Positions 1-64,000 of a stretch of DNA of 64,000 nt are shown one piece after another. Below the pieces are notes generated by a model. That model was not told the DNA's origin. It searched no databases and worked only from the letters and a program-made list of their open reading frames with translations. Position 1 is the stretch's first letter, and every line of letters starts with the position of its first letter. The DNA is taken from assembly GCF_006539145.1 (NCBI RefSeq), contig NZ_BJML01000003.1:62001-126000 (forward strand). The letters run 5' to 3'. The stretch comes from Microbacterium testaceum (GTDB taxonomy: Bacteria > Actinomycetota > Actinomycetes > Actinomycetales > Microbacteriaceae). The position numbers and the translations under genes are program-made.

Positions 1-18
1 TCCGCACCCACTGACGCG

Positions 19-984
19 ATGGCCCGACTCGTCCGCGTCCGCCCCTACGAAGACCCCGGTTACCGCCGGGTGCGCTCCGGTTCGGGGTTTCGTTTCGTCG
101 ATCACACGGGTGCGTCCGTCCCCGAGCGCGACGCCGAGCGTGCCCGGGGTCTGGTCATCCCTCCCGCGTGGCGCGAGGTGTGGATCGCACGCGAGCCGAA
201 CGCGCACATCCAGGCCGTCGGAACGGACGAAGCCGGACGCCGCCAGTACACCTACCACGCGGACTGGTCGAAGCGTCGGGACAGGGGCAAGTTCGCCCGG
301 GCGCTCCAGCTCGCCGAGTCGCTGCCCCGAGCGCGATCGCGAGTGACGCAGTCGCTCCGCCGGGCCGAAGCGGATCGCGAACGAGTGCTGGCGGTGTCGT
401 TCCGCTTCCTCGACCTCGTCGCTCCGCGCGTCGGCAATGCCCGTTACTTCGTCACCAACGGCAGTCGGGGCCTCACGACCCTGCAGAGACGGGATGCCAC
501 GGTCGAGGGTGACCTGATCCGCCTGTCGTTCCCCGCGAAGAGCGGCAAGCGCGCCGAGCTCTCGCTGCGCGATGCGGAGCTGGCATCCATCGTCGACGAG
601 CTCGCCCGGGGGCGCTCGCGTGCCGCGCTACTGAGCTACACGCGCGGGCGCCGGCGCGTTCCGCTCACTCCCGGCGACGTGAACGGCTATGTGCGCTCGC
701 TCACGGGCGGGCCCTTCAGTGCCAAGGACTTCCGGACGCTGCGCGGCACGATCCTCGCGGCCGAGTCGCTCGCCATGGTGGGTGCCACGGGCGGGAAGAA
801 CGAGCGCAAGAGGGCGGAGGTCGCGGCGGTCCGCGCCACGGCCGAAGCGCTGGGTAACACTCCGGCCGTCGCGAAGGCGAGCTACATCGACCCTCGGGTC
901 TTCGCGCTGTACCGCAAGGGGCGCACGATGGAACTGGGCGGGTCGAAGGATGCCGCGATCCGGCGGCTCATCCTGGGGGAGTGA
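19..984 (+). CDS. DNA topoisomerase IB (eukaryotic/viral-like type)
   Basis: A 321-residue protein that relaxes supercoils by nicking one DNA strand through a 3'-phosphotyrosine link. The catalytic set is visible in order: Arg about 137 in RVGN, GLTTL at 151-155, Lys174 in FPAKSGK, Arg242 in KDFRTLRGT, and the nucleophile Tyr289 in KASYIDP. The length suits the short bacterial TopIB family. The ATG at 19 lies so close to the window edge that the promoter cannot be judged. The following LacI gene has its own promoter, so this is probably a separate transcription unit. Function is inferred from motif content; identification is firm. Confidence 0.93.
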   Translation: MARLVRVRPYEDPGYRRVRSGSGFRFVDHTGASVPERDAERARGLVIPPAWREVWIAREPNAHIQAVGTDEAGRRQYTYHADWSKRRDRGKFARALQLAESLPRARSRVTQSLRRAEADRERVLAVSFRFLDLVAPRVGNARYFVTNGSRGLTTLQRRDATVEGDLIRLSFPAKSGKRAELSLRDAELASIVDELARGRSRAALLSYTRGRRRVPLTPGDVNGYVRSLTGGPFSAKDFRTLRGTILAAESLAMVGATGGKNERKRAEVAAVRATAEALGNTPAVAKASYIDPRVFALYRKGRTMELGGSKDAAIRRLILGE

Positions 985-1022
985 CCCGCTTCTCGGCGAG
1001 GTCGAACGGCCCGGCCGACCGA

Positions 1023-1028
1023 TAGCGT
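1023..1028 (+). promoter_or_regulatory. -10 hexamer TAGCGT of a leaderless promoter
   Basis: TAGCGT is followed by exactly six bases and then GTG at 1035. That spacing puts transcription start on the start codon, which implies a leaderless mRNA. It also explains why no ribosome binding site precedes GTG 1035. The same layout occurs before four other genes in the window. Confidence 0.55.
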
Positions 1029-1034
1029 GAAGAC

Positions 1035-2105
1035 GTGCGAGACGAGACCCCCGACGACGGTCGCCCACCGGCCCGTGCGGCCACGCCCCGCCAGGCCGGA
1101 GCCGCCCCCACCATCCACGATGTGGCCGCGGCCGCGGGGGTGTCGAAGTCGGTGGTCTCGCGGGCGCTCTCCGGGGCGTCCGGGGTCGCCGCGCACACCG
1201 TCGACCGCGTCCGGCGGGCGGCGACGGAGCTCGGTTACGTCGCCAACGCGCACGCGCGGGGGATGTCGGCTCACCGGAGCCACACCCTCGGCGTCTTCGT
1301 CCGTGACGCCGCGACGCCGTTCTACGGTCACCTGCTGACCGCGTTCCAGGAGCAGGCGGCTGCTCGCGGGTACCGGGTCGTCACCGCGACCGGGGCGGGA
1401 TCCTTTTCCGTGGACGACGAGCGCCGCGCCCTCGAGACACTCGTCGCGCTGCGGGTGGAGGGACTGATCGTCTGCAGCGGCGCGCTCCCCGTCGAGGACA
1501 TCACGCCCTTCGCGCGGCGTATCCCCGCGGTCGTCGCGGGGCGCCCGGAGGAGGACCCGACGATCAGCAGCGTGTACTGCGACGAGGTGGGCGGTGGCCG
1601 CGCCCTCGCCGATCACGTGGCCGACCTCGGGCATCGCAGGGTCGCGGTGATGACCTTCACCCCGGTCTCGTCGATCACCCAGTCGCGGCGCACGCACGCG
1701 ATGGCCGAGCGCCTGCGGGAGCGCGGCGTCCACGTCGTCACTCTGAGCGGTGACGATGCCGGACCGGGCTTCGACGGGGCCGACGCGATCGTCGCGGGCG
1801 TCCTCGGGGCCGGCGGGGTCACCGCCTTCATGGCGCCGAGCGACGCGTGGGCGGTGGCGGCCCTCGAGGCGCTGCGCGTGCGCGGGGTCGCCGTGCCCTC
1901 GGAGATGTCGGTGACGGGTTACGACGGCGTCACGCCGTTCATGACGTCACTGCTGGGTCTGACGTCGTGGCGCCAGCCGCTGCGGACGATCGGCCGACTG
2001 TCGGTCGACGCGGTCGTCGATCAGATCGATGGACTCGCGACCACGGTGACGCACCACGCGATCGACGGAGAACTGGTTCCCGGGCGTACGGCCGCCGCCC
2101 TCTGA
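1035..2105 (+). CDS. LacI-family transcriptional regulator
   Basis: A 356-residue repressor. The N-terminal helix-turn-helix is at residues 26-47 (TIHDVAAAAGVSKSVVSRAL), and a periplasmic-binding-protein-like effector domain fills the rest, ending with the usual SVTGYDG and R-Q-P-L elements. A tail of about 25 residues precedes the HTH, slightly longer than usual; GTG 1035 is preferred because it fits a leaderless promoter. Downstream are two palindromes with the central CpG typical of LacI operators, at 2173 and 3882. They flank a 2H phosphoesterase, a phosphatase and an ABC importer, so these are the likely targets. No copy is seen before this gene itself. The effector is unknown. Confidence 0.93.
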   Translation: MRDETPDDGRPPARAATPRQAGAAPTIHDVAAAAGVSKSVVSRALSGASGVAAHTVDRVRRAATELGYVANAHARGMSAHRSHTLGVFVRDAATPFYGHLLTAFQEQAAARGYRVVTATGAGSFSVDDERRALETLVALRVEGLIVCSGALPVEDITPFARRIPAVVAGRPEEDPTISSVYCDEVGGGRALADHVADLGHRRVAVMTFTPVSSITQSRRTHAMAERLRERGVHVVTLSGDDAGPGFDGADAIVAGVLGAGGVTAFMAPSDAWAVAALEALRVRGVAVPSEMSVTGYDGVTPFMTSLLGLTSWRQPLRTIGRLSVDAVVDQIDGLATTVTHHAIDGELVPGRTAAAL

Positions 2106-2172
2106 CGTCGTCACCGTCCGTTCACCCACCGGATGCCGTGACGTCGACCGTCGCGCGACCGTTCCGCGGAGA

Positions 2173-2190
2173 ATAGGGAACGTTCCCTAT
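2173..2190. promoter_or_regulatory. LacI-type operator, copy 1 (18-bp perfect palindrome)
   Basis: ATAGGGAACGTTCCCTAT is a perfect palindrome 20 bases upstream of the 2H phosphoesterase start. The central CG and the length are typical of LacI-family operators. A second copy sharing 16 contiguous bases sits at 3882-3897 before the ABC transporter. Binding by the adjacent LacI protein is inferred from proximity and from the repeat, not demonstrated. Confidence 0.85.
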
Positions 2191-2210
2191 CGGCATCACG
2201 GAGAGTCCGC

Positions 2211-2867
2211 ATGAACGACCACATCGCCCACAAGCTGCCCCGAGACGACAGCGATCCCTTCCGCTACGGCATCTATCTGCGTCCCGACGCGCAGACCTGC
2301 CGCGCGGTGACCGCGGTGACCGACCAGCTGCGCGCGCAGTACGGCTTGCTCTCCGCGGGCGCGTTCCCGCCGCACGCCACCCTCGTGGGCAGCCAGCCGT
2401 TCGGGTTCTCGGAGCCCGCGGTCATCGGCGCGCTGACCGACCTGCTCGATGGCCGCGCGGCCTTTCCCGTGCACAATGCCGGCGTCCGGGCGCAGGGTCG
2501 GGGCTACGTCTACGACGTGAGCGAGAACCCCGAAGGCTCGGTCAACGACGACCTGGTGGGCCTGGCCCGTGACATCGAGGCGACGGTCGCCCCGTTCCGC
2601 TCCCCGATGAACAATCCCCTGCCCAACGACTTCGTCCCGGAGCTCTACCGCGGGCACCTCTCGCTCGCCTCGCACGACCTGTACGTGCGTCCCGATCTCT
2701 ACGAGGAGGTGGGGGAGTTCATCCGAGAGCTCGCCGTCCCCGTGCCCGGTGGCTTCTCGGGACGCACGGTGGTGATGTACCGCACCTCGAGCCCCGACTG
2801 GTCGGGACGCTGGTGGCAGACGATGACGTGGGAGCACGTGCGCACCTGGGCTCTCGCCGGCGCGTAG
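2211..2867 (+). CDS. 2H phosphoesterase superfamily protein (2'-5' RNA ligase-like)
   Basis: A 218-residue cytosolic protein with the two H-x-T/S signatures of the 2H superfamily, HATLVG at His55 and HLSLAS at His149. Family members hydrolyse cyclic or linear phosphodiesters such as 2',3'-cyclic phosphates and ADP-ribose cyclic phosphate. GGAGA at 2200-2204 precedes the ATG at a good distance. The gene has its own LacI-type operator at 2173-2190. Its neighbours are a phosphatase of the inositol monophosphatase family and a UgpB-like importer. From that context I infer a catabolic step opening a phosphodiester taken up from outside. The true substrate cannot be read from the sequence. Confidence 0.8.
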   Translation: MNDHIAHKLPRDDSDPFRYGIYLRPDAQTCRAVTAVTDQLRAQYGLLSAGAFPPHATLVGSQPFGFSEPAVIGALTDLLDGRAAFPVHNAGVRAQGRGYVYDVSENPEGSVNDDLVGLARDIEATVAPFRSPMNNPLPNDFVPELYRGHLSLASHDLYVRPDLYEEVGEFIRELAVPVPGGFSGRTVVMYRTSSPDWSGRWWQTMTWEHVRTWALAGA

Positions 2868-2880
2868 CCCGATCCGAAGA

Positions 2881-2912
2881 GTCCGGATGCCGCACGGTCG
2901 CGGCATCCGGAC
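2881..2912. terminator. bidirectional hairpin terminator
   Basis: GTCCGGATGCCG pairs perfectly with CGGCATCCGGAC around a short loop, with one extra closing C-G pair. It lies between two convergent stop codons (2867 and 2917) and so can serve both genes. The stem is built from one GGATGCC and one GGCATCC heptamer. Confidence 0.8.
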
Positions 2913-2916
2913 GCTC

Positions 2917-3753
2917 TCACTGCCCGGCCGGCATCCACTGCCCGGACAGGGCGCGCAGGCGTCGAATGAGCACTCCGTGCTCTCCGCCCGCTCCCTCCGC
3001 GACGTAGTCGAGGCTCTCCTGGGCGCGAGCGACCTCGACGCCGGAGCGGAAGCCCGTGTACGTGCCACCGGCCCGTTCGAGGATGTGGGCTCCGGCGGCC
3101 ACGTCCCAGGGGTGGGTATCGAAGCCCATCGTGGCGTCCGCCCATCCGGCCGCGACGTGCGCGAGGTTCAGCGCCCCGCTGCCGGTGCTGTGGTGGTGCT
3201 GGTACGTGTGCGTGATCTCGGCGAGCAGGTCGAAGGCGCCCTCGCCCAGGAGGTCGACGTCGTGCTGTCCGGGAAAGCTCGTGAGCAGGGTGGAGAGTTC
3301 GGCGGGGCCGGACGCCGATCGCATCGGGACCCCGTTCACGTGGGCGTGCTCCCTGCCGGCCGAGAACATGTTGTCTGCGACGGGGTCGAACACGACGCCC
3401 GCGACGACCTCGCCGTCGAGCTCGGCGGCGATCGAGATGCACCAGTAGGCGAGACCGCGCGCGAAGTTGGCGGTGCCGTCGATCGGGTCGATGATCCATC
3501 GCAGGGGTGCGTCGCCCGAGCTGCCGGTCTCTTCGCCCAGGATCACCGAACCGGGTGCGCCGTCCTGGAGGATCCCGGCGATGGTGGCCTCGGCCGCTCT
3601 GTCGTGGATCGTCACGACGTCGTGCACGTCGCGCTTGAACGACACGCTCATGTCGGAGCGGAACGCGGCGAGCAGTGCCGGCGCGGCGGATCTCGCGGCC
3701 CTCTCGGCCAGGGCGCGAAGGTCGTCGGGGGAGGGGGAGGGGTGCGTGGTCAT
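2917..3753 (-). CDS. inositol monophosphatase-family phosphatase
   Basis: A 278-residue Mg2+-dependent phosphatase with the full family signature: GEE at 73-75, DPIDGT at 89-94 and WDVAAG at 216-221. Family members dephosphorylate inositol phosphates, histidinol phosphate, PAP or sugar phosphates, and these motifs do not separate the options. It is transcribed away from the ABC transporter from a shared 160-bp intergenic region that holds the second LacI-type operator, so it is probably controlled with the importer. The context suggests it removes the phosphate left after the 2H enzyme acts; that is inference. HisN or CysQ-like housekeeping roles are alternatives, made less likely by the location. 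Confidence 0.88.
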   Translation of the reverse strand: MTTHPSPSPDDLRALAERAARSAAPALLAAFRSDMSVSFKRDVHDVVTIHDRAAEATIAGILQDGAPGSVILGEETGSSGDAPLRWIIDPIDGTANFARGLAYWCISIAAELDGEVVAGVVFDPVADNMFSAGREHAHVNGVPMRSASGPAELSTLLTSFPGQHDVDLLGEGAFDLLAEITHTYQHHHSTGSGALNLAHVAAGWADATMGFDTHPWDVAAGAHILERAGGTYTGFRSGVEVARAQESLDYVAEGAGGEHGVLIRRLRALSGQWMPAGQ

Positions 3754-3881
3754 GGTTCTCCTCGGGGGTCAGGGGGATTGATTCAGGTGCTCGTGAACGC
3801 CGCGTGAACGCTCGGCGACCGCTCGCCGGTCGCCTTGACCTCGTCTCTCGCGGTGTCGCAGAGTGAGTCCGTCATCAAAAA

Positions 3882-3897
3882 AGGGAACGTTCCCTAT
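3882..3897. promoter_or_regulatory. LacI-type operator, copy 2
   Basis: AGGGAACGTTCCCT is a perfect 14-bp palindrome; with the next two bases AT it matches copy 1 over 16 bases. It lies 17 bases before the ABC permease start and inside the divergent promoter region of the phosphatase, so one bound repressor could silence both directions. Confidence 0.85.
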
Positions 3898-3913
3898 GAC
3901 GGAAAGGTAGCCG

Positions 3914-4858
3914 ATGTCGCTCTCGACACTCGACCGCCGGCCGACGCTCGCCGACCGTCGTCGGCCGGCTTCGACCCTGGCCTGGCGGCGCGCCGACCGA
4001 CGCGTGGGTGCCGCTCTGATGGTTCCGGCGCTCGCGGTCTTCGCCGTCTTCGTCTTCTTTCCCCTCGGCCGGGTCGTCTGGCTCAGCACCCAGGGAACCG
4101 ACATCTTCGGCCAGGCCGCCGGGTTCGTGGGGACGAAGAACTTCGCGACGATCTTCACCGATCCCCAGTTCGGCGACACGCTGTGGCGGACGGCCGTGTT
4201 CTGCGTCGCGGTCGTGGTCGGTCGCATCGTCGTCGGGCTGCTCATCGTCATCCCGTTGACGGCGAAGCTCCGCGGCATCCGCGTCTTCCGCGCCCTGCTG
4301 ACCTCGCCCCTCGTGGCCTCGGTCTCGGTGGCCTCGGTCGCCTTCGCCGCGATGCTCGCTCCGGCCGGCGGGCTGGTCAACTCCGTGATCGCGCGCTTCG
4401 GGGGCACGCCGGTGCCGTGGCTGACCAGCACCCAGTGGGCCATGCCGAGCGTGATCGCCGTCACCGTGTGGGGATCTCTCGGATTCACCGTGCTGCTGCT
4501 GCTCGGGGCCTTCGGCGCGATCGATCCCGACGTGATCGAGGCGGCCCACCTCGACGGGGCGGGTCCCCTCCGCACGCTCTGGTCGATCTCTCTGCCGCTG
4601 ATCACGCCGACCCTGTTCTTCATCGTGGTCACCGGTGCCGTCGAGGCGCTCACGACGTTCGGGCAGATCCAGATCCTCACCGGCGGCGGCCCGGCGAACT
4701 CGACGACGACGCTGGTCTACACGATCTATCAGGCGGCGTTCGGGGCGGGGAGCGCCAACTTCGGCATCGCCGCGGCAGTGGGCGTCGTGCTGTTCCTGCT
4801 CGTGCTCGGCCTCTCGCTCGTCCAGTTCGGCATCCTCGAGAAGCGAGTGAACTACTGA
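3914..4858 (+). CDS. ABC sugar/glycerophosphate transporter permease (MalF/UgpA-like)
   Basis: A 314-residue polytopic membrane protein. After a basic N-terminus there are about six hydrophobic segments, and the EAA loop reads IEAAHLDGAGPLRTLWSI near residues 212-230, the site that docks the ATPase. GGAAAGG at 3901-3907 serves ATG 3914. The stop overlaps the start of the second permease by one base (TGATG), so the two are translationally coupled. No ATPase gene is present; actinobacterial systems of this class often share an MsiK-type ATPase encoded elsewhere. The solute-binding protein downstream resembles UgpB, which points to a phosphorylated or glycerol-linked solute. Confidence 0.9.
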   Translation: MSLSTLDRRPTLADRRRPASTLAWRRADRRVGAALMVPALAVFAVFVFFPLGRVVWLSTQGTDIFGQAAGFVGTKNFATIFTDPQFGDTLWRTAVFCVAVVVGRIVVGLLIVIPLTAKLRGIRVFRALLTSPLVASVSVASVAFAAMLAPAGGLVNSVIARFGGTPVPWLTSTQWAMPSVIAVTVWGSLGFTVLLLLGAFGAIDPDVIEAAHLDGAGPLRTLWSISLPLITPTLFFIVVTGAVEALTTFGQIQILTGGGPANSTTTLVYTIYQAAFGAGSANFGIAAAVGVVLFLLVLGLSLVQFGILEKRVNY

Positions 4859-5694
4859 TGGCGCGGCCGCTGTCCGTCCGCGCGCGTCTGCGGAGCACCC
4901 TTCTCTACGTCTGGCTCGTCGTGGCGGTGACCGTGGTGTGCTTCCCGCTCTACTACGTCTTCGAGGGCGCGCTCACGCCGACCGCCTGGCTCGACGAGGG
5001 CCTCGAGGGTCTTCTGCCCATCCACCTGACGCTCGACAATGTGATCCGCGCCACCCAGGTCATCCCGCTCGGACACCAGTTCCTCAACAGCGTCGTGGTG
5101 ACGCTGGTGCAGACCTTCTTCCAGGTCGCGATCGGCATCGCCACCGCCTACGCTCTCGTCTTCTGCGGGCTGCGGGGCACGCGTGCCCTCTTCCTGCTGA
5201 TCCTGTCGAGCATGATGGTGCCGGGCGAGACGATCCTCATCGCGAACTATCTGACGATCTCGTCGTGGCGGCTGATCGACACCCTGCCGGCGGTGTTCCT
5301 GCCGTTCCTCGCCTCGGCGCTGAGCATCTTCCTGTTCCGGCAGGCGTTCCTCAGCTTCCCGGGGGAGCTGCGCGACGCCGCCCTCCTCGACGGTGCGGGG
5401 CACGTCCGCTTCATCCGGTCGATGCTGCTGCCGATCGTGCAGCCGACGCTCATCTCGGTGACCCTCGTGAGCGCGACCGCCGCGTGGAACGGGTTCTTCT
5501 GGCCGTTGCTGGTGACCAACTCGCCCGAGAACCGCACGGTGCAGGTCGGTATCGCCCAGCTCTCCAGTGCCGAGGCGGCCGACGTCGGCGTCGTACTCGC
5601 CGGCGCGGCCATGGTCACCCTTCCGGTTCTCGTCCTCGTGCTGCTCGCGCAGCGCTTCCTCGCCGGCGGGATCACCGCCGGCGCTCTCAAATAA
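4858..5694 (+). CDS. ABC sugar/glycerophosphate transporter permease (MalG/UgpE-like)
   Basis: A 278-residue membrane protein with about six transmembrane segments and the EAA-type loop ELRDAALLDGAGHVRFI near residues 171-186. A longer in-frame reading upstream exists, but ATG 4858 is chosen because it overlaps the stop of the first permease (TGATG) and yields the expected MARPLSVRAR N-terminus and family length. It forms the heterodimeric channel with the product of the preceding gene. The operon continues 26 bases later with the binding protein. Confidence 0.9.
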   Translation: MARPLSVRARLRSTLLYVWLVVAVTVVCFPLYYVFEGALTPTAWLDEGLEGLLPIHLTLDNVIRATQVIPLGHQFLNSVVVTLVQTFFQVAIGIATAYALVFCGLRGTRALFLLILSSMMVPGETILIANYLTISSWRLIDTLPAVFLPFLASALSIFLFRQAFLSFPGELRDAALLDGAGHVRFIRSMLLPIVQPTLISVTLVSATAAWNGFFWPLLVTNSPENRTVQVGIAQLSSAEAADVGVVLAGAAMVTLPVLVLVLLAQRFLAGGITAGALK

Positions 5695-5720
5695 GACCCG
5701 ACAGAAAGAAACCCGAGCCC

Positions 5721-7067
5721 ATGTCTCTGCGCCCCCGCACCACGATCGCGGCGACCGCCGCGGGAGCCGTCCTCCTTCTCGCCCTCGCCGGGTGCACGGC
5801 ATCCGGATCCTCCCCCGGAGCCGACTCCGGCCCCGTGACCCTCCAGTTCTGGCACGAGATGAGCGGACCGGCGGCCACCGAGCTCGACGCCCTCGTGTCG
5901 CAGTTCAACAGCGATCACGACGGCGAGATCACCGTCGAGTCCTCGTTCCAGGGGTCGTACGCCGACGCCCAGACGAAGTACACCGCCGCCGTGCAGTCGG
6001 GCACGACGCCCGACGTGCTGATGATGAACGACATCTCGACGGGCTTCATGACCGATTCGAAGAAGACCGTCCCCCTGTCGACCTTCACCGCGACCGACAC
6101 CTCGTTCTCTCTCGACAGCTTCCCCCCGGCGGTCAGCGCGTACTACGGCGACGGCGCGGGCGGGCTCGCCGCCATGCCGTTCGCGGTGTCGCAGCCGGTG
6201 ATGTACCTCGACCGCGACCTCGTGACACGCTCGGGGCTGAACCCCGACTCCCCGCCGCGCACGCTCGCCGAGGTGGCCTCGTGGGCCGAGAGGATCCACG
6301 CGGCGACGGGTGCCTCGGGCCTGACGATGAACATGTCGGACTCGTGGATGATCGAGCAGATGTCGGCCGCGGGCGGGGTGGACTTCTGCACCCCCGACAA
6401 CGGTCGCGGCTCCGACCGCGTCAGCGGACTGCAGCTCACCTCGCCGACGCAGGTGGGCTTCATGCAGCGACTGCAGAAGCTGTTCCAGGACGGCTCGATG
6501 CTCAACCCCGGCACCGACAACAGCGCGATGGTCTCGGCCTTCGCGAGCGGCAAGGTGGGCATCATGCTCACCTCGACGGGCGCCTACACGACGGCCGATC
6601 CGAAGAAGACCGCGTCGACGGTCGCTGCCTTCCCTTCCACCGCCGAGTCCGACGACGCGGGTGTGGTCATCGGCGGCAACGCGCTCTGGATCTCGGGTGA
6701 CGGACACTCCGACGCGCAGCAGCGGGCGGCCTATGCCTTCGTGAGCTTCCTGCACTCGGCCGAGGTGCAGGCGGCGTGGGCGAATGCCACCGGGTACCTC
6801 GCATCGAACACGGGGGCGGCCTCCACCGCGGCCGGCGCGGCCTCGCTCGCCGACCCGAACGTCAAGGCCATGGTCGACCAGCTCGCGAACACGCCGGCGT
6901 CGAACGCCGCGGCGGGCTGCCGCACGGGCGCTTTCCCCTCGCTGCGATCGACCGTCATCGGGGCGTTCACCCAGGTCGCCGAGGGTGCCGACGTGACCTC
7001 GACCATGTCGGATGCCGAGACGAAGGCGGCGTCGCAGATCGCCGCGTACAACACGGCGGCGGGCTGA
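5721..7067 (+). CDS. UgpB-like extracellular solute-binding lipoprotein
   Basis: A 448-residue lipoprotein. The signal peptide ends in the lipobox LALAGC with Cys25, the lipidation site. The mature protein is of the family 1 binding-protein type: FWHEMSGP near the start and a TTPDVLMMNDISTGFMTDSKK stretch, which recalls UgpB, the glycerol-3-phosphate/glycerophosphodiester receptor. ATG 5721 gives the signal peptide at the right place. It is the third gene of the importer operon and is followed by a hairpin terminator. The substrate class (phosphodiester or sugar) is inferred from this resemblance and from the phosphoesterase and phosphatase next door. Confidence 0.9.
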   Translation: MSLRPRTTIAATAAGAVLLLALAGCTASGSSPGADSGPVTLQFWHEMSGPAATELDALVSQFNSDHDGEITVESSFQGSYADAQTKYTAAVQSGTTPDVLMMNDISTGFMTDSKKTVPLSTFTATDTSFSLDSFPPAVSAYYGDGAGGLAAMPFAVSQPVMYLDRDLVTRSGLNPDSPPRTLAEVASWAERIHAATGASGLTMNMSDSWMIEQMSAAGGVDFCTPDNGRGSDRVSGLQLTSPTQVGFMQRLQKLFQDGSMLNPGTDNSAMVSAFASGKVGIMLTSTGAYTTADPKKTASTVAAFPSTAESDDAGVVIGGNALWISGDGHSDAQQRAAYAFVSFLHSAEVQAAWANATGYLASNTGAASTAAGAASLADPNVKAMVDQLANTPASNAAAGCRTGAFPSLRSTVIGAFTQVAEGADVTSTMSDAETKAASQIAAYNTAAG

Positions 7068-7068
7068 G

Positions 7069-7094
7069 CCGGGAGCTTCCGCTCGCGCTCCCGG
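7069..7094 (+). terminator. hairpin terminator after the ABC operon
   Basis: CCGGGAGC pairs with GCTCCCGG across a 10-base loop, starting two bases after the binding-protein stop and followed by TCTGTC. The position suits an intrinsic terminator with a weak T-run. Confidence 0.65.
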
Positions 7095-7152
7095 TCTGTC
7101 AAGGCGGCCGGGAGCGCGGGCGGTCGCGACGACGGGCTGAGAGGATCGACGC

Positions 7153-8208
7153 GTGACGGACGACCTCTCGCCCTCGGACGCGTCCCGCCGGTCTCGCCGG
7201 AGGGCCGGTGTCGGTGACCCGGACGCATCCCCCACGCGCCTCTACGCCCTGCTGACTCCGGAGGCCCGTGACCTGTACGAGCTGGTCCCCGGCGCGCAGG
7301 AGCTGTTCCGACCGACCGCGGCCTCGTCCTCAGTGCTGCGGCGAGGGCTCCGGCAGGACGACGCGTTCCGCAACCTGCTCCGGGCGGCGATGCAGGAAAC
7401 GGCGGAGCCGCGCGGGTGGCAACGCCACGAATGGTCCGACGAGGAGGTCGCTCGCGCGGCCGAGGACCCGCAGCTGCTCGCGGCAGCCCGGGCGATGTCG
7501 AAACGGAACGCACGGGTCGACTGGCGCGCGACGTGGAAGAAGCGCCGCCAGCGGGAGACGGCGGTGCTGGCCGTCTTCACGTACTCGCTGATGGCCATCC
7601 CCGCAGCCCTCCTGCTCAACATGGCGTGGCTCGCGGGCGTGGGCGTCGTGGGCGTGCTCGCCGTGGTGGGGTATCTGCTCGTCCGTCGGCGGGCCGAGAA
7701 CCGGCCGGCCCCCGCTCCTCATCCGCTCCCCGCCCTCAGCGATCCCCCCACGGGCGACGGCGTGCCTCGACCTCTCTTCGTCGTCGAGCGCGCCCCCTCG
7801 CAGCATCTGATCGCGCGCGGCACCGGTCTCGTCTTCCTGGCGGGCGCCGTCGTCCTCGCGATCGGGGAGATCATCGAGGGCGGTCCGCTCGCCGCTGTCG
7901 GGGTGACCGTGTGGCTGGGCACCCTCGGTGTTCTCGGCGCGATCATCTTCCTCTGGGCGCTGTCCGCCGGGCGCGCGCGCATCGTCGGCTTCGACGATCA
8001 CCTGGTCGTCCGCCCGGGACTCCGCCGGTCGCGGGTGGTTGCGGCATCCGAGATCGCGGAACTCTCGCTGCTGTCGGGCGGTCGGCTTCGGGGCGCGGAC
8101 GCGCGGGGTCGCCGATTGTTCGAGGCGATGAGCGTGTACGACGACTTCCCCGACCTCGTGGCGTGGCTCGAGGCCAAGACGCCGCGGCGGTGGGCCGACA
8201 TCGGATGA
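7153..8208 (+). CDS. membrane protein of unknown function
   Basis: A 351-residue protein I do not recognise. A soluble Arg-rich N-terminal part (to about residue 135) is followed by a hydrophobic pair near 140-180, a Pro-rich linker, and a second hydrophobic pair near 225-275. The C-terminal portion (IVGFDDHLVVRPGLRRSRVVAASEIAEL) reads like a small PH-like or DUF-type domain found after membrane anchors. It starts with GTG and has no evident ribosome binding site; a GAGGAT six bases upstream could be the -10 of a leaderless promoter, but it is a poor match. It sits alone between the importer operon and crcB. No function is assigned. Confidence 0.75.
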   Translation: MTDDLSPSDASRRSRRRAGVGDPDASPTRLYALLTPEARDLYELVPGAQELFRPTAASSSVLRRGLRQDDAFRNLLRAAMQETAEPRGWQRHEWSDEEVARAAEDPQLLAAARAMSKRNARVDWRATWKKRRQRETAVLAVFTYSLMAIPAALLLNMAWLAGVGVVGVLAVVGYLLVRRRAENRPAPAPHPLPALSDPPTGDGVPRPLFVVERAPSQHLIARGTGLVFLAGAVVLAIGEIIEGGPLAAVGVTVWLGTLGVLGAIIFLWALSAGRARIVGFDDHLVVRPGLRRSRVVAASEIAELSLLSGGRLRGADARGRRLFEAMSVYDDFPDLVAWLEAKTPRRWADIG

Positions 8209-8237
8209 CGCCGCTGAGGTGCGTCGGGCCGCGGGCG

Positions 8238-8243
8238 TAGGGT
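8238..8243 (+). promoter_or_regulatory. -10 hexamer TAGGGT of a leaderless promoter (crcB 1)
   Basis: TAGGGT lies exactly six bases before GTG 8250, with TGAGGT 17 bases further upstream as a candidate -35. The second crcB gene at 18058 has the same arrangement, including TGAGG at the -35 position. Confidence 0.55.
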
Positions 8244-8249
8244 GGCGCG

Positions 8250-8621
8250 GTGAGCATGTGGCGGGATGTGGGCCTCGTCGCCGTCGGCGGCGCGATCGGT
8301 ACGGCCGTACGCGCCGGTCTCACCCTGGCGCTCGGCGAAGACCTGGGCCCGGCCCTCGTGCCGCTGATCAACGTCGTCGGGGCGTTCGCGATCGGCATCC
8401 TGTACGGCTGGAGAGCACGGATGCCGGAATCCTCGCGTGCGCAGCGCGTGCAGCTGTTCATCGGGACCGGCATCCTGGGCGGGTTCACCACCTACAGCTC
8501 GCTCGCCGTCGAGTCGGCCGACCTCGGCCTGCTCTGGTGGGGGGTGGCGACGGTCGTCGTCGGGACGGCGGCGGCCTGGGGCGGCGTGCTGCTCGGCCGT
8601 GGCGGACGGGCTTCGCGCTGA
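8250..8621 (+). CDS. crcB: CrcB/Fluc fluoride channel subunit 1
   Basis: A 123-residue four-helix membrane protein. The family signatures are an Asn in the second helix region (PLINVVGAFAIG) and GTGILGGFTTYSS in the third. Fluc channels export fluoride as dimers; many Gram-positives use two different subunits encoded side by side. Here the second subunit gene is about 9.8 kb away at 18058. The GTG start agrees with a leaderless promoter. I saw no convincing fluoride riboswitch upstream. Confidence 0.93.
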   Translation: MSMWRDVGLVAVGGAIGTAVRAGLTLALGEDLGPALVPLINVVGAFAIGILYGWRARMPESSRAQRVQLFIGTGILGGFTTYSSLAVESADLGLLWWGVATVVVGTAAAWGGVLLGRGGRASR

Positions 8622-8645
8622 CGCTTGTCGAACCCGGCGAGAAAA

Positions 8646-8661
8646 TGGTACAAATGTGCCA
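8646..8661. promoter_or_regulatory. imperfect palindrome upstream of the PfkB operon
   Basis: TGGTACAAATGTGCCA has 7-base arms with a single mismatch around AA, about 50 bases before ATG 8712. A related sequence, CTGTACGTTTGTGCCA, occurs at 14270-14285 between the TetR and esterase genes, which makes it a candidate operator. The cognate protein is unproven. Confidence 0.45.
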
Positions 8662-8711
8662 CTTACCGTCGTGGGTTCGCCGCGCCGGTCACCCGACCCG
8701 GAGGTTCGACG

Positions 8712-9641
8712 ATGAACGCCGCCCCCTCGATCGTCACGCTCGGAGCCCACGTGCTCGACACGATCGTCCAGCCCGTCGATGAGATCCCCGAGGGGCAGGG
8801 CTCGCTCCTCGTCGACGAGATCGTGATGTCCGCAGCGGGACCCGCCGGCGGCACCGCGCTCGTGCTCAACAAGCTCGGCGCGCGCGTGGTCACGAGCGGG
8901 GCCGTGGGCGACGACGTCGCCGGACGCGTGCTGGTCGGCCTGCTCGGCGACGCCGGCATCGACGTGTCGAACCTGCGCACCGACGAACTGCCGACCTCGG
9001 CATCCGTCCTCCCCATCCGCTCCGACGGGTCGCGACCGGCGCTCCACGTGGTCGGGGCCAACGCGCTCGCCGCCGACGTCGTGCCCTGGGACGCGCTCGC
9101 CGCCGCCGACCACGTCCACGTCGGAGCGCCCGAGCTGCTCGGTCCCGAGAACGTCATCGAGATCCTGGAGTACGCCCGTCGGCACGGAGCGACGACGTCG
9201 CTCGACTTCCTCATCGGCGGCGACCCCGCGTTCTACGCGCTCATCGAGCCCCTGCTCGCGCACACCGACTACGTGCTCCCCAACGCCGAGCAGGCCATGG
9301 GCTGGACCGGCGCCGACGACCTGCCCGCCGCCGCCCGCGCCCTGCACGCGGCGGGAGCAGCGGTCGTCGCGTGCACCAACGGCGGCGACGACATCGTGGT
9401 GGTCGACGGCGGCGACCTCGAGTTCGTCCCCATCGTGCCCGCGGAACCGGTCGACACCAGCGGCGGCGGAGACGCCTTCTCGGCCGGCTTCGTCTTCGCC
9501 AAACTCCGCGGGTGGTCCTCGCGCGACGCCGCGCGCTTCGGATCGGCCACCGCCGCACAGGTCGTCGCCGGCGTGGGTACCGATCACGGCGCGTACGACG
9601 CGGCATCCATCGATGCTCTGCTCTCGGCGGGAGTGCTGTGA
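8712..9641 (+). CDS. PfkB-family carbohydrate kinase
   Basis: A 309-residue ribokinase-fold sugar kinase. The C-terminal PfkB signature DTSGGGDAFSAGF is intact and holds the catalytic Asp and the anion hole; a GG-rich segment near residues 43-47 (AGPAGGTA) corresponds to the N-terminal motif. ATG 8712 is chosen over an upstream in-frame start because GGAGG lies at 8700-8704. The stop overlaps the aldolase start (GTGA), and the aldehyde dehydrogenase follows directly. The gene order kinase, aldolase, dehydrogenase suggests a sugar is phosphorylated, cleaved to a triose phosphate and an aldehyde, and the aldehyde oxidised. The sugar is unknown. Confidence 0.88.
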   Translation: MNAAPSIVTLGAHVLDTIVQPVDEIPEGQGSLLVDEIVMSAAGPAGGTALVLNKLGARVVTSGAVGDDVAGRVLVGLLGDAGIDVSNLRTDELPTSASVLPIRSDGSRPALHVVGANALAADVVPWDALAAADHVHVGAPELLGPENVIEILEYARRHGATTSLDFLIGGDPAFYALIEPLLAHTDYVLPNAEQAMGWTGADDLPAAARALHAAGAAVVACTNGGDDIVVVDGGDLEFVPIVPAEPVDTSGGGDAFSAGFVFAKLRGWSSRDAARFGSATAAQVVAGVGTDHGAYDAASIDALLSAGVL

Positions 9642-10285
9642 TCGCGAGCGGTGTGCGAGAAGCCGTGGCGGACGCCTGCCGTTCTCTCGCCGCGCAGGGC
9701 CTGGTCAAGGGGACAGCGGGCAACGTCAGCGTGCGCGTGGACGGGGGCATCGCGATCACGGCGACCGGAGTGGTCTTCGCCGAGGCGGTCGCCGACGACG
9801 TCGTGATCGTCGACGGCGAGAAGAGAGTCGTCGAGGGGGCGCTCGCCCCGAGCTCCGAGCTCGACCTGCACCGCGCGGCCTACGCCGACGAGGCCGTCGG
9901 GGCCGTCGTGCACACGCACGCCCCCGCGGCGATCGCCCTCTCACTCGTCTCTGACCGACTGCCCTGCGTGCACTACCAACAGCTCGCCCTCGGGGGCGAG
10001 ATCGAGGTGGTGCCCTTCTCGGTCTTCGGCTCGGCCGAGCTCGCCGCGGCCACGGGCGGCGCCCTCGCCGCAGCCAATGCCGCGATTCTCGCCCACCACG
10101 GCGCCGTCACCACGGGCCGAGACCTCGCCGACGCGGTGACGAACACCGCCCTGCTCGAGTGGGCGTGCGACATCTACCTGCGCGCGCGAGCGGTGGCGGT
10201 GCCCGCCGAACTCAGCCCCGAGCAGCAGGCCGCGGTGCTCACCGCCGCGGTCTCGACCGGGTACGGACAGAAGCACGGAGCGTGA
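9638..10285 (+). CDS. class II aldolase (fuculose-phosphate aldolase/AraD-like)
   Basis: A 215-residue zinc-dependent aldolase or epimerase of the class II aldolase/adducin fold. Visible signatures are GNVS near residue 28, SSELDLHRAAY, the zinc ligands HTH (VVHTHAP), and a third zinc His in ILAHHG. GTG 9638 overlaps the kinase stop by 4 bases, which fixes the start and implies coupling. In this context retro-aldol cleavage of the kinase product is more likely than epimerisation. Confidence 0.88.
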   Translation: MIASGVREAVADACRSLAAQGLVKGTAGNVSVRVDGGIAITATGVVFAEAVADDVVIVDGEKRVVEGALAPSSELDLHRAAYADEAVGAVVHTHAPAAIALSLVSDRLPCVHYQQLALGGEIEVVPFSVFGSAELAAATGGALAAANAAILAHHGAVTTGRDLADAVTNTALLEWACDIYLRARAVAVPAELSPEQQAAVLTAAVSTGYGQKHGA

Positions 10286-10286
10286 C

Positions 10287-11753
10287 ATGGATGCCGTGAC
10301 CACCGACACCTTCGACTCGCTGAGCCCTCTCGATGGGCGCGTCGTCGACACCTTCCCGGTGCGGGGCCCCGCCGAGGTGGTGTCGGCGGTGGACCGCGCG
10401 CGGCGCGCGGCGCGCGAGTGGCGGTCCCTCGGTTTCGAGGGGCGGCGGCGCGCGCTGCAGGCCTGGCGGCGCGACATCGTGGCGCACCTCGACGACCTCA
10501 TCGCCGTAGTGCGCGCCGAGACCGGCAAGCCCCGTGGCGACGCCCGGCTCGAGATCATGCTCGCCCTCGACCACCTGGCCTGGGCGGCGACCCACGCGCG
10601 CCCGGTCCTGCGTCGGCGTCGCGTGGGCGCGGGCGTGCTGATGCTCAACCAGTCGGCGAGCGTCGGCTACACCCCGTACGGCGTGGTCGGGGTCATCGGC
10701 CCGTGGAACTACCCGGTCTTCACGCCCATGGGCTCGATCGCGTACGCGCTCGCCGCGGGCAACGCCGTGGTGTTCAAGCCCAGCGAGTACACCCCCGGCG
10801 TGGGCGTGTGGCTGCAGCGCTCCTTCGTGCGCGCGGGCGGGTCGGCCGATGTCTTCGCCGTGGTGACCGGTCTCGGGCCCACCGGCGCCGCCCTCTGTCG
10901 CGCGGGTGTCGACAAGGTGGCCTTCACCGGATCGACCGCGACGGGCAAGGCCGTCATGGCCGCGTGCGCCGAGAGCCTCACCCCGGTCGTGATCGAGGCG
11001 GGCGGCAAAGACGCCCTCCTCGTCGACGAGGACGCCGATCTCGCGGCCGCGGCCGAGGCGGCCGTCTGGGGCGCGTACTCGAACGCGGGTCAGACCTGCA
11101 TCGGCATCGAGCGCGTCTACGCGCACGCGAAGATCTACGACCGCTTCGTCGAGGCCGTCGCCGAGCGCACGCGCGAGCTCCGCGCCGGCGCCGACGACGC
11201 CGCGACGCTCGGTCCGCTCACCATGCCGCGCCAGGCCGACGTGGTCCGGGCGCACGTCGCCGACGCGCTCGCGCGGGGCGCGACGGCGCGCGTCGGATCG
11301 ACCCCGGCGCCCGGGGTCACCCTGCAACCCGTCCTCCTCACCGACGTCGACGAGGAGGCGGACGCCGTGCGCGAAGAGACCTTCGGCCCGACCCTGGTCG
11401 TCAACCGCGTGGCATCCATGGACGAGGCCGTCGAGAAGGCCAACGCCGTGCGGTACGGACTGTCGGGCTCGGTGTTCTCTCGGAGGCGGGGGAGCGAGCT
11501 CGCCCTGCGCCTGCGCGGAGGCATGATCGCGATCAACTCGGTCATCTCGTTCGCCGCGGTCCCCGCCCTCCCCTTCGGCGGGGTGGGCGATTCCGGATTC
11601 GGGCGCATCCACGGGGCGGACGGTCTGCGTGAGTTCGCGTACCCGAAGGCGCTGACCCGTCAGCGCTTCCCGCTGCTGACGTTGACCACGATGCGGCGCA
11701 CCGCGAAGGTCGACCGTCTCGTCGAGCGCATCATCCGGCTGCTCTACGGCTGA
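10287..11753 (+). CDS. NAD(P)+-dependent aldehyde dehydrogenase
   Basis: A 488-residue soluble-type aldehyde dehydrogenase. The catalytic residues are in place: Asn141 in PWNYP, Lys164 in FKPSEY, the FTGST nucleotide-binding loop at 213-217, Glu237 in VIEAGGKD, and the nucleophile Cys271 in GQTCIG. It begins one base after the aldolase stop, making it the third gene of the operon. It probably oxidises the aldehyde released by the aldolase, such as glycolaldehyde or lactaldehyde; that assignment is inferred. A convergent hairpin terminator follows. Confidence 0.92.
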   Translation: MDAVTTDTFDSLSPLDGRVVDTFPVRGPAEVVSAVDRARRAAREWRSLGFEGRRRALQAWRRDIVAHLDDLIAVVRAETGKPRGDARLEIMLALDHLAWAATHARPVLRRRRVGAGVLMLNQSASVGYTPYGVVGVIGPWNYPVFTPMGSIAYALAAGNAVVFKPSEYTPGVGVWLQRSFVRAGGSADVFAVVTGLGPTGAALCRAGVDKVAFTGSTATGKAVMAACAESLTPVVIEAGGKDALLVDEDADLAAAAEAAVWGAYSNAGQTCIGIERVYAHAKIYDRFVEAVAERTRELRAGADDAATLGPLTMPRQADVVRAHVADALARGATARVGSTPAPGVTLQPVLLTDVDEEADAVREETFGPTLVVNRVASMDEAVEKANAVRYGLSGSVFSRRRGSELALRLRGGMIAINSVISFAAVPALPFGGVGDSGFGRIHGADGLREFAYPKALTRQRFPLLTLTTMRRTAKVDRLVERIIRLLYG

Positions 11754-11765
11754 GCCGGAACGGCG

Positions 11766-11791
11766 CGGATGCCGCGGGCTCCCGGCATCCG
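11766..11791. terminator. bidirectional hairpin terminator
   Basis: CGGATGCCG pairs with CGGCATCCG around an 8-base loop, between the convergent stops at 11753 and 11799. Again the stem is made of paired GGATGCC/GGCATCC heptamers. Confidence 0.75.
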
Positions 11792-11798
11792 TCGACGA

Positions 11799-13076
11799 TC
11801 ACCGCACCGAGCGCACCCGCATGATGATGACCGAGCCGAGCAGGCCCGCCAGCCCGCTCGCGAGGAACAGCCCCGAGAACCCGCCGAACAGCACCACGGC
11901 CCCCGCCCCGAGCAGGGGACCGAACGCCTGCGGGCCGGCGAGGGCGATATTCATGATCCCGACGTCCTTGCCGCGCGTCTCGGCCGAGGGCAGCACCTGC
12001 GTGGCCAGGGCCTGGTCGACGGCGAAGAAGCACCCCTGACCGAGCCCGAGCAGCACGGCGCCGATCACCGCGGTCGACTCGGCCGGGGCGACGGCGAGGA
12101 GCAGGGCCGAGACGGCTTGAGCGACCCCCGAGGCGAGGACGAACACGCGACGGCGCTGAACCACGTCGCTGAGTTTGCCGAGGGCGACGGATGCCACAAT
12201 CGTCACGACCATGTAGATCACCGTCGTGAAGACGAGGAAGCCGGTCGGATCGGCCACCCTCAGCGCGAAGGTGAAGAAGTACAGCAGCATCGTCGTGGCG
12301 ATCGCGTTGCCGAGGTTGATGAGCACACGGCTCGCGACGGTCCACGCGAAGTCGGGGTGACGCCGGGGGTCGACCCAGATCGACGAGAGGATCGTGCGGA
12401 CGGTGAGCGGACCCAACAGCGCCGCCTCGGACGTCGTCAGCGGAACGTCGCGCAGAACGAGCAGGAACGGCACGGCCAGGCCTACGCAGCACACGGCCAG
12501 CGCGAGGTAGCCCGAAGCCGTCGTGGTGAACACCGCGGTGACCAGCACGATCCCCAGCAGGATGCCGATCGCGTTCGGCGCCGAGATCCAGCCCGACACG
12601 AGGCCCCGCTGCCCCGCGGGCACGCGGTCGGCCATGACGGCGGTGAGGGCGGCAGAGGCCATGCAGAAGCCCATCATCACCGCGGTCCACATCGTCACGG
12701 TGCCGAGCGTCTCGGTCTGGACGCCGAGCAGCGCGAGACCGACGGCCGCGAGCACGACACCGCCGAAGATCCAGGGGCGACGGCGTCCGAACCGCGATCG
12801 GGTGCGGTCGCTCAGCGCGCCCACGATCGGGTAGGCGATGACCACGAACGTCCCCGCCACGGCGCTGACCAGGCCGTAGGTGACGAGCGAGACGAGCCAA
12901 TCGTCCGAGGCGTGCTGCGCGGCGATCTGCAGGGGCAGCAGCACCTGCACCGGGACGAGTTGCGCCATCCACAGTCCGAGCCACACCCCGGCGAAGGCCG
13001 CGATCCAGCCCGCGCGAACGGGCCGGGTGGGTTCGGCGTAGGCGGTGAGGGTGGCGGGCGTCGCGTCAGCGGTCAC
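11799..13076 (-). CDS. MFS transporter
   Basis: A 425-residue major facilitator protein with about twelve hydrophobic segments. The loop 2-3 motif is visible as GALSDRTRSRFGRRRPW, a form common among sugar or glycoside symporters related to MelB/GPH as well as drug exporters. GTG 13076 is chosen because it overlaps the esterase stop (GTGA); the esterase is therefore the upstream partner in a two-gene operon. A possible role is uptake of a compound the esterase hydrolyses, but direction and substrate cannot be read. Confidence 0.87.
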   Translation of the reverse strand: MTADATPATLTAYAEPTRPVRAGWIAAFAGVWLGLWMAQLVPVQVLLPLQIAAQHASDDWLVSLVTYGLVSAVAGTFVVIAYPIVGALSDRTRSRFGRRRPWIFGGVVLAAVGLALLGVQTETLGTVTMWTAVMMGFCMASAALTAVMADRVPAGQRGLVSGWISAPNAIGILLGIVLVTAVFTTTASGYLALAVCCVGLAVPFLLVLRDVPLTTSEAALLGPLTVRTILSSIWVDPRRHPDFAWTVASRVLINLGNAIATTMLLYFFTFALRVADPTGFLVFTTVIYMVVTIVASVALGKLSDVVQRRRVFVLASGVAQAVSALLLAVAPAESTAVIGAVLLGLGQGCFFAVDQALATQVLPSAETRGKDVGIMNIALAGPQAFGPLLGAGAVVLFGGFSGLFLASGLAGLLGSVIIMRVRSVR

Positions 13077-14143
13077 CGGGTGCCGCCCGTCCGTGCCGCC
13101 GCGAGCGTCGTCACGGCCCACCGGCCGGCATCCGCCACGGCATCGCGCGCGTCGCGCAGCGCTCCGCAGGCGTTGAAGAATCCGTGGATCTGGCCGGCGT
13201 GGGTCACGAGGTGCGTGGCGACACCGGCGGCCTCGAGGCGCTCGGCGTAGGCGACGCCCTCGTCGCGGAGCACGTCGAAACCCGACACCGCGACGTACGC
13301 CGGGGCCAGGCCCGAGAGGTCGTCGGCCCGCAGGGGCGAGATCAGCGGATCATCGGCGCTTGCTCCGCCGCTCAGGTAGTGCGCGGCGTACCAGTCCATC
13401 TGCGCCTCCGTGAGGAAGAATCCGTCGGCGAACAGCTCGTAGGAGCGACGCTTGCGCGCGAGGTCGGTGACGGGACAGAACAGGATCTGGAACACCGGTG
13501 CGCCCTCGGCGTCGTCCCGGGTGACCGACGCCACGACCGCCGAGAGGTTGCCGCCCGCGCTCTCGCCGCCGACACCGACCGTGTCAGCGGTCGCGCCGAA
13601 CCGCGAGGCGTTGTCGCGGACCCACCGGAAGGCGTCGACGCTGTCGTGGAGCCCCGCCGGGAACGGCGCTTCGGGGGCCAGTCGGTAGCCGACCGACACC
13701 ACCGTCATGCCCGAGGTCTTCGCGAGGGTGCGGCACGTGGCATCCGCGCTGTCGACCGATCCGAGCACCCAGCCGCCGCCGTGGAAGTACACGATGATCC
13801 CGGATGCCGCGCGATCGAGGTCGGCGCGGTATACGCGTCCCGGAACCCGCCCGGCACGGGTCGGGATCTCGACGTCGTCCCTCTGCGCGAGCTTCGTCGT
13901 CCCGGCGAACGTCCACGCCTCGATCTCGATGTGCGCGCGGGCCTCGTCGAGGGGGAGCCGCTCGAAGTGGGCGCCGGGAGAGCCGTTCATCACGCGGAGA
14001 GACGTCTGCACCGCGGGGTGCAGGGTGTTGCCGTCGATCACGACGGGGCGGCCGTTCACCGCGCGGAGGGCCGTGGGCGGAAGCGACCCGAGGGCGCGCG
14101 CGCCCCAGCGGAGCAGGTGGTCCTGGGGGCGGGGACGGAGCAT
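13073..14143 (-). CDS. alpha/beta hydrolase, HSL-type esterase
   Basis: A 356-residue esterase of the hormone-sensitive lipase family. HGGGWVLG (oxyanion hole) lies near residues 120-127, GESAGG holds the nucleophile Ser, the Asp is in GFDVLRDEG and the His in GQIHGFF. It probably cleaves short acyl esters in the cytosol. The MFS transporter gene overlaps its end by 4 bases. The 140-bp upstream region lies against the end of the tetR gene and holds a TGTGCCA-type repeat and a CACAC/GTGTG inverted repeat, so TetR control is plausible. Confidence 0.9.
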   Translation of the reverse strand: MLRPRPQDHLLRWGARALGSLPPTALRAVNGRPVVIDGNTLHPAVQTSLRVMNGSPGAHFERLPLDEARAHIEIEAWTFAGTTKLAQRDDVEIPTRAGRVPGRVYRADLDRAASGIIVYFHGGGWVLGSVDSADATCRTLAKTSGMTVVSVGYRLAPEAPFPAGLHDSVDAFRWVRDNASRFGATADTVGVGGESAGGNLSAVVASVTRDDAEGAPVFQILFCPVTDLARKRRSYELFADGFFLTEAQMDWYAAHYLSGGASADDPLISPLRADDLSGLAPAYVAVSGFDVLRDEGVAYAERLEAAGVATHLVTHAGQIHGFFNACGALRDARDAVADAGRWAVTTLAAARTGGTR

Positions 14144-14269
14144 CGCGGAACCCTTCTGTCGATCACGGCAATGGGATCGACTATCGGGTCACTTTATTGC
14201 ACACACGTACCGTTTTGTGTGACAAAGATGTGAATTCGACTCCGCGAGGAGGCGACGGGCGCAAGAAAC

Positions 14270-14285
14270 CTGTACGTTTGTGCCA
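14270..14285. promoter_or_regulatory. candidate operator related to 8646-8661
   Basis: CTGTACGTTTGTGCCA matches the palindrome before the PfkB operon at 11 of 16 positions, including GTAC and TGTGCCA at identical spacing. It lies upstream of the minus-strand esterase, beside the tetR stop. Confidence 0.35.
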
Positions 14286-14286
14286 A

Positions 14287-14922
14287 CTAAGCGGGGGAGT
14301 GATCCCCCTCGCCCAGCGAAGAGGTCGCGGCGAGGGTCACGAACCCCACGATGGCGGCACGCAGGGCGTGCGCCAGCGACTGGAACTGGACCTCCTCGGA
14401 ACGGGCGATGCGATGCAGGGCGAAACCGTCGATCAGGGCGACGACCGCAGCGGCGGCGTGCGGATCGGTCACGCCGTTCGTCTGCAGCACGGCCGCCGCG
14501 AGCGCCCGCGTCTCGTCGAGGATCTTCTCGACGTGAACACGCAGGGCCGGATGACGCGAGGCGAAGAGGTAGATCTCGAACTGCGCGACCGTGTGGTCCT
14601 GCGATTGGCTGCGCACGATCTCGACGAACTCGTCGATCGCCGCCCCGGGGCTGTTCGCGCCCGAGACGAGGACGGAGCGGAACTGCTCGAGCCGCTCGAG
14701 CTCGGCCGCCATCGCGTGCGCGACGGCCTCGCCGATCATGTCGTCGAGCGAGTCGAAGAAGTACGTCGTCGACGAGTGCGGCACCCCCGCCGCGGCGGCC
14801 ACCGACCTGTGCGTGACGGCCGCGATGCCCCCCTCGGCGATGATCGCGATCGTGGCGTCCAACAGCAGCTCGCGACGCGCGCGACCGCGCGCCCGCATCG
14901 GCCGGCTCGTCGTCTCGCTCAC
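14287..14922 (-). CDS. TetR-family transcriptional regulator
   Basis: A 211-residue repressor with an N-terminal helix-turn-helix (residues about 29-55, AAVTHRSVAAAAGVPHSSTTYFF) and an all-helical ligand domain. It lies between the esterase/MFS operon (same strand) and the divergent flavin amine oxidase operon, so it probably regulates one or both. A CCGACC/GGTCGG inverted repeat in the 56-bp divergent spacer is a candidate autoregulatory operator. The ligand is unknown. Confidence 0.92.
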   Translation of the reverse strand: MSETTSRPMRARGRARRELLLDATIAIIAEGGIAAVTHRSVAAAAGVPHSSTTYFFDSLDDMIGEAVAHAMAAELERLEQFRSVLVSGANSPGAAIDEFVEIVRSQSQDHTVAQFEIYLFASRHPALRVHVEKILDETRALAAAVLQTNGVTDPHAAAAVVALIDGFALHRIARSEEVQFQSLAHALRAAIVGFVTLAATSSLGEGDHSPA

Positions 14923-14935
14923 GCTGTCCTCCTCG

Positions 14936-14952
14936 CCGACCGGGGTGGTCGG
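14936..14952. promoter_or_regulatory. inverted repeat in the tetR/oxidase divergent spacer
   Basis: CCGACC and GGTCGG are separated by five bases within the 56-bp spacer between the two divergent start codons. The position fits a TetR operator that would control both directions; the arms are short, so the call is tentative. Confidence 0.4.
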
Positions 14953-14978
14953 TGTCGCCTTCGGAACGGAGTAAGCCT

Positions 14979-16400
14979 ATGACCGCCTCCCCGCCCTCTG
15001 CGGACCGGGCCCCGGCCCCCGACGTCGACGTGGTCGTGGTCGGCGCAGGTCTCTCGGGCCTGACCGCCGCTCACCGGCTTCGCCAGTTCGGCGCGACGGT
15101 GGCGGTGTTCGAAGCGGCGCCCCGCGTGGGCGGACGCGTGTCGTCGGCGGAGGTGGCGGGGGTGCACGTCGACCTCGGCGGCACGTTCGTCGGCCCCGGC
15201 CAGGATCGCATCCTGGCGCTCGCCGACGAAGTGGGCGTCTCGCGCTATCGGACCTACGCCGCGGGTCGCAACGTCATCCGGTGGCGCGGCGATCATCGGC
15301 GCTACCGGGGCACGGTGCCTCCGGTCGGCGCGAGCCTGCTCGACGTGGGACGGATCCAGCTCACTCTCGACCGCCTGGCGCGCACCGTCCCCCGGGGGAA
15401 CCCCGCCGCCGCCCCGCAGGCCGCGAACCTGGATGCCGAGAGCCTCGGCTCGTGGCTGCGCCGCTCGCACGCTTCTCCCGCGGCACGAGAGCTCATCGCG
15501 ATCGCCGGCCGGACGACGTGGGGGTGCGAGCCCGACGAGATCTCGTTCCTGCACGCTCTGCACTACATCCACCAGGCGGGTGGACTGTCGTCGATGCTCG
15601 ACACCGAGGGCGGCGCGCAAGAGGAGCACTTCGTCGAGGGCTCGCACGCGATCGCCGTGCGTCTCGCCGACGCGCTCGGGGCTGCTCTGCGGGTGAGCGC
15701 TCCGGTGCGACGCATCGAGACCGCCGCCCAGGGGGTGCGCGTGTCGACGGCCGACGAGACGGTGACCGCTCGCGCCGTCGTCGTCGCCGTGCCACCGGCG
15801 CTGCGCGGCAGGATCGACTTCGCGCCGGCCCTTCCCCCCTCTCACGCCCAGATGGCCCAGCGCTGGCCGGCGGGGGTGCTGTCGAAGGCCTACGCCGTGT
15901 ACGAGCGGCCGTTCTGGCGCGACCACGACCTGTCGGGGCAGGGGCTCTCCGACACCGGCCCGGTCTTCATCACCTTCGACGCCGGTCCCGCTCACGCCGG
16001 CGCCCCCGGCGTGCTCCTCGGCTTCATCGGCGGGGTCTACGCCCGCGAGTGGGACGAGCTGGCACCCGCCGAGCGCGCAGCGCGGGCGCTGTCGTCCTTC
16101 GCTGACCTGTTCGGCCCCCGGGCACTGGATGCCATCGGCTTTATCGACCAGCGCTGGGGCGCCGAGCCCTGGGTCGGCGGCGGCCCCACGGCCGCCCCGG
16201 GGCCGGGAGCGGTCGTGCCCTACGCCGGTGCCCTGGCCGCCCCCGTCGGGTCGATCCTCTGGGCCGGGACCGAGACGGCCGATCGCTGGACGGGATTCAT
16301 GGACGGCGCCGTCCGCGCCGGTGAGCGCGCGGCGCTCCAGGCCCGCGGCATCCTGAGCTCCTCCTCGACCGACCACGAACAGACGGGAGTCGTCCGATGA
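14979..16400 (+). CDS. flavin-containing amine oxidase
   Basis: A 473-residue FAD-dependent oxidase. The dinucleotide-binding motif VVVVGAGLSGLTAAHRL is at the N-terminus, followed by the GG-R element RVGGRV and VDLGGTFVGP typical of monoamine oxidases. A C-terminal FAD contact (ILWAGTETADRWTGFMDGAVRAGERAA) matches the family signature. GGAACGGAG at 14963-14971 serves ATG 14979. The gene overlaps the SRPBCC gene by 4 bases, so it starts a coupled operon with that gene and an alpha/beta hydrolase. Amines, or polycyclic substrates handled by related flavin enzymes, are both possible; the true substrate is unknown. Confidence 0.88.
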   Translation: MTASPPSADRAPAPDVDVVVVGAGLSGLTAAHRLRQFGATVAVFEAAPRVGGRVSSAEVAGVHVDLGGTFVGPGQDRILALADEVGVSRYRTYAAGRNVIRWRGDHRRYRGTVPPVGASLLDVGRIQLTLDRLARTVPRGNPAAAPQAANLDAESLGSWLRRSHASPAARELIAIAGRTTWGCEPDEISFLHALHYIHQAGGLSSMLDTEGGAQEEHFVEGSHAIAVRLADALGAALRVSAPVRRIETAAQGVRVSTADETVTARAVVVAVPPALRGRIDFAPALPPSHAQMAQRWPAGVLSKAYAVYERPFWRDHDLSGQGLSDTGPVFITFDAGPAHAGAPGVLLGFIGGVYAREWDELAPAERAARALSSFADLFGPRALDAIGFIDQRWGAEPWVGGGPTAAPGPGAVVPYAGALAAPVGSILWAGTETADRWTGFMDGAVRAGERAALQARGILSSSSTDHEQTGVVR

Positions 16401-16840
16401 CCTGGCGCCGCGAGTACACGCACCTCACCACCGCCACCGCCGACGCGGTGTGGAAGAGGTGGACCACGCCCGAGGACTGGGCCGTCGACGATCCCGATCT
16501 GCGCGAGGCCACCTTCCCCGTGCCCCCGCGCGTCGGTGCATCGGGCCGCGTGGTCAACCACGGAACCCCCGCGCAGCGCTTCACCTTCACCGAGCTGCAG
16601 CCGGGGGTCGCGATGAACTTCCGGATCGGCTTGCCGGGGGCGGTGCTGTCGTTCCCGCACCGCATGCGCCAGACGCCGAACGGGCTGTCGGTGACGCACG
16701 CCGTCGAGATCTCCGGTCCTCTCGCGCTGGTGTTCGGCCCCCTCGTGGGGCGCAAGATCGCCGCGGGCCTGCCGGCTGTCGTCCGCTTGGTGACGACGAA
16801 CGCGCTCGCCGACATGGCCGCCGACGCGCGCGGGGAGTAG
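16397..16840 (+). CDS. SRPBCC (START/Bet v1-like) family protein
   Basis: A 147-residue protein resembling polyketide cyclase/dehydrase-type SRPBCC domains, with a hydrophobic-cavity fold that carries lipophilic ligands. Supporting features are the N-terminal strand REYTHLTTATADAVWKRWTTPEDW and the alternating strands ending in a long C-terminal helix. ATG 16397 overlaps the oxidase stop (ATGA) and the next gene begins 4 bases after the stop. A role in binding or shaping the oxidase product is inferred from operon position only. Confidence 0.72.
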   Translation: MTWRREYTHLTTATADAVWKRWTTPEDWAVDDPDLREATFPVPPRVGASGRVVNHGTPAQRFTFTELQPGVAMNFRIGLPGAVLSFPHRMRQTPNGLSVTHAVEISGPLALVFGPLVGRKIAAGLPAVVRLVTTNALADMAADARGE

Positions 16841-16843
16841 TCG

Positions 16844-17740
16844 GTGTCGCTGTCGATGACGCTCACGACCGCGGCGATGTGGGTGAGCGCGCGGCCGATC
16901 CGCCTCGCGCTGGCTCGTGACGACTACCTCGAGACGCTCGACCCGGGCCGCCGTCCGGCCGATCCGCCGGCGCGCCTGCGACGCTCGGGCCGTGTCGTCG
17001 TCTCGCGTGAGGGCGGGCTGCCCGTCTCCCGCTACGAGCCGGCGGCGCGCACCGCGGGCCTCGAGCTGATGTACCTGCCCGGTGGGGGACTGGTGAATCC
17101 CCTCGTCGCCGAGCACTGGTGGATCGTCGAGCGTCTCGCCCGGGCGACCGGGGCGGCGATCACGGTGGTCTGCTACCCCCTGGCGCCCGAGCATCGGGCC
17201 GACGACACCCTCGCCGTGATCGACGCCCAGTACGAACGTCTCGCCGCGCGGGCGGGGACCTCCCGCCTCCTCGTGGCGGGCGACTCGGCCGGAGGGGCCG
17301 TGGCGGTGGGGCTCGCCCTGCGCGCCGCGCGTCGACCGGACGCGCTCGTGCTGTTCTCGCCGTGGCTCGACCTCGCTCTCACCGACCCGGGGATCGCGCG
17401 TCGGATGCCGCGGGATCCCTCGCTGCGCGTTCCCGGTCTTCGAGCCGGGGCGGAGGCGTGGGTGGGCGATCGGGGGCTCGACGATCCGGTGCTCAATCCC
17501 GCGCGGATGGAGCTCGCCGGGCTGCCGCCGACCCTCGTGTTCCAGGGGGGTCGCGACATCTTCTTCGACGACGCCGTCGCCTTCGCTCGACGGGCGCGCG
17601 CCGAGCGGGCGTCGGTGCGTCTGGTGACCGCTCGGGCGGGATTCCACGTCTACGTCGGGGCGTTCTGGACGCCCGAGGCGCGCGCGGCCTACGCGCTCGT
17701 GGGGGCTTTCTCGCGCGATCCCGAGCGATCGATGACATAA
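16844..17740 (+). CDS. alpha/beta hydrolase with altered oxyanion motif
   Basis: A 298-residue HSL-like hydrolase. The nucleophile elbow GDSAGGA and the downstream QGGRDIFFDDA (Asp) and AGFHVY (His) are present. The usual HGGG oxyanion motif reads PGGG here (YLPGGGLVNP), with Pro replacing His. The first residues are loose; GTG 16844 and ATG 16856 are both possible starts. It is the third gene of the oxidase operon. A decarbamoylase, lactonase or lipase role is possible; none is supported directly. Confidence 0.8.
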   Translation: MSLSMTLTTAAMWVSARPIRLALARDDYLETLDPGRRPADPPARLRRSGRVVVSREGGLPVSRYEPAARTAGLELMYLPGGGLVNPLVAEHWWIVERLARATGAAITVVCYPLAPEHRADDTLAVIDAQYERLAARAGTSRLLVAGDSAGGAVAVGLALRAARRPDALVLFSPWLDLALTDPGIARRMPRDPSLRVPGLRAGAEAWVGDRGLDDPVLNPARMELAGLPPTLVFQGGRDIFFDDAVAFARRARAERASVRLVTARAGFHVYVGAFWTPEARAAYALVGAFSRDPERSMT

Positions 17741-17800
17741 CGGGACATATGTGCAACAATCTGCCGAGGGCGCGACGGCGCGCCCGTTCAAGGAGGACCG

Positions 17801-18025
17801 ATGACCGCTCGCTACGACCTGGCAAAGATCAAGCTCGGCAAGCTCATGACCGACCCCGATGCCGAGGGCATCATCCTCGACGTCATCCCCGACCTCAAGG
17901 CGAGCCCCACCTACCTCGTGGCCCGCACGCTCACCGCGAGCGCCGCGCTCAAGCTCGCCGAAGCGCAGATCGGCGCCGAGAAGGCATCCGAACTGCGTCG
18001 TCGCGTCGAGGCGCTCGAGGCGTGA
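17801..18025 (+). CDS. small helical protein of unknown function
   Basis: A 74-residue acidic and helical protein preceded by an excellent AAGGAGG ribosome binding site. The pattern MTDPDAEGIILDVIPDLKASP then a long helix recalls small proteins, or C-terminal modules, with a DPEA-x-I-x4-P-x-L-x-SNP motif that accompany hydrolases; that link is from memory and weak. It follows the hydrolase operon after a 60-bp gap. GGGACATATGTGCAAC just upstream is a faint match to the TGTGCCA sites. It could be a chaperone-like partner of the neighbouring hydrolase, but nothing shows this. Confidence 0.75.
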   Translation: MTARYDLAKIKLGKLMTDPDAEGIILDVIPDLKASPTYLVARTLTASAALKLAEAQIGAEKASELRRRVEALEA

Positions 18026-18045
18026 GGGGATCGCGCGGCGAGGGG

Positions 18046-18051
18046 TAGATT
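18046..18051 (+). promoter_or_regulatory. -10 hexamer TAGATT of a leaderless promoter (crcB 2)
   Basis: TAGATT is followed by six bases and GTG 18058; TGAGGG lies 17 bases upstream. The layout is nearly the same as at the first crcB gene, suggesting similar expression levels for the two subunits. Confidence 0.55.
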
Positions 18052-18057
18052 GGCGGC

Positions 18058-18423
18058 GTGATGCCGCTCGTCTTCCTCGCCGTGGCCCTCGCCGGCGGCG
18101 TGGGGGCGGCGCTGCGCTATCTGCTCGATGTGGCTGTGCGGCGCCGCACGGGGGAGCGGTTCCCGTGGGGCATCCTGGTCGTGAATCTCACCGGGGCGCT
18201 GGTGCTCGGCATCCTGACCCCCCTTCCCGCCGACGAGTCATGGCGGTGGATCCTCGGGACGGGCCTGCTCGGCGGATACACGACCTTCAGCGCGGTGGCC
18301 GTGACCACGGCGCTGCTCGCCGAAGAGGGGCGCTCCCGCGCGGCGGTGTCGTACGCGGTGGTGTCGTTCGTCGGGTCCGTCGTCGCGGCGGCACTGGGTC
18401 TGTCGCTCGGATCGGCGCTCTGA
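18058..18423 (+). CDS. crcB: CrcB/Fluc fluoride channel subunit 2
   Basis: A 121-residue four-helix membrane protein with VVNLTGALVLG and GTGLLGGYTTFS, matching Fluc family motifs. It differs substantially from the other CrcB at 8250, as expected for the two partners of a heterodimeric Fluc. The pair is split by about 9.8 kb. The leaderless GTG start is supported by the exact -10 spacing. Confidence 0.93.
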   Translation: MMPLVFLAVALAGGVGAALRYLLDVAVRRRTGERFPWGILVVNLTGALVLGILTPLPADESWRWILGTGLLGGYTTFSAVAVTTALLAEEGRSRAAVSYAVVSFVGSVVAAALGLSLGSAL

Positions 18424-18477
18424 GGCAGCCGCCCGCCGGGCGGTCCGAGGGGTGGGCGCGCATGGGATACTGAGCTT

Positions 18478-18495
18478 CGATACATTCCTGTATCG
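18478..18495. promoter_or_regulatory. palindrome in the RND exporter leader
   Basis: CGATACATTCCTGTATCG has perfect 7-base arms around TTCC. It lies 23 bases before the GTG of the exporter and overlaps probable -10 sequences (GATACT and TACATT). Efflux genes in actinobacteria are often controlled by TetR or MarR proteins at such sites; no regulator gene is adjacent. Confidence 0.55.
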
Positions 18496-18517
18496 GACTT
18501 ACCCGGAGGGTCCCCCC

Positions 18518-21500
18518 GTGTCGTACCTGGCCGTCCTGAGCCTGAAGAACCGCGCCCTCATCGCCCTCGTCACGATCGTCGCGGCGATCTTCGGCGGGCT
18601 CGCGCTCACCAGCCTCAAGCAGGAGCTCATCCCCTCGATCGAGTTCCCGCAGCTCGCCGTCGTCACGACCTACCCGGGCGCCTCGCCCGAAGTCGTCGAG
18701 ACCGACGTGTCGACGCCCATCGAGAACGCGATCCGCGGCGTGGAGGGGCTCGAATCCACCACCGCGACGAGCACGACGAACTCCTCGATCGTCTCGGCCA
18801 AGTTCACCTACGGCACCGACCTCGCGGGGGCGCAGCAGAAGATCCTCGCCGCGATCGCGCGCATCAAAGACCAGCTGCCCGACTCCGCCGACACCACCGT
18901 CGCCTCGGCCAGCATCGACGACTTCCCCGTCATCCAGCTCGCCGTCACGGGATTCACCGACGCCGAGGCGACGCAGTCGATCCTCCAGACGAGCGTGGTC
19001 CCCGACCTCGAGGACGTCGCGGGGGTCAACGGCGCACAGATCGTGGGCGGCACCGCCCAGCGCGTGACGATCACCCCCGACACCGCCAAGCTCGCCGAGC
19101 GCGGCTTCAGTCAGCAGGCGATCACCGACGCCCTCGACGCCAACGGCGTGCTCTTCCCCGGCGGTTCGCTCACCGAGGGCGGTCAGACGTTGACCGTGCA
19201 GACCGGGTCGAAGCTGACCAGCGTTGACGAGATCTCCGCGCTGCCGCTCGTGCCCATCGACGCCGCTCAGTTCCAGGCGGGGCAGACGAAGATCAGCGAT
19301 GTCGCCACGGTCGCCCTCGAGCCCGACCCCGTGACCACGCTGTCGCGTGTCGACGGGCAGCCGGCCCTGACCATCGCCGTCACCAAGCTCCCCGCGGCCA
19401 ACACCGTCGACGTCTCGCGCGGGGTGCTCGCGGCGCTGCCGGGGCTCGAATCGCAGCTCGGTCAGGGCGCGAAATTCACCGTCGTCTTCGACCAGGCGCC
19501 GTTCGTGCAGCAGTCGATCGAGGCCCTCGCGCAGGAGGGGCTCCTCGGTCTGGTCTTCGCGGTCGTGGTGATCCTCGTCTTCCTCATGTCGGTGCGCTCG
19601 ACGCTCGTGACGGCGATCTCGATCCCCACCAGCGTCCTCATCACCTTCGTGGGGCTCCAGGCCTTCGGGTACTCGCTGAACATCCTGACCCTCGGCGCGC
19701 TCACGATCGCGATCGGCCGCGTCGTCGACGACTCGATCGTGGTGATCGAGAACATCAAGCGCCATTACGTCGGTGACGCCGACAAGATCCCCACGATCGT
19801 GCGCGCCGTGCGCGAGGTGGCGGCCGCCATCACGGCATCCACCATCACCTCCGTCGCGGTGTTCCTCCCGATCGCGTTCGTCGGGGACGTGACGGGAGAG
19901 CTCTTCCGACCGTTCTCGCTGACCGTGACGATCGCCATGGCGGCCTCGCTGCTCGTGTCGCTCACGATCGTGCCCGTGCTGGCGTCGTGGTTCCTGAAGC
20001 CCGGGAAGGTCATCCGCGATGCCGAGGGCAATCCGATCGACCCCGAGTCGCCGACCGCGCCGCCCTCGCGCCTCCAGAAGGCCTACGTCCCGGTCCTGCG
20101 CTGGACGCTGAAGCACTCGTGGGTCACCCTCACCCTGGCCGTGCTCGTGCTCGGCGGAACGCTCGCGTCCGTCCCCCTGCTCAAGACCGACTTCCTCGGC
20201 GACTCCGGCCAGAACACCTTCACGGTGACGCAGAAGATCGGCTCCGCCCCGAGCCTGGATGCCGAGGACGCGGCGGCCCAGAAGGTCGAAGCCGCTCTGC
20301 TCGCCACCGACGGCGTCCAGACCGTGCAGACGTCGATCGGGTCGAGCGGTTCCGCGCTGCGCGACGCGTTCTCGGGCGGAGGATCGGGCATCACCTACTC
20401 GATCACCTCGGAATCGGGCGTCGACCAGGTCGAGCTCCGCGACCGCGTGCGCACCGCGCTGGAGGCGCTGCCCGATGCGGGCGACATCCAGGTCGCAGCC
20501 TCGGGCGGGGGACTCGGCTCGGCCGGCATCACCATCGACGTCACCGCCGCCGACGGGCAGTCGCTGCAGCAGGCGAGCGACGCCGTGGTGGCGGGGCTCC
20601 AGGGGAGAGACGGCATCGGCCAGGTCACCAGCAGCCTCTCGGCATCCCTTCCCTTCATCTCCGTGCGCGTCGACCGCGACGCCGCCTCGGAGCGCGGGCT
20701 GTCGGAGCGTGCGGTGGGCGCCCTCGTCTCCGCAACGCAGCAGCCGCGGCAGGCGGGCACCGTCGAGATCGACGGGCGCGGCGTGACCGTCTACGTCGCC
20801 ACGGCCAACCCGCCGAAGACGATCGACGATCTGCGCGCCCTCGAGATCCCGAGCGCCCGCGGTACCGTGCGCCTCGACGAGATCGCCACGGTCGAGCAGA
20901 GCCAGACTCCGCCGTCGATCTCGACCTCACGGGGATTGCGGACGGCCACGATCACCGTGACCCCCACGACCGACGACCTCGGCCGTTCCTCCTCGACCGT
21001 CAGCGCGGCCCTCGCCGACACGGCCCTGCCCCAGGGGGCCACCGCCAAGGTGGGCGGTTCGGTCACCGACCAGGCAGATGCGTTCAGCCAGCTCGGCCTC
21101 GCCCTGCTCGCGGCGATCCTCATCGTCTATGTCGTGATGGTGGCGACCTTCAAGTCGCTGCGCCAGCCGCTCGAGCTGCTGGTGTCGGTGCCGTTCGCGG
21201 CCACGGGAGCGATCGTCATGCTGCTCATCACGGGCGTGCCGCTCGGCGTCGCCGGCATGATCGGCGCCCTGATGCTCGTCGGCATCGTCGTGACCAACGC
21301 GATCGTGCTCATCGACCTCGTGAACCAGTACCGAGCCCGTGGCCTGAGCGTTTTCGAGGCCACGGTGGTCGGCGGCGCGCGACGGCTCCGACCGATCCTC
21401 ATGACGGCTCTCGCGGCGATCTTCGCGCTCGTGCCGATGGCGCTCGGAATCACCGGCCACGGCGGCTTCATCTCGCAGCCGCTCGCGGTCGTCGTGATCG

Positions 21501-21679
21501 GCGGACTCGTGTCGTCGACCCTGCTGACGCTCCTCGTGCTGCCGACGCTCTACAACCTCATCGAGGGAGCGAGCGAGCGGCGCCGCGAGCGGCGGGCGGT
21601 GCGAGCGGCAGAGCACGTCGAGTCGACGGCCGAGGAGGGGCACCCGCTGAGTCGCCGAGAGCTGCGCGAGAAGCACTGA
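18518..21679 (+). CDS. RND-superfamily efflux transporter (HAE1/SwrC-like)
   Basis: A 1053-residue exporter with the two-fold RND plan: one N-terminal helix, a large extracytoplasmic loop (about 35-330), helices 2-6, a second loop (about 555-860), and the last helices. The TM4 motif GRVVDDSIVVIENI carries the paired Asp residues that relay protons. A charged tail rich in Arg and Glu ends the protein. GTG 18518 is chosen because GGAGGG at 18505-18510 fits and because it leads straight into SYLAVLSLKNRAL, the normal start. No periplasmic adaptor gene is present, as expected in a Gram-positive. Substrates could be drugs, lipids or surfactants. Confidence 0.9.
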   Translation: MSYLAVLSLKNRALIALVTIVAAIFGGLALTSLKQELIPSIEFPQLAVVTTYPGASPEVVETDVSTPIENAIRGVEGLESTTATSTTNSSIVSAKFTYGTDLAGAQQKILAAIARIKDQLPDSADTTVASASIDDFPVIQLAVTGFTDAEATQSILQTSVVPDLEDVAGVNGAQIVGGTAQRVTITPDTAKLAERGFSQQAITDALDANGVLFPGGSLTEGGQTLTVQTGSKLTSVDEISALPLVPIDAAQFQAGQTKISDVATVALEPDPVTTLSRVDGQPALTIAVTKLPAANTVDVSRGVLAALPGLESQLGQGAKFTVVFDQAPFVQQSIEALAQEGLLGLVFAVVVILVFLMSVRSTLVTAISIPTSVLITFVGLQAFGYSLNILTLGALTIAIGRVVDDSIVVIENIKRHYVGDADKIPTIVRAVREVAAAITASTITSVAVFLPIAFVGDVTGELFRPFSLTVTIAMAASLLVSLTIVPVLASWFLKPGKVIRDAEGNPIDPESPTAPPSRLQKAYVPVLRWTLKHSWVTLTLAVLVLGGTLASVPLLKTDFLGDSGQNTFTVTQKIGSAPSLDAEDAAAQKVEAALLATDGVQTVQTSIGSSGSALRDAFSGGGSGITYSITSESGVDQVELRDRVRTALEALPDAGDIQVAASGGGLGSAGITIDVTAADGQSLQQASDAVVAGLQGRDGIGQVTSSLSASLPFISVRVDRDAASERGLSERAVGALVSATQQPRQAGTVEIDGRGVTVYVATANPPKTIDDLRALEIPSARGTVRLDEIATVEQSQTPPSISTSRGLRTATITVTPTTDDLGRSSSTVSAALADTALPQGATAKVGGSVTDQADAFSQLGLALLAAILIVYVVMVATFKSLRQPLELLVSVPFAATGAIVMLLITGVPLGVAGMIGALMLVGIVVTNAIVLIDLVNQYRARGLSVFEATVVGGARRLRPILMTALAAIFALVPMALGITGHGGFISQPLAVVVIGGLVSSTLLTLLVLPTLYNLIEGASERRRERRAVRAAEHVESTAEEGHPLSRRELREKH

Positions 21680-22622
21680 CGCGGAACGGGCGGGATGCCG
21701 ACACCCGGCGTCCCGTCCCTCTCGCGATGCTCATCCCGAGGTGTCGGCGGTCACCGGTCGGGGTGAGCGTCGATGCGCCATCGGGGCGGAGCGACGAGCC
21801 CTCGACGGAATGACCGGGTGCGACGCGCGGGGCGTGCTGCGCCGCCGAGCGGACGGGCCGACGGGTGGCCGTCGGCCGGGCGAGCGGAAGGCGACGGCGT
21901 CGACGGGAGGCGTGGTGCGCCGCGACGGGAGTCTGTGATGTCGGCTTCGACGTGGCGGCCGTCGCCGCCGACGCGAGGATCTGGGTGAACATGCCCGACC
22001 AGGCGAACATCGCCGCGCACGAGATGGTCTCGAACAGCGCCAGGTTGATGGTCGCCGAGACGAACAGCGTGATCGAGACGATCAGCCAGACTGTCGCGAT
22101 CCCCGTGCCGATCGCCATCCGCTTGCCGAGGCGATGGAAGAGGAACGGCGCGCTCAGCAGCAGGGCGAGGAACCCCAGGACCATCGAGCCCGCGACCTTG
22201 TCGTGCAGGTCTTTGTCGGTGTTCAGGGGAATGCAGCCCACGAGAGCAAGATTGACGCCCACGACATTCAGGCAGATGAAAGCCACTGTCGCGGCGCCGC
22301 GACGGACGGGGCCGCGACCCACACGTCGCACATCCCGCCGGACACGGAAGGCGAAGACGACGACGATCATTCCGCTGACTTTGAGGGTCGTGTTGAAGAA
22401 TGCGCTCGACAGATCGCCGAAGATCCCCAGCTGGCTGAAGTGCAGCTGCCACCACAGCGGGTCGCTCGTCGTTGCGATCGACAGCAGCAGTCCGCTGACC
22501 AGGACGATCAGGGCCGCCCCGCCGACGTGCAACGTCGGGATCGCGTCGAGGCGGCGCGTGAGGGTGCCCAGGCGCGGCACCGGGAGCGAAAAGGGGACAG
22601 CGGAGCGGAGCACGGTGCTCAT
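21558..22622 (-). CDS. DUF998-like membrane protein with anomalous C-terminal tail
   Basis: The first 225 or so residues look like a DUF998-type protein: about six transmembrane segments, with LHFSQLG in the first loop, a motif I associate with that family. After residue 225 the open frame continues for about 130 residues of Arg/Ala/Pro-rich, low-complexity sequence, runs through the hairpin terminator of the RND gene and overlaps its last 122 bases. A normal protein would stop near 21945. Either the native stop codon was lost or the tail is real. The upstream region (22623-22863) is packed with inverted repeats. Confidence 0.65.
   Translation of the reverse strand: MSTVLRSAVPFSLPVPRLGTLTRRLDAIPTLHVGGAALIVLVSGLLLSIATTSDPLWWQLHFSQLGIFGDLSSAFFNTTLKVSGMIVVVFAFRVRRDVRRVGRGPVRRGAATVAFICLNVVGVNLALVGCIPLNTDKDLHDKVAGSMVLGFLALLLSAPFLFHRLGKRMAIGTGIATVWLIVSITLFVSATINLALFETISCAAMFAWSGMFTQILASAATAATSKPTSQTPVAAHHASRRRRRLPLARPTATRRPVRSAAQHAPRVAPGHSVEGSSLRPDGASTLTPTGDRRHLGMSIARGTGRRVSASRPFRVSASRAALGDSAGAPPRPSTRRALPLAPPAARGAARSLPR
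21691..21715 (+). terminator. hairpin terminator after the RND gene
   Basis: CGGGATGCCG pairs with CGGCGTCCCG (one G-U pair) around a 5-base loop, 12 bases after the stop at 21679. It lies inside the extended tail of the convergent DUF998-like reading frame. Confidence 0.65.
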
Positions 22623-22863
22623 GTGGGGGATCTTTCCTCAGGACGGAACGAGGATCCCCCCACACCGCGGGACCCTCGGCCCCCGTCGGCTCATTCGGGC
22701 AATGAGCCAGGAGAAAGCTTGGTCTTTTGCCTCCCCCGGCCTTGACGGAAACCGTCAGGGCACATGGTATCGTTCGCGCCGCCTTTTCAGGAAAGGGCTT
22801 GTCTGGGAAATTCCCAGGTCATATGGCCAATTTCTTGTCCCCCATTTGGGGGACAAGGCCGCC
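22623..22863 (-). repeat. intergenic region with five inverted repeats
   Basis: Read in the direction of the DUF998-like gene, the 241 bases contain: CTTGTCCCCC/GGGGGACAAG with a 4-base loop (22835-22858); CTGGGAA/TTCCCAG (22804-22818); TGACGG/CCGTCA (22743-22757); GGCTCATT/AATGAGCC (22688-22708); and GTGGGGGATC paired with GATCCCCCCAC (22623-22663). The first can terminate the epimerase gene. The others would fold in an mRNA leader of the DUF998-like gene. AT content is locally higher than in the neighbourhood. No coding sequence is seen. Confidence 0.6.
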
Positions 22864-23769
22864 TCACGCGCGGTAGGAAATGCCCCATTCCCTGGTCATT
22901 TTCGCGCCCGGTTCGAGTCGCTCCAGGTCCGTTCCGGTCGCGAAAGCGTTCGCCGGAGCCGTCATCGGCTCGATCGCCACCGCGAGGGACTGCCCGGGGT
23001 AGCGGTCGGTCGTGAACACCTGTGCCCAGCGGAACCCGTCGTCCTGCCACAGCTGCACGCGCCGACCGTCGGGAGCGGTGAGGGTGTGGTGCGCCCGGCC
23101 GTCGGCATCCCGCTCCAATCCGCGGTAGCCGTTGTCGAGTGAGGCATCGCCGAGACGGCGACCCTCGCGCAGGTCGGTGGCGGCGTCGACGGGCACCTCG
23201 TCGACGGGGATGTTGCGGTCGTCGAGAACGAACGTGGTCGTGCCGGTCGATCGCACCACCAGATCCTCCGTCGGCACGCCGCCGATCTGGAGGTAGGGGT
23301 GCACGCCCAGGGCGACGGGGGCGGCCTTCGCCCCGATGTTCTCAACGGTGTGGGTCACGTGCAGACCGTCGGCGCGGAGGGCATACACGACCCGCGTGCG
23401 CAGGTGGAAGGGGTAGCCGGTCTGCGGCACAACGTCGGCACCGAGCACGAGCTGCTCGTCACTGTGCTCGAGGGCCTGGTAGGTCCCGAATCGCAGCAGT
23501 CCGTGGCTGGCGTTGCCGAACTTCGGCTCGCTGAGCGCGAGCTGCAGGTCTTCGCCGTCGAAGGAGTACTTGCCGTCGCGGATGCGGTTCGGCCACGGGA
23601 CGAGGACGACTCCGGATGCCGCGGGCGTGGGCAGGTCGTCGGGGTAGCGCGGCACGAGGTCGACGCCGTCGACCGTCAGCGCGCGAAGCGCGGCACCCAC
23701 CTGGGCGATCTCGGCGGAGGAGTGTTCGCCGCGGAGGTGGAAGCGGGATCCGGTCGGGTCGGCGGTCAT
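22864..23769 (-). CDS. aldose 1-epimerase family protein
   Basis: A 301-residue mutarotase. Signatures are the VLVPWPNRIRDGKYSFDG region near residues 42-60, NASHGLLR near 75, VTHTVEN and GVHPYL near 138-155 carrying the catalytic His, and a C-terminal REWGISYRA. It interconverts alpha and beta anomers of aldoses in the cytosol. ATG 23769 overlaps the stop of the upstream ABM gene by 4 bases (ATGA), which fixes the start; a longer in-frame reading exists but lies within the neighbour. A strong hairpin at 22835-22858 follows the stop. Confidence 0.9.
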   Translation of the reverse strand: MTADPTGSRFHLRGEHSSAEIAQVGAALRALTVDGVDLVPRYPDDLPTPAASGVVLVPWPNRIRDGKYSFDGEDLQLALSEPKFGNASHGLLRFGTYQALEHSDEQLVLGADVVPQTGYPFHLRTRVVYALRADGLHVTHTVENIGAKAAPVALGVHPYLQIGGVPTEDLVVRSTGTTTFVLDDRNIPVDEVPVDAATDLREGRRLGDASLDNGYRGLERDADGRAHHTLTAPDGRRVQLWQDDGFRWAQVFTTDRYPGQSLAVAIEPMTAPANAFATGTDLERLEPGAKMTREWGISYRA

Positions 23770-24398
23770 GACGTGGCCTTTCGCGATCGGCGCGGGCGCT
23801 GCAGCCAGGGCTGCAGCATGCGGGTGACCCACGGGAGGACCGCGTAGGTCATGACGGGGGTGAGCATGAGGGTGGTGGCGAGCACGCGCAGCACGAGGGG
23901 GATCTCGGCGAACCCGGGAACGAACCCCAGCAGCCACGACGCCGCCAGGTTCGTCGGGAAGAACCCGACCCAGATCGTCACGGCCTGCTTCCACCGCGGC
24001 GGAGCCGCCGGCACCGGCTGTTGGATCGGTTGGGTGCCGGCCTCCGTCACCGTCGCCGCCTCGAGGATCGAGCCGTGCGGGGCGTCGAACCAGCCCTCGA
24101 TGCCGGTGCGTCGCTCACTGCGCTCTTCTCGTGCGAAGGGGCGGCCCGAGTCGAGCCACCACTGGCGCTGTGTGGAACTCTCCCACTCCTCGAGGGTCGT
24201 GATGTCGCGGAAGCGGTACAGCATGTACCAGAGGTCGCTGTCTTCTCCCGCGCGCACCCACCCCGAACCGAGGAAGCCCGGGAACGCGGTCGCGAGATCG
24301 GTGCCGGCCTGCATCCAGGAGGTCGCTTCGGCGGTGCGCGTCGGGTCGATGCGCCGCTCGATCGCCACCGTGATGGGGTGGGCGTCGGTATCTGCCAT
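23766..24398 (-). CDS. ABM-domain (antibiotic biosynthesis monooxygenase-like) membrane protein
   Basis: A 210-residue protein. Residues 1-105 resemble a ferredoxin-like ABM domain (PGFLGSGWVRAGEDSDLWYMLYRFRDITTLEEWESS), and residues about 135-195 hold two hydrophobic segments and a basic end (QRPRRSRKATS). Proteins with this arrangement are widespread in actinobacteria and lack an assigned reaction. ATG 24398 is used since it starts the recognisable domain; an in-frame extension upstream runs into the dispersed repeats. It is coupled to the epimerase gene by a 4-bp overlap. Confidence 0.82.
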   Translation of the reverse strand: MADTDAHPITVAIERRIDPTRTAEATSWMQAGTDLATAFPGFLGSGWVRAGEDSDLWYMLYRFRDITTLEEWESSTQRQWWLDSGRPFAREERSERRTGIEGWFDAPHGSILEAATVTEAGTQPIQQPVPAAPPRWKQAVTIWVGFFPTNLAASWLLGFVPGFAEIPLVLRVLATTLMLTPVMTYAVLPWVTRMLQPWLQRPRRSRKATS

Positions 24399-24446
24399 GC
24401 GTCCATCTTCCGTCACGACGGTTCCTCTGCCGGGGTCGGGCCGTGC

Positions 24447-24498
24447 ATGTCCCACTTTGTGCTGCTCTGTGGTGTCGAACCTGCACTGTTGGGGACAT
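24447..24498. repeat. dispersed palindromic repeat, copy A
   Basis: A 52-base unit opening with ATGTCCCACTTTGTGC and closing with GGGACAT, with GTGC/GCAC pairing inside. It matches copy B at 24531-24582 in length and end sequences and, in inverted orientation, copy C at 61572-61624. All three are intergenic. It looks like a REP-type or other non-coding interspersed element. Confidence 0.75.
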
Positions 24499-24530
24499 GT
24501 ACGTGGGGTGTGTCGGGGGTGGGGGTGGGG

Positions 24531-24582
24531 GTGTCCCACTTCGTGCGGCTTTGCGGCGGTGGACCGGCACGAATGTGGACAT
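24531..24582. repeat. dispersed palindromic repeat, copy B
   Basis: A 52-base unit opening with GTGTCCCACTTCGTGCGGC and closing with GGACAT, in the same orientation as copy A and 84 bases from it start to start. The two are separated by a G/T-rich spacer. The internal sequence diverges from copy A while the ends and length are kept, as expected for selection on a hairpin. Confidence 0.75.
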
Positions 24583-24802
24583 GGATGCCATTCCCAGGCG
24601 TGGCGTGTAGCGTTGTGCGGTCGGCTCTGGACACCGTGCGTGATGCGCGGATGGGTTTGTGAGTCCAAGGGGCCGATGGACAGGACGCGATCGCGGCCTC
24701 GACCATCTCTAGTGAATGGCCCCCGGCCGACGGAAGTCCGGGTATCGCACCGCCACGAGCGGCGCCGCTGTTTCGCGCAAACAGAACCCAGGAAGTTTCC
24801 CC
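24583..24802 (+). other. untranslated region before the repeat-rich helicase
   Basis: Together with the repeats, this fills a 404-base stretch with no gene. I see no convincing coding sequence and no clear pair of promoter hexamers. A CGCGATCGCG palindrome lies near 24690. CAGGAAG at 24789-24795 is the ribosome binding site of the helicase gene. A long 5' leader is likely but its start cannot be placed. Confidence 0.4.
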
Positions 24803-26965
24803 ATGCCCAAGAACAAGAAGCCCGCCGGCGGCCGCGCCGCCAAGAACTTCGAGCCCCGTTACGGCGCTCAGACCTCGTTCCAGGACCGCAAGCGCCGCCC
24901 CGGCGCCGAGGCACCCGCGAAGCCCGGGAGCAAGAGCCCGAGCCACCGCGGCTACCGGCCCGAGACGGAGACCACCCCCAGCAAGGGTCGCTGGAACGCC
25001 TCCGACCGTGCTGGCCGTTCCCAGGCCCGCGACATCCGCACCTCGGCGCGCGACGATCGTCCCGCACGTTCGTTCGACGACCGCCCCGCGCGTTCGTTCG
25101 ATCGGAACGATCGTCCGGCGCGTTCGTTCGATCGTGACGAGCGTCCGCGTCGTGATGCCGGTGAGCGTCCGGCGCGTTCGTTCGATCGTGACGAGCGTCC
25201 CCGTCGTGACGCCGGTGAGCGTCCTGCGCGTTCGTTCGACCGTAATGACCGTCCGGCGCGCTCCTTCGATCGCAGTGACCGTCCCGCGCGTTCGTTCGAC
25301 CGCACCGATCGCCCCGCGCGTTCGTTCGATCGTGACGAGCGTCCGCGTCGTGATGCCGGTGAGCGTCCGGTTCGTTCGTTCGACCGTAGTGACCGTCCCG
25401 CCCGTTCGTTCGACCGCACCGATCGTCCGGCGCGTTCGTTCGATCGTGACGAGCGTCCGCGTCGTGATGCCGGTGACCGTCCGGCGCGATCGTTCGACCG
25501 CAGTGACCGTCCCGCGCGTTCGTTCGATCGTGACGAGCGTCCCCGTCGTGACGCCGGTGAGCGTCCGGCGCGCTCCTTCGACCGCAGTGACCGTCCCGCC
25601 CGTTCGTTCGACCGCAGCGACCGTCCGGCGCGCTCCTTCGATGACCGCCCGCGCCGCAACGACGGCCCGAGCCGCAGCGATTGGAACAACACTCCGCAGC
25701 GCTCGGCCGAGCACGAGCAGCGCGTCGACGTGGTGCACGAGCGCCTGCAGGCCGAGGCCGTGGATGCCGCGACCGTGACCGGCGCCGGTTTCGCCGAGCT
25801 CGGTCTGGGCGACAACCTCGTCCGCGCCCTCGCCGGTCTCGGTGCCGCGAGCCCCTTCCCGATCCAGGCGGCCACGGTCGCTCCGATCCTCGAGGGACGC
25901 GACGTCCTCGCCCGCGGCCGCACCGGCTCGGGTAAGACCATCGCCTTCGGTGCGCCGCTCGTCGAGAGCATCCTGCGCTCGCAGGCGGGCCAGCGTCGCG
26001 AGTTCGCTCGCGCTCCGAAGGCGATCATCCTGGCCCCGACGCGCGAGCTCGCGCTGCAGATCGATCGCACCGTGCAGGTGCTCGCGCGCAGCGTCGGCCT
26101 GTTCACCACCCAGATCTACGGCGGCGTGCCCCAGGCGCGCCAGGTCGGTGCGCTCAAGAAGGGCGTCGATATCGTCATCGGCACCCCCGGCCGCATCGAA
26201 GATCTGCTGAATCAGGGCAAGCTCGACCTCTCGCAGGTGCAGGTCGCCGTCCTCGACGAGGCCGACCACATGTGCGAGCTCGGCTTCCTCGAGCCCGTGC
26301 AGCGCATCCTCCGCGCGACCAGAAAAGACAGCCAGAAGCTTCTCTTCTCGGCCACGCTCGACCGCGAGGTCGCGGCCCTCGTCGACGAGTTCCTCGTCGA
26401 GCCGGCCGTCTACGAGGTCGCCGGTGAGGACCAGGACTCGAGCACCATCGAGCACCGTGTCCTCGTCATCGAGCACCGTGACAAGGCGCAGATCCTCGAC
26501 TCGCTCGTCGATCGCGAGGGCAAGACGCTCGTCTTCGCCCGCACTCGCGCCTATGCCGAGATGCTCGCCGAGCAGTTCGATGACGCCGGCATCGCCGCCG
26601 TGGCGCTACACGGCGACCTGAATCAGCAGAAGCGCACGCGCAACCTCGAGAAGCTCACCTCGGGTCGCGTCAACGTGCTCGTCGCCACCGACGTCGCCGC
26701 CCGCGGCATCCACGTCGACGACATCGACCTGGTCATCCAGGCCGACGCCCCCGACGAGTACAAGACGTACCTCCATCGCTCGGGTCGCACCGGTCGCGCG
26801 GGTCGTGCGGGCACCGTGGTCACCCTGATCACGCGCCAGCGCCGCCGTCGTATGACCGAGCTGCTCGATCGCGCCGAGATCCAGGCCCCCTTCGAAGAGA
26901 CCGCGCTCGGCGACGACGTGCTCGAGGAGCTGTCGGGCCGTCAGCTGTCGAACGTCGACGCGTAG
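24803..26965 (+). CDS. DEAD-box RNA helicase with N-terminal tandem-repeat disordered region
   Basis: A 720-residue ATP-dependent RNA helicase. Residues 1-83 are basic and disordered; 84-280 are tandem repeats of the core RPARSFDR; the helicase core follows: Walker A GRTGSGKT (372-379), APTREL (411-416), TPGR (461-464), DEAD (485-488), SAT, then ARGIHVDDID and HRSGRTGRAG in RecA domain 2. It has only a short tail after the core. ATG 24803 is used because CAGGAAG fits; a longer in-frame reading upstream lacks a ribosome binding site. Such proteins work in ribosome assembly, RNA decay or cold growth, and Arg-rich disordered repeats commonly drive RNA condensation. The precise role is unknown. 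Confidence 0.93.
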   Translation: MPKNKKPAGGRAAKNFEPRYGAQTSFQDRKRRPGAEAPAKPGSKSPSHRGYRPETETTPSKGRWNASDRAGRSQARDIRTSARDDRPARSFDDRPARSFDRNDRPARSFDRDERPRRDAGERPARSFDRDERPRRDAGERPARSFDRNDRPARSFDRSDRPARSFDRTDRPARSFDRDERPRRDAGERPVRSFDRSDRPARSFDRTDRPARSFDRDERPRRDAGDRPARSFDRSDRPARSFDRDERPRRDAGERPARSFDRSDRPARSFDRSDRPARSFDDRPRRNDGPSRSDWNNTPQRSAEHEQRVDVVHERLQAEAVDAATVTGAGFAELGLGDNLVRALAGLGAASPFPIQAATVAPILEGRDVLARGRTGSGKTIAFGAPLVESILRSQAGQRREFARAPKAIILAPTRELALQIDRTVQVLARSVGLFTTQIYGGVPQARQVGALKKGVDIVIGTPGRIEDLLNQGKLDLSQVQVAVLDEADHMCELGFLEPVQRILRATRKDSQKLLFSATLDREVAALVDEFLVEPAVYEVAGEDQDSSTIEHRVLVIEHRDKAQILDSLVDREGKTLVFARTRAYAEMLAEQFDDAGIAAVALHGDLNQQKRTRNLEKLTSGRVNVLVATDVAARGIHVDDIDLVIQADAPDEYKTYLHRSGRTGRAGRAGTVVTLITRQRRRRMTELLDRAEIQAPFEETALGDDVLEELSGRQLSNVDA
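25052..25642 (+). repeat. in-gene tandem repeats encoding RPARSFDR units
   Basis: Sixteen copies of RP(A/V)RSFD are encoded in succession, in two unit sizes: 10 residues (S/T/N-DRPARSFDR) and 18 residues carrying an extra DERPRRDAG block (five times). At DNA level the units are nearly identical (for example CGTTCGTTCGATCGTGACGA recurs), which points to recent expansion and makes length change by slippage or recombination likely. The frame is kept throughout. Confidence 0.95.
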
Positions 26966-26973
26966 ATCCCTCC

Positions 26974-27011
26974 CGCAAAGCCCTCGTCGCCTCCGCGACG
27001 GGGGCTTTGCG
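26974..27011. terminator. strong bidirectional hairpin terminator
   Basis: CGCAAAGCCC and GGGCTTTGCG enclose CGTCGC/GCGACG, joined by a T-G pair, giving a 17-bp stem with a 4-base loop. It lies between the convergent helicase and radical SAM stop codons. Confidence 0.88.
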
Positions 27012-27037
27012 CGTTTCCCGCGGCGAGAATCGGCAGG

Positions 27038-29173
27038 TCAGAACAGGGTCGGCTCGCTCGCAGGCGCGACGCGGGGGCGACCGGATGCCGGGACCCCGGT
27101 GCGGTGAACGGGTCCGAGGCTGCTGACAGGCGGTGTGCGGGCGGCCAACCCCGGCTGCGGGCGGCCGCGCGGGTGATCGTCTTCGTCCCACCCGTCGAGG
27201 CGGTGCATGCGCAGCAGCGGTCGCATGCGCTTGCCGAGCCACGTGCGATAGGCCTTCGGCGCCGAGGTGGAGACTCCCGGGTAGAGCCCGCGGTACGACG
27301 ACATGAGGTTCGGGTGCTCGCGTTCGAGCCACTCGAAGAACCACTGCTTCGCGCCGGGGCGCAGGTGTAGTGCCCCGTATACGACACGCGCCGCACCGGC
27401 CTCGCGAATGCGCGCCAGAGCGTCGTCGAGAGCGGAGACCGAGTCGGTGAGGTGCGGCATGATCGGCATGAGGAACACCGTCACCCGGAATCCCGCGGCG
27501 GTCGCCGCGCGCACGGTTTCGAGCCGGGCTTCGGCACTGGGAGTGCCCGGTTCGATCGAGTGCTGGAGGGCGTCGTCGAAGACGGCGATCGACATCGCCA
27601 GCGTGACCTTCACCTGCTGCGAGGCCTCGGCGAGGAGAGGGAGGTCCCGTCGAAGCAGCGTGCCCTTGGTGAGGATCGAGAAAGGTGTGCCGTTGTCGGT
27701 GAGGGCCCCGACAATGTCCGGCATGAGGCGGTACCGACCCTCCGCACGCTGATAGGGATCGGTGTTCGTCCCGAGCATCACGGGCTCCCGCGCCCACGAC
27801 CCCCGGCGCAACTCGGTGCGTAGCACGTCGGCCACGTTCACCTTCACCACGATCTGCGAGTCGAAGTCGGCCCCGTAATCCAGGTCGAGGTACTCGTGAG
27901 TTTTTCGAGCGAAGCAGTTGTGGCTGATGACGCCGTTCGCGACGAAGTCCTCGGTGTCCGTCGTGATGTCGATCATGTCGATGTCGTAGCCGATGTCCTC
28001 GACGTTCACGACTCTCAGGTCCGCGCTGGTCTTGACCGCTGTCCCGCAGACATCGAGTTTGCGCGTGATGGACGGTCGGGCGGTATCGAAGAATCGCTGT
28101 CTCGAGGTGAGCCCTCCGCGAAGGCGGATACTCGACACACCGTTCGGGCGAGCGGGTTCGCGAACAGCGTCGAAGCGGAATGCGGCGAAAGCCTCTTCGG
28201 TCAGCGAGAGAAGTTCCTCGTTCGCGTTGCTTATTCGCACGATCCCGCGCGAACACGAGCCCTCCGCGTCGAAGATGCCCCCGAGGAAGCCCGCCATCCA
28301 CTCCCGGCTTCGAAAGCGCGGTATCGCGATGTAGTCCTCGAGACGCGCGACATCGTGCATTTTTGCCGTGTGAAGAGCCGTCATGGGTCGGCGATGCGCG
28401 GGCACGGAGAAGGGGCGGACCATCGTGACGATGCCGATCTGCTCGAGAAGCTCCTTTGCGAGATCGAGCGCCTCCCGATCGGCTAGGGCGAGGCGGAATC
28501 GGTGGATCTCGCGGGCTCGATTCCCGTCGTCGTAGGTCTTGTGAAAGATCATCGCGTCACCGCGCACCATGCCGGTCAGATACCCTTGGCGCCAGTCCGG
28601 ACCCGACGCCTCCACGGAGGTGTGGGCACCCGTTCCGAAACCCTGCAGACGGTTCGACACGGTGAGATGAGGGCGCTGTCGGCCCGCGACGGGGGAGTCG
28701 GTGACGTGCTTCCAGCCGCGCTCCGTCAGGAACCGGTGGTCTGCGCTGCCCTCGATCTCGGTACCATCCGCGAGGGTGACGCGATGGAGGCGTTTGCGAG
28801 TGGTCCACTTCGCGCGAACGGTTGTTCGCACGTAGTGGCGGTATCGCGATCCCCTCTCGGTGCCGATGACCTCGTCTCCGACGCGAATATCCGACAGGGG
28901 GACCTGTCGGCCGTCCGCTTTCAAGATGAGGGTGTCCGGGGAGAGGCAGTACGAGCACGCGTGACTGCAGCCTCGGTAGGGATTCACGGTCCAGTCGAAC
29001 GGCATGGCCGAGGCGCCAGGGACGCGATTCAGTGCGCTTTTGCAGAGCACCTCGTGGAACGTCATCCCGGCGAACTCCGGGGTCGTCACCGAGCGGACGA
29101 GGCCGTCCATTCGTTCCATGCCCGGGAGCGCGGCTGTGTCGTCGACGCCCAGCTGCTGCCCCTGCCATCTCAT
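27038..29173 (-). CDS. Rv2578c/SplB-like radical SAM protein interrupted by an intein
   Basis: A 711-residue precursor. The host protein matches the Rv2578c family, related to spore photoproduct lyase: MRWQGQQL start, FHEVLCKSALNRVP, NPYRGCSHACSYC, FARKTHEYLDLDYG, LGTNTDPYQRAEGRY, ILTKGTLLRRDLPL and a final TLF. A 344-residue intein sits directly before the third Cys of the CxxxCxxC cluster motif, so splicing is needed to build the 4Fe-4S site. Start ATG 29173 (MRW) is preferred over ATG 29191, which lies inside an SOS box. Family members are thought to act in DNA repair and M. tuberculosis Rv2578c is, as I recall, LexA-controlled; the box here agrees. Confidence 0.92.
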   Translation of the reverse strand: MRWQGQQLGVDDTAALPGMERMDGLVRSVTTPEFAGMTFHEVLCKSALNRVPGASAMPFDWTVNPYRGCSHACSYCLSPDTLILKADGRQVPLSDIRVGDEVIGTERGSRYRHYVRTTVRAKWTTRKRLHRVTLADGTEIEGSADHRFLTERGWKHVTDSPVAGRQRPHLTVSNRLQGFGTGAHTSVEASGPDWRQGYLTGMVRGDAMIFHKTYDDGNRAREIHRFRLALADREALDLAKELLEQIGIVTMVRPFSVPAHRRPMTALHTAKMHDVARLEDYIAIPRFRSREWMAGFLGGIFDAEGSCSRGIVRISNANEELLSLTEEAFAAFRFDAVREPARPNGVSSIRLRGGLTSRQRFFDTARPSITRKLDVCGTAVKTSADLRVVNVEDIGYDIDMIDITTDTEDFVANGVISHNCFARKTHEYLDLDYGADFDSQIVVKVNVADVLRTELRRGSWAREPVMLGTNTDPYQRAEGRYRLMPDIVGALTDNGTPFSILTKGTLLRRDLPLLAEASQQVKVTLAMSIAVFDDALQHSIEPGTPSAEARLETVRAATAAGFRVTVFLMPIMPHLTDSVSALDDALARIREAGAARVVYGALHLRPGAKQWFFEWLEREHPNLMSSYRGLYPGVSTSAPKAYRTWLGKRMRPLLRMHRLDGWDEDDHPRGRPQPGLAARTPPVSSLGPVHRTGVPASGRPRVAPASEPTLF
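27917..28948 (-). other. intein with LAGLIDADG homing endonuclease domain
   Basis: A self-splicing insert of 344 residues. It begins with Cys (CLSPDTLI) and ends VISHN, with Cys as the +1 extein residue. Block B reads GSADHRF with the catalytic His, and the C-terminal blocks read YDIDMIDI then FVANGVISHN. In the middle are two LAGLIDADG-like helices, YLTGMVRGDA and FLGGIFDAEG, with the acidic residues kept, so the endonuclease may be active. It occupies the most conserved part of the host, typical of inteins. Confidence 0.93.
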
Positions 29174-29181
29174 GAGAATAG

Positions 29182-29197
29182 TCGAACACATGTTCTA
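29182..29197. promoter_or_regulatory. LexA SOS box upstream of the radical SAM gene
   Basis: TCGAACACATGTTCTA matches the actinobacterial and Bacillus-type LexA site TCGAAC-N4-GTTCGA with a single mismatch in the outer arm. It ends 9 bases from the preferred start codon of the minus-strand radical SAM gene, where bound LexA would block transcription. Confidence 0.85.
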
Positions 29198-29295
29198 GGA
29201 AATGGCAACGCCGCGGCCACGAGAATCGTCAACGTGAACGATTTTCGCCGAGCCCGCCGTCACCCGGGTCGACCGCTCAGAATGCGCGCGCGAGA

Positions 29296-30426
29296 ATGGA
29301 GTCGATGACCAGCCACGATCCCGAGACTTCGCCACGCCGCGCCGCGCGCGCCGAGGCCGAGAGGCTCGCGACCGCGGCGCTCACCCTCCCCGCCGTGTTC
29401 GACGAGCGCGCCCCCGCCGAGCAGGCTCCGACCCGCGGCCGGCGTCGTGGCCGGATCGGCGCGTTCGATGCCGCCGCGCCCGGGCCGCGCGGCATCCGTC
29501 GATTCTCCCCGGTGCTGCTGCGGCGGCGTCTGGTCGTGGTGGTCGCGGCCGTGATCGTCGTCGCCGGGTGCGCGGTGGCGATCGGCGCCGCCGCCTCCGG
29601 CGGAGTGCCCGGCCCGGCGCCCGACGCCGTCGACCATCTCTCCGGCCCTCCGCCCGTCGCCGACGACGGGATACCCGTTCCGCAGCTCGCCGCCGTCGCC
29701 GCGACAGCGACTCCCTGCGACGACCCCGCCTTCACCGCCGCCCTGGCGTCGGGTGACGATGCCGCCACCATCGCGGCGGCCGGTGGCGGTGAGGCGTTCC
29801 GTGCCGCCGTGGCATCCGGGATCGCCCCCTGCGTCTCGCTCTCGGACCCGAACCGTGAGTGGCTCGTCGTCAACAAGCAGCGCCCCTACGACCCGGTGGA
29901 CTACCAGCCGGGCGACCTCGTCATGCCCGCGAACGTACGTGCCCTCGAGGACTCCGCGGTCCGCGCCCCCGCCGCGGCCGCCCTCACCTCGCTCGTGAAG
30001 GCCGCCTCCGACGCCGGAGTCGGCGAGATCGGCTACCTCAGCGCCTACCGTTCGTACACGACGCAGAAGTCCACCTATGCGGGACGAGTCGCCGTGGGGG
30101 GCGTCGCCGAGGCTGATCGAGAGAGCGCGCGCCCGGGGTTCAGCGAGCACCAGTCCGGGATGGCCGTCGACATCGTCCCCTGCAACGGCTCCTGCCGCAC
30201 GCTCGACGACGTCGCCGGGTCGCCGCAGGGCGCGTGGGTGCGCGAGCACGCCTGGGAGTACGGCTTCATCACCCGCTACGCCGAGGGACGCGAGAGTGTC
30301 AGCGGCTACGAGCCCGAGGCGTGGCATCTGCGCTACATCGGTCCCGAGCTCGCCCGCGCCTACCACGAGGGCGGCTTCACGACCCTCGAGGAGTTCTTCG
30401 GACTGCCTGCCGCGCCGACCTACTGA
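29296..30426 (+). CDS. VanY-type D-alanyl-D-alanine carboxypeptidase, membrane anchored
   Basis: A 376-residue peptidoglycan peptidase. A cytoplasmic Arg-rich N-terminal region (to about 75) precedes one transmembrane segment (about 78-100). The extracellular VanY domain carries the zinc motif SEHQSGMAVDI near residue 278 and the second zinc His in EAWHLRYIG near 338. It would trim the terminal D-Ala from stem peptides. ATG 29296 and ATG 29305 are both possible starts. A 20-base imperfect palindrome (AATCGT/ACGATT) lies upstream at 29224-29243. It stands alone, divergent from the radical SAM gene. Confidence 0.9.
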   Translation: MESMTSHDPETSPRRAARAEAERLATAALTLPAVFDERAPAEQAPTRGRRRGRIGAFDAAAPGPRGIRRFSPVLLRRRLVVVVAAVIVVAGCAVAIGAAASGGVPGPAPDAVDHLSGPPPVADDGIPVPQLAAVAATATPCDDPAFTAALASGDDAATIAAAGGGEAFRAAVASGIAPCVSLSDPNREWLVVNKQRPYDPVDYQPGDLVMPANVRALEDSAVRAPAAAALTSLVKAASDAGVGEIGYLSAYRSYTTQKSTYAGRVAVGGVAEADRESARPGFSEHQSGMAVDIVPCNGSCRTLDDVAGSPQGAWVREHAWEYGFITRYAEGRESVSGYEPEAWHLRYIGPELARAYHEGGFTTLEEFFGLPAAPTY

Positions 30427-30687
30427 CGCGTCGTCGGGTCGCGGCCCCCGCCCGCGGTGCCGGTCCGACGACCCGCTGACCGGGGTGACAGGGGTGACGG
30501 ACCCCGACTCTCAGAGACCGGATGCGAGCGATCGTGCCCCGCGGGAAGGACGGCTCGGGATGCCGACGTCTTCGAATGTCGTCCAAACTGAACGTTGGTG
30601 ATGAAAGCGCTCTGAGTTATGTTTGTGCAACGCGCGCCACCGCTGCCGCGCAGATCGCTCAATTCATCCCCCCGTTTGGAGCGCACG

Positions 30688-33600
30688 ATGGGTCGAACCC
30701 TGCGTTCGGTCGCGGCCATTTCCCTGGCCGGACTGTTCACCGTTGCCGGAGCCACAGCCGTTCAGGCTGCCGACGTGGGCGAGGGGGTGACGCCTCCCAC
30801 ACCCATCGAATCCGCGACGGGCCGTTACATCGTGGTCCTCGACGAGGCCCCCGTCGCCACGTACGAGGGCGGCGAGCCGGGCCTCGACGCCACGAAGTCC
30901 GACGAGGCGCGGCTCGACGCCGACTCCCCGCAGGCGCGGAAGTACTCCGCCTTCCTCGAGGAGCGGCAGCAGAACGTCGCCGACGAGGCGGGTGTTCGTC
31001 CCGATGCCACCTACACGATCGCCGTCAACGGCTTCAGCGCGAGCATGGACCCGAACCAGGCCGCCAAGCTCGCCGCGACCAAGGGTGTGCAGAAGGTCGT
31101 GCCCGACGAGATCCGCCACCCGGTCGCCGTCCCCTCGACCGAGTTCCTCGGCCTCGAGGGTGACGACGGCGTCTGGCAGAAGATCGGTGGCATCGGTTCG
31201 GCCGGCGAGGGCGTCGTCGTCGGTGTCGTCGACACCGGCATCGCGCCCGAGAACCCCGCCTTCGCGGGCGAGCAGCTCGGCACCACGGCCGGCTCGGAGC
31301 CCTATCTCGACGGCAACGACGTCGTCTTCCGCAAGGGCGACGGCACCGACTTCCGCTCCACCCGCGTGGCAGAGGGCAACGGGTGGTCGCTCTCGGACTA
31401 CTCGACCAAGCTCGTCGGCGCCCGGTACTTCGACCAGGGTGCCGCCGCCACGGGCTTCACCTTCGAGGCGGACTACCGCTCGCCCCGCGACGGCGACGCG
31501 CACGGCTCCCACACCGCCAGCACGGCCGCGGGAAACAACGGAGTCGACGCGAGCGTCGAGGGCATCGACTTCGGCGCCATCTCGGGTGTCGCCCCGGCCG
31601 CCAAGGTTGCTGCGTACAAGGCCTGCTGGGCGGGTCCCGACCCCCTCGTCACCACGGACGACGTCTGCGCCCTGAGCGACCTGCTCGGCGCGATCAACGC
31701 CGCGGTGTCCGACGGCGTCGACGTCATCAACTACTCGATCGGCGGAGGCGCGGCCACCACCACGCTCTCCCTCGAGGACCAGGCGTTCTTCAACGCCGCT
31801 GCGGCCGGTGTCTTCGTGTCGGTCTCGGCCGGCAACTCCGGCCCCGGCGCGTCGACCGCCGACCACGCCTCGCCCTGGTACACGACGGTCGCGGCATCCA
31901 CGATCCCCACCTACGAGGGAACCGTGGAACTGCCCGACGGCTTCCAGGCCGCGGGTGCCACGGTGTCGGTCCGCGAGGGCCAGGACGTGACGGCTCCCGT
32001 GGTCTACGCGGGCGATATCGCGGCATCCGGAGCCGATCCCGCGGGCGCCGCGTTGTGCCTCATCGGATCGCTCGACGCCGCGAAGGCGGCCGGCAAGATC
32101 GTCGTGTGCGACCGAGGGCAGAACGCGCGCATCGAGAAGTCGCAGGCGGTGAAGGACGCCGGCGGCGTGGGCATGATCCTCGTCAACGTCACTCCCGCCT
32201 CGGTCGACAACGACTTCCATTCGGTGCCCACCGTGCACATCGACGCCCGGTATCGCGACGCCCTGCTCGCCTACGTGCGCGGCACGGCCGATGCCACGGC
32301 GACCCTCGTCGGCGAGAACGTGACGGGTCAGACGACGCCGACGCCGCAGGTCGCCGGCTTCTCGAGCCGCGGCCCCATGCTCGCCGACGGCAGCGACATC
32401 CTGAAGCCCGACGTGTCGGCCCCCGGCGTGGCGATCCTCGCCGCCGCTGCCAACGCCCCCGGCGCCGCTCCGACCTTCGAGTTCCTCTCGGGCACCTCGA
32501 TGTCGTCGCCGCACGTCGCCGGTCTCGGCGCGCTGTACCTGGGTGAGCGGCCGCTCGCGACGCCCGCCGAGGTCAAGTCCGCGATGATGACCACCGCGTA
32601 CGACACCGTCGACGCCGAGGGAGCTCCCGCTCAGGACCCCTTCGCGCAGGGCGCCGGGCACGTGGACCCCACGAAGTACTTCGATCCGGGCCTGCTGTAC
32701 CTCAACGGTCCCGCGGACTGGGCGGCCTTCCTCCAGGGCAAGGGCCTCGAGGACTTCGGCGTCGCCCCGATCGACGGCAGCGACCTCAATCTCGCGTCGA
32801 TCTCGATCGGCTCGCTCGCGAAGCCGCAGACCGTCACCCGCACGGTCACCTCGACCCGGGCCGGAACGTTCTCGGCTTCGGTGAATGTGCCCGGAGTGGA
32901 TGCCACGGTCGAGCCGCCGACGCTCGAGTTCGGTGCGGCCGGGGAGCAGAAGACGTTCACGGTGACCTTCTCGCGCACCGATGCCGCGGCCGAGCAGTGG
33001 ACGAGCGGCTTCCTCACCTGGACCGGCGAGGGCACGCAGGTGCGCTCGCCCATCGCCATCCGTCCCGCGACCGCCGAGGCTCCGGCAGAGGTCTCGGGAA
33101 CGGGCCTGGCGGGCTCGACGAAGATCGAGATCCTCCCGGGTGTCGGCGGCGAGCTGCCTCTGACGGTGTCGGGGCTTGCCGCTCAGACGTTGCTGACCGA
33201 TTCGGCCAACCCCGTCGAGGGCCACAGCGGAAACCAGGATTCCGGTGACGCCGACGGATACGTGCGGTGGACCGTCGAGGTGCCGGAGGGGACGACCCTC
33301 TCGCGCTTCGACCTGAACTCGTCGGATGACACCTTGAGCGATCTCGACCTGTTCGTCTCGCGGGTGGTCAGCCCCGACGACCTGCGGTACTACGAGCGCT
33401 TCACCTCTGCGACGGCCTCGGCCGACGAGCGGGTGACGCTGCCGAACCCCACCCCCGGCACGTATCTGATCGAGGCGAACATCTACTCGTTCACGGGGCC
33501 CTTCACCTGGGACATGACGTACGCCAACGTCACCCCCGGCGGTGAGGGACAACTGACGGCCACGCCGAATCCGCTTCCGGTGCAGCAGGGTGAGGCCGTC

Positions 33601-34260
33601 TCGTACGACCTGTCGTGGCAGGGGCTCGCTCCGCGAACGCAGTACCTCGGCGTCGTACGGTACGGCGACTCCGACGTGCAGACGGTGCTGACCGTCGACT
33701 CGGGCGAAGCCGCGCCGGCGATCGTGGACGCGCCGACGATCTCGGGCACCGCGAAGCTCGGGCGCACCCTCACGGCGACCCCCGGCACGTGGAACCCGGC
33801 CGACGTCACCACGACGTACCAGTGGCTGCGCGACGGCGAGCCGGTGAACGGCGCCACCTCGGCGTCGTACCGCGTGCAGCGCGCCGACCTCGGCCGCGTG
33901 CTCACCGTACGGGTCACGGCGACCTCGCCCGCCAACGGACTGACGGCGACCGCCGACAGCGTCGGGGTGCCGGTCGTGGTCGGTTCGTTCACGACGGTCA
34001 CCGTCGACCCCTGGGTCGGTCGTACCGGTGACGCGTACACGCTGACCGTCAAGGTGCGTCCGCTCAGCGGTCCCGCGCCCCAGGGCGACGTGACCGTCAC
34101 CGTGGCGGGCAAGGACTACGTCGCGACCCTGCAGGACGGGAAGGCGACCATCGCCCTCGACCCGCAGACGCGCGGGGTCAAGCTCGTGAAGGCGGTCTAC
34201 GGCGGCAGCGCGACGGTCGAGTCGTCGCGCGCGAGCAGCGCGTTCATCGTGCTGCGCTAG
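30688..34260 (+). CDS. secreted multidomain subtilase (S8) with PA insert
   Basis: A 1190-residue secreted serine protease. It starts with a Sec signal peptide ending near VQAADVG, then an I9-type propeptide (about 45-150). The catalytic domain has Asp in VVDTGIAP, His in HGSHTAST and Ser in GTSMSSPHVAG, with a protease-associated insert between His and Ser, the layout of plant-type subtilases. A fibronectin-like domain, a domain with SDLDLFV, and two Ig-like modules (one with ATPGTWNPADVTTTYQWLRDG) follow. No sortase or membrane anchor is seen, so it is likely released. ATG 30688 is preferred over an upstream in-frame start since it gives the signal peptide. Role: nutrient protein breakdown. 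Confidence 0.94.
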   Translation: MGRTLRSVAAISLAGLFTVAGATAVQAADVGEGVTPPTPIESATGRYIVVLDEAPVATYEGGEPGLDATKSDEARLDADSPQARKYSAFLEERQQNVADEAGVRPDATYTIAVNGFSASMDPNQAAKLAATKGVQKVVPDEIRHPVAVPSTEFLGLEGDDGVWQKIGGIGSAGEGVVVGVVDTGIAPENPAFAGEQLGTTAGSEPYLDGNDVVFRKGDGTDFRSTRVAEGNGWSLSDYSTKLVGARYFDQGAAATGFTFEADYRSPRDGDAHGSHTASTAAGNNGVDASVEGIDFGAISGVAPAAKVAAYKACWAGPDPLVTTDDVCALSDLLGAINAAVSDGVDVINYSIGGGAATTTLSLEDQAFFNAAAAGVFVSVSAGNSGPGASTADHASPWYTTVAASTIPTYEGTVELPDGFQAAGATVSVREGQDVTAPVVYAGDIAASGADPAGAALCLIGSLDAAKAAGKIVVCDRGQNARIEKSQAVKDAGGVGMILVNVTPASVDNDFHSVPTVHIDARYRDALLAYVRGTADATATLVGENVTGQTTPTPQVAGFSSRGPMLADGSDILKPDVSAPGVAILAAAANAPGAAPTFEFLSGTSMSSPHVAGLGALYLGERPLATPAEVKSAMMTTAYDTVDAEGAPAQDPFAQGAGHVDPTKYFDPGLLYLNGPADWAAFLQGKGLEDFGVAPIDGSDLNLASISIGSLAKPQTVTRTVTSTRAGTFSASVNVPGVDATVEPPTLEFGAAGEQKTFTVTFSRTDAAAEQWTSGFLTWTGEGTQVRSPIAIRPATAEAPAEVSGTGLAGSTKIEILPGVGGELPLTVSGLAAQTLLTDSANPVEGHSGNQDSGDADGYVRWTVEVPEGTTLSRFDLNSSDDTLSDLDLFVSRVVSPDDLRYYERFTSATASADERVTLPNPTPGTYLIEANIYSFTGPFTWDMTYANVTPGGEGQLTATPNPLPVQQGEAVSYDLSWQGLAPRTQYLGVVRYGDSDVQTVLTVDSGEAAPAIVDAPTISGTAKLGRTLTATPGTWNPADVTTTYQWLRDGEPVNGATSASYRVQRADLGRVLTVRVTATSPANGLTATADSVGVPVVVGSFTTVTVDPWVGRTGDAYTLTVKVRPLSGPAPQGDVTVTVAGKDYVATLQDGKATIALDPQTRGVKLVKAVYGGSATVESSRASSAFIVLR

Positions 34261-34275
34261 TCATCGATCGACGCG

Positions 34276-34305
34276 GCGGCGCCCGGGCTTCGGCTCGGGC
34301 GCCGC
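34276..34305. terminator. hairpin terminator with TTCG tetraloop
   Basis: GCGGCGCCCG pairs with CGGGCGCCGC and the stem continues inward through GGC/GCT to a TTCG tetraloop, about 13 bp in all. It lies between the convergent subtilase and pirin stops. Confidence 0.85.
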
Positions 34306-34318
34306 TGTGCGTGATGGA

Positions 34319-35341
34319 TCAGCCGCGGCGCCGACGCGGCGTGAGCTTCACGGCCGGCAGCGGCGGGGCCGGGATGCGCTCGGGCCCGTGGTCGATCACG
34401 GGACCGAAACGGGCCGTCTGCCCCTCCCAGGCTTCGCGCGCTTCGACGATCTCGTCGTGCGAGCGGCCCACGAAGTTCCACCACATGACGATGTCGGCCT
34501 CGAACGGCTCCCCGCCCACCAAGAACATACGCGCGCCGTCGTCGCTGCGCAGCTCGAGGTGGTCGCGCCCCTTTCCGAGGTACAGCAGTCGAGTGTGATC
34601 GACGGATGCCGTGGGCCCCGCCTCCGGCGCAGATCCCGGGCGTCTCGCCGCGTCGGCGTCGACGGCATCCATCCCCGTCACCACCTCGACGGTGCCCGTC
34701 ATTCCGTAGACCGCGTACTCCCAGTCGGGGCGGAGGGGGACGCGCACGGTGACTCCCGCGGGCAGGCGCAGCTCGGCCCCGACGAGGGGGGTGTGCACGG
34801 TCGCGGGCGAGGCGACGTCGCCGAGTCGGCCCATCACGACGACGGCGTCGGCCCCGTCGCCGAGATCGAGCACGGGAAGGTCTTCGTGCCGCTCGAACGC
34901 GGGTGCGCCGTGACGACGGGAATCGGGGAGCGCCACCCAGAGCTGCAGGGCGTCCAGCGGGATCGGCCCCTCGCCCACCGAATACTCGGAGTGAGCGATG
35001 CCCGCGCCGCTCGTCATGAGGTTCAGGGCGCCCGGGCGCACGACGACGTCGCTACCCACGGCATCCCGGTGTCTGACCTCGCCGATGATCGGCCACGTCA
35101 CCGTCTGCAATCCGATGTGCGGGTGCGGCTCGACGCGCATGAGGGTGTCCTGCGGCCCGAAGCGATCGAGGAAGCACCACGCGCCGACCATCGGCAGCGC
35201 GCGGTGGGGGAGGGTGCGGTGCACCTCCATACCGCGCACGCCGCCCAGGGGCACCTCTCGCGCCGCCACCACGAGCGCCCGCGGGCCGTCGCAGTCGACC
35301 GGTCCCTCGGTCTCGGGAGGCGAAACGTCGAGCCGGGTCAC
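34319..35341 (-). CDS. pirin-like bicupin protein
   Basis: A 340-residue pirin family protein. The N-terminal cupin has the metal-binding pattern PHPHIGLQTVTW near residues 60-71, a further His in the GIAHSEYS segment, and the usual ALQLWVALP. The C-terminal cupin includes GGEPFEADIVMWWNFVGRS. Pirins bind iron and some oxidise quercetin or tune enzyme activity; the role here is open. GTG 35341 overlaps the GNAT stop by 4 bases and so is taken as the start, although the frame stays open upstream. Confidence 0.9.
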   Translation of the reverse strand: MTRLDVSPPETEGPVDCDGPRALVVAAREVPLGGVRGMEVHRTLPHRALPMVGAWCFLDRFGPQDTLMRVEPHPHIGLQTVTWPIIGEVRHRDAVGSDVVVRPGALNLMTSGAGIAHSEYSVGEGPIPLDALQLWVALPDSRRHGAPAFERHEDLPVLDLGDGADAVVVMGRLGDVASPATVHTPLVGAELRLPAGVTVRVPLRPDWEYAVYGMTGTVEVVTGMDAVDADAARRPGSAPEAGPTASVDHTRLLYLGKGRDHLELRSDDGARMFLVGGEPFEADIVMWWNFVGRSHDEIVEAREAWEGQTARFGPVIDHGPERIPAPPLPAVKLTPRRRRG

Positions 35342-35676
35342 GAGGGTTCGCCGGGTCCTGCCGAGTCGGCAGCGTCGTCGTCGTTCGGCCACTCGACGAC
35401 CAGGCCGGGCACGTCGTGCTCGCGCAGGTAGTGCGCGACGAAGGGGCACGAGGGGATGACGCTGCCGCCGCGTCGGGCCAGGTCGGAGAGCGCTTCGCTG
35501 GCGAGGGCGGACCCGAGGCCGCGACCCTTGAACGCCGGGTCGATCTCGGTGTGGGGGAGCACGGTGCGGTCGTCGTCGATCGCGCGGAACTCGAGGAAGC
35601 CGCCGAGCTCGTCGCCCACGCGGATCTCGTAGCGGCGGGCGTCGTCGTTTCGGGTTACGGTCAGTTCGTCGGCCAT
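35338..35676 (-). CDS. GNAT-family N-acetyltransferase (YjdJ/COG2388-like)
   Basis: A 112-residue minimal acetyltransferase. FKGRGLGSALASEAL is the acetyl-CoA pyrophosphate loop and CPFVAHYLREH the C-terminal part, as in small YjdJ-type proteins. GGAGAC precedes ATG 35676. It is the first gene of a coupled pair with pirin. The acceptor is unknown. Confidence 0.88.
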   Translation of the reverse strand: MADELTVTRNDDARRYEIRVGDELGGFLEFRAIDDDRTVLPHTEIDPAFKGRGLGSALASEALSDLARRGGSVIPSCPFVAHYLREHDVPGLVVEWPNDDDAADSAGPGEPS

Positions 35677-35762
35677 GGGGGTCTCCTGTCGTCGGTACCC
35701 ACAGCAACGTAGGTGGGGGTGCGGGTGTTCCGCCATCCCCGCGGCATCCCGGATGCCGTTTG

Positions 35763-36284
35763 CTAGGCGGTCTCGCGAGCGCGGTGCCGCCTCACGGCGG
35801 CGCGGTTGGCGCAGCGGACCGAGCAGTAGCGCTGGCGGCCGTTGCGTGTCACGTCGACGACGACGTTCGCGCAGGGCTCGGCGGCGCAGCGGCCGAGGCG
35901 GTTCATCCCGCGCGTGACGAGGTGCAGCGAGGTGCCGACCGAGATCACCGCGGCGAGCACGCGCGGGAGTGCCTCGTCGCTGTCGCGGTAGTGCAGGTGC
36001 CACCCTTCCCCGTCGTGGTCGGTGAGGCGCGGGTAGGCGGTCACCGCCGCCATCTGGGCGTTGAGCAGGGCCGCGCGCGCGTCGGGATCGGTCTCGTCGA
36101 CGACGTGCAGCCAGTCGTCGATGACGGCGCGGGTGCGCTCGTGATCGTCGGATGCCACGGGGAAGGTCATCGTCATGCCCATCTCGATCGTGCGGCGCTC
36201 GATGCCGTCTCGATCGGCGGGCCAGTCGTTCGCGAGCGACGCGGCGAGGAGAACCGCGTACTCCCCGTAAGGGTTGAGATGCAT
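35763..36284 (-). CDS. CGNR zinc-finger transcriptional regulator (ABATE domain)
   Basis: A 173-residue protein with an N-terminal ABATE-like segment and a C-terminal CGNR zinc finger, RCAAEPCANVVVDVTRNGRQRYCSVRCANRAAVRRHRAR, where the four Cys ligands are visible and CGNR reads CANR. Such proteins are probable stress-related regulators. It stands alone on its strand, with a short non-coding gap to pirin/GNAT. Confidence 0.87.
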   Translation of the reverse strand: MHLNPYGEYAVLLAASLANDWPADRDGIERRTIEMGMTMTFPVASDDHERTRAVIDDWLHVVDETDPDARAALLNAQMAAVTAYPRLTDHDGEGWHLHYRDSDEALPRVLAAVISVGTSLHLVTRGMNRLGRCAAEPCANVVVDVTRNGRQRYCSVRCANRAAVRRHRARETA

Positions 36285-36309
36285 AACGGCATTACATCAC
36301 GCTGGACCC

Positions 36310-36504
36310 ATGACCGCTTCGCGCACGATTCCCCTGGCCCCCTCGGCATCCGTCCACGAACACGCGTGGATGACGGAGTCGGTGCACCTCACGAGCGACG
36401 GGCGCGTGCGGTACGTGCGATGCGCCGGCTGTTCCGTACGACGCGTGGACGTCGACGCGGTCGCGGCTGCTCCGCCGACGGCACTGACGCGCGAAATCGG
36501 CTGA
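36310..36504 (+). CDS. small CxxC protein of unknown function
   Basis: A 64-residue protein, MTASRTIPLAPSASVHEHAW at its start, with a single CAGC motif late in the chain (YVRCAGCSVRRVDV). The pattern HAW-x-TES-x-H-x-TS-x-GRV-x-YVRCAGC looks like a truncated zinc ribbon, perhaps binding metal with the His residues. It starts 25 bases from the divergent CGNR gene. Not recognised; codon usage is normal, which supports a real gene. Confidence 0.6.
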   Translation: MTASRTIPLAPSASVHEHAWMTESVHLTSDGRVRYVRCAGCSVRRVDVDAVAAAPPTALTREIG

Positions 36505-36556
36505 CGCGGCGCCGCACCGCACGGTAGCGTCGAAGCAGACTGCTGACGGGGGACGC

Positions 36557-37915
36557 ATGCTTGTTCTGAGCCTCATCGCGGCGATCGCGTGCGCGATCCT
36601 CGTGCCGGTGATCGCGCTGCACGTCTGGTACGCCATCGGGCTGTCGCGCGTCTTCGCCACGCACGGGGGTGAGCCCTGGCGCGCCTGGATCCCGCTGGTC
36701 AACGAGGCCGAGCTGTTCCGCCTGGGGCGGCTGGACCCGGTCCGCGCCGTCCTGCTCGTGGTCCCCGGCGTCAACATCTACGGTCTCGTGCTCAAGGCCA
36801 CCGCCGCTCACCGCATCGGACAGACCGCGGGGCGCGGGGCCGGTACGACCGCCCTCGCGGTGATCTTCCCGCCCGTGTGGGCGACGATCCTCTCGGCACG
36901 CCCGCGAACGGATGCCGCGCCTGCCGGCGATGTCGCCGATGAGCGTCCGATCGTTCTGAGTGAGACGGCATCCGGTCCGATCACCACCATCCCCGGCGCG
37001 AGCGCGGCCGAGGTCGCGACCGCCGGACGGCGACGGTCGACCGCCGTCGTGGCGGAGCCGGTCGCGGTGCCCGTGCTGCCCGGACCTGTCGATATCGACG
37101 AAGACTTCGAGCACACGTCGATCCATCCGTCGAGGCGTCGGTCGGTGGCGGCGGAAGACGCGGAAGCCGCGGATTCGGACATCGTTCCGGGGGTCGCCGC
37201 GCAGACGCCTGCCCCGGCGCCGACGGCCGACGCGGAGCCGGCCCTGACCCGGACGCCGGCGATGCCCATCGCGGCCGCGGCCCTCGACACGGAGGCGGCG
37301 GGGGTCGCGACTCCTCCGCCGGACCCGGCGGCGTCGGTTCCGACCACAGGGACCGCACCTGCGGCGGCACCTGCTCCGGTGCCGCCGGCTCCCGCGGCGC
37401 CCTTCCCGACCGGTGCCGCTCAGGCCGCGACCACGTCGTCGGCTCCGGTTACCGGGCCTGACGACACCGGCTTCGACCGCGTGGCCGAGACCACGGACAC
37501 CACGGCCGCCCCTCAGCCTGACGGTGCCGCCGCTGCGGCTCCCCTCGACGAGCTGACGCAGACCGCCCGCCCGCGCTCGCGTCGGCGCGGCGAGTGGACC
37601 CTCGCCCTACCCGACGGAGGCCGCGTGTCGCTGACCAGTCGCACGGTGGTTCTGGGCCGCAAGCCGGGGAACGGGGAAGACGCGGTGCAGTACGTCGCGG
37701 TCGTCGATGACACCCGGACGATGTCGAAGCAGCACGCGCGACTCGAGTGGACGGTCACCGGCTGGAGCATCACCGACCTCGACTCGACCAACGGAGTGAC
37801 CCTCATCCACGACGACGGGCGCACCGAGCGGGTTCCGGCGGGTGCGTCCGCGATCGCGACCTCGCGCTTCCGGCTCGGCGACGCGAGCATCGAGTTGCGC
37901 CCGGCGACCGTCTGA
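36557..37915 (+). CDS. membrane protein with C-terminal FHA domain
   Basis: A 452-residue protein. Residues 1-110 hold about three hydrophobic segments, with an AWIPLVNEAELFRLGR loop typical of DUF5684-like membrane modules. A long Ala/Pro-rich linker follows, and the C-terminal 90 residues form an FHA phosphothreonine-binding domain (VVLGRKPG, SKQHARLEW, DLDSTNGVTL). GGGGGAC serves ATG 36557, and TAGCGT about 30 bases upstream is a likely -10. It lies just outside the type VII secretion locus, convergent to mycP; a second FHA protein is inside the locus, so a Ser/Thr-kinase-linked input to secretion is plausible but unproven. Confidence 0.85.
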   Translation: MLVLSLIAAIACAILVPVIALHVWYAIGLSRVFATHGGEPWRAWIPLVNEAELFRLGRLDPVRAVLLVVPGVNIYGLVLKATAAHRIGQTAGRGAGTTALAVIFPPVWATILSARPRTDAAPAGDVADERPIVLSETASGPITTIPGASAAEVATAGRRRSTAVVAEPVAVPVLPGPVDIDEDFEHTSIHPSRRRSVAAEDAEAADSDIVPGVAAQTPAPAPTADAEPALTRTPAMPIAAAALDTEAAGVATPPPDPAASVPTTGTAPAAAPAPVPPAPAAPFPTGAAQAATTSSAPVTGPDDTGFDRVAETTDTTAAPQPDGAAAAAPLDELTQTARPRSRRRGEWTLALPDGGRVSLTSRTVVLGRKPGNGEDAVQYVAVVDDTRTMSKQHARLEWTVTGWSITDLDSTNGVTLIHDDGRTERVPAGASAIATSRFRLGDASIELRPATV

Positions 37916-37977
37916 CGTCGATCGGCGATGGACTGATGCCGTCGAGTTCCTCCTGGTTCGCGCCCCGGAGGGCTCGC

Positions 37978-38009
37978 GGCCGGTTCGTGCCGGCCGTGCT
38001 CGCGGCCGG
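37978..38009. terminator. overlapping hairpins between convergent FHA gene and mycP
   Basis: GGCCGG/CCGGCC (37978-37995) and CCGGCCG/CGGCCGG (37990-38009) are two alternative GC-rich hairpins sharing a middle arm, between the stops at 37915 and 38030. There is no T-run, so terminator function is only moderately supported. Confidence 0.45.
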
Positions 38010-38029
38010 TGGGCTCTTCCCGCCGCCGG

Positions 38030-39358
38030 CTATTCCTGCTCTTCGGGCCCGTAGAGCCCGCGGCCCGTGGGGGCGGCGCGCCGTGGAGTCGCCTCTTCGC
38101 GGCGACGGCTGACGTAGATCGCGAGAGCACCGATCGCGCCGAGCGCGATGAGCCCGGCCACGCCGACGCCCGTCGCGGTCGCGATGGCCGCGGCATCCGG
38201 TCCCGGCCCGATGACGACCGAGACCGCCTCGGGGGTCGCGGTGGGCGAGGCGGAGGGGCTGGCGGCGACGAAGGGGCTCTTGGGACCTCGCAGACCCGTC
38301 CCGGGAACCATCACGATCGCGTCGTAGGGCTGAACGACACCCCATCCGGAGATGTTGGAACGCGTGTCGGGCTGCGCGCGGACGGCGGTCGCCTCGAGCC
38401 GGTACGCCCACTGGGCGGGGGTCTCGGTGGGGTGCGCGGATGCCACGAGCGCCGCCGCGGCCGACACGTAGGCCGTGGCCCAGCTCGTCGCGGGCTCGTC
38501 GGCCCCGACGACGCAATCGCCGCCCAGGGGCCATGACGAGGCGACCGCCTGACCGGGGGCGGAGAGGCTCACGTGGGGGCCGTGGATGCTCGCCTTCGTG
38601 ACGACACCGCCCGACCCGACGGCAGCGACCCCGATGACACCGGAGAAGCCCGCGGGGTAACGCGCACCGTCCTTGTCGTCCTGCTCGGGGGAGTCGTTGT
38701 TCGAGCGGTTTCCCGAGCTGGCGACGACGAGGCTCCCGCGTTGCTGCGCGTAGGCCACGGCATCCGCGAGGGAAGCGTTCTTCTCGCTCGTGCTGATCGA
38801 GACATTGATGATCTGCGCACCCCGGTCGGCGGCGTAGCGGATGCCCTCGGCCAACCGTTCGGTGTTCGGACCGAACCCCGCCTCGACGAGTTGCTTCTCG
38901 ATACCGGCGTAGACGCGCACGGGCAGGATCTTCGCGTCGGGTGCCAGGCCCTGGATTCCCGAGCCGGAGATCAGCTGGGCGGCGATCTGACCGGCGATCA
39001 CGGTGCCGTGCGCATAGTTGTCGGTGCGTCCCGACGCATCGGTACCGTCGGGGACGAGGTTGACCCCGGGCAGCACCGCGGCCTCGAGATGCGGGTTCAC
39101 CGCGACCCCCGAATCGACGACGGCGACGGTCACGCCTGCCCCACGAGTGAGGGGCCAGGCCGACGAGCTCTGCAGCGACGCGAGCGCGGTGGGCGCGTCG
39201 GGGATGCGCGTCGAGGCAGTGCACTGGCTCTGCGTCGTCGCCGCCAGCACGCCGGTCGTGGGACCGACGGCGGACGCGGGTGACGGGATGCCGACCAGCA
39301 GCACCCCCGCCGCGGCAGCGAGGGCTGCCAGGCGAGCGGCGCGGGAGCGAAGGGTCAC
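38030..39358 (-). CDS. mycP: mycosin (MycP-like type VII secretion protease)
   Basis: A 442-residue S8 protease of the mycosin type. A signal peptide ends near PASAVG. The catalytic triad is intact: Asp in VVDSGVAV, His in NYAHGTVIAG and Ser in EPATSWATAYVSA. A single C-terminal transmembrane helix (IATATGVGVAGLIALGAIGALAIYV) anchors it outside the membrane. GTG 39358 overlaps the eccB stop by 4 bases. It is the last gene of the minus-strand secretion operon. Mycosins stabilise the translocon and process some substrates. A second mycosin-like gene at 44149 lacks the catalytic Asp. Confidence 0.92.
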   Translation of the reverse strand: MTLRSRAARLAALAAAAGVLLVGIPSPASAVGPTTGVLAATTQSQCTASTRIPDAPTALASLQSSSAWPLTRGAGVTVAVVDSGVAVNPHLEAAVLPGVNLVPDGTDASGRTDNYAHGTVIAGQIAAQLISGSGIQGLAPDAKILPVRVYAGIEKQLVEAGFGPNTERLAEGIRYAADRGAQIINVSISTSEKNASLADAVAYAQQRGSLVVASSGNRSNNDSPEQDDKDGARYPAGFSGVIGVAAVGSGGVVTKASIHGPHVSLSAPGQAVASSWPLGGDCVVGADEPATSWATAYVSAAAALVASAHPTETPAQWAYRLEATAVRAQPDTRSNISGWGVVQPYDAIVMVPGTGLRGPKSPFVAASPSASPTATPEAVSVVIGPGPDAAAIATATGVGVAGLIALGAIGALAIYVSRRREEATPRRAAPTGRGLYGPEEQE

Positions 39359-40683
39359 TTCGTCTCCGGCGTCTGCTGCGCGGCGCTCTCGCTCAGGGAG
39401 GGGCCGGTGCGCAGGAGGGCGGTCCACCCGTCGGGGATCGAGCCCACGTCGTTCGTGGAGTAGCCGAGCCGCGCGATGGTGTCGTCGGTTGCGCCCGGAA
39501 GCGGGAACGCCGTGCCCGTGGCATCCACCAGTGTCAGGATGCTCGTGTTGTCGGCGCCTCGTCCGCCGGCGCGCACGAGAGCCCCGTGGCTGGGATCGAC
39601 CCGGATGCCGGTGGTGACGGCGGTCGAGGTCGGTTGCGTGGCCAGGGTCGTCGTGGCCTGGCCTTCGCCGGCGGTGAGTACGGCGCAGGGACGCTGGCCC
39701 GAGGGGACGGTTTCGAAGCCGACCCGGGGCCACTCGTCGCCGAGGCCCTGCGTCGCGGTGGGGAGGCTGCGGATCTCGTCCGCGGTCACCTCGGTCACCT
39801 TGCCCTTGAGGGCTTCGCCGCTGCCCAGTTGGTACAGCTGCCACGCCAGGGGCGAGAGGGACTCGAGCACCCCGCCGGTCTGCACGAGGAAGCGCTCGTC
39901 TTCGGCGGCGCCGGCCTGCCGGATGACTTGGCCGACGCGCAGCGAGGTGTTCGTGACGGGCTGCCCGTAGTTCTGCAGTGTGATCGGGGTGAGCGCCGTA
40001 CCGGCCGTGAACAGATCGAGCCACGATGCCGGCACGGTCACGGGGGAGAGCGAGGAGATCCCCGCGGCGCGCAGCACGGCGTCGGCGACTTCGCTCGAGA
40101 CGGCGAAGCTCCGACCGCCCTGCACCACGTGGAGGATGCCGTCGACCGACACGACGACCGCGCGGTCCGTGGCGGGAGTGGGGGCCGCGGCCGCGGAGAT
40201 GCGGACGTCGAGACCGGCGTCGTCGGAGACGCAGGCGCTCCAGCCGGTGTTGATCAGCCCGGATACGGGGGGCAGCTCGTCGGGAGCGCCGGTGATGCCG
40301 AGGGTGTCGCCGACGGGGGTACCGCCGAGGGTCGAGGAGTCGGTGGAGATCACGCCGTACTCGTTCGCCGGGAGCAGCAGACGGGCGCTGGCCGTGTTGA
40401 TCACGGGGTGCAGCACACCGTCGACGGTGACGAAGCGGGCACCGGTGTCGGACACGAGGACGAGCTTGCCGTTCTCCCAGCCCGTCGGCAGACCGGGGCG
40501 GATGAGCCCGTAGAAGACGCCGACGAGCACCACGATCACGGTGAGGGCGATGGCGGCGATGACCGCGCGCAACGGCGAGCTCGGCTGCAGCTCTTTACCG
40601 CCGGGGGCGCCGCTGACGAATGCGGTGAGCAGGCGGCGGCGCGAGAAGTTCTGCGCCTCGATCAGGTCGCCCTTGGTGGCCAT
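39355..40683 (-). CDS. eccB: type VII secretion protein EccB
   Basis: A 442-residue component of the translocon. A short cytoplasmic N-terminus opens with MATKGDLIEAQNFSRRRLLTAFVSG, the signature start of EccB, and a single transmembrane helix (about 40-62) follows. The extracytoplasmic part has the R1-type repeats (GKLVLVSDTGARFVTVDG, LLLPANEYGVI) and a Cys pair (WSACVS and RPCAVL) likely forming a disulphide. It begins 3 bases after the eccD stop. Confidence 0.95.
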   Translation of the reverse strand: MATKGDLIEAQNFSRRRLLTAFVSGAPGGKELQPSSPLRAVIAAIALTVIVVLVGVFYGLIRPGLPTGWENGKLVLVSDTGARFVTVDGVLHPVINTASARLLLPANEYGVISTDSSTLGGTPVGDTLGITGAPDELPPVSGLINTGWSACVSDDAGLDVRISAAAAPTPATDRAVVVSVDGILHVVQGGRSFAVSSEVADAVLRAAGISSLSPVTVPASWLDLFTAGTALTPITLQNYGQPVTNTSLRVGQVIRQAGAAEDERFLVQTGGVLESLSPLAWQLYQLGSGEALKGKVTEVTADEIRSLPTATQGLGDEWPRVGFETVPSGQRPCAVLTAGEGQATTTLATQPTSTAVTTGIRVDPSHGALVRAGGRGADNTSILTLVDATGTAFPLPGATDDTIARLGYSTNDVGSIPDGWTALLRTGPSLSESAAQQTPETK

Positions 40684-40686
40684 GCG

Positions 40687-42021
40687 TCAGGCCAGACCGG
40701 ACGAGATGACCGCGAGGGGCAGGAGCGCTGCCAAAACGAGCAGCTCGGCCGTGTCGGCGAGGCGGATCAGCCGCAGGCGCGTCTTGGGGGCGAGCAACGT
40801 GACCGTGACGACGCAGACGGTGGCGATGGCCAGGACGACGAGGATGCCCACACGCAGACCCGGCTGGGCGAGCGAGGCCACGACCCCGGCCACGACGAGA
40901 CCGATGATGCCCGTGGCCATGACGGTGAGCACGCCGGAGCGGGCGAAGGTCTGGCGCGAGGGGAACATCATGCCCGCGAACGCGAGGGCGCACACGAGAG
41001 CGCCGGTGGCGTTCTGCGCGGCGACGAGAGGAGTCGCCACCAGGATGGCGGCGGCCAGGGCTAGGCGCAGTCCCATCAGGACGCGCTTGCCCTGTGCCAC
41101 GCGGGCGGCCACGTCGTCGGCGTCGATCGGCTGCGGGTCGGCGAACATCTCGGCGTCGCTCTGGGGCGACACCACGCGAAGACGCGTGGTGCCGATGGCC
41201 AGCCAGGGCAGTGCCCCCGCGAGCGTGGCGACGACGCCGACCATGAGGGTCCAGACGGCGGGGGCGGGGAAGAATGCGGCGAGCGTACCGGTGACGCCCA
41301 ACGCTCCACCGGCCACGAGGGGCGCGAGCTGCAGCTCGGCCCGCTCCCGAGTGAGGGCGAGCGAGACACCCGCGACGACGAAGGCTCCGCCGCCGGCGGC
41401 GGCCATCGGCAATCCCCACATGTCGAGAGAGGCGGGCATGGCGATGAAGCCGGCGACGGCGGCGAAGAGGGATGCCGCCATCCCCAGGCCCTGGCCTGCC
41501 TCGCGCTGGCCGAGTCGTGAGACGACCGCGGAGACGACGAGCAGCACGACGGCTCCGCCGCCCGCGACGAGAGCGCCGAAGGGGAGGGCGCGACCGGCCG
41601 CGAGCAGGAGGACGGCGCACACGCCGAGCAGCGCGAGGCTGACCGCGAGGGCTGTGCGCGCGTTGTCGCGGGTGGTCCAGGGACGGTTCTGCTGGCTGGT
41701 GGCGTCGATGACGGCCTCGACGATGTCGTCGTAGACGCGCGGCTGGGCGACGAGACCTCCGCGCACGAGGGTCAGCACTTCGCCGTCGACGATGCCCTGC
41801 GCCGCGGCACCGCGAGACGGATCGACGCTGGTGCCGTCCGAGCGCTGGAGCGCGTATCCCGCCGAGGTCATCGACGGATCGAGCACGCCGAGGGACCGGG
41901 CGAAGCCCGGGAGGAACTCGATCACCGGCACTTGCGCCGGAATCGCGATGTCGAGCCTGCGTCCCTCGCTCTGCACCGACAACCGCAGCAGCGCTCGTGT
42001 CGCATTCATGACGTCAGCCAT
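40687..42021 (-). CDS. eccD: type VII secretion integral membrane protein EccD (copy 1)
   Basis: A 444-residue membrane protein with a ubiquitin-like N-terminal domain (about 8-90, RALLRLSVQSEGRRLDIAIPAQVPVIEFLP) and about eleven transmembrane helices from residue 120 on. EccD lines the translocon. A second EccD-like gene is in the divergent operon at 46892, so the locus has two. It lies downstream of the second WXG100 pair after a 77-base gap and is followed closely by eccB. Confidence 0.93.
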   Translation of the reverse strand: MADVMNATRALLRLSVQSEGRRLDIAIPAQVPVIEFLPGFARSLGVLDPSMTSAGYALQRSDGTSVDPSRGAAAQGIVDGEVLTLVRGGLVAQPRVYDDIVEAVIDATSQQNRPWTTRDNARTALAVSLALLGVCAVLLLAAGRALPFGALVAGGGAVVLLVVSAVVSRLGQREAGQGLGMAASLFAAVAGFIAMPASLDMWGLPMAAAGGGAFVVAGVSLALTRERAELQLAPLVAGGALGVTGTLAAFFPAPAVWTLMVGVVATLAGALPWLAIGTTRLRVVSPQSDAEMFADPQPIDADDVAARVAQGKRVLMGLRLALAAAILVATPLVAAQNATGALVCALAFAGMMFPSRQTFARSGVLTVMATGIIGLVVAGVVASLAQPGLRVGILVVLAIATVCVVTVTLLAPKTRLRLIRLADTAELLVLAALLPLAVISSGLA

Positions 42022-42098
42022 CTGCGGCCCCCTCTTTCCGGACCGAAGCCCCCTGCGGTCAGACCCCGAAATCCTATCGGTGGGTCAGGGGTCGGATG

Positions 42099-42386
42099 TC
42101 AGTGGAAACGCGCCGCCGACGCGCGATCGGCGCTGACGTAGTCGTCGGCGATCGAGTCGGTGGCGTTCGAGATGCGTTGGAGCACGTCGCGCATCTGCTC
42201 GAGTGTGGCGCTCCACTGCTGCTGGGCGTTGTTGTACGCCGCCTGCGCGGCGCCCTCCCACTGTCCCCGCAGGCGAGCGACCTCGCTGTCGAGACCGCCC
42301 AGGGTCGCGTCGATACGCGCACTCTCTGATCGGAGCCGAGCAGCCGCAGCGTGCAGCGACTCGGGCGTGACACGGAAGTCGCTCAC
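42099..42386 (-). CDS. WXG100-family type VII secretion protein (pair 2, second gene)
   Basis: A 95-residue helical hairpin protein with the turn motif WEG (GQWEGAAQAAY) near the middle. GTG 42386 overlaps the stop of the preceding WXG gene (GTGA), which sets the start although the frame stays open further upstream. The two are expected to form a secreted heterodimer. The C-terminus YVSADRASAARFH resembles that of the WXG protein at 45972. Confidence 0.93.
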   Translation of the reverse strand: MSDFRVTPESLHAAAARLRSESARIDATLGGLDSEVARLRGQWEGAAQAAYNNAQQQWSATLEQMRDVLQRISNATDSIADDYVSADRASAARFH

Positions 42387-42703
42387 GACTGGCCTCCCAG
42401 CATCGTTCCGAGACCGTGGATGGTCGTGCGGTGTTCTTCTTCGACGGCTTCCTGGTCGCGTGCCGTGGCCTGCAGCGCGGCGCTGAGGGTGATGAGCACG
42501 TCGTTCAGCTTCCGCGCGCCCGCCGTCCACTCCTCGACGAGGATGCCGTACGAGCTCGCCGCGTCCCCCGACCAGTTGCCGCGCAGCTCGTCGAGTTCCG
42601 CGAGCACCCGCCTGGTGCTGTCGGCGATGTCGGCGTGCGCGCCGTTCACCACCTCGGAGCCCCGGGCAAGGGCTCCCTCTTCCGCGGAAATGCGGTCAGA
42701 CAT
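42383..42703 (-). CDS. WXG100-family type VII secretion protein (pair 2, first gene)
   Basis: A 106-residue ESAT-6-like protein with WSG (GNWSGDAASSY) in the loop between two long helices. Its end, EEEHRTTIHGLGTMLGGQS, is close to that of the WXG protein at 46289, showing pairs 1 and 2 arose by duplication. A good AGGAGAAC ribosome binding site precedes ATG 42703. It lies 45 bases after the Gly-rich protein gene. Confidence 0.94.
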   Translation of the reverse strand: MSDRISAEEGALARGSEVVNGAHADIADSTRRVLAELDELRGNWSGDAASSYGILVEEWTAGARKLNDVLITLSAALQATARDQEAVEEEHRTTIHGLGTMLGGQS

Positions 42704-42748
42704 GTCGTGTTCTCCTGTCGGAACCGTTCAGTGTGTCGAAGGACGAGA

Positions 42749-44152
42749 TCACTCGTCGCGTCCGCCGGCTTGTGCGTTCTCGGACCGGGGGCCGATCTCC
42801 TCATCGTCCTCCATGCGGGGGGCGATGGGGCCACCGAGGCCGCGCGATGCCTCGTCGCGCCGGTCGGAGCGCGAGCCGGGCCCGCCCATTCCGCCGACGC
42901 CGCGGCTGCCGGCACCGGCTCCTGCGCCGCGGGCTCCGCCACCGGCGGCTCCGCCGCCAGCCGCGCCGCCGCCACCCGCGCCGCCAGCGCGCATACCGGC
43001 ACCCTTGGCCGTCGATGCCGCGGGTGCGCCGCCGCCGGCGGCACCGCCCATTCCGCCGACGCCGCGGGTTCCGAGGCCGGAGCCGGCTGCGGCGGTCTTG
43101 CCGAGCAGGCCGCCCGAGCGACCGGCTGCGCCGGATGCTGCCGTGCCGCCCGCACCGCTGAACAGGCTGCCTCCGGGGGCGCCCGCGCCACGCGCGATGC
43201 TGCCGAGCGCGGCCGCGCCGCCACCGCCTGCGATCAGGCCCGCGCCGAGACCCGAGCCGATGCCCGCTCCCGCGCCGCCGGAACCGCCGAGCGAACCGCC
43301 TCCGGGTGCCGAGGGAATGACCCCGGGCAAGTTCGGGGTGCCGATGATCGAGCCGTCCGGAGTCGGCTCGGGCTTGATGGTGTCGAGGTCGATGATGGGG
43401 GTGTTGCCGTGGATCGGGCCGTCAGGTCGTGGCCCGATGACCCCCGGCTGTGGCATCGCGTTGTACTCGGGCTGCGAGTTGCCGCCGTCGTTGCCACCGG
43501 GGGTCGCGACTGGGGACGTGTCCCAGTCGGGGTACTGCTCGAAACTGCGTCCACCGGAGCGTCCGCCGCCTCCACCCCCGCCCCCACCGGTACCGCCTCC
43601 GGTTGGCTCGACGGTGTCAGTTTCGGAGAAGGTGAAGTTGAGTGGTGGGGGGTCGCTGACCTGGACGGCATCCATCTCGTCGGAGAAACCCTCCATAGCG
43701 GAGCGCGCGGCGGCCTCCCGTTGATCGGACAGATAGCCGTTGATCAGCCCGACGGCCCCCTCACCCGCGAGGAAGGAGATCGGTCCCAGCATGAGAGTCG
43801 CGCCGGTAGCAGCGCCACGGACCGCAGCTTCCTGACCCCCGGAGAGCGAGCCGGAGGGGAGTGTGTCGAGCGCATCTCGCGCGCGTGATCGAACGTCGTT
43901 GGCTTGATCAAGCCGCTGAGCGAGCTCGTCCTCGACGTAGGTGACTTGCTGAGCGATCTGTCTCGCAGCGGCACTGAATCTCGCCTGAGCGGCAGATCCG
44001 GCCTCTCCTGTGATGCCGGGGTCGCTTGCGACGCGGTTCAGAACCTCCCGCAATGCGTTCAAGCCGTTGACGAGTGAGCCTCGCGTGGGAACGTCCCACG
44101 GCTGGCCTCCCTCGGCGAAGTTCGTCAAACGCTGTTCCCAGGTACCGGTCAC
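42749..44152 (-). CDS. Gly-rich candidate type VII secretion substrate
   Basis: A 467-residue protein. Residues 1-170 are helical, with a W near the N-terminus and long amphipathic stretches (VTYVEDELAQRLDQANDVRSRARDALD), similar in plan to LXG or PPE N-terminal domains. From about 190 the chain is Pro/Gly-rich, and from 290 it is dominated by GGAGAG-type runs, ending in an acidic tail. GTG 44152 overlaps the stop of the mycosin-like gene. Position between that gene and the second WXG pair suggests a secreted or surface protein that uses the WXG pair as partner. No toxin domain is recognised. Confidence 0.8.
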   Translation of the reverse strand: MTGTWEQRLTNFAEGGQPWDVPTRGSLVNGLNALREVLNRVASDPGITGEAGSAAQARFSAAARQIAQQVTYVEDELAQRLDQANDVRSRARDALDTLPSGSLSGGQEAAVRGAATGATLMLGPISFLAGEGAVGLINGYLSDQREAAARSAMEGFSDEMDAVQVSDPPPLNFTFSETDTVEPTGGGTGGGGGGGGGRSGGRSFEQYPDWDTSPVATPGGNDGGNSQPEYNAMPQPGVIGPRPDGPIHGNTPIIDLDTIKPEPTPDGSIIGTPNLPGVIPSAPGGGSLGGSGGAGAGIGSGLGAGLIAGGGGAAALGSIARGAGAPGGSLFSGAGGTAASGAAGRSGGLLGKTAAAGSGLGTRGVGGMGGAAGGGAPAASTAKGAGMRAGGAGGGGAAGGGAAGGGARGAGAGAGSRGVGGMGGPGSRSDRRDEASRGLGGPIAPRMEDDEEIGPRSENAQAGGRDE

Positions 44153-45453
44153 GGCGATGTCCCCTTTCTCGCCTTACGGCGTTGAGTGACGATGATGAGC
44201 ACGGTGATGACCGCCGCGATGAGGACAAGGGCCACGATCCCGATGACAGCCCACATCACGAGGGATGAGAAATCGAAACCGCTGGTCGGGCTGTCATCGG
44301 CGTATTGGTCGAAGCTTCGGCCTCGATCCGGAGCCACATATCCGTTCGTCCTAGCTGCCGCGATCTGATCGGCTGTCGGAAACCCTGCGCCCTTATTCAT
44401 GAGAGGTGTCTCATCGGGGAACGTCGTCGGGTCGACGGCGAGCAGGGTCGGGAGCCACGCCGCTCCGTAGCCGAAACCGTCTTCCGTCCGAGAGGGCTCG
44501 TGTCGTTCGCCGTTCGTCGTTGCGAGCATCGCCTGGATCAGTTGATTTCCCGTGCTCTCCGGAAACTTCTGAGCCGCGAGCGCAAGCATGCCTGCGACTA
44601 TGGGAGATGCATTCGACGACCCGGTGGCCGTCGCTGATCCGTCCCACCCGGATTCGGTCCCGATCTCTGGGAACCGGTCGCCCCCGGCAACCACGGTCGT
44701 TTGTGGAATGATCCAGGGTGATCCGTCCGCGCTGGTCTGTAGGGCTCCGTCCGGTCCGATCGCAGATACGGCGACGACCCCATTCAGCGAGTCTCCGCCA
44801 TCGGTGATCGGTGCGCCGAGCAAGTCAGCGGCGCTGGGATTGGCCGTCGCAGAAACAAGTGCCACTCCCCGGGCGATGGCGTACGCGATAGCAGGTGCGT
44901 CCGCTTCGTGCCGCTCCATACCTACCGCCGTGTAAACGATCTTCGCGCCGTCATCGACCGCGAGCTTGACGCCATAGCCCCACGCGGTCATATCCGTCTC
45001 GGTCGCTGAATCTGGGTAGCACGGGCGATCGTCCGGGCCGTACCCATAGAAAGTGACCTCAGCGTCGGGAGCGATCCCGCGAACTCCCCCGGATCCTGTG
45101 CCGTTGCCGATGAGCAAAGCTGTCATTGTCGTGCCGTGACGTGTGCCCTTGTCGGGGTTGGTAGACGTCATTGAAGGGTGGTCCTTGCATACCGGCTTGT
45201 CCGAGATTCGCAAATTCTGCCCTTCAAACACCGGAAGGGACGGGTTGATCTGCTCTTCCAGCACGGCCACCTTCACGCCGCGGCCGGTGATGCCCTCCGA
45301 ATGTGCGGCATCAACGCCGTACTTGTCCCACCAGAAGTCGAGGCCGGTCGTCCCTGAGGTCGTCGCCGCCGAAGCCGGGGACGCAGCGCTCAGAGATATG
45401 AACCCGGCGACGAGGAGAACTGCTCCGAACGTTCGGAGCGGATGCCGCTTCAC
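44149..45453 (-). CDS. mycosin-like S8 protein lacking the catalytic Asp
   Basis: A 434-residue protein built like a mycosin: signal peptide ending SPASAATT, S8 domain, and C-terminal transmembrane helix (MWAVIGIVALVLIAAVITVLIIV) with a basic tail. Where the triad Asp should be (canonical VAVIDTG) the sequence reads VAVLEEQI, so Glu replaces Asp and the TG is lost. The His (TRHGTTMTALL) and Ser (GSSNASPIVAG) remain. It may be inactive, serving as a structural mycosin, or work with a changed mechanism. GTG 45453 overlaps the upstream stop by 4 bases. The intact mycosin is at the end of the operon. Confidence 0.87.
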   Translation of the reverse strand: MKRHPLRTFGAVLLVAGFISLSAASPASAATTSGTTGLDFWWDKYGVDAAHSEGITGRGVKVAVLEEQINPSLPVFEGQNLRISDKPVCKDHPSMTSTNPDKGTRHGTTMTALLIGNGTGSGGVRGIAPDAEVTFYGYGPDDRPCYPDSATETDMTAWGYGVKLAVDDGAKIVYTAVGMERHEADAPAIAYAIARGVALVSATANPSAADLLGAPITDGGDSLNGVVAVSAIGPDGALQTSADGSPWIIPQTTVVAGGDRFPEIGTESGWDGSATATGSSNASPIVAGMLALAAQKFPESTGNQLIQAMLATTNGERHEPSRTEDGFGYGAAWLPTLLAVDPTTFPDETPLMNKGAGFPTADQIAAARTNGYVAPDRGRSFDQYADDSPTSGFDFSSLVMWAVIGIVALVLIAAVITVLIIVTQRRKARKGTSP

Positions 45454-45845
45454 TGCAGGCCAAGGGCGCCGCGCACGCCGGCCTGCCCCCCGGCAGAGGC
45501 ACCCGGCGAGACGCCCGCCGGAGGGGCCGTCGATGCCGCGTCGATGATCGCCGTGACCTGTTGTGCGTCGCTCGCGTTCATCTCGTCCCGCTCCTCCAAC
45601 GTCTGAACGGCCTGCGAGAGGGCAGCTGCGTTCTGCGCGATGTATTGCCTCACCTCTTCGACGCGTGCACCGAGTGTCTCGGCACGGGTGCGGAGAAGCT
45701 GCGTGAACTGGGAGGCCGCAGGCTCGGTTCCATTGCCGTCGACGACGCCGATGATGGTCGCTGCGGGGAGCTCGTCGCTTGTTTGAACGACTTTGCTCAC
45801 GTTCGCGCGAACGAACTCGCTGTCGAGCCGAATGACGGAGCCCAT
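45450..45845 (-). CDS. type VII secretion-associated protein of unknown function
   Basis: A 131-residue soluble, helical protein: MGSVIRLDSEFVRANVSKVV, then a coiled-coil-like stretch (LLRTRAETLGARVEEVRQYIAQNAAALSQAVQTLEERDEM) and a Pro/Gly-rich end. It has no W-x-G. I do not recognise a family. It lies between WXG pair 1 and the mycosin-like gene and overlaps the latter by 4 bases, so it belongs to the secretion operon; it could be a PE-like partner of the Gly-rich protein or a chaperone. Confidence 0.78.
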   Translation of the reverse strand: MGSVIRLDSEFVRANVSKVVQTSDELPAATIIGVVDGNGTEPAASQFTQLLRTRAETLGARVEEVRQYIAQNAAALSQAVQTLEERDEMNASDAQQVTAIIDAASTAPPAGVSPGASAGGQAGVRGALGLQ

Positions 45846-45971
45846 ACTTCACTCATTTCTTCACGCGCGTGCGGCGAGCACGCGACGATGTTGCCGCGCG
45901 GAAAACTTGCGGCGGCCCGAACGGGCCGCAAGAGCCGGCGGCCGCCTCAGCGACCGCCGGCTCGAGACGAC

Positions 45972-46259
45972 TCAGACGAAGCGGCCGGCGGCGGACTTGT
46001 CGGTCGAGGTGTAGCCCTGGGCGATTTCGTCGGTCTTGCCGGCGATCTGCTGCAGGAGCTCGTTCAGGCGGGTGATGGACTGGGTCCACTGGGCCTGAGC
46101 CTGGTCGTACGCGGTCTGGGCGTCACCATCCCACGAGGAGCGGAGGGCGTTGACCTGCGACTCGAGCTCGTCGAGGCGGGTGCGGATGCCGGAGGCACCG
46201 TTGCGGATCTGACCCGAGAGCGCGATGACCTGCTCGGGACGAACGGACATGGACTGCAT
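45972..46259 (-). CDS. WXG100-family type VII secretion protein (pair 1, second gene)
   Basis: A 95-residue ESAT-6-like protein: MQSMSVRPEQVIALSGQIR, the turn SSWDGDAQTAY (WDG), and an end GYTSTDKSAAGRFV. It resembles the protein at 42099. The ATG at 46259 is used; MSV four codons later is the alternative. AAGGAA lies just upstream. A 126-base gap separates it from the 131-residue gene. Confidence 0.95.
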   Translation of the reverse strand: MQSMSVRPEQVIALSGQIRNGASGIRTRLDELESQVNALRSSWDGDAQTAYDQAQAQWTQSITRLNELLQQIAGKTDEIAQGYTSTDKSAAGRFV

Positions 46260-46288
46260 GAGAGTTCCTTCTTTCGTGTCGAGCGGGG

Positions 46289-46600
46289 TCAGCCGAGCAG
46301 GGAGCCCAGGTTGCCGATGGTCTGCTGGTGCGACTCTTCCGACGCGGCCTGGTCGCGCTCGGTGCCGCGGAGGGCGTCCTCGAGCGTGACGAGCACGTTG
46401 TTGAGCTTGGTGGTTTCTTCGTTCCAACGCTGCATGAGCTGCGTGTACGAGCCGGCCGCGGCGCCGGTCCAGAAACCGGCCACCTGGTCGAGCTCGGTGC
46501 GAACCTTGCGCACCTGCTCGTCGATGCCCGACTTCGCGGTGTTGACCGCTTCGGCCCCTCGACGAAGCGCACCCTCCTGGGCTGCGATGAGATCTGCCAC
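46289..46600 (-). CDS. WXG100-family type VII secretion protein (pair 1, first gene)
   Basis: A 103-residue ESAT-6-like protein with WTG (GFWTGAAAGSY) between two helices and an end SEESHQQTIGNLGSLLG. GTG 46600 is taken as start since GAGGAG precedes it at good distance and it gives VADLIAAQEGAL, parallel to its paralogue at 42383; the frame is open further upstream. It is the first gene of the minus-strand secretion operon. Confidence 0.94.
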   Translation of the reverse strand: MADLIAAQEGALRRGAEAVNTAKSGIDEQVRKVRTELDQVAGFWTGAAAGSYTQLMQRWNEETTKLNNVLVTLEDALRGTERDQAASEESHQQTIGNLGSLLG

Positions 46601-46764
46601 TGTGTCTCCTCGATGTTCCTCCGGGCGCGCCCGGGCGTTGCGGATCGAATACGCGCACGGGGATAGATGACCCGCACACGGCGTCGATGGAGGAACCGGA
46701 GCCCCCCACCGGACTTCGAACTTACGTAAAGCATCCCCCCGGTTCAAGCCTCTTGCGCAATTTG

Positions 46765-46788
46765 AAAGATGACAAAACTCTCATCTTT
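46765..46788. promoter_or_regulatory. palindrome in the divergent secretion promoter region
   Basis: AAAGATGA and TCATCTTT form perfect 8-base arms around 8 bases, in a locally AT-rich patch of the 291-base spacer between the two divergent type VII operons. A single regulator binding here could control both. No regulator gene is in the locus. Confidence 0.55.
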
Positions 46789-46891
46789 ATCCCCGGTGAA
46801 CCGTGGAAAGGCGAACACGGCTCCGTGCGGGACGGATACGCTGGTGCGGTTGCGGCCCGTGGGCCGGGGAGCGCGAGAACGAGGGGGACCG

Positions 46892-48256
46892 TTGAGCGCA
46901 GAGGTGGTGCAGGGGCGTCGTGTGGCGCTCATCGATGGCGAATCGCGGTTCGACCTGGTCGTTCCTCTTCGCGCCCGCGTCGACGACGTGCTGCGCGCAG
47001 CCGGTTCCGACACCGCCCGCGGCACTCGTGTGGTGGGGGTCTCCGGCCGCGAGATCGACCGGGCGACCGCCATGACCTCGCTCGACGACGGCGTCATCCT
47101 CGTCCTGGTCGACCCCGGCGCCTCGTTGCCCGACGCCGTCGCCCGCGCCGCTGCGGCTCCGAACGCCACACGAGTCTCGGCCGTGTGGTGGGTGCTCGCG
47201 GCGGGGGGCGGCATCCTGGCTCTGCTTCGTCTGGTCGGCGGTGACGGCCTGCCCCCCTCTGTGCGGGGGGCCGTTGCCGTGCTGGCCCTGGTCGCCGCTC
47301 TCGTCGCGGGCGCGGTGTTCGCCCTGCGCGCCCGAGCGCGCACGGCGATCCTTGCCCCCGTCGTGGGCGTCGTCGCGCTGGCCTTCGGCGGTGGTGTCGC
47401 CGTGGTCCCCGGGCTTCCCGCCGCCGCTCCCCTCGTCGCCGTCTTCACGGGTCTGCTCGCCGCGGCCGTCGTCGCGGGAGTGATCGGGGTGCTCGGTGCC
47501 ACCGAGACGCTGCGCGCGCAGAGCCGTACCGCGACGATCGTGCTGGCGGTCCTCGCCGCCGTCTGGGGGTTGTCGCTGCTGATGCACCTCGACCCGCCCG
47601 CGCCCGCGGCCGTGACGCTCGGCCTCGTGCCGGTCGCCCAGCGCGTGCTGCAGTCGAGCCTCGTCGACGTGGCCCCCGGCACCTTCATCGACTACGGCCG
47701 CTTCCAGAGCACGCGCTGGACGGTCCGGCAGAACCTCCCCGATGAGGTCCGCACGATCGAAGCCGACGACGCCGACGCACTGGTCGAACGATCCACCGCC
47801 CGCCTCACGATCGGGGTGGTTCTGTTGATTGCCGCCGGGGCCGCCAGCGCGTTCACGGCGCTGCCGACATTCGACACCGACAATCCGGTAGTGCTCGGCG
47901 GGCGCATCGCTCTGGCGACGACGGTCGTTCTCGCCCTCCTCCTCAGCTCTCGCCGCAGCACGGTGCCGTTCCTGCGGTGGGTGGAACGCCTGGGGGCTGC
48001 CGCCGTGGTGGTCGCCGTCCTGATGGCGCTGCTGCCGAGGGTGTCGCCCGACATGCTGGTGGTCTTCGCCGGCATCCTCCTGGTGGTCGGTCTCGGATCC
48101 GCCCTGCTGGTCGTTCCGGTGGGTCGCGGACTGCGTTCTCTGGGCTGGTCGCGCACCGGCGACATCTTCGAGGCGCTGGCCACGGCGTTGTCTCTTCCGG
48201 CGGGCATGCTCGCGGCCGGAGCGGTGGAGATCGCTCGTGCGATGATGGCGACATGA
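46892..48256 (+). CDS. second EccD-like integral membrane protein
   Basis: A 454-residue protein with a ubiquitin-like N-terminal domain (RVALIDGESRFDLVVPLRARVDDVLRAAG) and about eleven transmembrane helices, the architecture of EccD. It shares little obvious sequence with EccD copy 1. TTG 46892 is taken as start because GAGGGGGAC lies at 46881-46889; upstream in-frame codons have no ribosome binding site. It overlaps the RDD-FHA gene by 4 bases. Two EccD-like proteins may form a heteromeric translocon, since EccD normally acts as a dimer. Confidence 0.87.
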   Translation: MSAEVVQGRRVALIDGESRFDLVVPLRARVDDVLRAAGSDTARGTRVVGVSGREIDRATAMTSLDDGVILVLVDPGASLPDAVARAAAAPNATRVSAVWWVLAAGGGILALLRLVGGDGLPPSVRGAVAVLALVAALVAGAVFALRARARTAILAPVVGVVALAFGGGVAVVPGLPAAAPLVAVFTGLLAAAVVAGVIGVLGATETLRAQSRTATIVLAVLAAVWGLSLLMHLDPPAPAAVTLGLVPVAQRVLQSSLVDVAPGTFIDYGRFQSTRWTVRQNLPDEVRTIEADDADALVERSTARLTIGVVLLIAAGAASAFTALPTFDTDNPVVLGGRIALATTVVLALLLSSRRSTVPFLRWVERLGAAAVVVAVLMALLPRVSPDMLVVFAGILLVVGLGSALLVVPVGRGLRSLGWSRTGDIFEALATALSLPAGMLAAGAVEIARAMMAT

Positions 48257-49260
48257 CGCAGCTGACGCCGTTCGGCGCGCCCGCGACGGTGGGGGTGCGC
48301 GTAGGAGCCTTCAGTGTCGACGCGGCCCTCGTGGTCATCGTCTCGGTCGCGGCATCCCTTCTCGCCTCTCCCGTGCTGGGGGCGGCGGTCGCCGCCGAGG
48401 CCCTGCTCGGTCTGTGGATCCTGCAGGCGCGACGCGGACTCACCCCCGGTGCGCTGCTCTTCGGTCTGCGCACCGCGCGGGTGGAAGCGCCCGTCGTCCC
48501 GGGGGCCGGACGCGCATTCGTCCGTGGCCTGCTCGTCGTGATGGGAGGAGTCGTCCTCCTCGCCGGCGCGTGGGTCGTCGTCGCCTCGGCGGCATTCGAC
48601 AAGTCGGGCCGTCGGCGCTCCTGGGCCGATCGCGCCGCGGGAACCGTTCTGCTAGCGGTTCCTCGCGGAAAGCAGGCTCCGGATGCCGATGAGCCCCGCG
48701 TCCTGTCCGAGCCCACGGTCCAACGCACCGGTGCTTCGCGCGAACCCCTGCGGATGGACGCCTCGGCGGCGGCCCTGCCTCTCGCTCCGGCATGGGACGC
48801 CCCCATCATCGCCATCGAGGCTCCCAGTGTCGCCGGGGAGCGCCCCGCGACCGTCGCACCCGAACCCTCGGCTCCGGCGCCGACCGCTCCCGCGCGCACC
48901 CCGGGCGTTGGCCGTGCGCAACTGCTCGTCGTCTTCGACACCGGTCAGCGCGAACAGTTCGACCTTCCCGCAGCCGTCAACTTCGGTCGCGCCCCCGTCG
49001 CGGATCAACCGAACGACGTGCTCATCTCGGTCGACGACCCCGATCGCCTCATCTCCAAGACCCACCTGCGTCTCGAGCATGACGGCGAGACCGCGTGGGT
49101 CACCGACGCCGGATCCACCAACGGATCGGAGCTGATCGACGACGACGGCACCGTCCACGTGCTGCGCCCCGGTTCCCGCACCCTGCTCGAGGAGGGCACC
49201 CGCGTGCGCCTCAGCGAACGCGTCTTCACCCTGAGTCGTCTGATCGGAGGTCCGGTGTGA
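48253..49260 (+). CDS. RDD-family membrane protein with FHA domain
   Basis: A 335-residue protein. Residues 1-140 form an RDD-type membrane module (GVRVGAFSVDAALVVIVSV, RRGLTPGALLFGLRT, RRSWADRAAGTVLL). A Pro/Ala-rich linker and a C-terminal FHA domain follow (FGRAPVADQPNDVLISVDD, LISKTHLRLEHD, TDAGSTNGSELI). ATG 48253 overlaps the EccD-like stop. FHA domains in type VII loci bind phosphothreonine and can control EccC-type ATPases; since this EccC lacks its own FHA, the separate protein may supply it. Confidence 0.88.
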   Translation: MTQLTPFGAPATVGVRVGAFSVDAALVVIVSVAASLLASPVLGAAVAAEALLGLWILQARRGLTPGALLFGLRTARVEAPVVPGAGRAFVRGLLVVMGGVVLLAGAWVVVASAAFDKSGRRRSWADRAAGTVLLAVPRGKQAPDADEPRVLSEPTVQRTGASREPLRMDASAAALPLAPAWDAPIIAIEAPSVAGERPATVAPEPSAPAPTAPARTPGVGRAQLLVVFDTGQREQFDLPAAVNFGRAPVADQPNDVLISVDDPDRLISKTHLRLEHDGETAWVTDAGSTNGSELIDDDGTVHVLRPGSRTLLEEGTRVRLSERVFTLSRLIGGPV

Positions 49261-52200
49261 GCACGGGTCCGCGCATCGCCCCGCCGTCCTTGCCCAACGG
49301 GCGGATCGTGCTCCAGCCGCCACCCGAACTCGTGCCGAACGAGGGGGGCAGCGGCATCCTGACCTCCCTCCTGCCGATGCTCGGCAGCGTGGGCGCCATC
49401 GTGATGGTGACCATCTCGAACAGCGGGCCGACGGGCTTTCTCATCGGTGGCATGTTCCTGCTGTCGTCCCTCGGCTTCGTGGCGGTCAACGGATGGCGTC
49501 AGCGTGCGCAGCGCAACGCGCAGGTGCTCGGCAACCGCCGTGAGTACCTCGCCTACCTGTCCGACCTTCGCGACACGGTGCGCGTCGCGGCTCGCAAACA
49601 GCGCCGACACGGCGGATGGATCATGCCGGCTCCGGCCGCTCTGCCCTTCATCGCCGAAGAGCGCTCGCGCGTGTGGGAGCGTCAGCCCGGTGACGAGACG
49701 TTCCTGCTCGCCCGCATCGGCGTGACCGACCAGCCGCTCAGCCTCACGCTCGAGGCGCCCGAGCTCCCGCCGCTGGCCCAGCTCGACCCGGTCGCCGCGT
49801 CGGCCGCGCACCGCTTCATGCTCACCCACGAGATGCAGCGCGACCTTCCGCTGGGCTTTCCCCTCGGCGACTACTCGCGCATCGAGCTCGTGGGCTCCGA
49901 CGAAGACGCGGTCCGCAGTCTTGCGCGCTCGCTGGTGGCCTCCGCGGCCACCCTGCACGACCCCGAAGACGTCATCATCGCGATCCTCGCCGGTCCCGCG
50001 CAGATGCCCGCGTGGGACTGGGCCAAGTGGCTCCCGCACGCGATGTCGTCGCGCGTGCAGGACCGACTCGGGCCCGCGCGCATGATCTCGGCATCCCTCG
50101 ACGAACTCGTCGACATGCTGCCCCCGCAGCTCTCCACGCGTCCGCGCTTCACCCCGGGCGGCGGGGTGACCCCGCACGTGGTGCTGATCGTCGACGGCGT
50201 CGAGACCCCCACCAACAGTCCGCTCGTCGGTCTCGAGGGCGCGCAGGGCGTGACCGTGATCGACCTTCCCCCGCGGTGGGACGAACTCGACGACCCGCAC
50301 GTGGCGCGCGTCGCGCTCGCCGAGGCGCCCGTGGTCGCGCGGGGGCGTCGCGCCGAGTCGAAGCCCGTCGTCGCCCCGGCGGAGTTCATCGACGGCGCGG
50401 GCCGGGCCCAGACCTTCCTTCCGGATGCCATGACCATCGCCGAGGCCGAGGCCACCGCCCGACGGCTCATGCCGCTGCGGCCGGCGCCCATGGTCGTCGT
50501 CGATGCGCCGACGACGCAGGGCCAACTGGAGCTCACCGAGCTCCTGGGGCTGCCCGACGTCCGGACCGTGAACTTCGACCAGGCGTGGACGCGCCGTCTC
50601 GAGCGCGACCGCCTGCGCGTGCCAATCGGCCAGGAGCCCTCGGGCACGCCCCTCGTCCTCGACCTGAAGGAGTCCGCGTCGCAGGGCATGGGCCCGCACG
50701 GCGTGATGGTCGGCGCGACCGGTTCGGGAAAGTCCGAGGTGCTGCGCACGCTCGTGCTGGCCCTCGCCATGACGCACTCTCCGGAACAGCTCAACTTCGT
50801 GCTCGTCGACTTCAAGGGTGGTGCGACCTTCGCCGGTATGGCTGAGATGCCGCACGTCTCGGCGGTCATCACCAACCTCGGCAGCGAGCTGGCTCTCGTC
50901 GACCGCTTCCAGGACGCCCTCCAGGGCGAGGTGGTGCGTCGCCAGGAGCTGCTGCGCGCCGCGGGCAACTTCGCGAACGTCGGCGAGTACGAGACCGCGC
51001 GTCTCGGCGGTCGATCGGATCTCGCTCCTCTCCCGGCTCTGCTCGTCGTCGTCGACGAGTTCTCCGAGCTGCTGACGGCCAAGCCCGAGTTCGTGGACAG
51101 CTTCCTCAACATCGGTCGCGTCGGTCGATCGCTGCACGTGCACCTGCTGCTGGCATCCCAGCGTCTCGAAGAGGGCAAGCTGCGCGGTCTCGACACGTAC
51201 CTGTCGTACCGGATCGGTCTGCGCACCTTCTCGGCCGCCGAGTCGCGCACGATCATCGGCACGCCCGACGCGTACACGCTCCCGCAGGAGCCCGGAGTCG
51301 GCTTCCTCAAGAGCGACACCGAGAACCTCGTGCAGTTCCGCGCGGCGTACGTGTCGGGTCGGCCAAAGGGCAATGCCCGGTTGAGTGTGGACGATCCGGA
51401 GTCCGGAGCGACCGGGCCCGCGCGCGTCGAGGTCTTCACCGCTCTCGCTCAACCCGACGTCGATCCGGTCGAAGAGAACACGGATGCCACTCCCGCGGCG
51501 ATCGCGACTCCGGCCACCGACAAGCGCTCCACCTTCCAGATCGCCGTCGACCGCATGAAGGACCGCGGCCCCGAAGCGCACCAAGTGTGGCTGCCGCCGC
51601 TCGCCGACCCCGCCCCGCTCGACGAGCTCATGCCCGACCTCGCCGAGGACCCGGCGCTCGGACTCGTCTCGCGTCGCTGGCGCGCAGCGGGCCCTCTGAC
51701 CGTGCCGATCGGCGTGGTCGACATCCCCCTCGAGCAGCGCCGCGACCACCTCACGGTGTCGCTCGGCGGTGCCGCCGGTCACGTCGCGATCGTCGGTTCG
51801 CCCCTGAGCGGCAAGTCGACCCTCGCGCGGACGCTGGTCTCGGCTCTGGCGCTGACGGGAACCCCGCAGGAGTTCCAGTTCTTCGTGCTCGACTTCGGCG
51901 GCGGCGGCTTCACCGCGATGCAGCAGCACCCGCACATCTCGGGTGTGGCCACGCGCACCGAGCCCGAGGCCGTCCGCCGTGCGATCGCCGAGGTCGAGGC
52001 CGTGCTCGATGCGCGCGAGCAGTATTTCCGCCGCAATGCCGTCGACTCGATCGAGACCTATCGCTCGCGACGCCGCGAGGGGCGTCTCGACGACGGCTTC
52101 GGCGACGTGTTCCTCATCGTCGACGGCTGGTCGACCCTGCGGTCGGAGTTCGAGCCGCTCGAGGCGCGAGTGCAGACGATCGCCGCTCGAGGCCTCAGCT

Positions 52201-53261
52201 TCGGCGTACACGTCGTCGTCACCGCGAACCGGTGGCTCGAGATCCGTGCGAACCTCAAGGACCTCATCCAAACGCGCCTCGAGCTCCGCCTGGGCGACCC
52301 CACAGACTCCGACGTCGATCGCAAGCAGGCGGCCAACGTCCCGGTCGGCCAGCCCGGCCGCGGTCTCGCCGTGTCCAAGCTGCAGATGCTCACGTCGGTT
52401 CCGCGGATCGACGGGTCGGACGATCCCTCGACCATCGCGGACGGCGTCGCCGACATGATCGGCAGGATCGCGAACGCCTGGCACGGGGAGCCGGGCCCGA
52501 AGCTGCGACTGCTGCCCGAGAACATCTCGCTCGACGAGGTGCGCGCTCTCGCCGAGCCCGGTGACCGACGCATGCTGCTCGGCATCGAGGAAGCTCAGCT
52601 GTCGCCCTTCGGCATCGATCCCCGCGTCGAACCGCACCTGTTCGTCTACGGCGACTCGGGGATGGGCAAGTCGTCGTTCCTGCGGGGTGTGGCCAAAGAG
52701 ATCCAGCGGCTGTACACGCCCGCTGAGGCGAAGATCTTCGTCGTCGACTACCGCCGCGCTCTGCTCGGCGAGATCCCCGACGAGTACCTCGGCGCGTACC
52801 TCACCTCGCACGACCTGGCCACGGGTGGGATGAACGACCTGTCGCAGTACTTCTCGACGCGTATCCCCGGGCCCGATGTCACGCCGACGCAGCTGCGCGA
52901 GCGCAGCTGGTGGAAGGGCGCCGAGGGCTTCATCCTCGTCGACGACTACGACCTCGTCGCCACGAGCCAGGGGAACCCGATCGCCGTGCTGCAGCCCCTG
53001 CTGGCGCAGGCCGGCGACCTGGGGCTGCACGTCATCCTGACCCGTCGGTCGGGTGGCGCGAGCCGCGCGGCGTACGACCCGATCATCCAGCGCTTCACCG
53101 ACCTGGGTGTCACCGGCATCCTGCTCGGCGGAAACCCCGAAGAGGGCGCGCTCATCGGTCGCGTGAAGCCCGAGCGCGCGGCTCCCGGTCGTGCCCAGAT
53201 CGTCAGCCGTGAGCAGGGTCTTCTCGCCTCGCAGCTGGTGTTCTCCCCGCCGTCGCACTGA
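49257..53261 (+). CDS. eccC: type VII secretion ATPase EccC
   Basis: A 1334-residue motor protein. Two transmembrane helices lie near residues 36-80, followed by three FtsK/SpoIIIE-type ATPase domains with Walker A motifs GATGSGKSE (about 485), GSPLSGKST (about 845) and GDSGMGKSS (about 1131). Domain 1 has LLVVVDEFSELL as Walker B. EccCa and EccCb are fused in one chain, as in many non-mycobacterial systems. GTG 49257 overlaps the RDD-FHA stop; upstream in-frame extension is ignored. It recognises WXG100 substrates and drives export. A terminator follows. Confidence 0.96.
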   Translation: MSTGPRIAPPSLPNGRIVLQPPPELVPNEGGSGILTSLLPMLGSVGAIVMVTISNSGPTGFLIGGMFLLSSLGFVAVNGWRQRAQRNAQVLGNRREYLAYLSDLRDTVRVAARKQRRHGGWIMPAPAALPFIAEERSRVWERQPGDETFLLARIGVTDQPLSLTLEAPELPPLAQLDPVAASAAHRFMLTHEMQRDLPLGFPLGDYSRIELVGSDEDAVRSLARSLVASAATLHDPEDVIIAILAGPAQMPAWDWAKWLPHAMSSRVQDRLGPARMISASLDELVDMLPPQLSTRPRFTPGGGVTPHVVLIVDGVETPTNSPLVGLEGAQGVTVIDLPPRWDELDDPHVARVALAEAPVVARGRRAESKPVVAPAEFIDGAGRAQTFLPDAMTIAEAEATARRLMPLRPAPMVVVDAPTTQGQLELTELLGLPDVRTVNFDQAWTRRLERDRLRVPIGQEPSGTPLVLDLKESASQGMGPHGVMVGATGSGKSEVLRTLVLALAMTHSPEQLNFVLVDFKGGATFAGMAEMPHVSAVITNLGSELALVDRFQDALQGEVVRRQELLRAAGNFANVGEYETARLGGRSDLAPLPALLVVVDEFSELLTAKPEFVDSFLNIGRVGRSLHVHLLLASQRLEEGKLRGLDTYLSYRIGLRTFSAAESRTIIGTPDAYTLPQEPGVGFLKSDTENLVQFRAAYVSGRPKGNARLSVDDPESGATGPARVEVFTALAQPDVDPVEENTDATPAAIATPATDKRSTFQIAVDRMKDRGPEAHQVWLPPLADPAPLDELMPDLAEDPALGLVSRRWRAAGPLTVPIGVVDIPLEQRRDHLTVSLGGAAGHVAIVGSPLSGKSTLARTLVSALALTGTPQEFQFFVLDFGGGGFTAMQQHPHISGVATRTEPEAVRRAIAEVEAVLDAREQYFRRNAVDSIETYRSRRREGRLDDGFGDVFLIVDGWSTLRSEFEPLEARVQTIAARGLSFGVHVVVTANRWLEIRANLKDLIQTRLELRLGDPTDSDVDRKQAANVPVGQPGRGLAVSKLQMLTSVPRIDGSDDPSTIADGVADMIGRIANAWHGEPGPKLRLLPENISLDEVRALAEPGDRRMLLGIEEAQLSPFGIDPRVEPHLFVYGDSGMGKSSFLRGVAKEIQRLYTPAEAKIFVVDYRRALLGEIPDEYLGAYLTSHDLATGGMNDLSQYFSTRIPGPDVTPTQLRERSWWKGAEGFILVDDYDLVATSQGNPIAVLQPLLAQAGDLGLHVILTRRSGGASRAAYDPIIQRFTDLGVTGILLGGNPEEGALIGRVKPERAAPGRAQIVSREQGLLASQLVFSPPSH

Positions 53262-53289
53262 TCCGGCGTTCCTCCCCAGGAACGTGTCC

Positions 53290-53321
53290 CGCCCCGGCAT
53301 CCCCCGACGGATGCCGGGGCG
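53290..53321 (+). terminator. hairpin terminator after eccC
   Basis: CGCCCCGGCATCC pairs perfectly with GGATGCCGGGGCG (13 bp, 6-base loop), 29 bases after the stop. The stem is again formed by paired GGCATCC/GGATGCC heptamers. Confidence 0.85.
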
Positions 53322-53344
53322 GTGTGCGTGTCGGTGGCCCGGGT

Positions 53345-53350
53345 TACCGT
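53345..53350 (+). promoter_or_regulatory. -10 hexamer TACCGT of a leaderless promoter (recQ)
   Basis: TACCGT is followed by exactly six bases and GTG 53357, placing transcription start at the start codon. Confidence 0.5.
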
Positions 53351-53356
53351 TGAGGG

Positions 53357-55396
53357 GTGACTTACCCCGGCGCCGCATCCGAGTCGTACGCCGACGCGCC
53401 GCCCGAGCCGTACGACCTGCCCGAAGATCCCTACGCCGGCGTGGACTGGGATCCCGACCAGTTCGCACCTCCCGAAGACGTCGATGCGCCGCCGCCGCCC
53501 GTCGACCCGTCTTCGCCGTTCGCCCGCGCCGCGACCGTCACCGGCACGGCGCGAGAGCTCCCGGCCGTCCGCGACTTCACGGGGCGCGACCCGCGAGAAG
53601 TCCTGCACGAGGTCTACGGCTACGACGCGTTCCGCGGCGACCAGGCCGAGATCGTGCAGCACGTCGTCGGCGGTGGCGACGCCGTCGTGCTCATGCCGAC
53701 CGGCGGCGGCAAGAGCGTCACGTACCAGGTGCCCGCGCTCGTGCGACCCGGTACCGGCCTGGTGGTCAGCCCGCTGATCGCGCTCATGCACGACCAGGTC
53801 GAGGCCCTGATCGCCAACGGCGTGCGCGCGGGCTATCTCAACTCGACCCAGGCGCCCGCCGAACGGCAGGCCGTCGAGCAGGCCTATCTCGCCGGAGAGC
53901 TCGACCTGCTGTACGTCGCACCCGAGCGTCTGAACGGCGCACAGACCCTCGCGTTCCTCGCGCGCGGTCGACTCAGCGTCATCGCCATCGACGAAGCGCA
54001 CTGCGTGTCGCAGTGGGGTCACGACTTCCGGCCCGACTACCTCGCCCTCGGCGACCTCGCCGACCGCTTCCCCGACGTCCCGCGCATGGCACTGACGGCG
54101 ACAGCCACCCCGGCCACCGCCCAAGAGATCGTCGAGCGTCTGCGTCTGCGCGACGCCCGCGGGTTCGTCGCCAGCTTCGACCGCCCGAACATCCAGTACC
54201 GCATCGATGCCAAGGTCGACCCGCGTCGGCAGCTCGTGCAGTTCATCCGATCGCAGCCCGAGGGCTCTGCGGGAATCGTGTACGCCCTGAGTCGAAAGAG
54301 CGTCGAGCAGACGGCGGCCTATCTCAGCTCGCAGGGCCTCGACGCCCTGCCGTACCACGCGGGTCTCGACGCCTCAGTGCGCGCGGCGAACCAGTCGCGG
54401 TTCCTTCGCGACGACGGCGTCATCATGGTCGCCACGATCGCCTTCGGTATGGGCATCGACAAGCCCGACGTGCGCTTCGTCGCGCACATCGATCTGCCGA
54501 AGTCCGTCGAGGGCTACTACCAGGAGACCGGCCGCGCCGGCCGTGACGGAGACCCGTCGACCGTGTGGATGGCCTACGGCCTCGGCGACGTCGTGCAGCA
54601 GCGCCGCATGATCGACCAGTCGCCCGGCGACCGCTCCTACAAGATGCGGCTCGGGCAACACCTCGACGCCATGCTGGCCCTGTGCGAGACGGTCGGATGC
54701 CGTCGGCAGAACCTCCTCGACTACTTCGGGCAGCGATCCGAGCCGTGCGGCAACTGCGACACGTGCCTCACCCCGCCCGACACGTGGGACGGCCTCGTCG
54801 CGGCGCAGAAGCTGCTGTCCACGATCGTGCGCCTGCAGCGCGAGAGGGGTCAGGCTTTCGGCGCCGGTCACCTGATCGACATCCTCCGCGGCGCGAAGAC
54901 CGAGCGCATCGCCCAGCAGGGCCACGACCGGCTCAGTACCTACGGGCTCGGGGCCGACCTGTCCGACCAGGACTGGCGGAGTGTGATCCGACAGCTCCTG
55001 GCGCGCGGGATCATCGTCGCGCAGGGCGACTACGGCACCCTCGCCCTCAGCGAGGCGTCCGCGGGCGTCCTGCGCGGCGAGACCCCGGTGCCGCTGCGTC
55101 GCGATGCCCTGGGCCGCACCGGCAGCAGCGGCGGCTCGAGCCGCGCGCGCAAGAGCAGCGCCGACGACGTGGCCCCCGGCGACCGCGACCTCTTCGAGGC
55201 GCTGCGCGCGTGGCGGGCCGAGAAGGCCCGCGAGCAGGGGGTCCCGGCGTACATCGTCTTCGGCGACGCCACGCTGCGGGCGATCGCGGCCGCACGTCCG
55301 AGCTCCGTCGGCGACCTCGACGGCATCACCGGCATCGGCGCCAAAAAGCGCGAAGCATACGGTGACGGCATCCTGACCGTGGTCGCCGCGAACTGA
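53357..55396 (+). CDS. recQ: ATP-dependent DNA helicase RecQ
   Basis: A 679-residue 3'-5' DNA helicase. An acidic, Pro-rich N-terminal extension (about 75 residues) precedes the core: FRGDQAEIVQ, Walker A PTGGGKSV, DEAH (IDEAHCVSQWGHDFR), TATA, then QETGRAGRDG in RecA domain 2. The zinc-binding motif (CETVGCRRQNLLDYFG and CGNCDTC), a winged-helix region and a C-terminal HRDC domain (DLFEALRAWRAEKAREQGVPAYIVFGDATLRAIA) complete it. It acts in recombination and fork repair. Alone in its transcription unit. Confidence 0.95.
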   Translation: MTYPGAASESYADAPPEPYDLPEDPYAGVDWDPDQFAPPEDVDAPPPPVDPSSPFARAATVTGTARELPAVRDFTGRDPREVLHEVYGYDAFRGDQAEIVQHVVGGGDAVVLMPTGGGKSVTYQVPALVRPGTGLVVSPLIALMHDQVEALIANGVRAGYLNSTQAPAERQAVEQAYLAGELDLLYVAPERLNGAQTLAFLARGRLSVIAIDEAHCVSQWGHDFRPDYLALGDLADRFPDVPRMALTATATPATAQEIVERLRLRDARGFVASFDRPNIQYRIDAKVDPRRQLVQFIRSQPEGSAGIVYALSRKSVEQTAAYLSSQGLDALPYHAGLDASVRAANQSRFLRDDGVIMVATIAFGMGIDKPDVRFVAHIDLPKSVEGYYQETGRAGRDGDPSTVWMAYGLGDVVQQRRMIDQSPGDRSYKMRLGQHLDAMLALCETVGCRRQNLLDYFGQRSEPCGNCDTCLTPPDTWDGLVAAQKLLSTIVRLQRERGQAFGAGHLIDILRGAKTERIAQQGHDRLSTYGLGADLSDQDWRSVIRQLLARGIIVAQGDYGTLALSEASAGVLRGETPVPLRRDALGRTGSSGGSSRARKSSADDVAPGDRDLFEALRAWRAEKAREQGVPAYIVFGDATLRAIAAARPSSVGDLDGITGIGAKKREAYGDGILTVVAAN

Positions 55397-55505
55397 CGGC
55401 GCCGCGCCCGGGTGCTCTGGACGCCCCGTGCCCGGAGGTCCGGACCCCGCCGCGATCGCGCGCCTTCGTGCGGAGCCTGCTCCCGCCGCGAGCTATCGCG
55501 AAACA

Positions 55506-55558
55506 GCATCTCGCCGACAAACCGGCGACACCTCGCCACCGACTCGTCAGCGAGATGC
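55506..55558. other. unexplained stem structure in the recQ/oxidase spacer
   Basis: GCATCTCGC and GCGAGATGC form perfect 9-base arms around 35 bases that contain an alternative hairpin CGCCG/CGGCG. The rest of the 377-base non-coding stretch from 55397 to 55640 shows nothing else I can name. It could be a small RNA or structured leader, or part of a recQ 3' end. Confidence 0.35.
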
Positions 55559-55652
55559 AGTCTTGGGGCGTGACCGCGCGGCCCGGGCGCGCGGTACGCG
55601 CCGACCCCACGGCGTCCGCCGCGCTCAGCGCGCTCACGGGAATGTTGACCAC

Positions 55653-55692
55653 CCACAACGACCCGGCGAAACGGGACGCGGGGTCGTTGTGG
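55653..55692. promoter_or_regulatory. inverted repeat upstream of the acyl-CoA oxidase promoter
   Basis: CCACAACGACCC and GGGTCGTTGTGG are perfect 12-base arms around a 16-base spacer. The half-site CGTTGTGG recurs at 55718-55725, between the -35 and -10 of the promoter. Three copies within 75 bases look like operators for one repressor. Confidence 0.6.
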
Positions 55693-55708
55693 ACATGTCA
55701 CAGGGTGT

Positions 55709-55737
55709 TTGGGTCCACGTTGTGGGAGACCTACCGT
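55709..55737 (+). promoter_or_regulatory. promoter of the acyl-CoA oxidase gene
   Basis: TTGGGT (55709-55714) and TACCGT (55732-55737) are separated by 17 bases. CCACGTTGTGG, an 11-base palindromic element, fills most of the spacer, where a bound repressor would block polymerase. The leader to ATG 55774 is about 30 bases. Confidence 0.6.
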
Positions 55738-55773
55738 AGGAACCGTCCTTTGCAACGTCGAAAGGTGCCGAAG

Positions 55774-57876
55774 ATGACCGACGCCGCCGTCCGTCCCACC
55801 ACGCCCGCCACGAGCACGCGTACTCCTGTCGGAGGCGCACCCACCGCGCCGCACACCGCCGCCGAAGCGGCGGAGGGCCGCATCGACACCGAGCGTGTCA
55901 CCGACCTGCTGCTCGGCACCTGGGGCGACACCCGCCGCCAGGCGCGGGAGATGATCAAGGACCCCGCGCTGTGGCGCGATGACAGCCTGGGCATGGACGC
56001 GCACCGAGAGCGCACCCTCAGCCAGCTCCACCTGCTCGTCCAGAACAAGGCGGTCCACCGCGCCTTCCCCAAGCGCCTGGGGGGCGAAGAGAACAACGGC
56101 GCCAACATCGCCGGTTTCGAAGAACTCGTCGCGGCCGACCCCAGCTTGCAGATCAAGTCCGGCGTGCAGTGGGGCCTGTTCGGCTCGGCCGTTCTTCAGC
56201 TGGGCACCCGTGAGCACCACGACAAGTGGCTGCCCGGCATCATGAGCCTCGAGATCCCCGGCGCTTTCGCGATGACCGAGACCGGACACGGCTCCGACGT
56301 GTCGGCCATCGGAACGACCGCGACCTACGACCCCGAGACCGAGGAGTTCGTCATCCACACGCCGTTCCGCGGCGCGTGGAAGGACTACCTCGGCAACGCC
56401 GCCGTGCACGGCAAGGCGGCGACCGTGTTCGCGCAGCTCATCACGAAGGGCGTGAACCACGGTGTGCACTGCTTCTACGTGCCCCTGCGTGACGACGAGG
56501 GGAACTTCCTCCCCGGCATCGGCGGAGAGGACGACGGCCTCAAGGGCGGTCTGAACGGCATCGACAACGGTCGGCTGCACTTCGACCAGGTCCGTGTGCC
56601 CCGCACGAACCTCCTCAACCGCTACGGCGACGTGGCTGCCGACGGCACGTACTCCAGCGACATCGCCAGCCCCGGCCGCCGCTTCTTCACGATGCTCGGC
56701 ACGCTCGTCCAGGGTCGTGTCTCGCTCGATGGAGCCGCCGCGTGGGCCTCGGCCATCGGCCTGATCATCGCCGTCACCTACGGCAACCAACGCCGCCAGT
56801 TCGACTCGGGCAACGGCACCCCCGAGGTCACCCTGCTCGACTACGGCAAGCATCAGCGTCGGCTCCTGCCTCGTCTGGCGACGACCTACGCCGAGATCTT
56901 CGCGCACGACGAATTCCTGCAGAAGTTCGACGGCGTCTTCAGCGGCCGCCTCGACACGGATGCCGACCGCGAAGACCTCGAGACCCTCGCCGCAGCGCTC
57001 AAGCCCCTGTCGACCTGGCACGCCCTCGACACCCTGCAGGAGTCGCGCGAAGCGTGCGGCGGCCAGGGCTTCCTCTTCGAGAACCGTCTCGTGGGCCTGC
57101 GCGCCGACCTCGACATCTATGTCACCTTCGAGGGGGACAACAACATCCTGCTGCAGCTCGTCGGCAAGCGACTGCTCGCCGACTACGCCAAGCAGTTCAA
57201 GGGCAAGGATGCCAAGCAGCTCGCCGCCTTCGCGGTCGGACAGACCGCCGGGAAGCTCTTCCACGGCGCCGGAATGCGTCAGCTCGGTCAGGCCGTCAGC
57301 GATTTCGGCTCGACGGCGCGCTCCGTCGAGAAGGGCCTCCGAGCCGAGCAGCAGCATGAGCTGCTCGCCGGTCGCGTGCAGCAGATGATCGCCGACATCG
57401 CCGGGCGTCTGCGCCCGGCATCCAAGCTCTCCCGAGAAGACGCGGCGGCGTTGTTCAACGAGAATCAGGCGCAGCTGATCGAGGCCGCGCGTGCCCACGG
57501 CGAGCTGTTGCAGTGGGAGGCGTTCACCGACGCCATCAACCGCATCGACGATCGCGACACGCTCACGGTGCTGACCTGGCTGCGCGATCTGTTCGGTCTG
57601 CAGCTCATCGAGAAGCACCTCGCGTGGTACCTGATCAACGGACGCCTCTCGACACAGCGCGGTGCAGCAGTGTCGAGCTACATCGACCGCCTCTGCGCGC
57701 GGCTCCGCCCGCACGCGCAGGACCTGGTCGACGCGTTCGGATACGGGCCCGAGCACATCCGCGCCTCCATCGCGTCGGGTGTCGAAGACGATCGTCAGAA
57801 CGAAGCCGCGGCGTACTACGCCGCTCAGAAGGCCGCGGGCACCGCTCCTACCCCGGAGAAGAAGCCCGCCCGGTGA
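55774..57876 (+). CDS. acyl-CoA oxidase / acyl-CoA dehydrogenase family protein
   Basis: A 700-residue flavoenzyme of the length and plan of acyl-CoA oxidases: an N-terminal helical domain, the flavin-binding strand FAMTETGHGSDVSAIGTTATYD, a middle domain, and two C-terminal helical domains, with GGQGFLFENR and FEGDNNILLQLVGKRLL that contact FAD and the active site. It introduces the 2,3-double bond of acyl-CoA in beta-oxidation. AAAGG at 55761-55765 serves ATG 55774. A repeat-rich promoter precedes it, implying regulation by fatty-acid supply or a similar cue. Confidence 0.92.
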   Translation: MTDAAVRPTTPATSTRTPVGGAPTAPHTAAEAAEGRIDTERVTDLLLGTWGDTRRQAREMIKDPALWRDDSLGMDAHRERTLSQLHLLVQNKAVHRAFPKRLGGEENNGANIAGFEELVAADPSLQIKSGVQWGLFGSAVLQLGTREHHDKWLPGIMSLEIPGAFAMTETGHGSDVSAIGTTATYDPETEEFVIHTPFRGAWKDYLGNAAVHGKAATVFAQLITKGVNHGVHCFYVPLRDDEGNFLPGIGGEDDGLKGGLNGIDNGRLHFDQVRVPRTNLLNRYGDVAADGTYSSDIASPGRRFFTMLGTLVQGRVSLDGAAAWASAIGLIIAVTYGNQRRQFDSGNGTPEVTLLDYGKHQRRLLPRLATTYAEIFAHDEFLQKFDGVFSGRLDTDADREDLETLAAALKPLSTWHALDTLQESREACGGQGFLFENRLVGLRADLDIYVTFEGDNNILLQLVGKRLLADYAKQFKGKDAKQLAAFAVGQTAGKLFHGAGMRQLGQAVSDFGSTARSVEKGLRAEQQHELLAGRVQQMIADIAGRLRPASKLSREDAAALFNENQAQLIEAARAHGELLQWEAFTDAINRIDDRDTLTVLTWLRDLFGLQLIEKHLAWYLINGRLSTQRGAAVSSYIDRLCARLRPHAQDLVDAFGYGPEHIRASIASGVEDDRQNEAAAYYAAQKAAGTAPTPEKKPAR

Positions 57877-57959
57877 CGCGCGAGGCGGGCGGCGGAAGGA
57901 GGGGCGCCGCCGTCCGCTTCGCGTTCCGACGCGCGAGCAGCGATGTCGGAGCTCCGCTC

Positions 57960-57965
57960 TAGCCT
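57960..57965 (+). promoter_or_regulatory. -10 hexamer TAGCCT of a leaderless promoter (tag)
   Basis: TAGCCT is followed by six bases and ATG 57972. Same layout as at lacI, both crcB genes and recQ. Confidence 0.5.
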
Positions 57966-57971
57966 GGGGGC

Positions 57972-58547
57972 ATGAGCGACCTTTCGATCGATGATGACGG
58001 CACGGCTCGCTGCGCGTGGGCCGGTGCCGACGCCGAGTATCAGCGGTACCACGACGAAGAGTGGGGCACCGCCTTGCACGGGGACCGTCGGCTGTTCGAG
58101 AAGATGAGCCTCGAGGGCTTCCAGGCGGGTCTCGCCTGGATCACGATCCTGCGCAAGCGCCCGCGTTTCCGCGAGGTCTTCCTCGACTTCGAGCCCCGGG
58201 CGGTGGCCGGGTTCGGCATCGACGACGTCGAGCGCCTGATGCAGGATGCCGGCATCGTCCGCAACCGCGCCAAGATCGAGGCCGTGATCGGCAACGCCGC
58301 CCTGGTCGCCGAGATGGGCGAGGGCGAGCTCGACGCCCTGCTGTGGTCGTTCGCGCCGGTGGATCATGCACCGCCCGCGACCTTCGCCGAAGTCCCCGCC
58401 CTGACGCCGGAATCCACCGCGATGAGTAAAGAGCTGCGCCGTCGCGGTTTCCGGTTCGTCGGTCCCACCACGATGTACGCGCTCATGCAGTCCTCGGGCA
58501 TGGTCGACGATCACGTCGCCGGGTGCTGGCGCGCGGCTGGCTCGTGA
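57972..58547 (+). CDS. tag: DNA-3-methyladenine glycosylase I
   Basis: A 191-residue base-excision enzyme. The N-terminal RCAWAG, YHDEEWG and LFEKMSLEGFQAGLAWITILRKR segments are family hallmarks, with Glu in LEGFQ as catalytic candidate. The zinc ligands are a Cys near residue 14, a His in YHDEEWG, and a His and Cys near the C-terminus (DDHVAGCW). It removes 3-methyladenine from DNA. Confidence 0.94.
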   Translation: MSDLSIDDDGTARCAWAGADAEYQRYHDEEWGTALHGDRRLFEKMSLEGFQAGLAWITILRKRPRFREVFLDFEPRAVAGFGIDDVERLMQDAGIVRNRAKIEAVIGNAALVAEMGEGELDALLWSFAPVDHAPPATFAEVPALTPESTAMSKELRRRGFRFVGPTTMYALMQSSGMVDDHVAGCWRAAGS

Positions 58548-58566
58548 CCCCTTCGACGGGGGCGGA

Positions 58567-58587
58567 TGTGCGGTGGGCCGCCGCACA
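58567..58587. repeat. inverted repeat just upstream of the helicase promoter
   Basis: TGTGCGG and CCGCACA form 7-base arms around 7 bases, between the tag stop (58547) and the TAGAGT hexamer at 58592. It could terminate tag or act as an operator for the helicase gene. Confidence 0.45.
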
Positions 58588-58591
58588 CGGG

Positions 58592-58767
58592 TAGAGTGGG
58601 GTGCGGAGCCATTGGCTCCCAGCGTCGTCGAACGCACCGGCCCCTTCTTCTCGGGCCTTTGACCTTCACGGCGAACGGATGCGCCACCCGGTGCCTTCGC
58701 CCATTGCAGCCGCAGCTTCGCGGCATCCCGAACCGCCGTGCGCGCGTGCGCCGCGGCTGGAGTATTC
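58592..58767 (+). promoter_or_regulatory. promoter and long 5' leader of the second DEAD-box gene
   Basis: TAGAGT at 58592-58597 is a good -10, putting the start near 58604. The RNA would begin almost directly with the stem GGAGCC/GGCTCC (58605-58619), followed by about 150 bases of untranslated leader before CTGGAG and ATG 58768. Long leaders on DEAD-box genes often carry cold-shock or autoregulatory control. Confidence 0.45.
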
Positions 58768-60315
58768 ATGACGTCCCAGACTTTCGCCGACCTCGGCGTG
58801 CCCGCCCCCCTCGTCGACGTTCTCGCCTCGCAGGGTAAGAACGACGCCTTCCCCATTCAGGCCGACACCCTGCCCGACACCCTCGCCGGGCGCGACGTGC
58901 TCGGCCGCGGCAAGACCGGCTCGGGCAAGACCCTCGCCTTCTCGCTCCCGCTCGTCGCGCGTCTCGCCGGCAAGAACGACCGTCGCCGCGGACGCAAGCC
59001 CCGCGCGCTCGTTCTCGCTCCCACCCGTGAGCTCGCCAACCAGATCGACGAGGTCATCAAGCCTCTCGCGGCCGCGTACGGCCTGGTCACCACCACCGTT
59101 TACGGCGGCGTGAACCAGAAGCGCCAGGTCGATGCGTTCCACGGCGGGGTCGACATCCTCGTCGCGTGCCCCGGCCGCCTCGAAGACCTGATCGGCCAGG
59201 GGTACGCGAGCCTCGACGACGTCGAGATCACCGTGCTCGACGAGGCCGACCACATGGCCGACCTCGGCTTCCTGCCCGGCGTCACCCGCCTGCTCGCCCG
59301 CACGCCCGCCGACGGGCAGCGCATGCTGTTCTCGGCGACGCTCGACAACGGCGTGGACAAGCTCGTCAAGCGCTTCCTGCGCAACGAGGTCCTCCACTCG
59401 GTCGACGAAGCGCACTCGCACGTCGCGGCCATGACCCACCACGTCTTCGCCCCGGCCGACGCCGACGCGAAGAAGGACCTCGTCCAGACGCTCGCCTCGG
59501 GCACCGCGCGTCGCATCCTCTTCATGCGCACCAAGCACCAGGCCAAGAAGCTCGCCAAGGCGCTCACCGCCGCCGGCATCCCTTCGGTCGATCTGCACGG
59601 CAACCTCTCGCAGCCGCAGCGTGACCGCAACCTCGCGGCCTTCGGTGACGGCCGCGCCAAGGTGCTCGTCGCGACCGATGTCGCCGCCCGCGGCGTGCAC
59701 GTCGACGGCGTCGAGCTGGTCGTGCACGTCGATCCGCCCGTGGAGCACAAGGCGTACCTGCACCGCTCGGGCCGGACCGCCCGCGCCGGCACCGCCGGCG
59801 ACGTCGTGACGATCATGCTGCCCGAGCAGCGTCGCGACACCCTCGACATCCTGCGCAAGGCCAAAATCTCCGCCACTCCCACCGCGGTGACACCGACCTC
59901 TCCCGAGGTCGTGGCCCTTGTCGGCGAGGTCGCCCCCTACGTCAAGCCCGAGCCGATCGTCGCGCAGCCGCAGGGCGGGGGACGCTCGCAGGGCGCCAAC
60001 GCGCAGCGCAAGCGCGCCGAGCGCGCGCAGAGCGGCGATGCCGCGTCCGCCGGTGGCGGTCGTCGTCGCCGGGGCCGTGGCACCGGCGGTTCGTCGGCCG
60101 AAGCTCCCGCCGCAGCCGGTCACGCGCCTCAGGGCGGCCGGGGCCAGGGCCAGCGCTCCGGAGCTGGCCGCGGCCAGGGCGCCGGCGGCGGACAGCGTGC
60201 CGGCGCGGGCGCCTCGCGTTCGCAGGGCACGGGCCGCTCGGCATCCGGAACCCCGACGACCGGCATGGTCGTCGGAGCACGCAGCCCCCGCACGAATCGT
60301 CGCGCCCAGGGCTGA
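58768..60315 (+). CDS. DEAD-box RNA helicase with C-terminal disordered tail
   Basis: A 515-residue RNA helicase. Core motifs: FPIQADTLP (Q-motif), GKTGSGKT, APTREL, CPGR, DEAD (LDEADHM), SAT, ATDVAARGVHVDG and HRSGRTARAG. The last 125 residues are a Gly/Ala/Arg/Gln-rich disordered tail with RGG-like stretches (GGGRRRRGRGTGG). ATG 58768 starts right before the Q-motif. It is the RhlE-like counterpart of the helicase at 24803, whose disordered region is N-terminal instead. Confidence 0.94.
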   Translation: MTSQTFADLGVPAPLVDVLASQGKNDAFPIQADTLPDTLAGRDVLGRGKTGSGKTLAFSLPLVARLAGKNDRRRGRKPRALVLAPTRELANQIDEVIKPLAAAYGLVTTTVYGGVNQKRQVDAFHGGVDILVACPGRLEDLIGQGYASLDDVEITVLDEADHMADLGFLPGVTRLLARTPADGQRMLFSATLDNGVDKLVKRFLRNEVLHSVDEAHSHVAAMTHHVFAPADADAKKDLVQTLASGTARRILFMRTKHQAKKLAKALTAAGIPSVDLHGNLSQPQRDRNLAAFGDGRAKVLVATDVAARGVHVDGVELVVHVDPPVEHKAYLHRSGRTARAGTAGDVVTIMLPEQRRDTLDILRKAKISATPTAVTPTSPEVVALVGEVAPYVKPEPIVAQPQGGGRSQGANAQRKRAERAQSGDAASAGGGRRRRGRGTGGSSAEAPAAAGHAPQGGRGQGQRSGAGRGQGAGGGQRAGAGASRSQGTGRSASGTPTTGMVVGARSPRTNRRAQG

Positions 60316-60322
60316 TCACGTC

Positions 60323-60358
60323 ACGAGGCCCCCGCAGATCCGTCTGCGGGGGCCTCGT
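60323..60358 (+). terminator. strong hairpin terminator after the second helicase
   Basis: A 16-bp perfect stem (ACGAGGCCCCCGCAGA with its complement) and the 4-base loop TCCG, 8 bases after the stop and followed by CGTTTCTC. Confidence 0.92.
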
Positions 60359-60383
60359 CGTTTCTCTCCTCGTTCACGGGGTC

Positions 60384-60533
60384 CCGTCGGCGCACGCGGA
60401 CGGGATCATCGACCCCGGTCCCGGTGCGGGCCGCGACGGCGGTACGGTCGTTCTCGCGGGTACTCCGGCCGACCTGGTCGCGGCGGGCTCGACGGTGACC
60501 GCCGAGCATCCTGTGCGGTACGTCGGGTCGTGA
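60384..60533 (+). pseudogene. 3' remnant of a UvrA-like gene
   Basis: Read in the frame ending at TGA 60531-60533, the sequence gives SAHADGIIDPGPGAGRDGG, then TVVLAGTPADLVAAGSTVTAEH and a final YVGS. This matches the conserved C-terminus of UvrA and UvrA-like ABC proteins (AHADWVIDLGPGAGHDGG, GTPADLVA). Only about 50 codons remain, with no start codon, no ABC signature and no ATP-binding motifs. It lies between the helicase terminator and the SnoaL-like gene. Confidence 0.8.
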
Positions 60534-60581
60534 CGTCATCGCCGGGACCTGCGAACGCTGTGAAGAAAGGAACCGCCCCAG

Positions 60582-60974
60582 ATGACTCCCGGTGAACTCG
60601 TCGATCGCTATCTCGCCGCTCTGCAGAACGCCGACCTCGAGGCGGTGTTGGCGCTGTTCGCGCCGCAGGCCCGAGTGAACTCGCCGCTGTACGGGACGCT
60701 CGCACCCGAGAACTTCTACCCCGTCCTCTTCGCCGACACGCAATCGTCGAAGCTCACGCTGCGCAGCGTGATGAGAGATCTTTCGGGCGCGCCGATCCTC
60801 AGCTTCTGGTTCCGGTTCGACTGGGTGCTGGCCGACGGTTCCCCCGCGCCGTTCACGGTCGTCGATGTGGCTGAACTCGCCCCCGACGGACGCATCGAGA
60901 CGCTGCACATCGTCTACGACACCGCCGAGGTGCGCCAGACGTTCGACGCGGGGCGCGTCAGCGATCCCTCCTGA
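60582..60974 (+). CDS. SnoaL/NTF2-like protein
   Basis: A 130-residue protein of the NTF2-like alpha+beta barrel type: opening helix PGELVDRYLAALQNADLEAVLALFAPQARVNSPLYG, then curved strands with SFWFRFDWVLADGS and ETLHIVYDTAEVR. Such proteins act as isomerases, hydrolases or ligand-binding domains; no catalytic set can be singled out. AAGAAAGGAA precedes ATG 60582. It stands directly after the UvrA remnant. Confidence 0.82.
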   Translation: MTPGELVDRYLAALQNADLEAVLALFAPQARVNSPLYGTLAPENFYPVLFADTQSSKLTLRSVMRDLSGAPILSFWFRFDWVLADGSPAPFTVVDVAELAPDGRIETLHIVYDTAEVRQTFDAGRVSDPS

Positions 60975-61008
60975 TCACCGCCCACCCCATCGGGCGGAGA
61001 CGGCGGCC

Positions 61009-61485
61009 TCAGCCGCGCGGCGGAAGGGTCGCGTCGTGCAGGTGGCGATCGCCGTGAGAGAGGACTTTGACCATCACGCCGCGTCGACGAAGGTCCGCGA
61101 CGGCACGCGTCTCGTCCTCGCGCGTCAGGCCGAGAGCGTGCACGCTCGCGACGACGAGAACGTCACCGCGCGTCAGCGTTCCGAAGAACCGGTCGAGTCT
61201 CTTCGACCATCCCTCGAGGGTCTCGGGCGCGGGGTGACGGAAGCCCTCGATCGGCACGCCGAAGCGGGTGAGATCGTCGCGCTGCTGCTTGACGGTCTCC
61301 ATGTCGGGGCGCGAGACCACGAGGCCGACCAGCCGCGAACCGGCGGGGCGTGCACGCCACCAGTCGCGGTCGCTCTGCAGCTCGGTGAAGCACTTCGGGC
61401 ACTCCGCCGCTGCGTGCGCGAGCGGCACGGGACTCGTCCCGGCGGCATCCGCGGATGACGGCATCGTCGGGATCGGATCGCTCAT
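61009..61485 (-). CDS. orphan resolvase-like domain protein
   Basis: A 158-residue protein. After a CPKC element near residue 30 comes a segment resembling the catalytic domain of serine recombinases: LVGLVVSRPDMETVKQQRDDLTRFGVPIEGF, then LDRFFGTLTRGDVLVVASVHALGLT and LRRRGVMVKVLSHG. A Ser sits at the expected nucleophile position, but the YxRVS context and the RxxxxR active-site Arg residues are not clear, and there is no C-terminal DNA-binding helix. It may be a domesticated or degenerate recombinase. Start ATG 61485 is chosen because GGAGG lies 5 bases upstream. Confidence 0.7.
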   Translation of the reverse strand: MSDPIPTMPSSADAAGTSPVPLAHAAAECPKCFTELQSDRDWWRARPAGSRLVGLVVSRPDMETVKQQRDDLTRFGVPIEGFRHPAPETLEGWSKRLDRFFGTLTRGDVLVVASVHALGLTREDETRAVADLRRRGVMVKVLSHGDRHLHDATLPPRG

Positions 61486-61571
61486 GGAAACCTCCGCGTC
61501 CATTCTGCCGCACGACCCTGCGAATCGGCCCGTCCCTGCCCCGAGACGCCATGTCCCGTTCTTGTCGCTGT

Positions 61572-61624
61572 ATGTCCCGGATTGTGCGGCTCAGCGTGCC
61601 TCCAGGCGACACAAAGTGGGACAC
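61572..61624. repeat. dispersed palindromic repeat, copy C (inverted relative to A and B)
   Basis: A 53-base unit that, read on the minus strand, opens with GTGTCCCACTTTGTG and closes with CCGGGACAT, with inner GCACAAT. It aligns end to end with copies A and B, 37 kb away. It sits in the 227-base spacer between the resolvase-like gene start and the SDR stop. Confidence 0.75.
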
Positions 61625-61712
61625 GGGTTCGGCCGAGCGTGTGGCACGTGGCCGCGGGCAGACGCACCGCGGGCCCGCCGCGACGCGCACGACGGGTCCG
61701 CAGGCGACCGCC

Positions 61713-62465
61713 TCAGTGAGCCGAGTAGCCGCCGTCCACGAGGTGGTAGCTGCCGGAGATGAACGAGGCGTCGTCGCTCAGGAGGAACAGCGTGAGCGCC
61801 GCCACCTCGGCGTCGGTGCCGAGACGGCCCGTGGCGTGCTCTCTCTCGAGGTGGGTCAACGCCTCGGGCGACAGGCTCGAGCGCACCAGCGGGGTGTCGA
61901 TGAACCCCGGGCCGACGGCGTTCGTGCGGACGCCCTGGGCGGTGTACTCCAGCGCCGCGACCTTCGTCAGTCCCACGAGGGCGTGCTTGCTCGCGACGTA
62001 GGCTGCGTTCTGCGCGATGCCCACGGAACCCAGCACGGATGCCATGTTGACGATCGCCCCTCCTCCGGAAGCGACGATCGCGGGAAGCTGGAACTTCAAG
62101 CCGTAGAAGACACCGTCGAGGTCGACGGCGCGCACGCGGTCCCAGGCCTCGACGTCGTAGTCGCCGATGTTCTGGGGAGCGGCACCGATGCCGGCGTTGT
62201 TCACGGCGAGGTGCAGTCCGCCGTATGTCTTCTTGGCGAACTCGACGGCCGACTCGGAGTCCTGCCATTTCGCGGTGTTCTGCGCGAAGGCCGAGGCGGT
62301 CCCGCCCACGACGGTGATTTCCTGGGCGACGCGCTCCGCGGCATCCAGGTTGATGTCGGTGACGACCACCGACGCGCCTTCTGCGCCGAGCTGCCGCGCG
62401 ATGGCGGCTCCGATTCCGCTCCCGCCACCGGTGACGAGGGCGACTTTCCGATCGAACCTGCTCAT
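61713..62465 (-). CDS. short-chain dehydrogenase/reductase (classical SDR)
   Basis: A 250-residue NAD(P)-dependent oxidoreductase: cofactor motif TGGGSGIG (12-19), NNAG near 88, Ser in ASVLGS, YVASK catalytic Tyr/Lys near 154-158, and the C-terminal GSYHLVDGGYSAH. Asp in VVVTDINLD after the second strand favours NAD+. It probably acts on a hydroxyl or keto substrate, not deducible. A CCTGACGGTTTCC element about 60 bases upstream is shared with the region before the DUF998-like gene. Confidence 0.92.
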   Translation of the reverse strand: MSRFDRKVALVTGGGSGIGAAIARQLGAEGASVVVTDINLDAAERVAQEITVVGGTASAFAQNTAKWQDSESAVEFAKKTYGGLHLAVNNAGIGAAPQNIGDYDVEAWDRVRAVDLDGVFYGLKFQLPAIVASGGGAIVNMASVLGSVGIAQNAAYVASKHALVGLTKVAALEYTAQGVRTNAVGPGFIDTPLVRSSLSPEALTHLEREHATGRLGTDAEVAALTLFLLSDDASFISGSYHLVDGGYSAH

Positions 62466-62558
62466 GGGTACTTCTCTCCCGCCGTCGAGTCACCACGGCT
62501 CTCGCGATGACCGCATGCGCGTGAATGGAAACCGTCAGGCGGGCCGCGGTATTCCGCC

Positions 62559-64000
62559 TCAGCCGTCGGCGCCATCGTCGATGCGTAGTTCGAGGCTCAG
62601 TTGGTCGGCGTCCAGCTCGGCGAGGGCGTGCCGGAGTGCCGCGGTGCTGAAGCGTCCGTCGCGGCTCAGGTCATCGAGTCGCGTGCGCATCGCCTCGATC
62701 GAGGCGAGTCGGAGCTCGAGCAGATCCCGCACTCGCGCGGTCGCGTCGTCGTCCTCGTTCGGAGGCTGCACGAGGCGTGCGCCCGCCCGCTCGATCAGGT
62801 CGGCGGGGAAGGGCTCGCCGTTCTGTCGGGCGAGCGCGCCCGACTGCACCGCCGAGATCGCGGCATCCCGGAGCTCCGCGCTCAGGGCGCGCTGCTCGTC
62901 TCGCGACGGCCCCTCGCCGCCCTCGCCGCTGAGACCCACGGTCCGGACCACCGCCGATAGCGTCAGCCCCTGCGCGACGAGGCTGAACAGCGCCACGAGG
63001 AAGGCGACGAAGATCAGTAGGGGGCGCTGGATGTTCGGGTCCTCGGGGAGAGTCTGCGCCGCGGCCAGAGTGACCACGCCCCTCATACCCGCCCACACGA
63101 TCACCGTGCCGTGGCGCGCGGTCAACGGGGAGTCGCGGTAGTAGTCGAGATCCGCCATCGTACGTGCGATGCGCGAGCGCATCCATCCGATGCGGCGCTC
63201 GGTCCGTGCGGGGTCGGCGCCGCGCTCGCCGAACTGCTCCGGTGCCTCGCGGTAGGCCTCTTCGAAGCGGTCGAGGCGCTGCTGCGCCCCCTCGATCCGA
63301 TCCTGGTGCCGGGGGTGACGGCGGCTGCGCCGGGCCTGGAGCCCGATCAGGCCCGTCACGTAGAGTGCGCGCACGAGCAGCACGATCCCCAGGGCCGACA
63401 GCGCCAGCCAGGTGCCGTGCCAGAGGCCCTCGTGCTCTCTGAGGTTGGCGACGACGATGTCCTTCAGCTCGAGACCGAAGACGAGGAAGACGCCGCCTTC
63501 GAGGATCAACTCGACCGTGCGCCAGTTCAGGCGATCGCTGATGCGCTGCTCGGGCGTGAACCGCCGCGCGGCTCCCTGGCCCGTGACGATGCCCGCGACC
63601 ACCGCCGCGACCAGGCCCGACCCGCCCAGGTGCTCGGTCGGCAGATAGGCCAGGAACGGGATCGTGAAGCTCAGCGCGGTGTTCGCGGCGGAGTTCGACA
63701 CGCGTTCGCGCACGCGCAGGTTCACCCACCCGATCGCCGCGCCGAGCACGAGCGCGATGACGACGGCCCAGGCGAAGTCGGCGAGGGCGTCGCCGAACGC
63801 GAAACCGGATGCCACGGCCGCCACGGCCGTGCGCAGCAGGACGAGCGCGGTGGCGTCGTTCAGCAGGCTCTCGCCCTCGAGCATCGTCACCACGCGCGGC
63901 GAGATGCCCAGGCGCTTGGCGATCGAGGTGGCCACGGCATCCGTGGGACTGAGGATGGCCCCCAGGGCGATGGACAGGGCGAGACCGAGACCGGGGATGA
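62559..64000 (-). CDS. Na+/H+ antiporter, CPA1 family (partial, 5' end beyond window)
   Basis: The C-terminal 480 or so residues of a cation/proton antiporter. SPTDAVATSIAKRLG and EGESLLNDATALVL are hallmark transport-site helices with the essential Asp residues, and further helices run to about residue 360 of the visible part. A hydrophilic tail with two helical segments (ADPARTERRIGWMRSRIARTM, ATARVRDLLELRLASIEAMRTRLDDL) ends the protein. The frame continues past 64000. It exports Na+ or K+ in exchange for protons, for pH and salt balance. Confidence 0.92.
   Translation of the reverse strand, partial: IPGLGLALSIALGAILSPTDAVATSIAKRLGISPRVVTMLEGESLLNDATALVLLRTAVAAVASGFAFGDALADFAWAVVIALVLGAAIGWVNLRVRERVSNSAANTALSFTIPFLAYLPTEHLGGSGLVAAVVAGIVTGQGAARRFTPEQRISDRLNWRTVELILEGGVFLVFGLELKDIVVANLREHEGLWHGTWLALSALGIVLLVRALYVTGLIGLQARRSRRHPRHQDRIEGAQQRLDRFEEAYREAPEQFGERGADPARTERRIGWMRSRIARTMADLDYYRDSPLTARHGTVIVWAGMRGVVTLAAAQTLPEDPNIQRPLLIFVAFLVALFSLVAQGLTLSAVVRTVGLSGEGGEGPSRDEQRALSAELRDAAISAVQSGALARQNGEPFPADLIERAGARLVQPPNEDDDATARVRDLLELRLASIEAMRTRLDDLSRDGRFSTAALRHALAELDADQLSLELRIDDGADG

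What the first reader, a model, noticed from the sequence alone, without database searches (positions are those of the whole stretch)
2173..7067. Twin LacI operators delimit a phosphodiesterase-phosphatase-importer module
A perfect 18-bp palindrome (ATAGGGAACGTTCCCTAT) before the 2H phosphoesterase recurs, with 16 bases identical, between the IMPase-type phosphatase and the ABC importer whose binding protein resembles UgpB. A LacI gene sits just upstream. Importer plus phosphodiesterase plus phosphatase reads as a dedicated route: take up a phosphodiester or cyclic phosphate, open it, remove the phosphate. I know of no characterised pathway with this exact set. The importer lacks an ATPase gene, so it probably borrows a shared one.
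Basis: partly seen in the sequence, partly recalled or inferred. Interest (0 to 1): 0.72.

Follow-up and report, generated by a model that had tools for sequence, protein, structure and literature searches.

The report
Bacterial module for eating sugar phosphodiesters
A gene set probably switched by one repressor lets some leaf and soil bacteria take in a phosphate-bridged molecule, probably a sugar phosphodiester, cut it and use the sugar; this resembles a recently described way in which a plant pathogen feeds itself, but is built from different parts.

Summary
An 18-bp perfect palindrome (2173-2190) and a copy with 17 of 18 bases identical (3880-3897) flank a 2H phosphoesterase, an IMPase-type phosphatase and an ATPase-less UgpB-type importer next to a LacI gene. 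Their shared 14-mer occurs nowhere else in the 3.59-Mb genome. Across 366 genomes of the genus it occurs 26 times: 25 inside this module, once near a broken 2H relic. The module recurs, rearranged, across Actinomycetota.

The binding protein keeps UgpB's four phosphate-coordinating and three diol-binding positions (Glu replaced by Asp) but lacks its tryptophan clamp, so a larger phosphodiester is the likely ligand. The partner enzyme swaps between loci: IMPase, HAD phosphatase, or GalT (with or without GalE) and no galactokinase. That fits a hexose-1-phosphate product.

The closest characterised system is Xanthomonas XanT-XanP (Science, December 2025), where a 2H enzyme cuts the galactose phosphodiester xanthosan to Gal-1-P; the agrocinopine acc system has similar logic. 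Best reading: a LacI-controlled route for a sugar phosphodiester, plausibly a galactose-1-phosphodiester. The substrate is inferred, not shown.

The parts
1035..2105 (+). LacI-family repressor; helix-turn-helix TIHDVAAAAGVSKSVVSRALSG
   Evidence: Pfam LacI PF00356 E 3.4e-13 and Peripla_BP_3; a LacI relative lies within 9.5 kb of the 2H gene in 47 of 57 public loci
2173..2190 (.). operator 1, ATAGGGAACGTTCCCTAT, 20 bp before the 2H start codon and 67 bp after the lacI stop
2211..2867 (+). 2H phosphoesterase, 218 aa, motifs H55-A-T57 and H149-L-S151
   Evidence: PF13563 E 0.002, below its cut-off; model pLDDT 91.5, best solved match Arabidopsis Appr>p cyclic phosphodiesterase 1fsi E 1.5e-8, then LigT, Usb1, AKAP18
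2917..3753 (-). IMPase-type phosphatase, 278 aa, with DPIDGT and WDVAAG motifs; converges on the 2H gene
   Evidence: PF00459 E 1.2e-48; sequence; both motifs in 16 of 16 relatives from the public loci
3880..3897 (.). operator 2, AAAGGGAACGTTCCCTAT, in the divergent gap, 16 bp before the first permease start and 126 bp from the phosphatase start
3914..4858 (+). ABC permease, UgpA-like
   Evidence: PF00528; best NCBIfam UgpA E 5e-50, below its equivalog cut-off
4858..5694 (+). ABC permease, UgpE-like
   Evidence: PF00528; best NCBIfam UgpE E 4e-35, below cut-off
5721..7067 (+). solute-binding protein, UgpB-like, with a lipoprotein-type N-terminus; Y80/S157/S285/Y359 match the phosphate site and D104/G319/R409 the diol site of UgpB
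   Evidence: PF13416 E 5.5e-37; NCBIfam UgpB E 2.5e-52, below cut-off; pocket mapping; model best match 6x84 E 5.2e-28

Best explanation
This is a LacI-repressed route for using a phosphodiester, most likely a sugar phosphodiester. (1) The binding protein captures a phosphodiester through a UgpB-type phosphate and diol site. (2) Two UgpA/UgpE-like permeases import it, powered by a shared MalK/MsiK-type ATPase encoded elsewhere. (3) The cytoplasmic 2H phosphoesterase cleaves the phosphodiester to a phosphomonoester, most likely a hexose-1-phosphate such as galactose-1-phosphate, as XanP does with xanthosan. (4) The IMPase-type phosphatase removes the phosphate; in sister loci a HAD phosphatase takes its place, or a dedicated GalT with or without GalE uses the sugar-1-phosphate directly. 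(5) LacI, when free of inducer (probably the phosphosugar), sits on both palindromes and shuts off the 2H gene and the phosphatase/importer divergon. Shown here: the parts, the operator's uniqueness and conservation, the co-occurrence, the pocket residues and the enzyme swaps. Inferred: every binding and catalytic step and the identity of the substrate. My odds: LacI-controlled phosphodiester uptake and breakdown 0.85; hexose-1-phosphate product 0.5; xanthosan itself about 0.2.
For: Operator: 2 exact sites in the own genome; 13 of 366 genus genomes have it, 26 sites in all, 25 in the module and the 26th near a broken 2H relic. In a 149-genome draw, operator and binding protein (E<=1e-60) occur in the same 6 genomes; 2H occurs in these and in one more, G028. 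Conservation: 57 public loci; 40 hold importer plus 2H, 39 of those with LacI. SBP stop and 2H start overlap by 4 bp in 12 of 25 adjacent pairs. Pocket: all four phosphate and all three diol positions of Phaeobacter UgpB retained (Glu to Asp), Trp clamp lost; 45 of 52 binding-protein rows from the loci keep the full set; 0 of 13 other PF13416 binding proteins of the own genome do. Enzyme swap: of the 40 importer loci 13 have the IMPase, 23 a HAD, 2 galT, 2 none of these; never two kinds together. Three Microbacterium genomes carry an extra galT inside the module, galE too in two of them, no galK; all 9 genomes tested have a separate galT-galK pair. IMPases can hydrolyse D-Gal-1-P (PMC4288329 and the preprint PMC12324327, passages). 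XanP is a 2H enzyme making Gal-1-P from a sugar phosphodiester (PMC12807533). Shared ATPase: one PF17912 match against 14 PF13416 matches in the genome.
Against: No biochemistry. The IMPase and the dedicated galT go with different 2H clades, so the Gal-1-P inference is carried over to the window from relatives. 23 of 57 public loci, and 15 of the 40 importer loci, lack an exact GGGAACGTTCCC within 9 kb, mostly Streptomyces and relatives with a HAD gene. In the own genome two-mismatch sites are more frequent than the control (39 sites in all against 8), so other regulators may use related sites. 8 of 63 2H proteins have Gly/Ala in place of Ser/Thr in the second motif. Three public loci use an unrelated binding protein (L101, L104, L106). 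Clavibacter loci show only LacI plus 2H. UgpB kinship equally suits glycerophosphodiesters. Many loci are close relatives and some genomes appear twice, so the counts are not independent. XanP's sequence is not held here, so kinship to it is untested.
Confidence: 0.6

Rival explanations
1. The substrate is a glycerophosphodiester such as glycerophosphoinositol: UgpB-type import, 2H cleavage at the diol next to the phosphate to inositol-1-phosphate (directly or through the 1,2-cyclic phosphate), then IMPase to inositol.
For: Binding protein and permeases are closest to Ugp. The diol trio that holds glycerol in UgpB is kept, with Asp as in the glycerophosphocholine-binding M. tuberculosis protein. 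IMPase is the classical inositol-1-phosphate phosphatase (known biochemistry).
Against: It does not explain why sister modules carry a second galT (and galE) where others have a phosphatase, nor why two of four HAD replacements scanned match glucose-1-phosphatase best (below its cut-off). I did not annotate all neighbours: the gene families shared by nine or more loci are only the module's own, and one locus has a Gfo/Idh-type oxidoreductase after the binding protein with weak likeness to inositol dehydrogenase, which would suit this rival.
Confidence: 0.25
2. Salvage of RNA breakdown products: dinucleotides or 2',3'-cyclic nucleotides are imported, opened by the 2H enzyme and dephosphorylated.
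For: The best fold matches of the 2H model are RNA or cyclic nucleotide enzymes (Appr>p CPDase, LigT, Usb1). A dinucleotide-binding protein shares UgpB's phosphate site and is among the structural matches of the binding protein. Plant IMPases have slight activity on 2'-AMP (3.6 and 9.6% relative rates).
Against: GalT/GalE association and the glucose-1-phosphatase-like HADs point to sugars. No nucleoside gene is among the families shared by nine or more loci; rarer neighbours were not annotated.
Confidence: 0.1
3. An ordinary oligosaccharide importer under LacI control whose 2H and phosphatase neighbours are unrelated housekeeping genes.
For: CUT1 importers with LacI and a shared ATPase are common in Actinobacteria (general knowledge).
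Against: 2H travels with the importer through complete rearrangement of gene order, with 4-bp gene overlaps in 12 of 25 pairs; phosphate-site residues kept in 45 of 52 binding-protein rows and in 0 of 13 other PF13416 binding proteins of the same genome.
Confidence: 0.04
4. The palindromes are transcription terminators or another element, not LacI operators.
For: The copy at 3882-3895 read leftwards is followed by a T run and scores as terminator-like.
Against: The copy at 2173 is not listed as terminator-like and has no T run. In rearranged loci the site keeps lying before 2H, importer, MgtC, HAD or lacI genes, and all 13 genus genomes that have it carry this LacI.
Confidence: 0.03

Closest known systems
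Xanthomonas XanR-XanT-XanP xanthosan uptake and use (PMC12807533, Science Dec 2025)
   Same: A transporter and a 2H phosphoesterase with HxT and HxS motifs, beside a regulator gene, use a phosphodiester as nutrient; the product Gal-1-P suits the IMPase/HAD/GalT partners seen here.
   Different: Gram-negative; TonB-dependent XanT, not an ABC importer; putative ROK family XanR, whose knockout did not significantly alter lesion length; no dedicated phosphatase or galT is mentioned in the parts I read. Here a LacI gene, a UgpB-type importer and swappable downstream enzymes. Sequence kinship of the two 2H proteins not tested.
Agrobacterium agrocinopine acc system (AccR, AccA-E, AccF, AccG; PMC4526662)
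   Same: Repressor plus binding-protein importer plus phosphodiesterase plus (putative) phosphatase for a sugar phosphodiester; the phosphosugar product is the repressor's ligand.
   Different: AccF and AccR belong, as I recall, to other protein families (GDPD-type and DeoR-type; not from a call); AccA binds a pyranose-2-phosphate motif. No 2H enzyme is mentioned in the passages read.
Ugp glycerol-3-phosphate/glycerophosphodiester importers (E. coli and Phaeobacter UgpB, M. tuberculosis UgpB)
   Same: Closest solved relatives of the binding protein; phosphate quartet and diol trio conserved (Glu to Asp).
   Different: No UgpC-type ATPase gene in the cluster, no Trp clamp, a LacI gene, and a 2H enzyme in place of a GDPD (recalled as UgpQ).
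2H phosphoesterase superfamily: plant Appr>p CPDase, LigT, Usb1, AKAP18
   Same: Fold and twin H-x-T/S motifs.
   Different: The enzymes among those act on RNA ends, cyclic nucleotides or ADP-ribose cyclic phosphate (general knowledge); this family lies in nutrient-import loci and scores below the Pfam cut-off for PF13563.

Membership tests
2H phosphoesterase superfamily | two H-x-[ST] motifs | tested here: met
   H55-A-T57 and H149-L-S151; 55 of 63 rows (window included) keep both, 8 have Gly/Ala in the second
2H phosphoesterase superfamily | 2H fold | tested here: met
   model pLDDT 91.5, Foldseek 1fsi E 1.5e-8, TM 0.58/0.69
2H phosphoesterase superfamily | Pfam 2_5_RNA_ligase2 cut-off | tested here: not met
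   PF13563 18.7 bits against a cut-off of 27; the superfamily is broader than this one model
LacI family repressors with palindromic operator | LacI HTH plus sugar-binding domain | tested here: met
LacI family repressors with palindromic operator | palindrome with central CG tied to the regulator across genomes | tested here: met
   13 of 366 genus genomes, 25 of 26 sites in the module; 34 of 57 public loci have the 12-mer within 9 kb, 23 do not
LacI family repressors with palindromic operator | direct binding and induction | not testable with these tools
   needs gel shift or ITC
UgpB-type phosphate-ester binding proteins | two Tyr and two Ser coordinating phosphate | tested here: met
   Y80, S157, S285, Y359
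UgpB-type phosphate-ester binding proteins | Trp pair clamping glycerol (G3P-specific UgpB) | tested here: not met
   M205 and S208 at those positions; so not a G3P-type UgpB
UgpB (NCBIfam equivalog NF008211) | score above curated cut-off | tested here: not met
   177.9 bits against 411
Inositol monophosphatase family | IMPase family score and motifs | tested here: met
   PF00459 166.4 bits against 27; DPIDGT and WDVAAG seen in the sequence
Xanthosan utilisation (XanT-XanP) | 2H enzyme with HxT and HxS motifs | tested here: met
   same motif types (PMC12807533)
Xanthosan utilisation (XanT-XanP) | TonB-dependent transporter XanT | tested here: not met
   ABC importer instead; not filed as a XanTP system
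Xanthosan utilisation (XanT-XanP) | sequence kinship to XanP WP_014501370.1; activity on xanthosan | not testable with these tools
   sequence not held; no assay
Agrocinopine acc system | importer, phosphodiesterase, phosphatase and repressor genes in one locus | tested here: met
   likeness of gene roles only
Agrocinopine acc system | homology of AccA, AccF, AccG, AccR to the window proteins | not tested
   those sequences were not compared; not filed as an acc system

The most novel reading that the evidence does not exclude
Leaf-dwelling and soil Actinobacteria own a second, independently assembled xanthosan-type system. They import a galactose-1-phosphodiester, such as the one Xanthomonas makes infected plants produce, with a UgpB-type ABC importer, cut it with a XanP-like 2H enzyme, and use the Gal-1-P through a dedicated GalT/GalE or an IMPase/HAD phosphatase. 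In effect they take the pathogen's private nutrient, or exploit a wider natural pool of sugar phosphodiesters.
Probability: 0.22. Interest if true: 0.87.

Novelty: new variant of a known kind. Interest (0 to 1): 0.68.

Why it matters
In what I read, sugar phosphodiesters as bacterial nutrients are described for two cases, agrocinopine and, since December 2025, xanthosan. A conserved actinobacterial module with a defined operator, a phosphate-ester binding protein and three interchangeable ways to use the product suggests that such compounds are a wider nutrient class. It gives a directly testable binding protein, enzyme and repressor. If leaf commensals can use xanthosan, they compete with Xanthomonas for its private food, which bears on plant health.

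Tried and rejected
Window-only significance of the 14-mer: with 3 mismatches, 2 hits against 1.97 expected is uninformative, so I moved to whole genomes. 2H against PDB sequences found nothing meaningful, by single protein or by profile; only the fold comparison worked. Pfam matched the 2H protein only below its cut-off and NCBIfam not at all. A class-wide profile search found 2 of 394 genomes, the own genome being one: the module is rare and patchy. The terminator reading of the second palindrome was rejected because the first has no T run and the site follows the module across rearranged loci. Downstream window genes (7153-9641) were considered as module members and dropped: they stay adjacent in L034, L042, L044 and L046 but were not found beside the module in L035, L036, L043 or L047. 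Literature searches for this gene set or its pathway showed no description of it in the listings that I saw: the top 15 of 4,456, 15 of 5,364, 12 of 18 and 10 of 10 papers that met the terms. 'Xanthosan' is in one paper of the held library, which is open-access only. The first control alignment had four minus-strand binding proteins wrongly oriented; it was redone. Genes around the 57 loci were grouped but only a part was named by family search, so rarer partners may have been missed.
Full report
WHAT IS THERE. The window lies in a genome of 3,590,404 bases in 28 contigs (window = contig 3, 62001-126000); the closest named 2H relative is from Microbacterium testaceum StLB037 at 97%. Gene order: lacI (1035-2105 +), operator 1 (2173-2190), 2H phosphoesterase (2211-2867 +), convergent IMPase-type phosphatase (2917-3753 -), operator 2 (3880-3897) in the divergent gap, two permeases (3914-4858, 4858-5694 +) and a binding protein (5721-7067 +). 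Operator 1 is a perfect 18-bp palindrome. Operator 1 ends 20 bp before the 2H start and operator 2 ends 16 bp before the first permease start, where repressor binding would block transcription (inference).

THE OPERATOR IS SPECIFIC. The 14-mer AGGGAACGTTCCCT occurs twice in the genome and its reversed control 0 times. Allowing R/Y ends and two mismatches there are 39 sites (control 8), of which the 37 others all have two mismatches; related weak sites are thus more frequent than the control, perhaps belonging to other regulators. In 366 genomes of the genus the 14-mer occurs in 13, at 26 sites. 25 sites lie in a module with 2H and importer genes (two short contigs of G299 show only part of it). 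The 26th, in G073, lies about 1.3 kb from a 2H relic with stops inside that is 75% identical over 87 residues to the 2H of locus L037. In the 149-genome draw (same handles in both), operator and binding protein (E<=1e-60) share the same six genomes, all with 2H; a seventh, G028, has two distant 2H genes without the exact site. If genomes were independent that overlap would have probability 7e-11; they are related, so read it only as strong association.

THE MODULE IS CONSERVED AND REARRANGED. A GTDB scan with the 2H alignment gave 57 loci. 47 have LacI, 44 PermA, 45 PermB and 42 a binding protein within 9.5 kb of the 2H gene; 40 have PermA plus binding protein, 39 of these also LacI. Several contigs are short, and some genomes also appear among the genus genomes, so the counts are not independent. 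Orders differ completely: LacI-2H/IMPase/permeases-SBP in Microbacterium, Agreia and Curtobacterium; HAD-LacI-permeases-SBP-2H in Streptomyces and relatives; SBP-permeases/MgtC-LacI-2H in other Microbacterium and Paenarthrobacter; SBP and two 2H genes around the permeases in Leifsonia and M. jejuense. In 12 of 25 adjacent SBP-2H pairs the genes, with starts as my script called them, overlap by four bases. The 12-mer GGGAACGTTCCC occurs 66 times in the 1,019,642 bases of these loci against 0 for the reversed palindrome; 34 of 57 loci, and 25 of the 40 importer loci, have it within 9 kb of the 2H gene. The 23 without it are mainly Streptomyces and relatives with a HAD gene, in many of which the LacI recognition region differs (SKSVVSRVVSG against SKSVVSRALSG), the Leifsonia/M. 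jejuense type with imperfect copies, cut contigs and 2H genes without importer. A plasmid of Paenarthrobacter sp. OM7, predicted conjugative, carries the module with two operators. Patchy presence (13 of 366 in the genus for the operator, 2 of 394 for the 2H profile in a class-wide draw) fits an accessory nutrient system.

THE BINDING PROTEIN HAS A PHOSPHATE-ESTER POCKET. Its nearest solved relatives are UgpB proteins by sequence (6x84, 4aq4, 9lff) and by fold (model pLDDT 88.2; 6x84 E 5.2e-28, then 4aq4 and 9lff). PMC12718374 (passages) lists for Phaeobacter UgpB the phosphate ligands Tyr64, Ser143, Ser266, Tyr342, the diol ligands Glu88, Gly303, Arg393 and a tryptophan clamp 188/191, and says that the two Tyr and two Ser are kept in glycerophosphocholine- and dinucleotide-binding relatives. 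Mapping through the HMMER alignment gives Y80, S157, S285, Y359 (all kept), D104, G319, R409 (kept, Asp for Glu as the paper reports for the M. tuberculosis protein) and M205, S208 (clamp lost). 45 of 52 binding-protein rows from the loci keep all seven positions (near-copies included). The seven exceptions are one unrelated neighbour, three of an unrelated type, one truncated and two with single changes. 0 of 13 other PF13416 binding proteins of the own genome have the quartet or the trio (in one search four of these were mis-oriented; alignment of such distant proteins is rough). So an ordinary oligosaccharide is unlikely and a phosphodiester larger than glycerol-3-phosphate is likely (inference).

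THE 2H ENZYME. HxT and HxS/T motifs are both intact in 55 of 63 rows. The model (pLDDT 91.5) matches Arabidopsis Appr>p cyclic phosphodiesterase, LigT, Usb1 and AKAP18. Pfam PF13563 matches below its cut-off. In one Streptomyces/Microbacteriaceae group (8 of 63) the second motif is HLG, HLA or HIG, so catalysis there is doubtful or different.

WHAT FOLLOWS THE 2H STEP SWAPS. Of the 40 importer loci, 13 have the IMPase, 23 a HAD-family phosphatase and 2 a galT; two have none of these, and no locus has two kinds (only homologues of the queried genes are counted). For two of four HAD proteins scanned, the best NCBIfam match is glucose-1-phosphatase PRK09456 (recalled as YihX); all matches to that family are below its cut-off. 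Three Microbacterium genomes (G035, G079, G355) have a second galT right after the binding-protein gene, with galE between in two of the three. Each has its ordinary galT beside the only galK match elsewhere. The other six genomes tested have one galT each. The module GalTs keep the HPH motif. On the Paenarthrobacter plasmid a galE follows the 2H gene. IMPase proteins are known to take D-galactose-1-phosphate (Arabidopsis IMPL1, PMC4288329, passages; Dictyostelium Gal1Pase, PMC12324327, a preprint, passages). One product would make all partners sensible: a hexose-1-phosphate, most simply Gal-1-P. The tree puts the IMPase rows in one Microbacteriaceae group and the galT rows in another well-supported group, so carrying the Gal-1-P reading over to the window is an inference from relatives.

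ATPASE. One PF17912 (MalK-type) match in the whole genome against 14 PF13416 matches supports a shared ATPase, known in Actinobacteria as MsiK (recalled).

AGAINST WHAT IS KNOWN. PMC12807533 (outline, text parts 1-3 of 5, figure legends) describes Xanthomonas XanP as a 2H phosphoesterase with H99xT101 and H204xS206 that hydrolyses xanthosan, bis-(1,6)-cyclic dimeric galactose-phosphate, to Gal-1-P, beside TonB-dependent XanT and the putative ROK-family regulator XanR. PMC4526662 (passages) describes the agrocinopine system: AccA importer, AccF phosphodiesterase, AccG putative phosphatase, AccR repressor whose ligand is the phosphosugar. The window module works like these, but it is not a member of either by parts: ABC importer instead of XanT, LacI instead of ROK, and a 2H enzyme where agrocinopine use has AccF. 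My searches showed no paper on this gene set in the listings seen (15, 15, 12 and 10 papers) of an open-access library.

VERDICT. A real, conserved module that is most likely LacI-controlled and uses a phosphodiester; the substrate is probably a sugar phosphodiester with a hexose-1-phosphate product; xanthosan is the boldest candidate. New variant of a known kind.

Noticed in passing
L049:8241-8254 and 9578-9838 (G073:C10): A lone exact operator about 1.3 kb from a broken 2H relic 75% identical over 87 residues to the 2H of L037: possibly remains of a lost second module.
   Followed up: partly
L125 (NZ_CP123580.1, Paenarthrobacter sp. OM7): The module with two operators sits on a plasmid predicted to be conjugative, with galE after the 2H gene and a Gfo/Idh/MocA oxidoreductase beyond the binding protein.
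   Followed up: partly
L060, L062, L063, L069, L070, L072: Curtobacterium loci carry a second LacI-type gene (31-34% identical to the queries) right after the 2H gene.
   Followed up: no
L065, L066, L067, L068, L071: Clavibacter loci keep only lacI, one operator-like palindrome and 2H in the stretch held; no importer match nearby.
   Followed up: no
L098, L099, L100, L102, L103, L105; L101:5836, L106:10004: 2H proteins with Gly/Ala in place of the Ser/Thr of the second catalytic motif (8 of 63); in L101 and L106 a second 2H copy is present.
   Followed up: partly
L037, L039, L048, L090, L091, L097, L098-L100, L102, L105, L106: An MgtC/SapB-family membrane protein recurs in the module (9 of 57 public loci); its role is unexplained.
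   Followed up: partly
L101, L104, L106 (and L048): A variant with an unrelated binding protein lacking the phosphate quartet, yet with 2H genes on both sides of the permeases and a HAD phosphatase.
   Followed up: no
L088, L089, L093: Thermomicrobiales/Chloroflexi loci have a 2H gene with no LacI or importer match in the stretch held; L089 and L093 group with the galT-type clade in the tree, L088 was not in the tree.
   Followed up: no
own genome, 37 sites listed: Two-mismatch variants of the operator are more frequent than for the reversed control (39 sites in all against 8), perhaps operators of other LacI-type regulators.
   Followed up: no
window 7153-9641: Uncharacterised 351-aa gene, a gene I take for crcB (recalled, no family search) and a PfkB kinase follow the module in L034, L042, L044, L046 only; judged not part of it.
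   Followed up: partly
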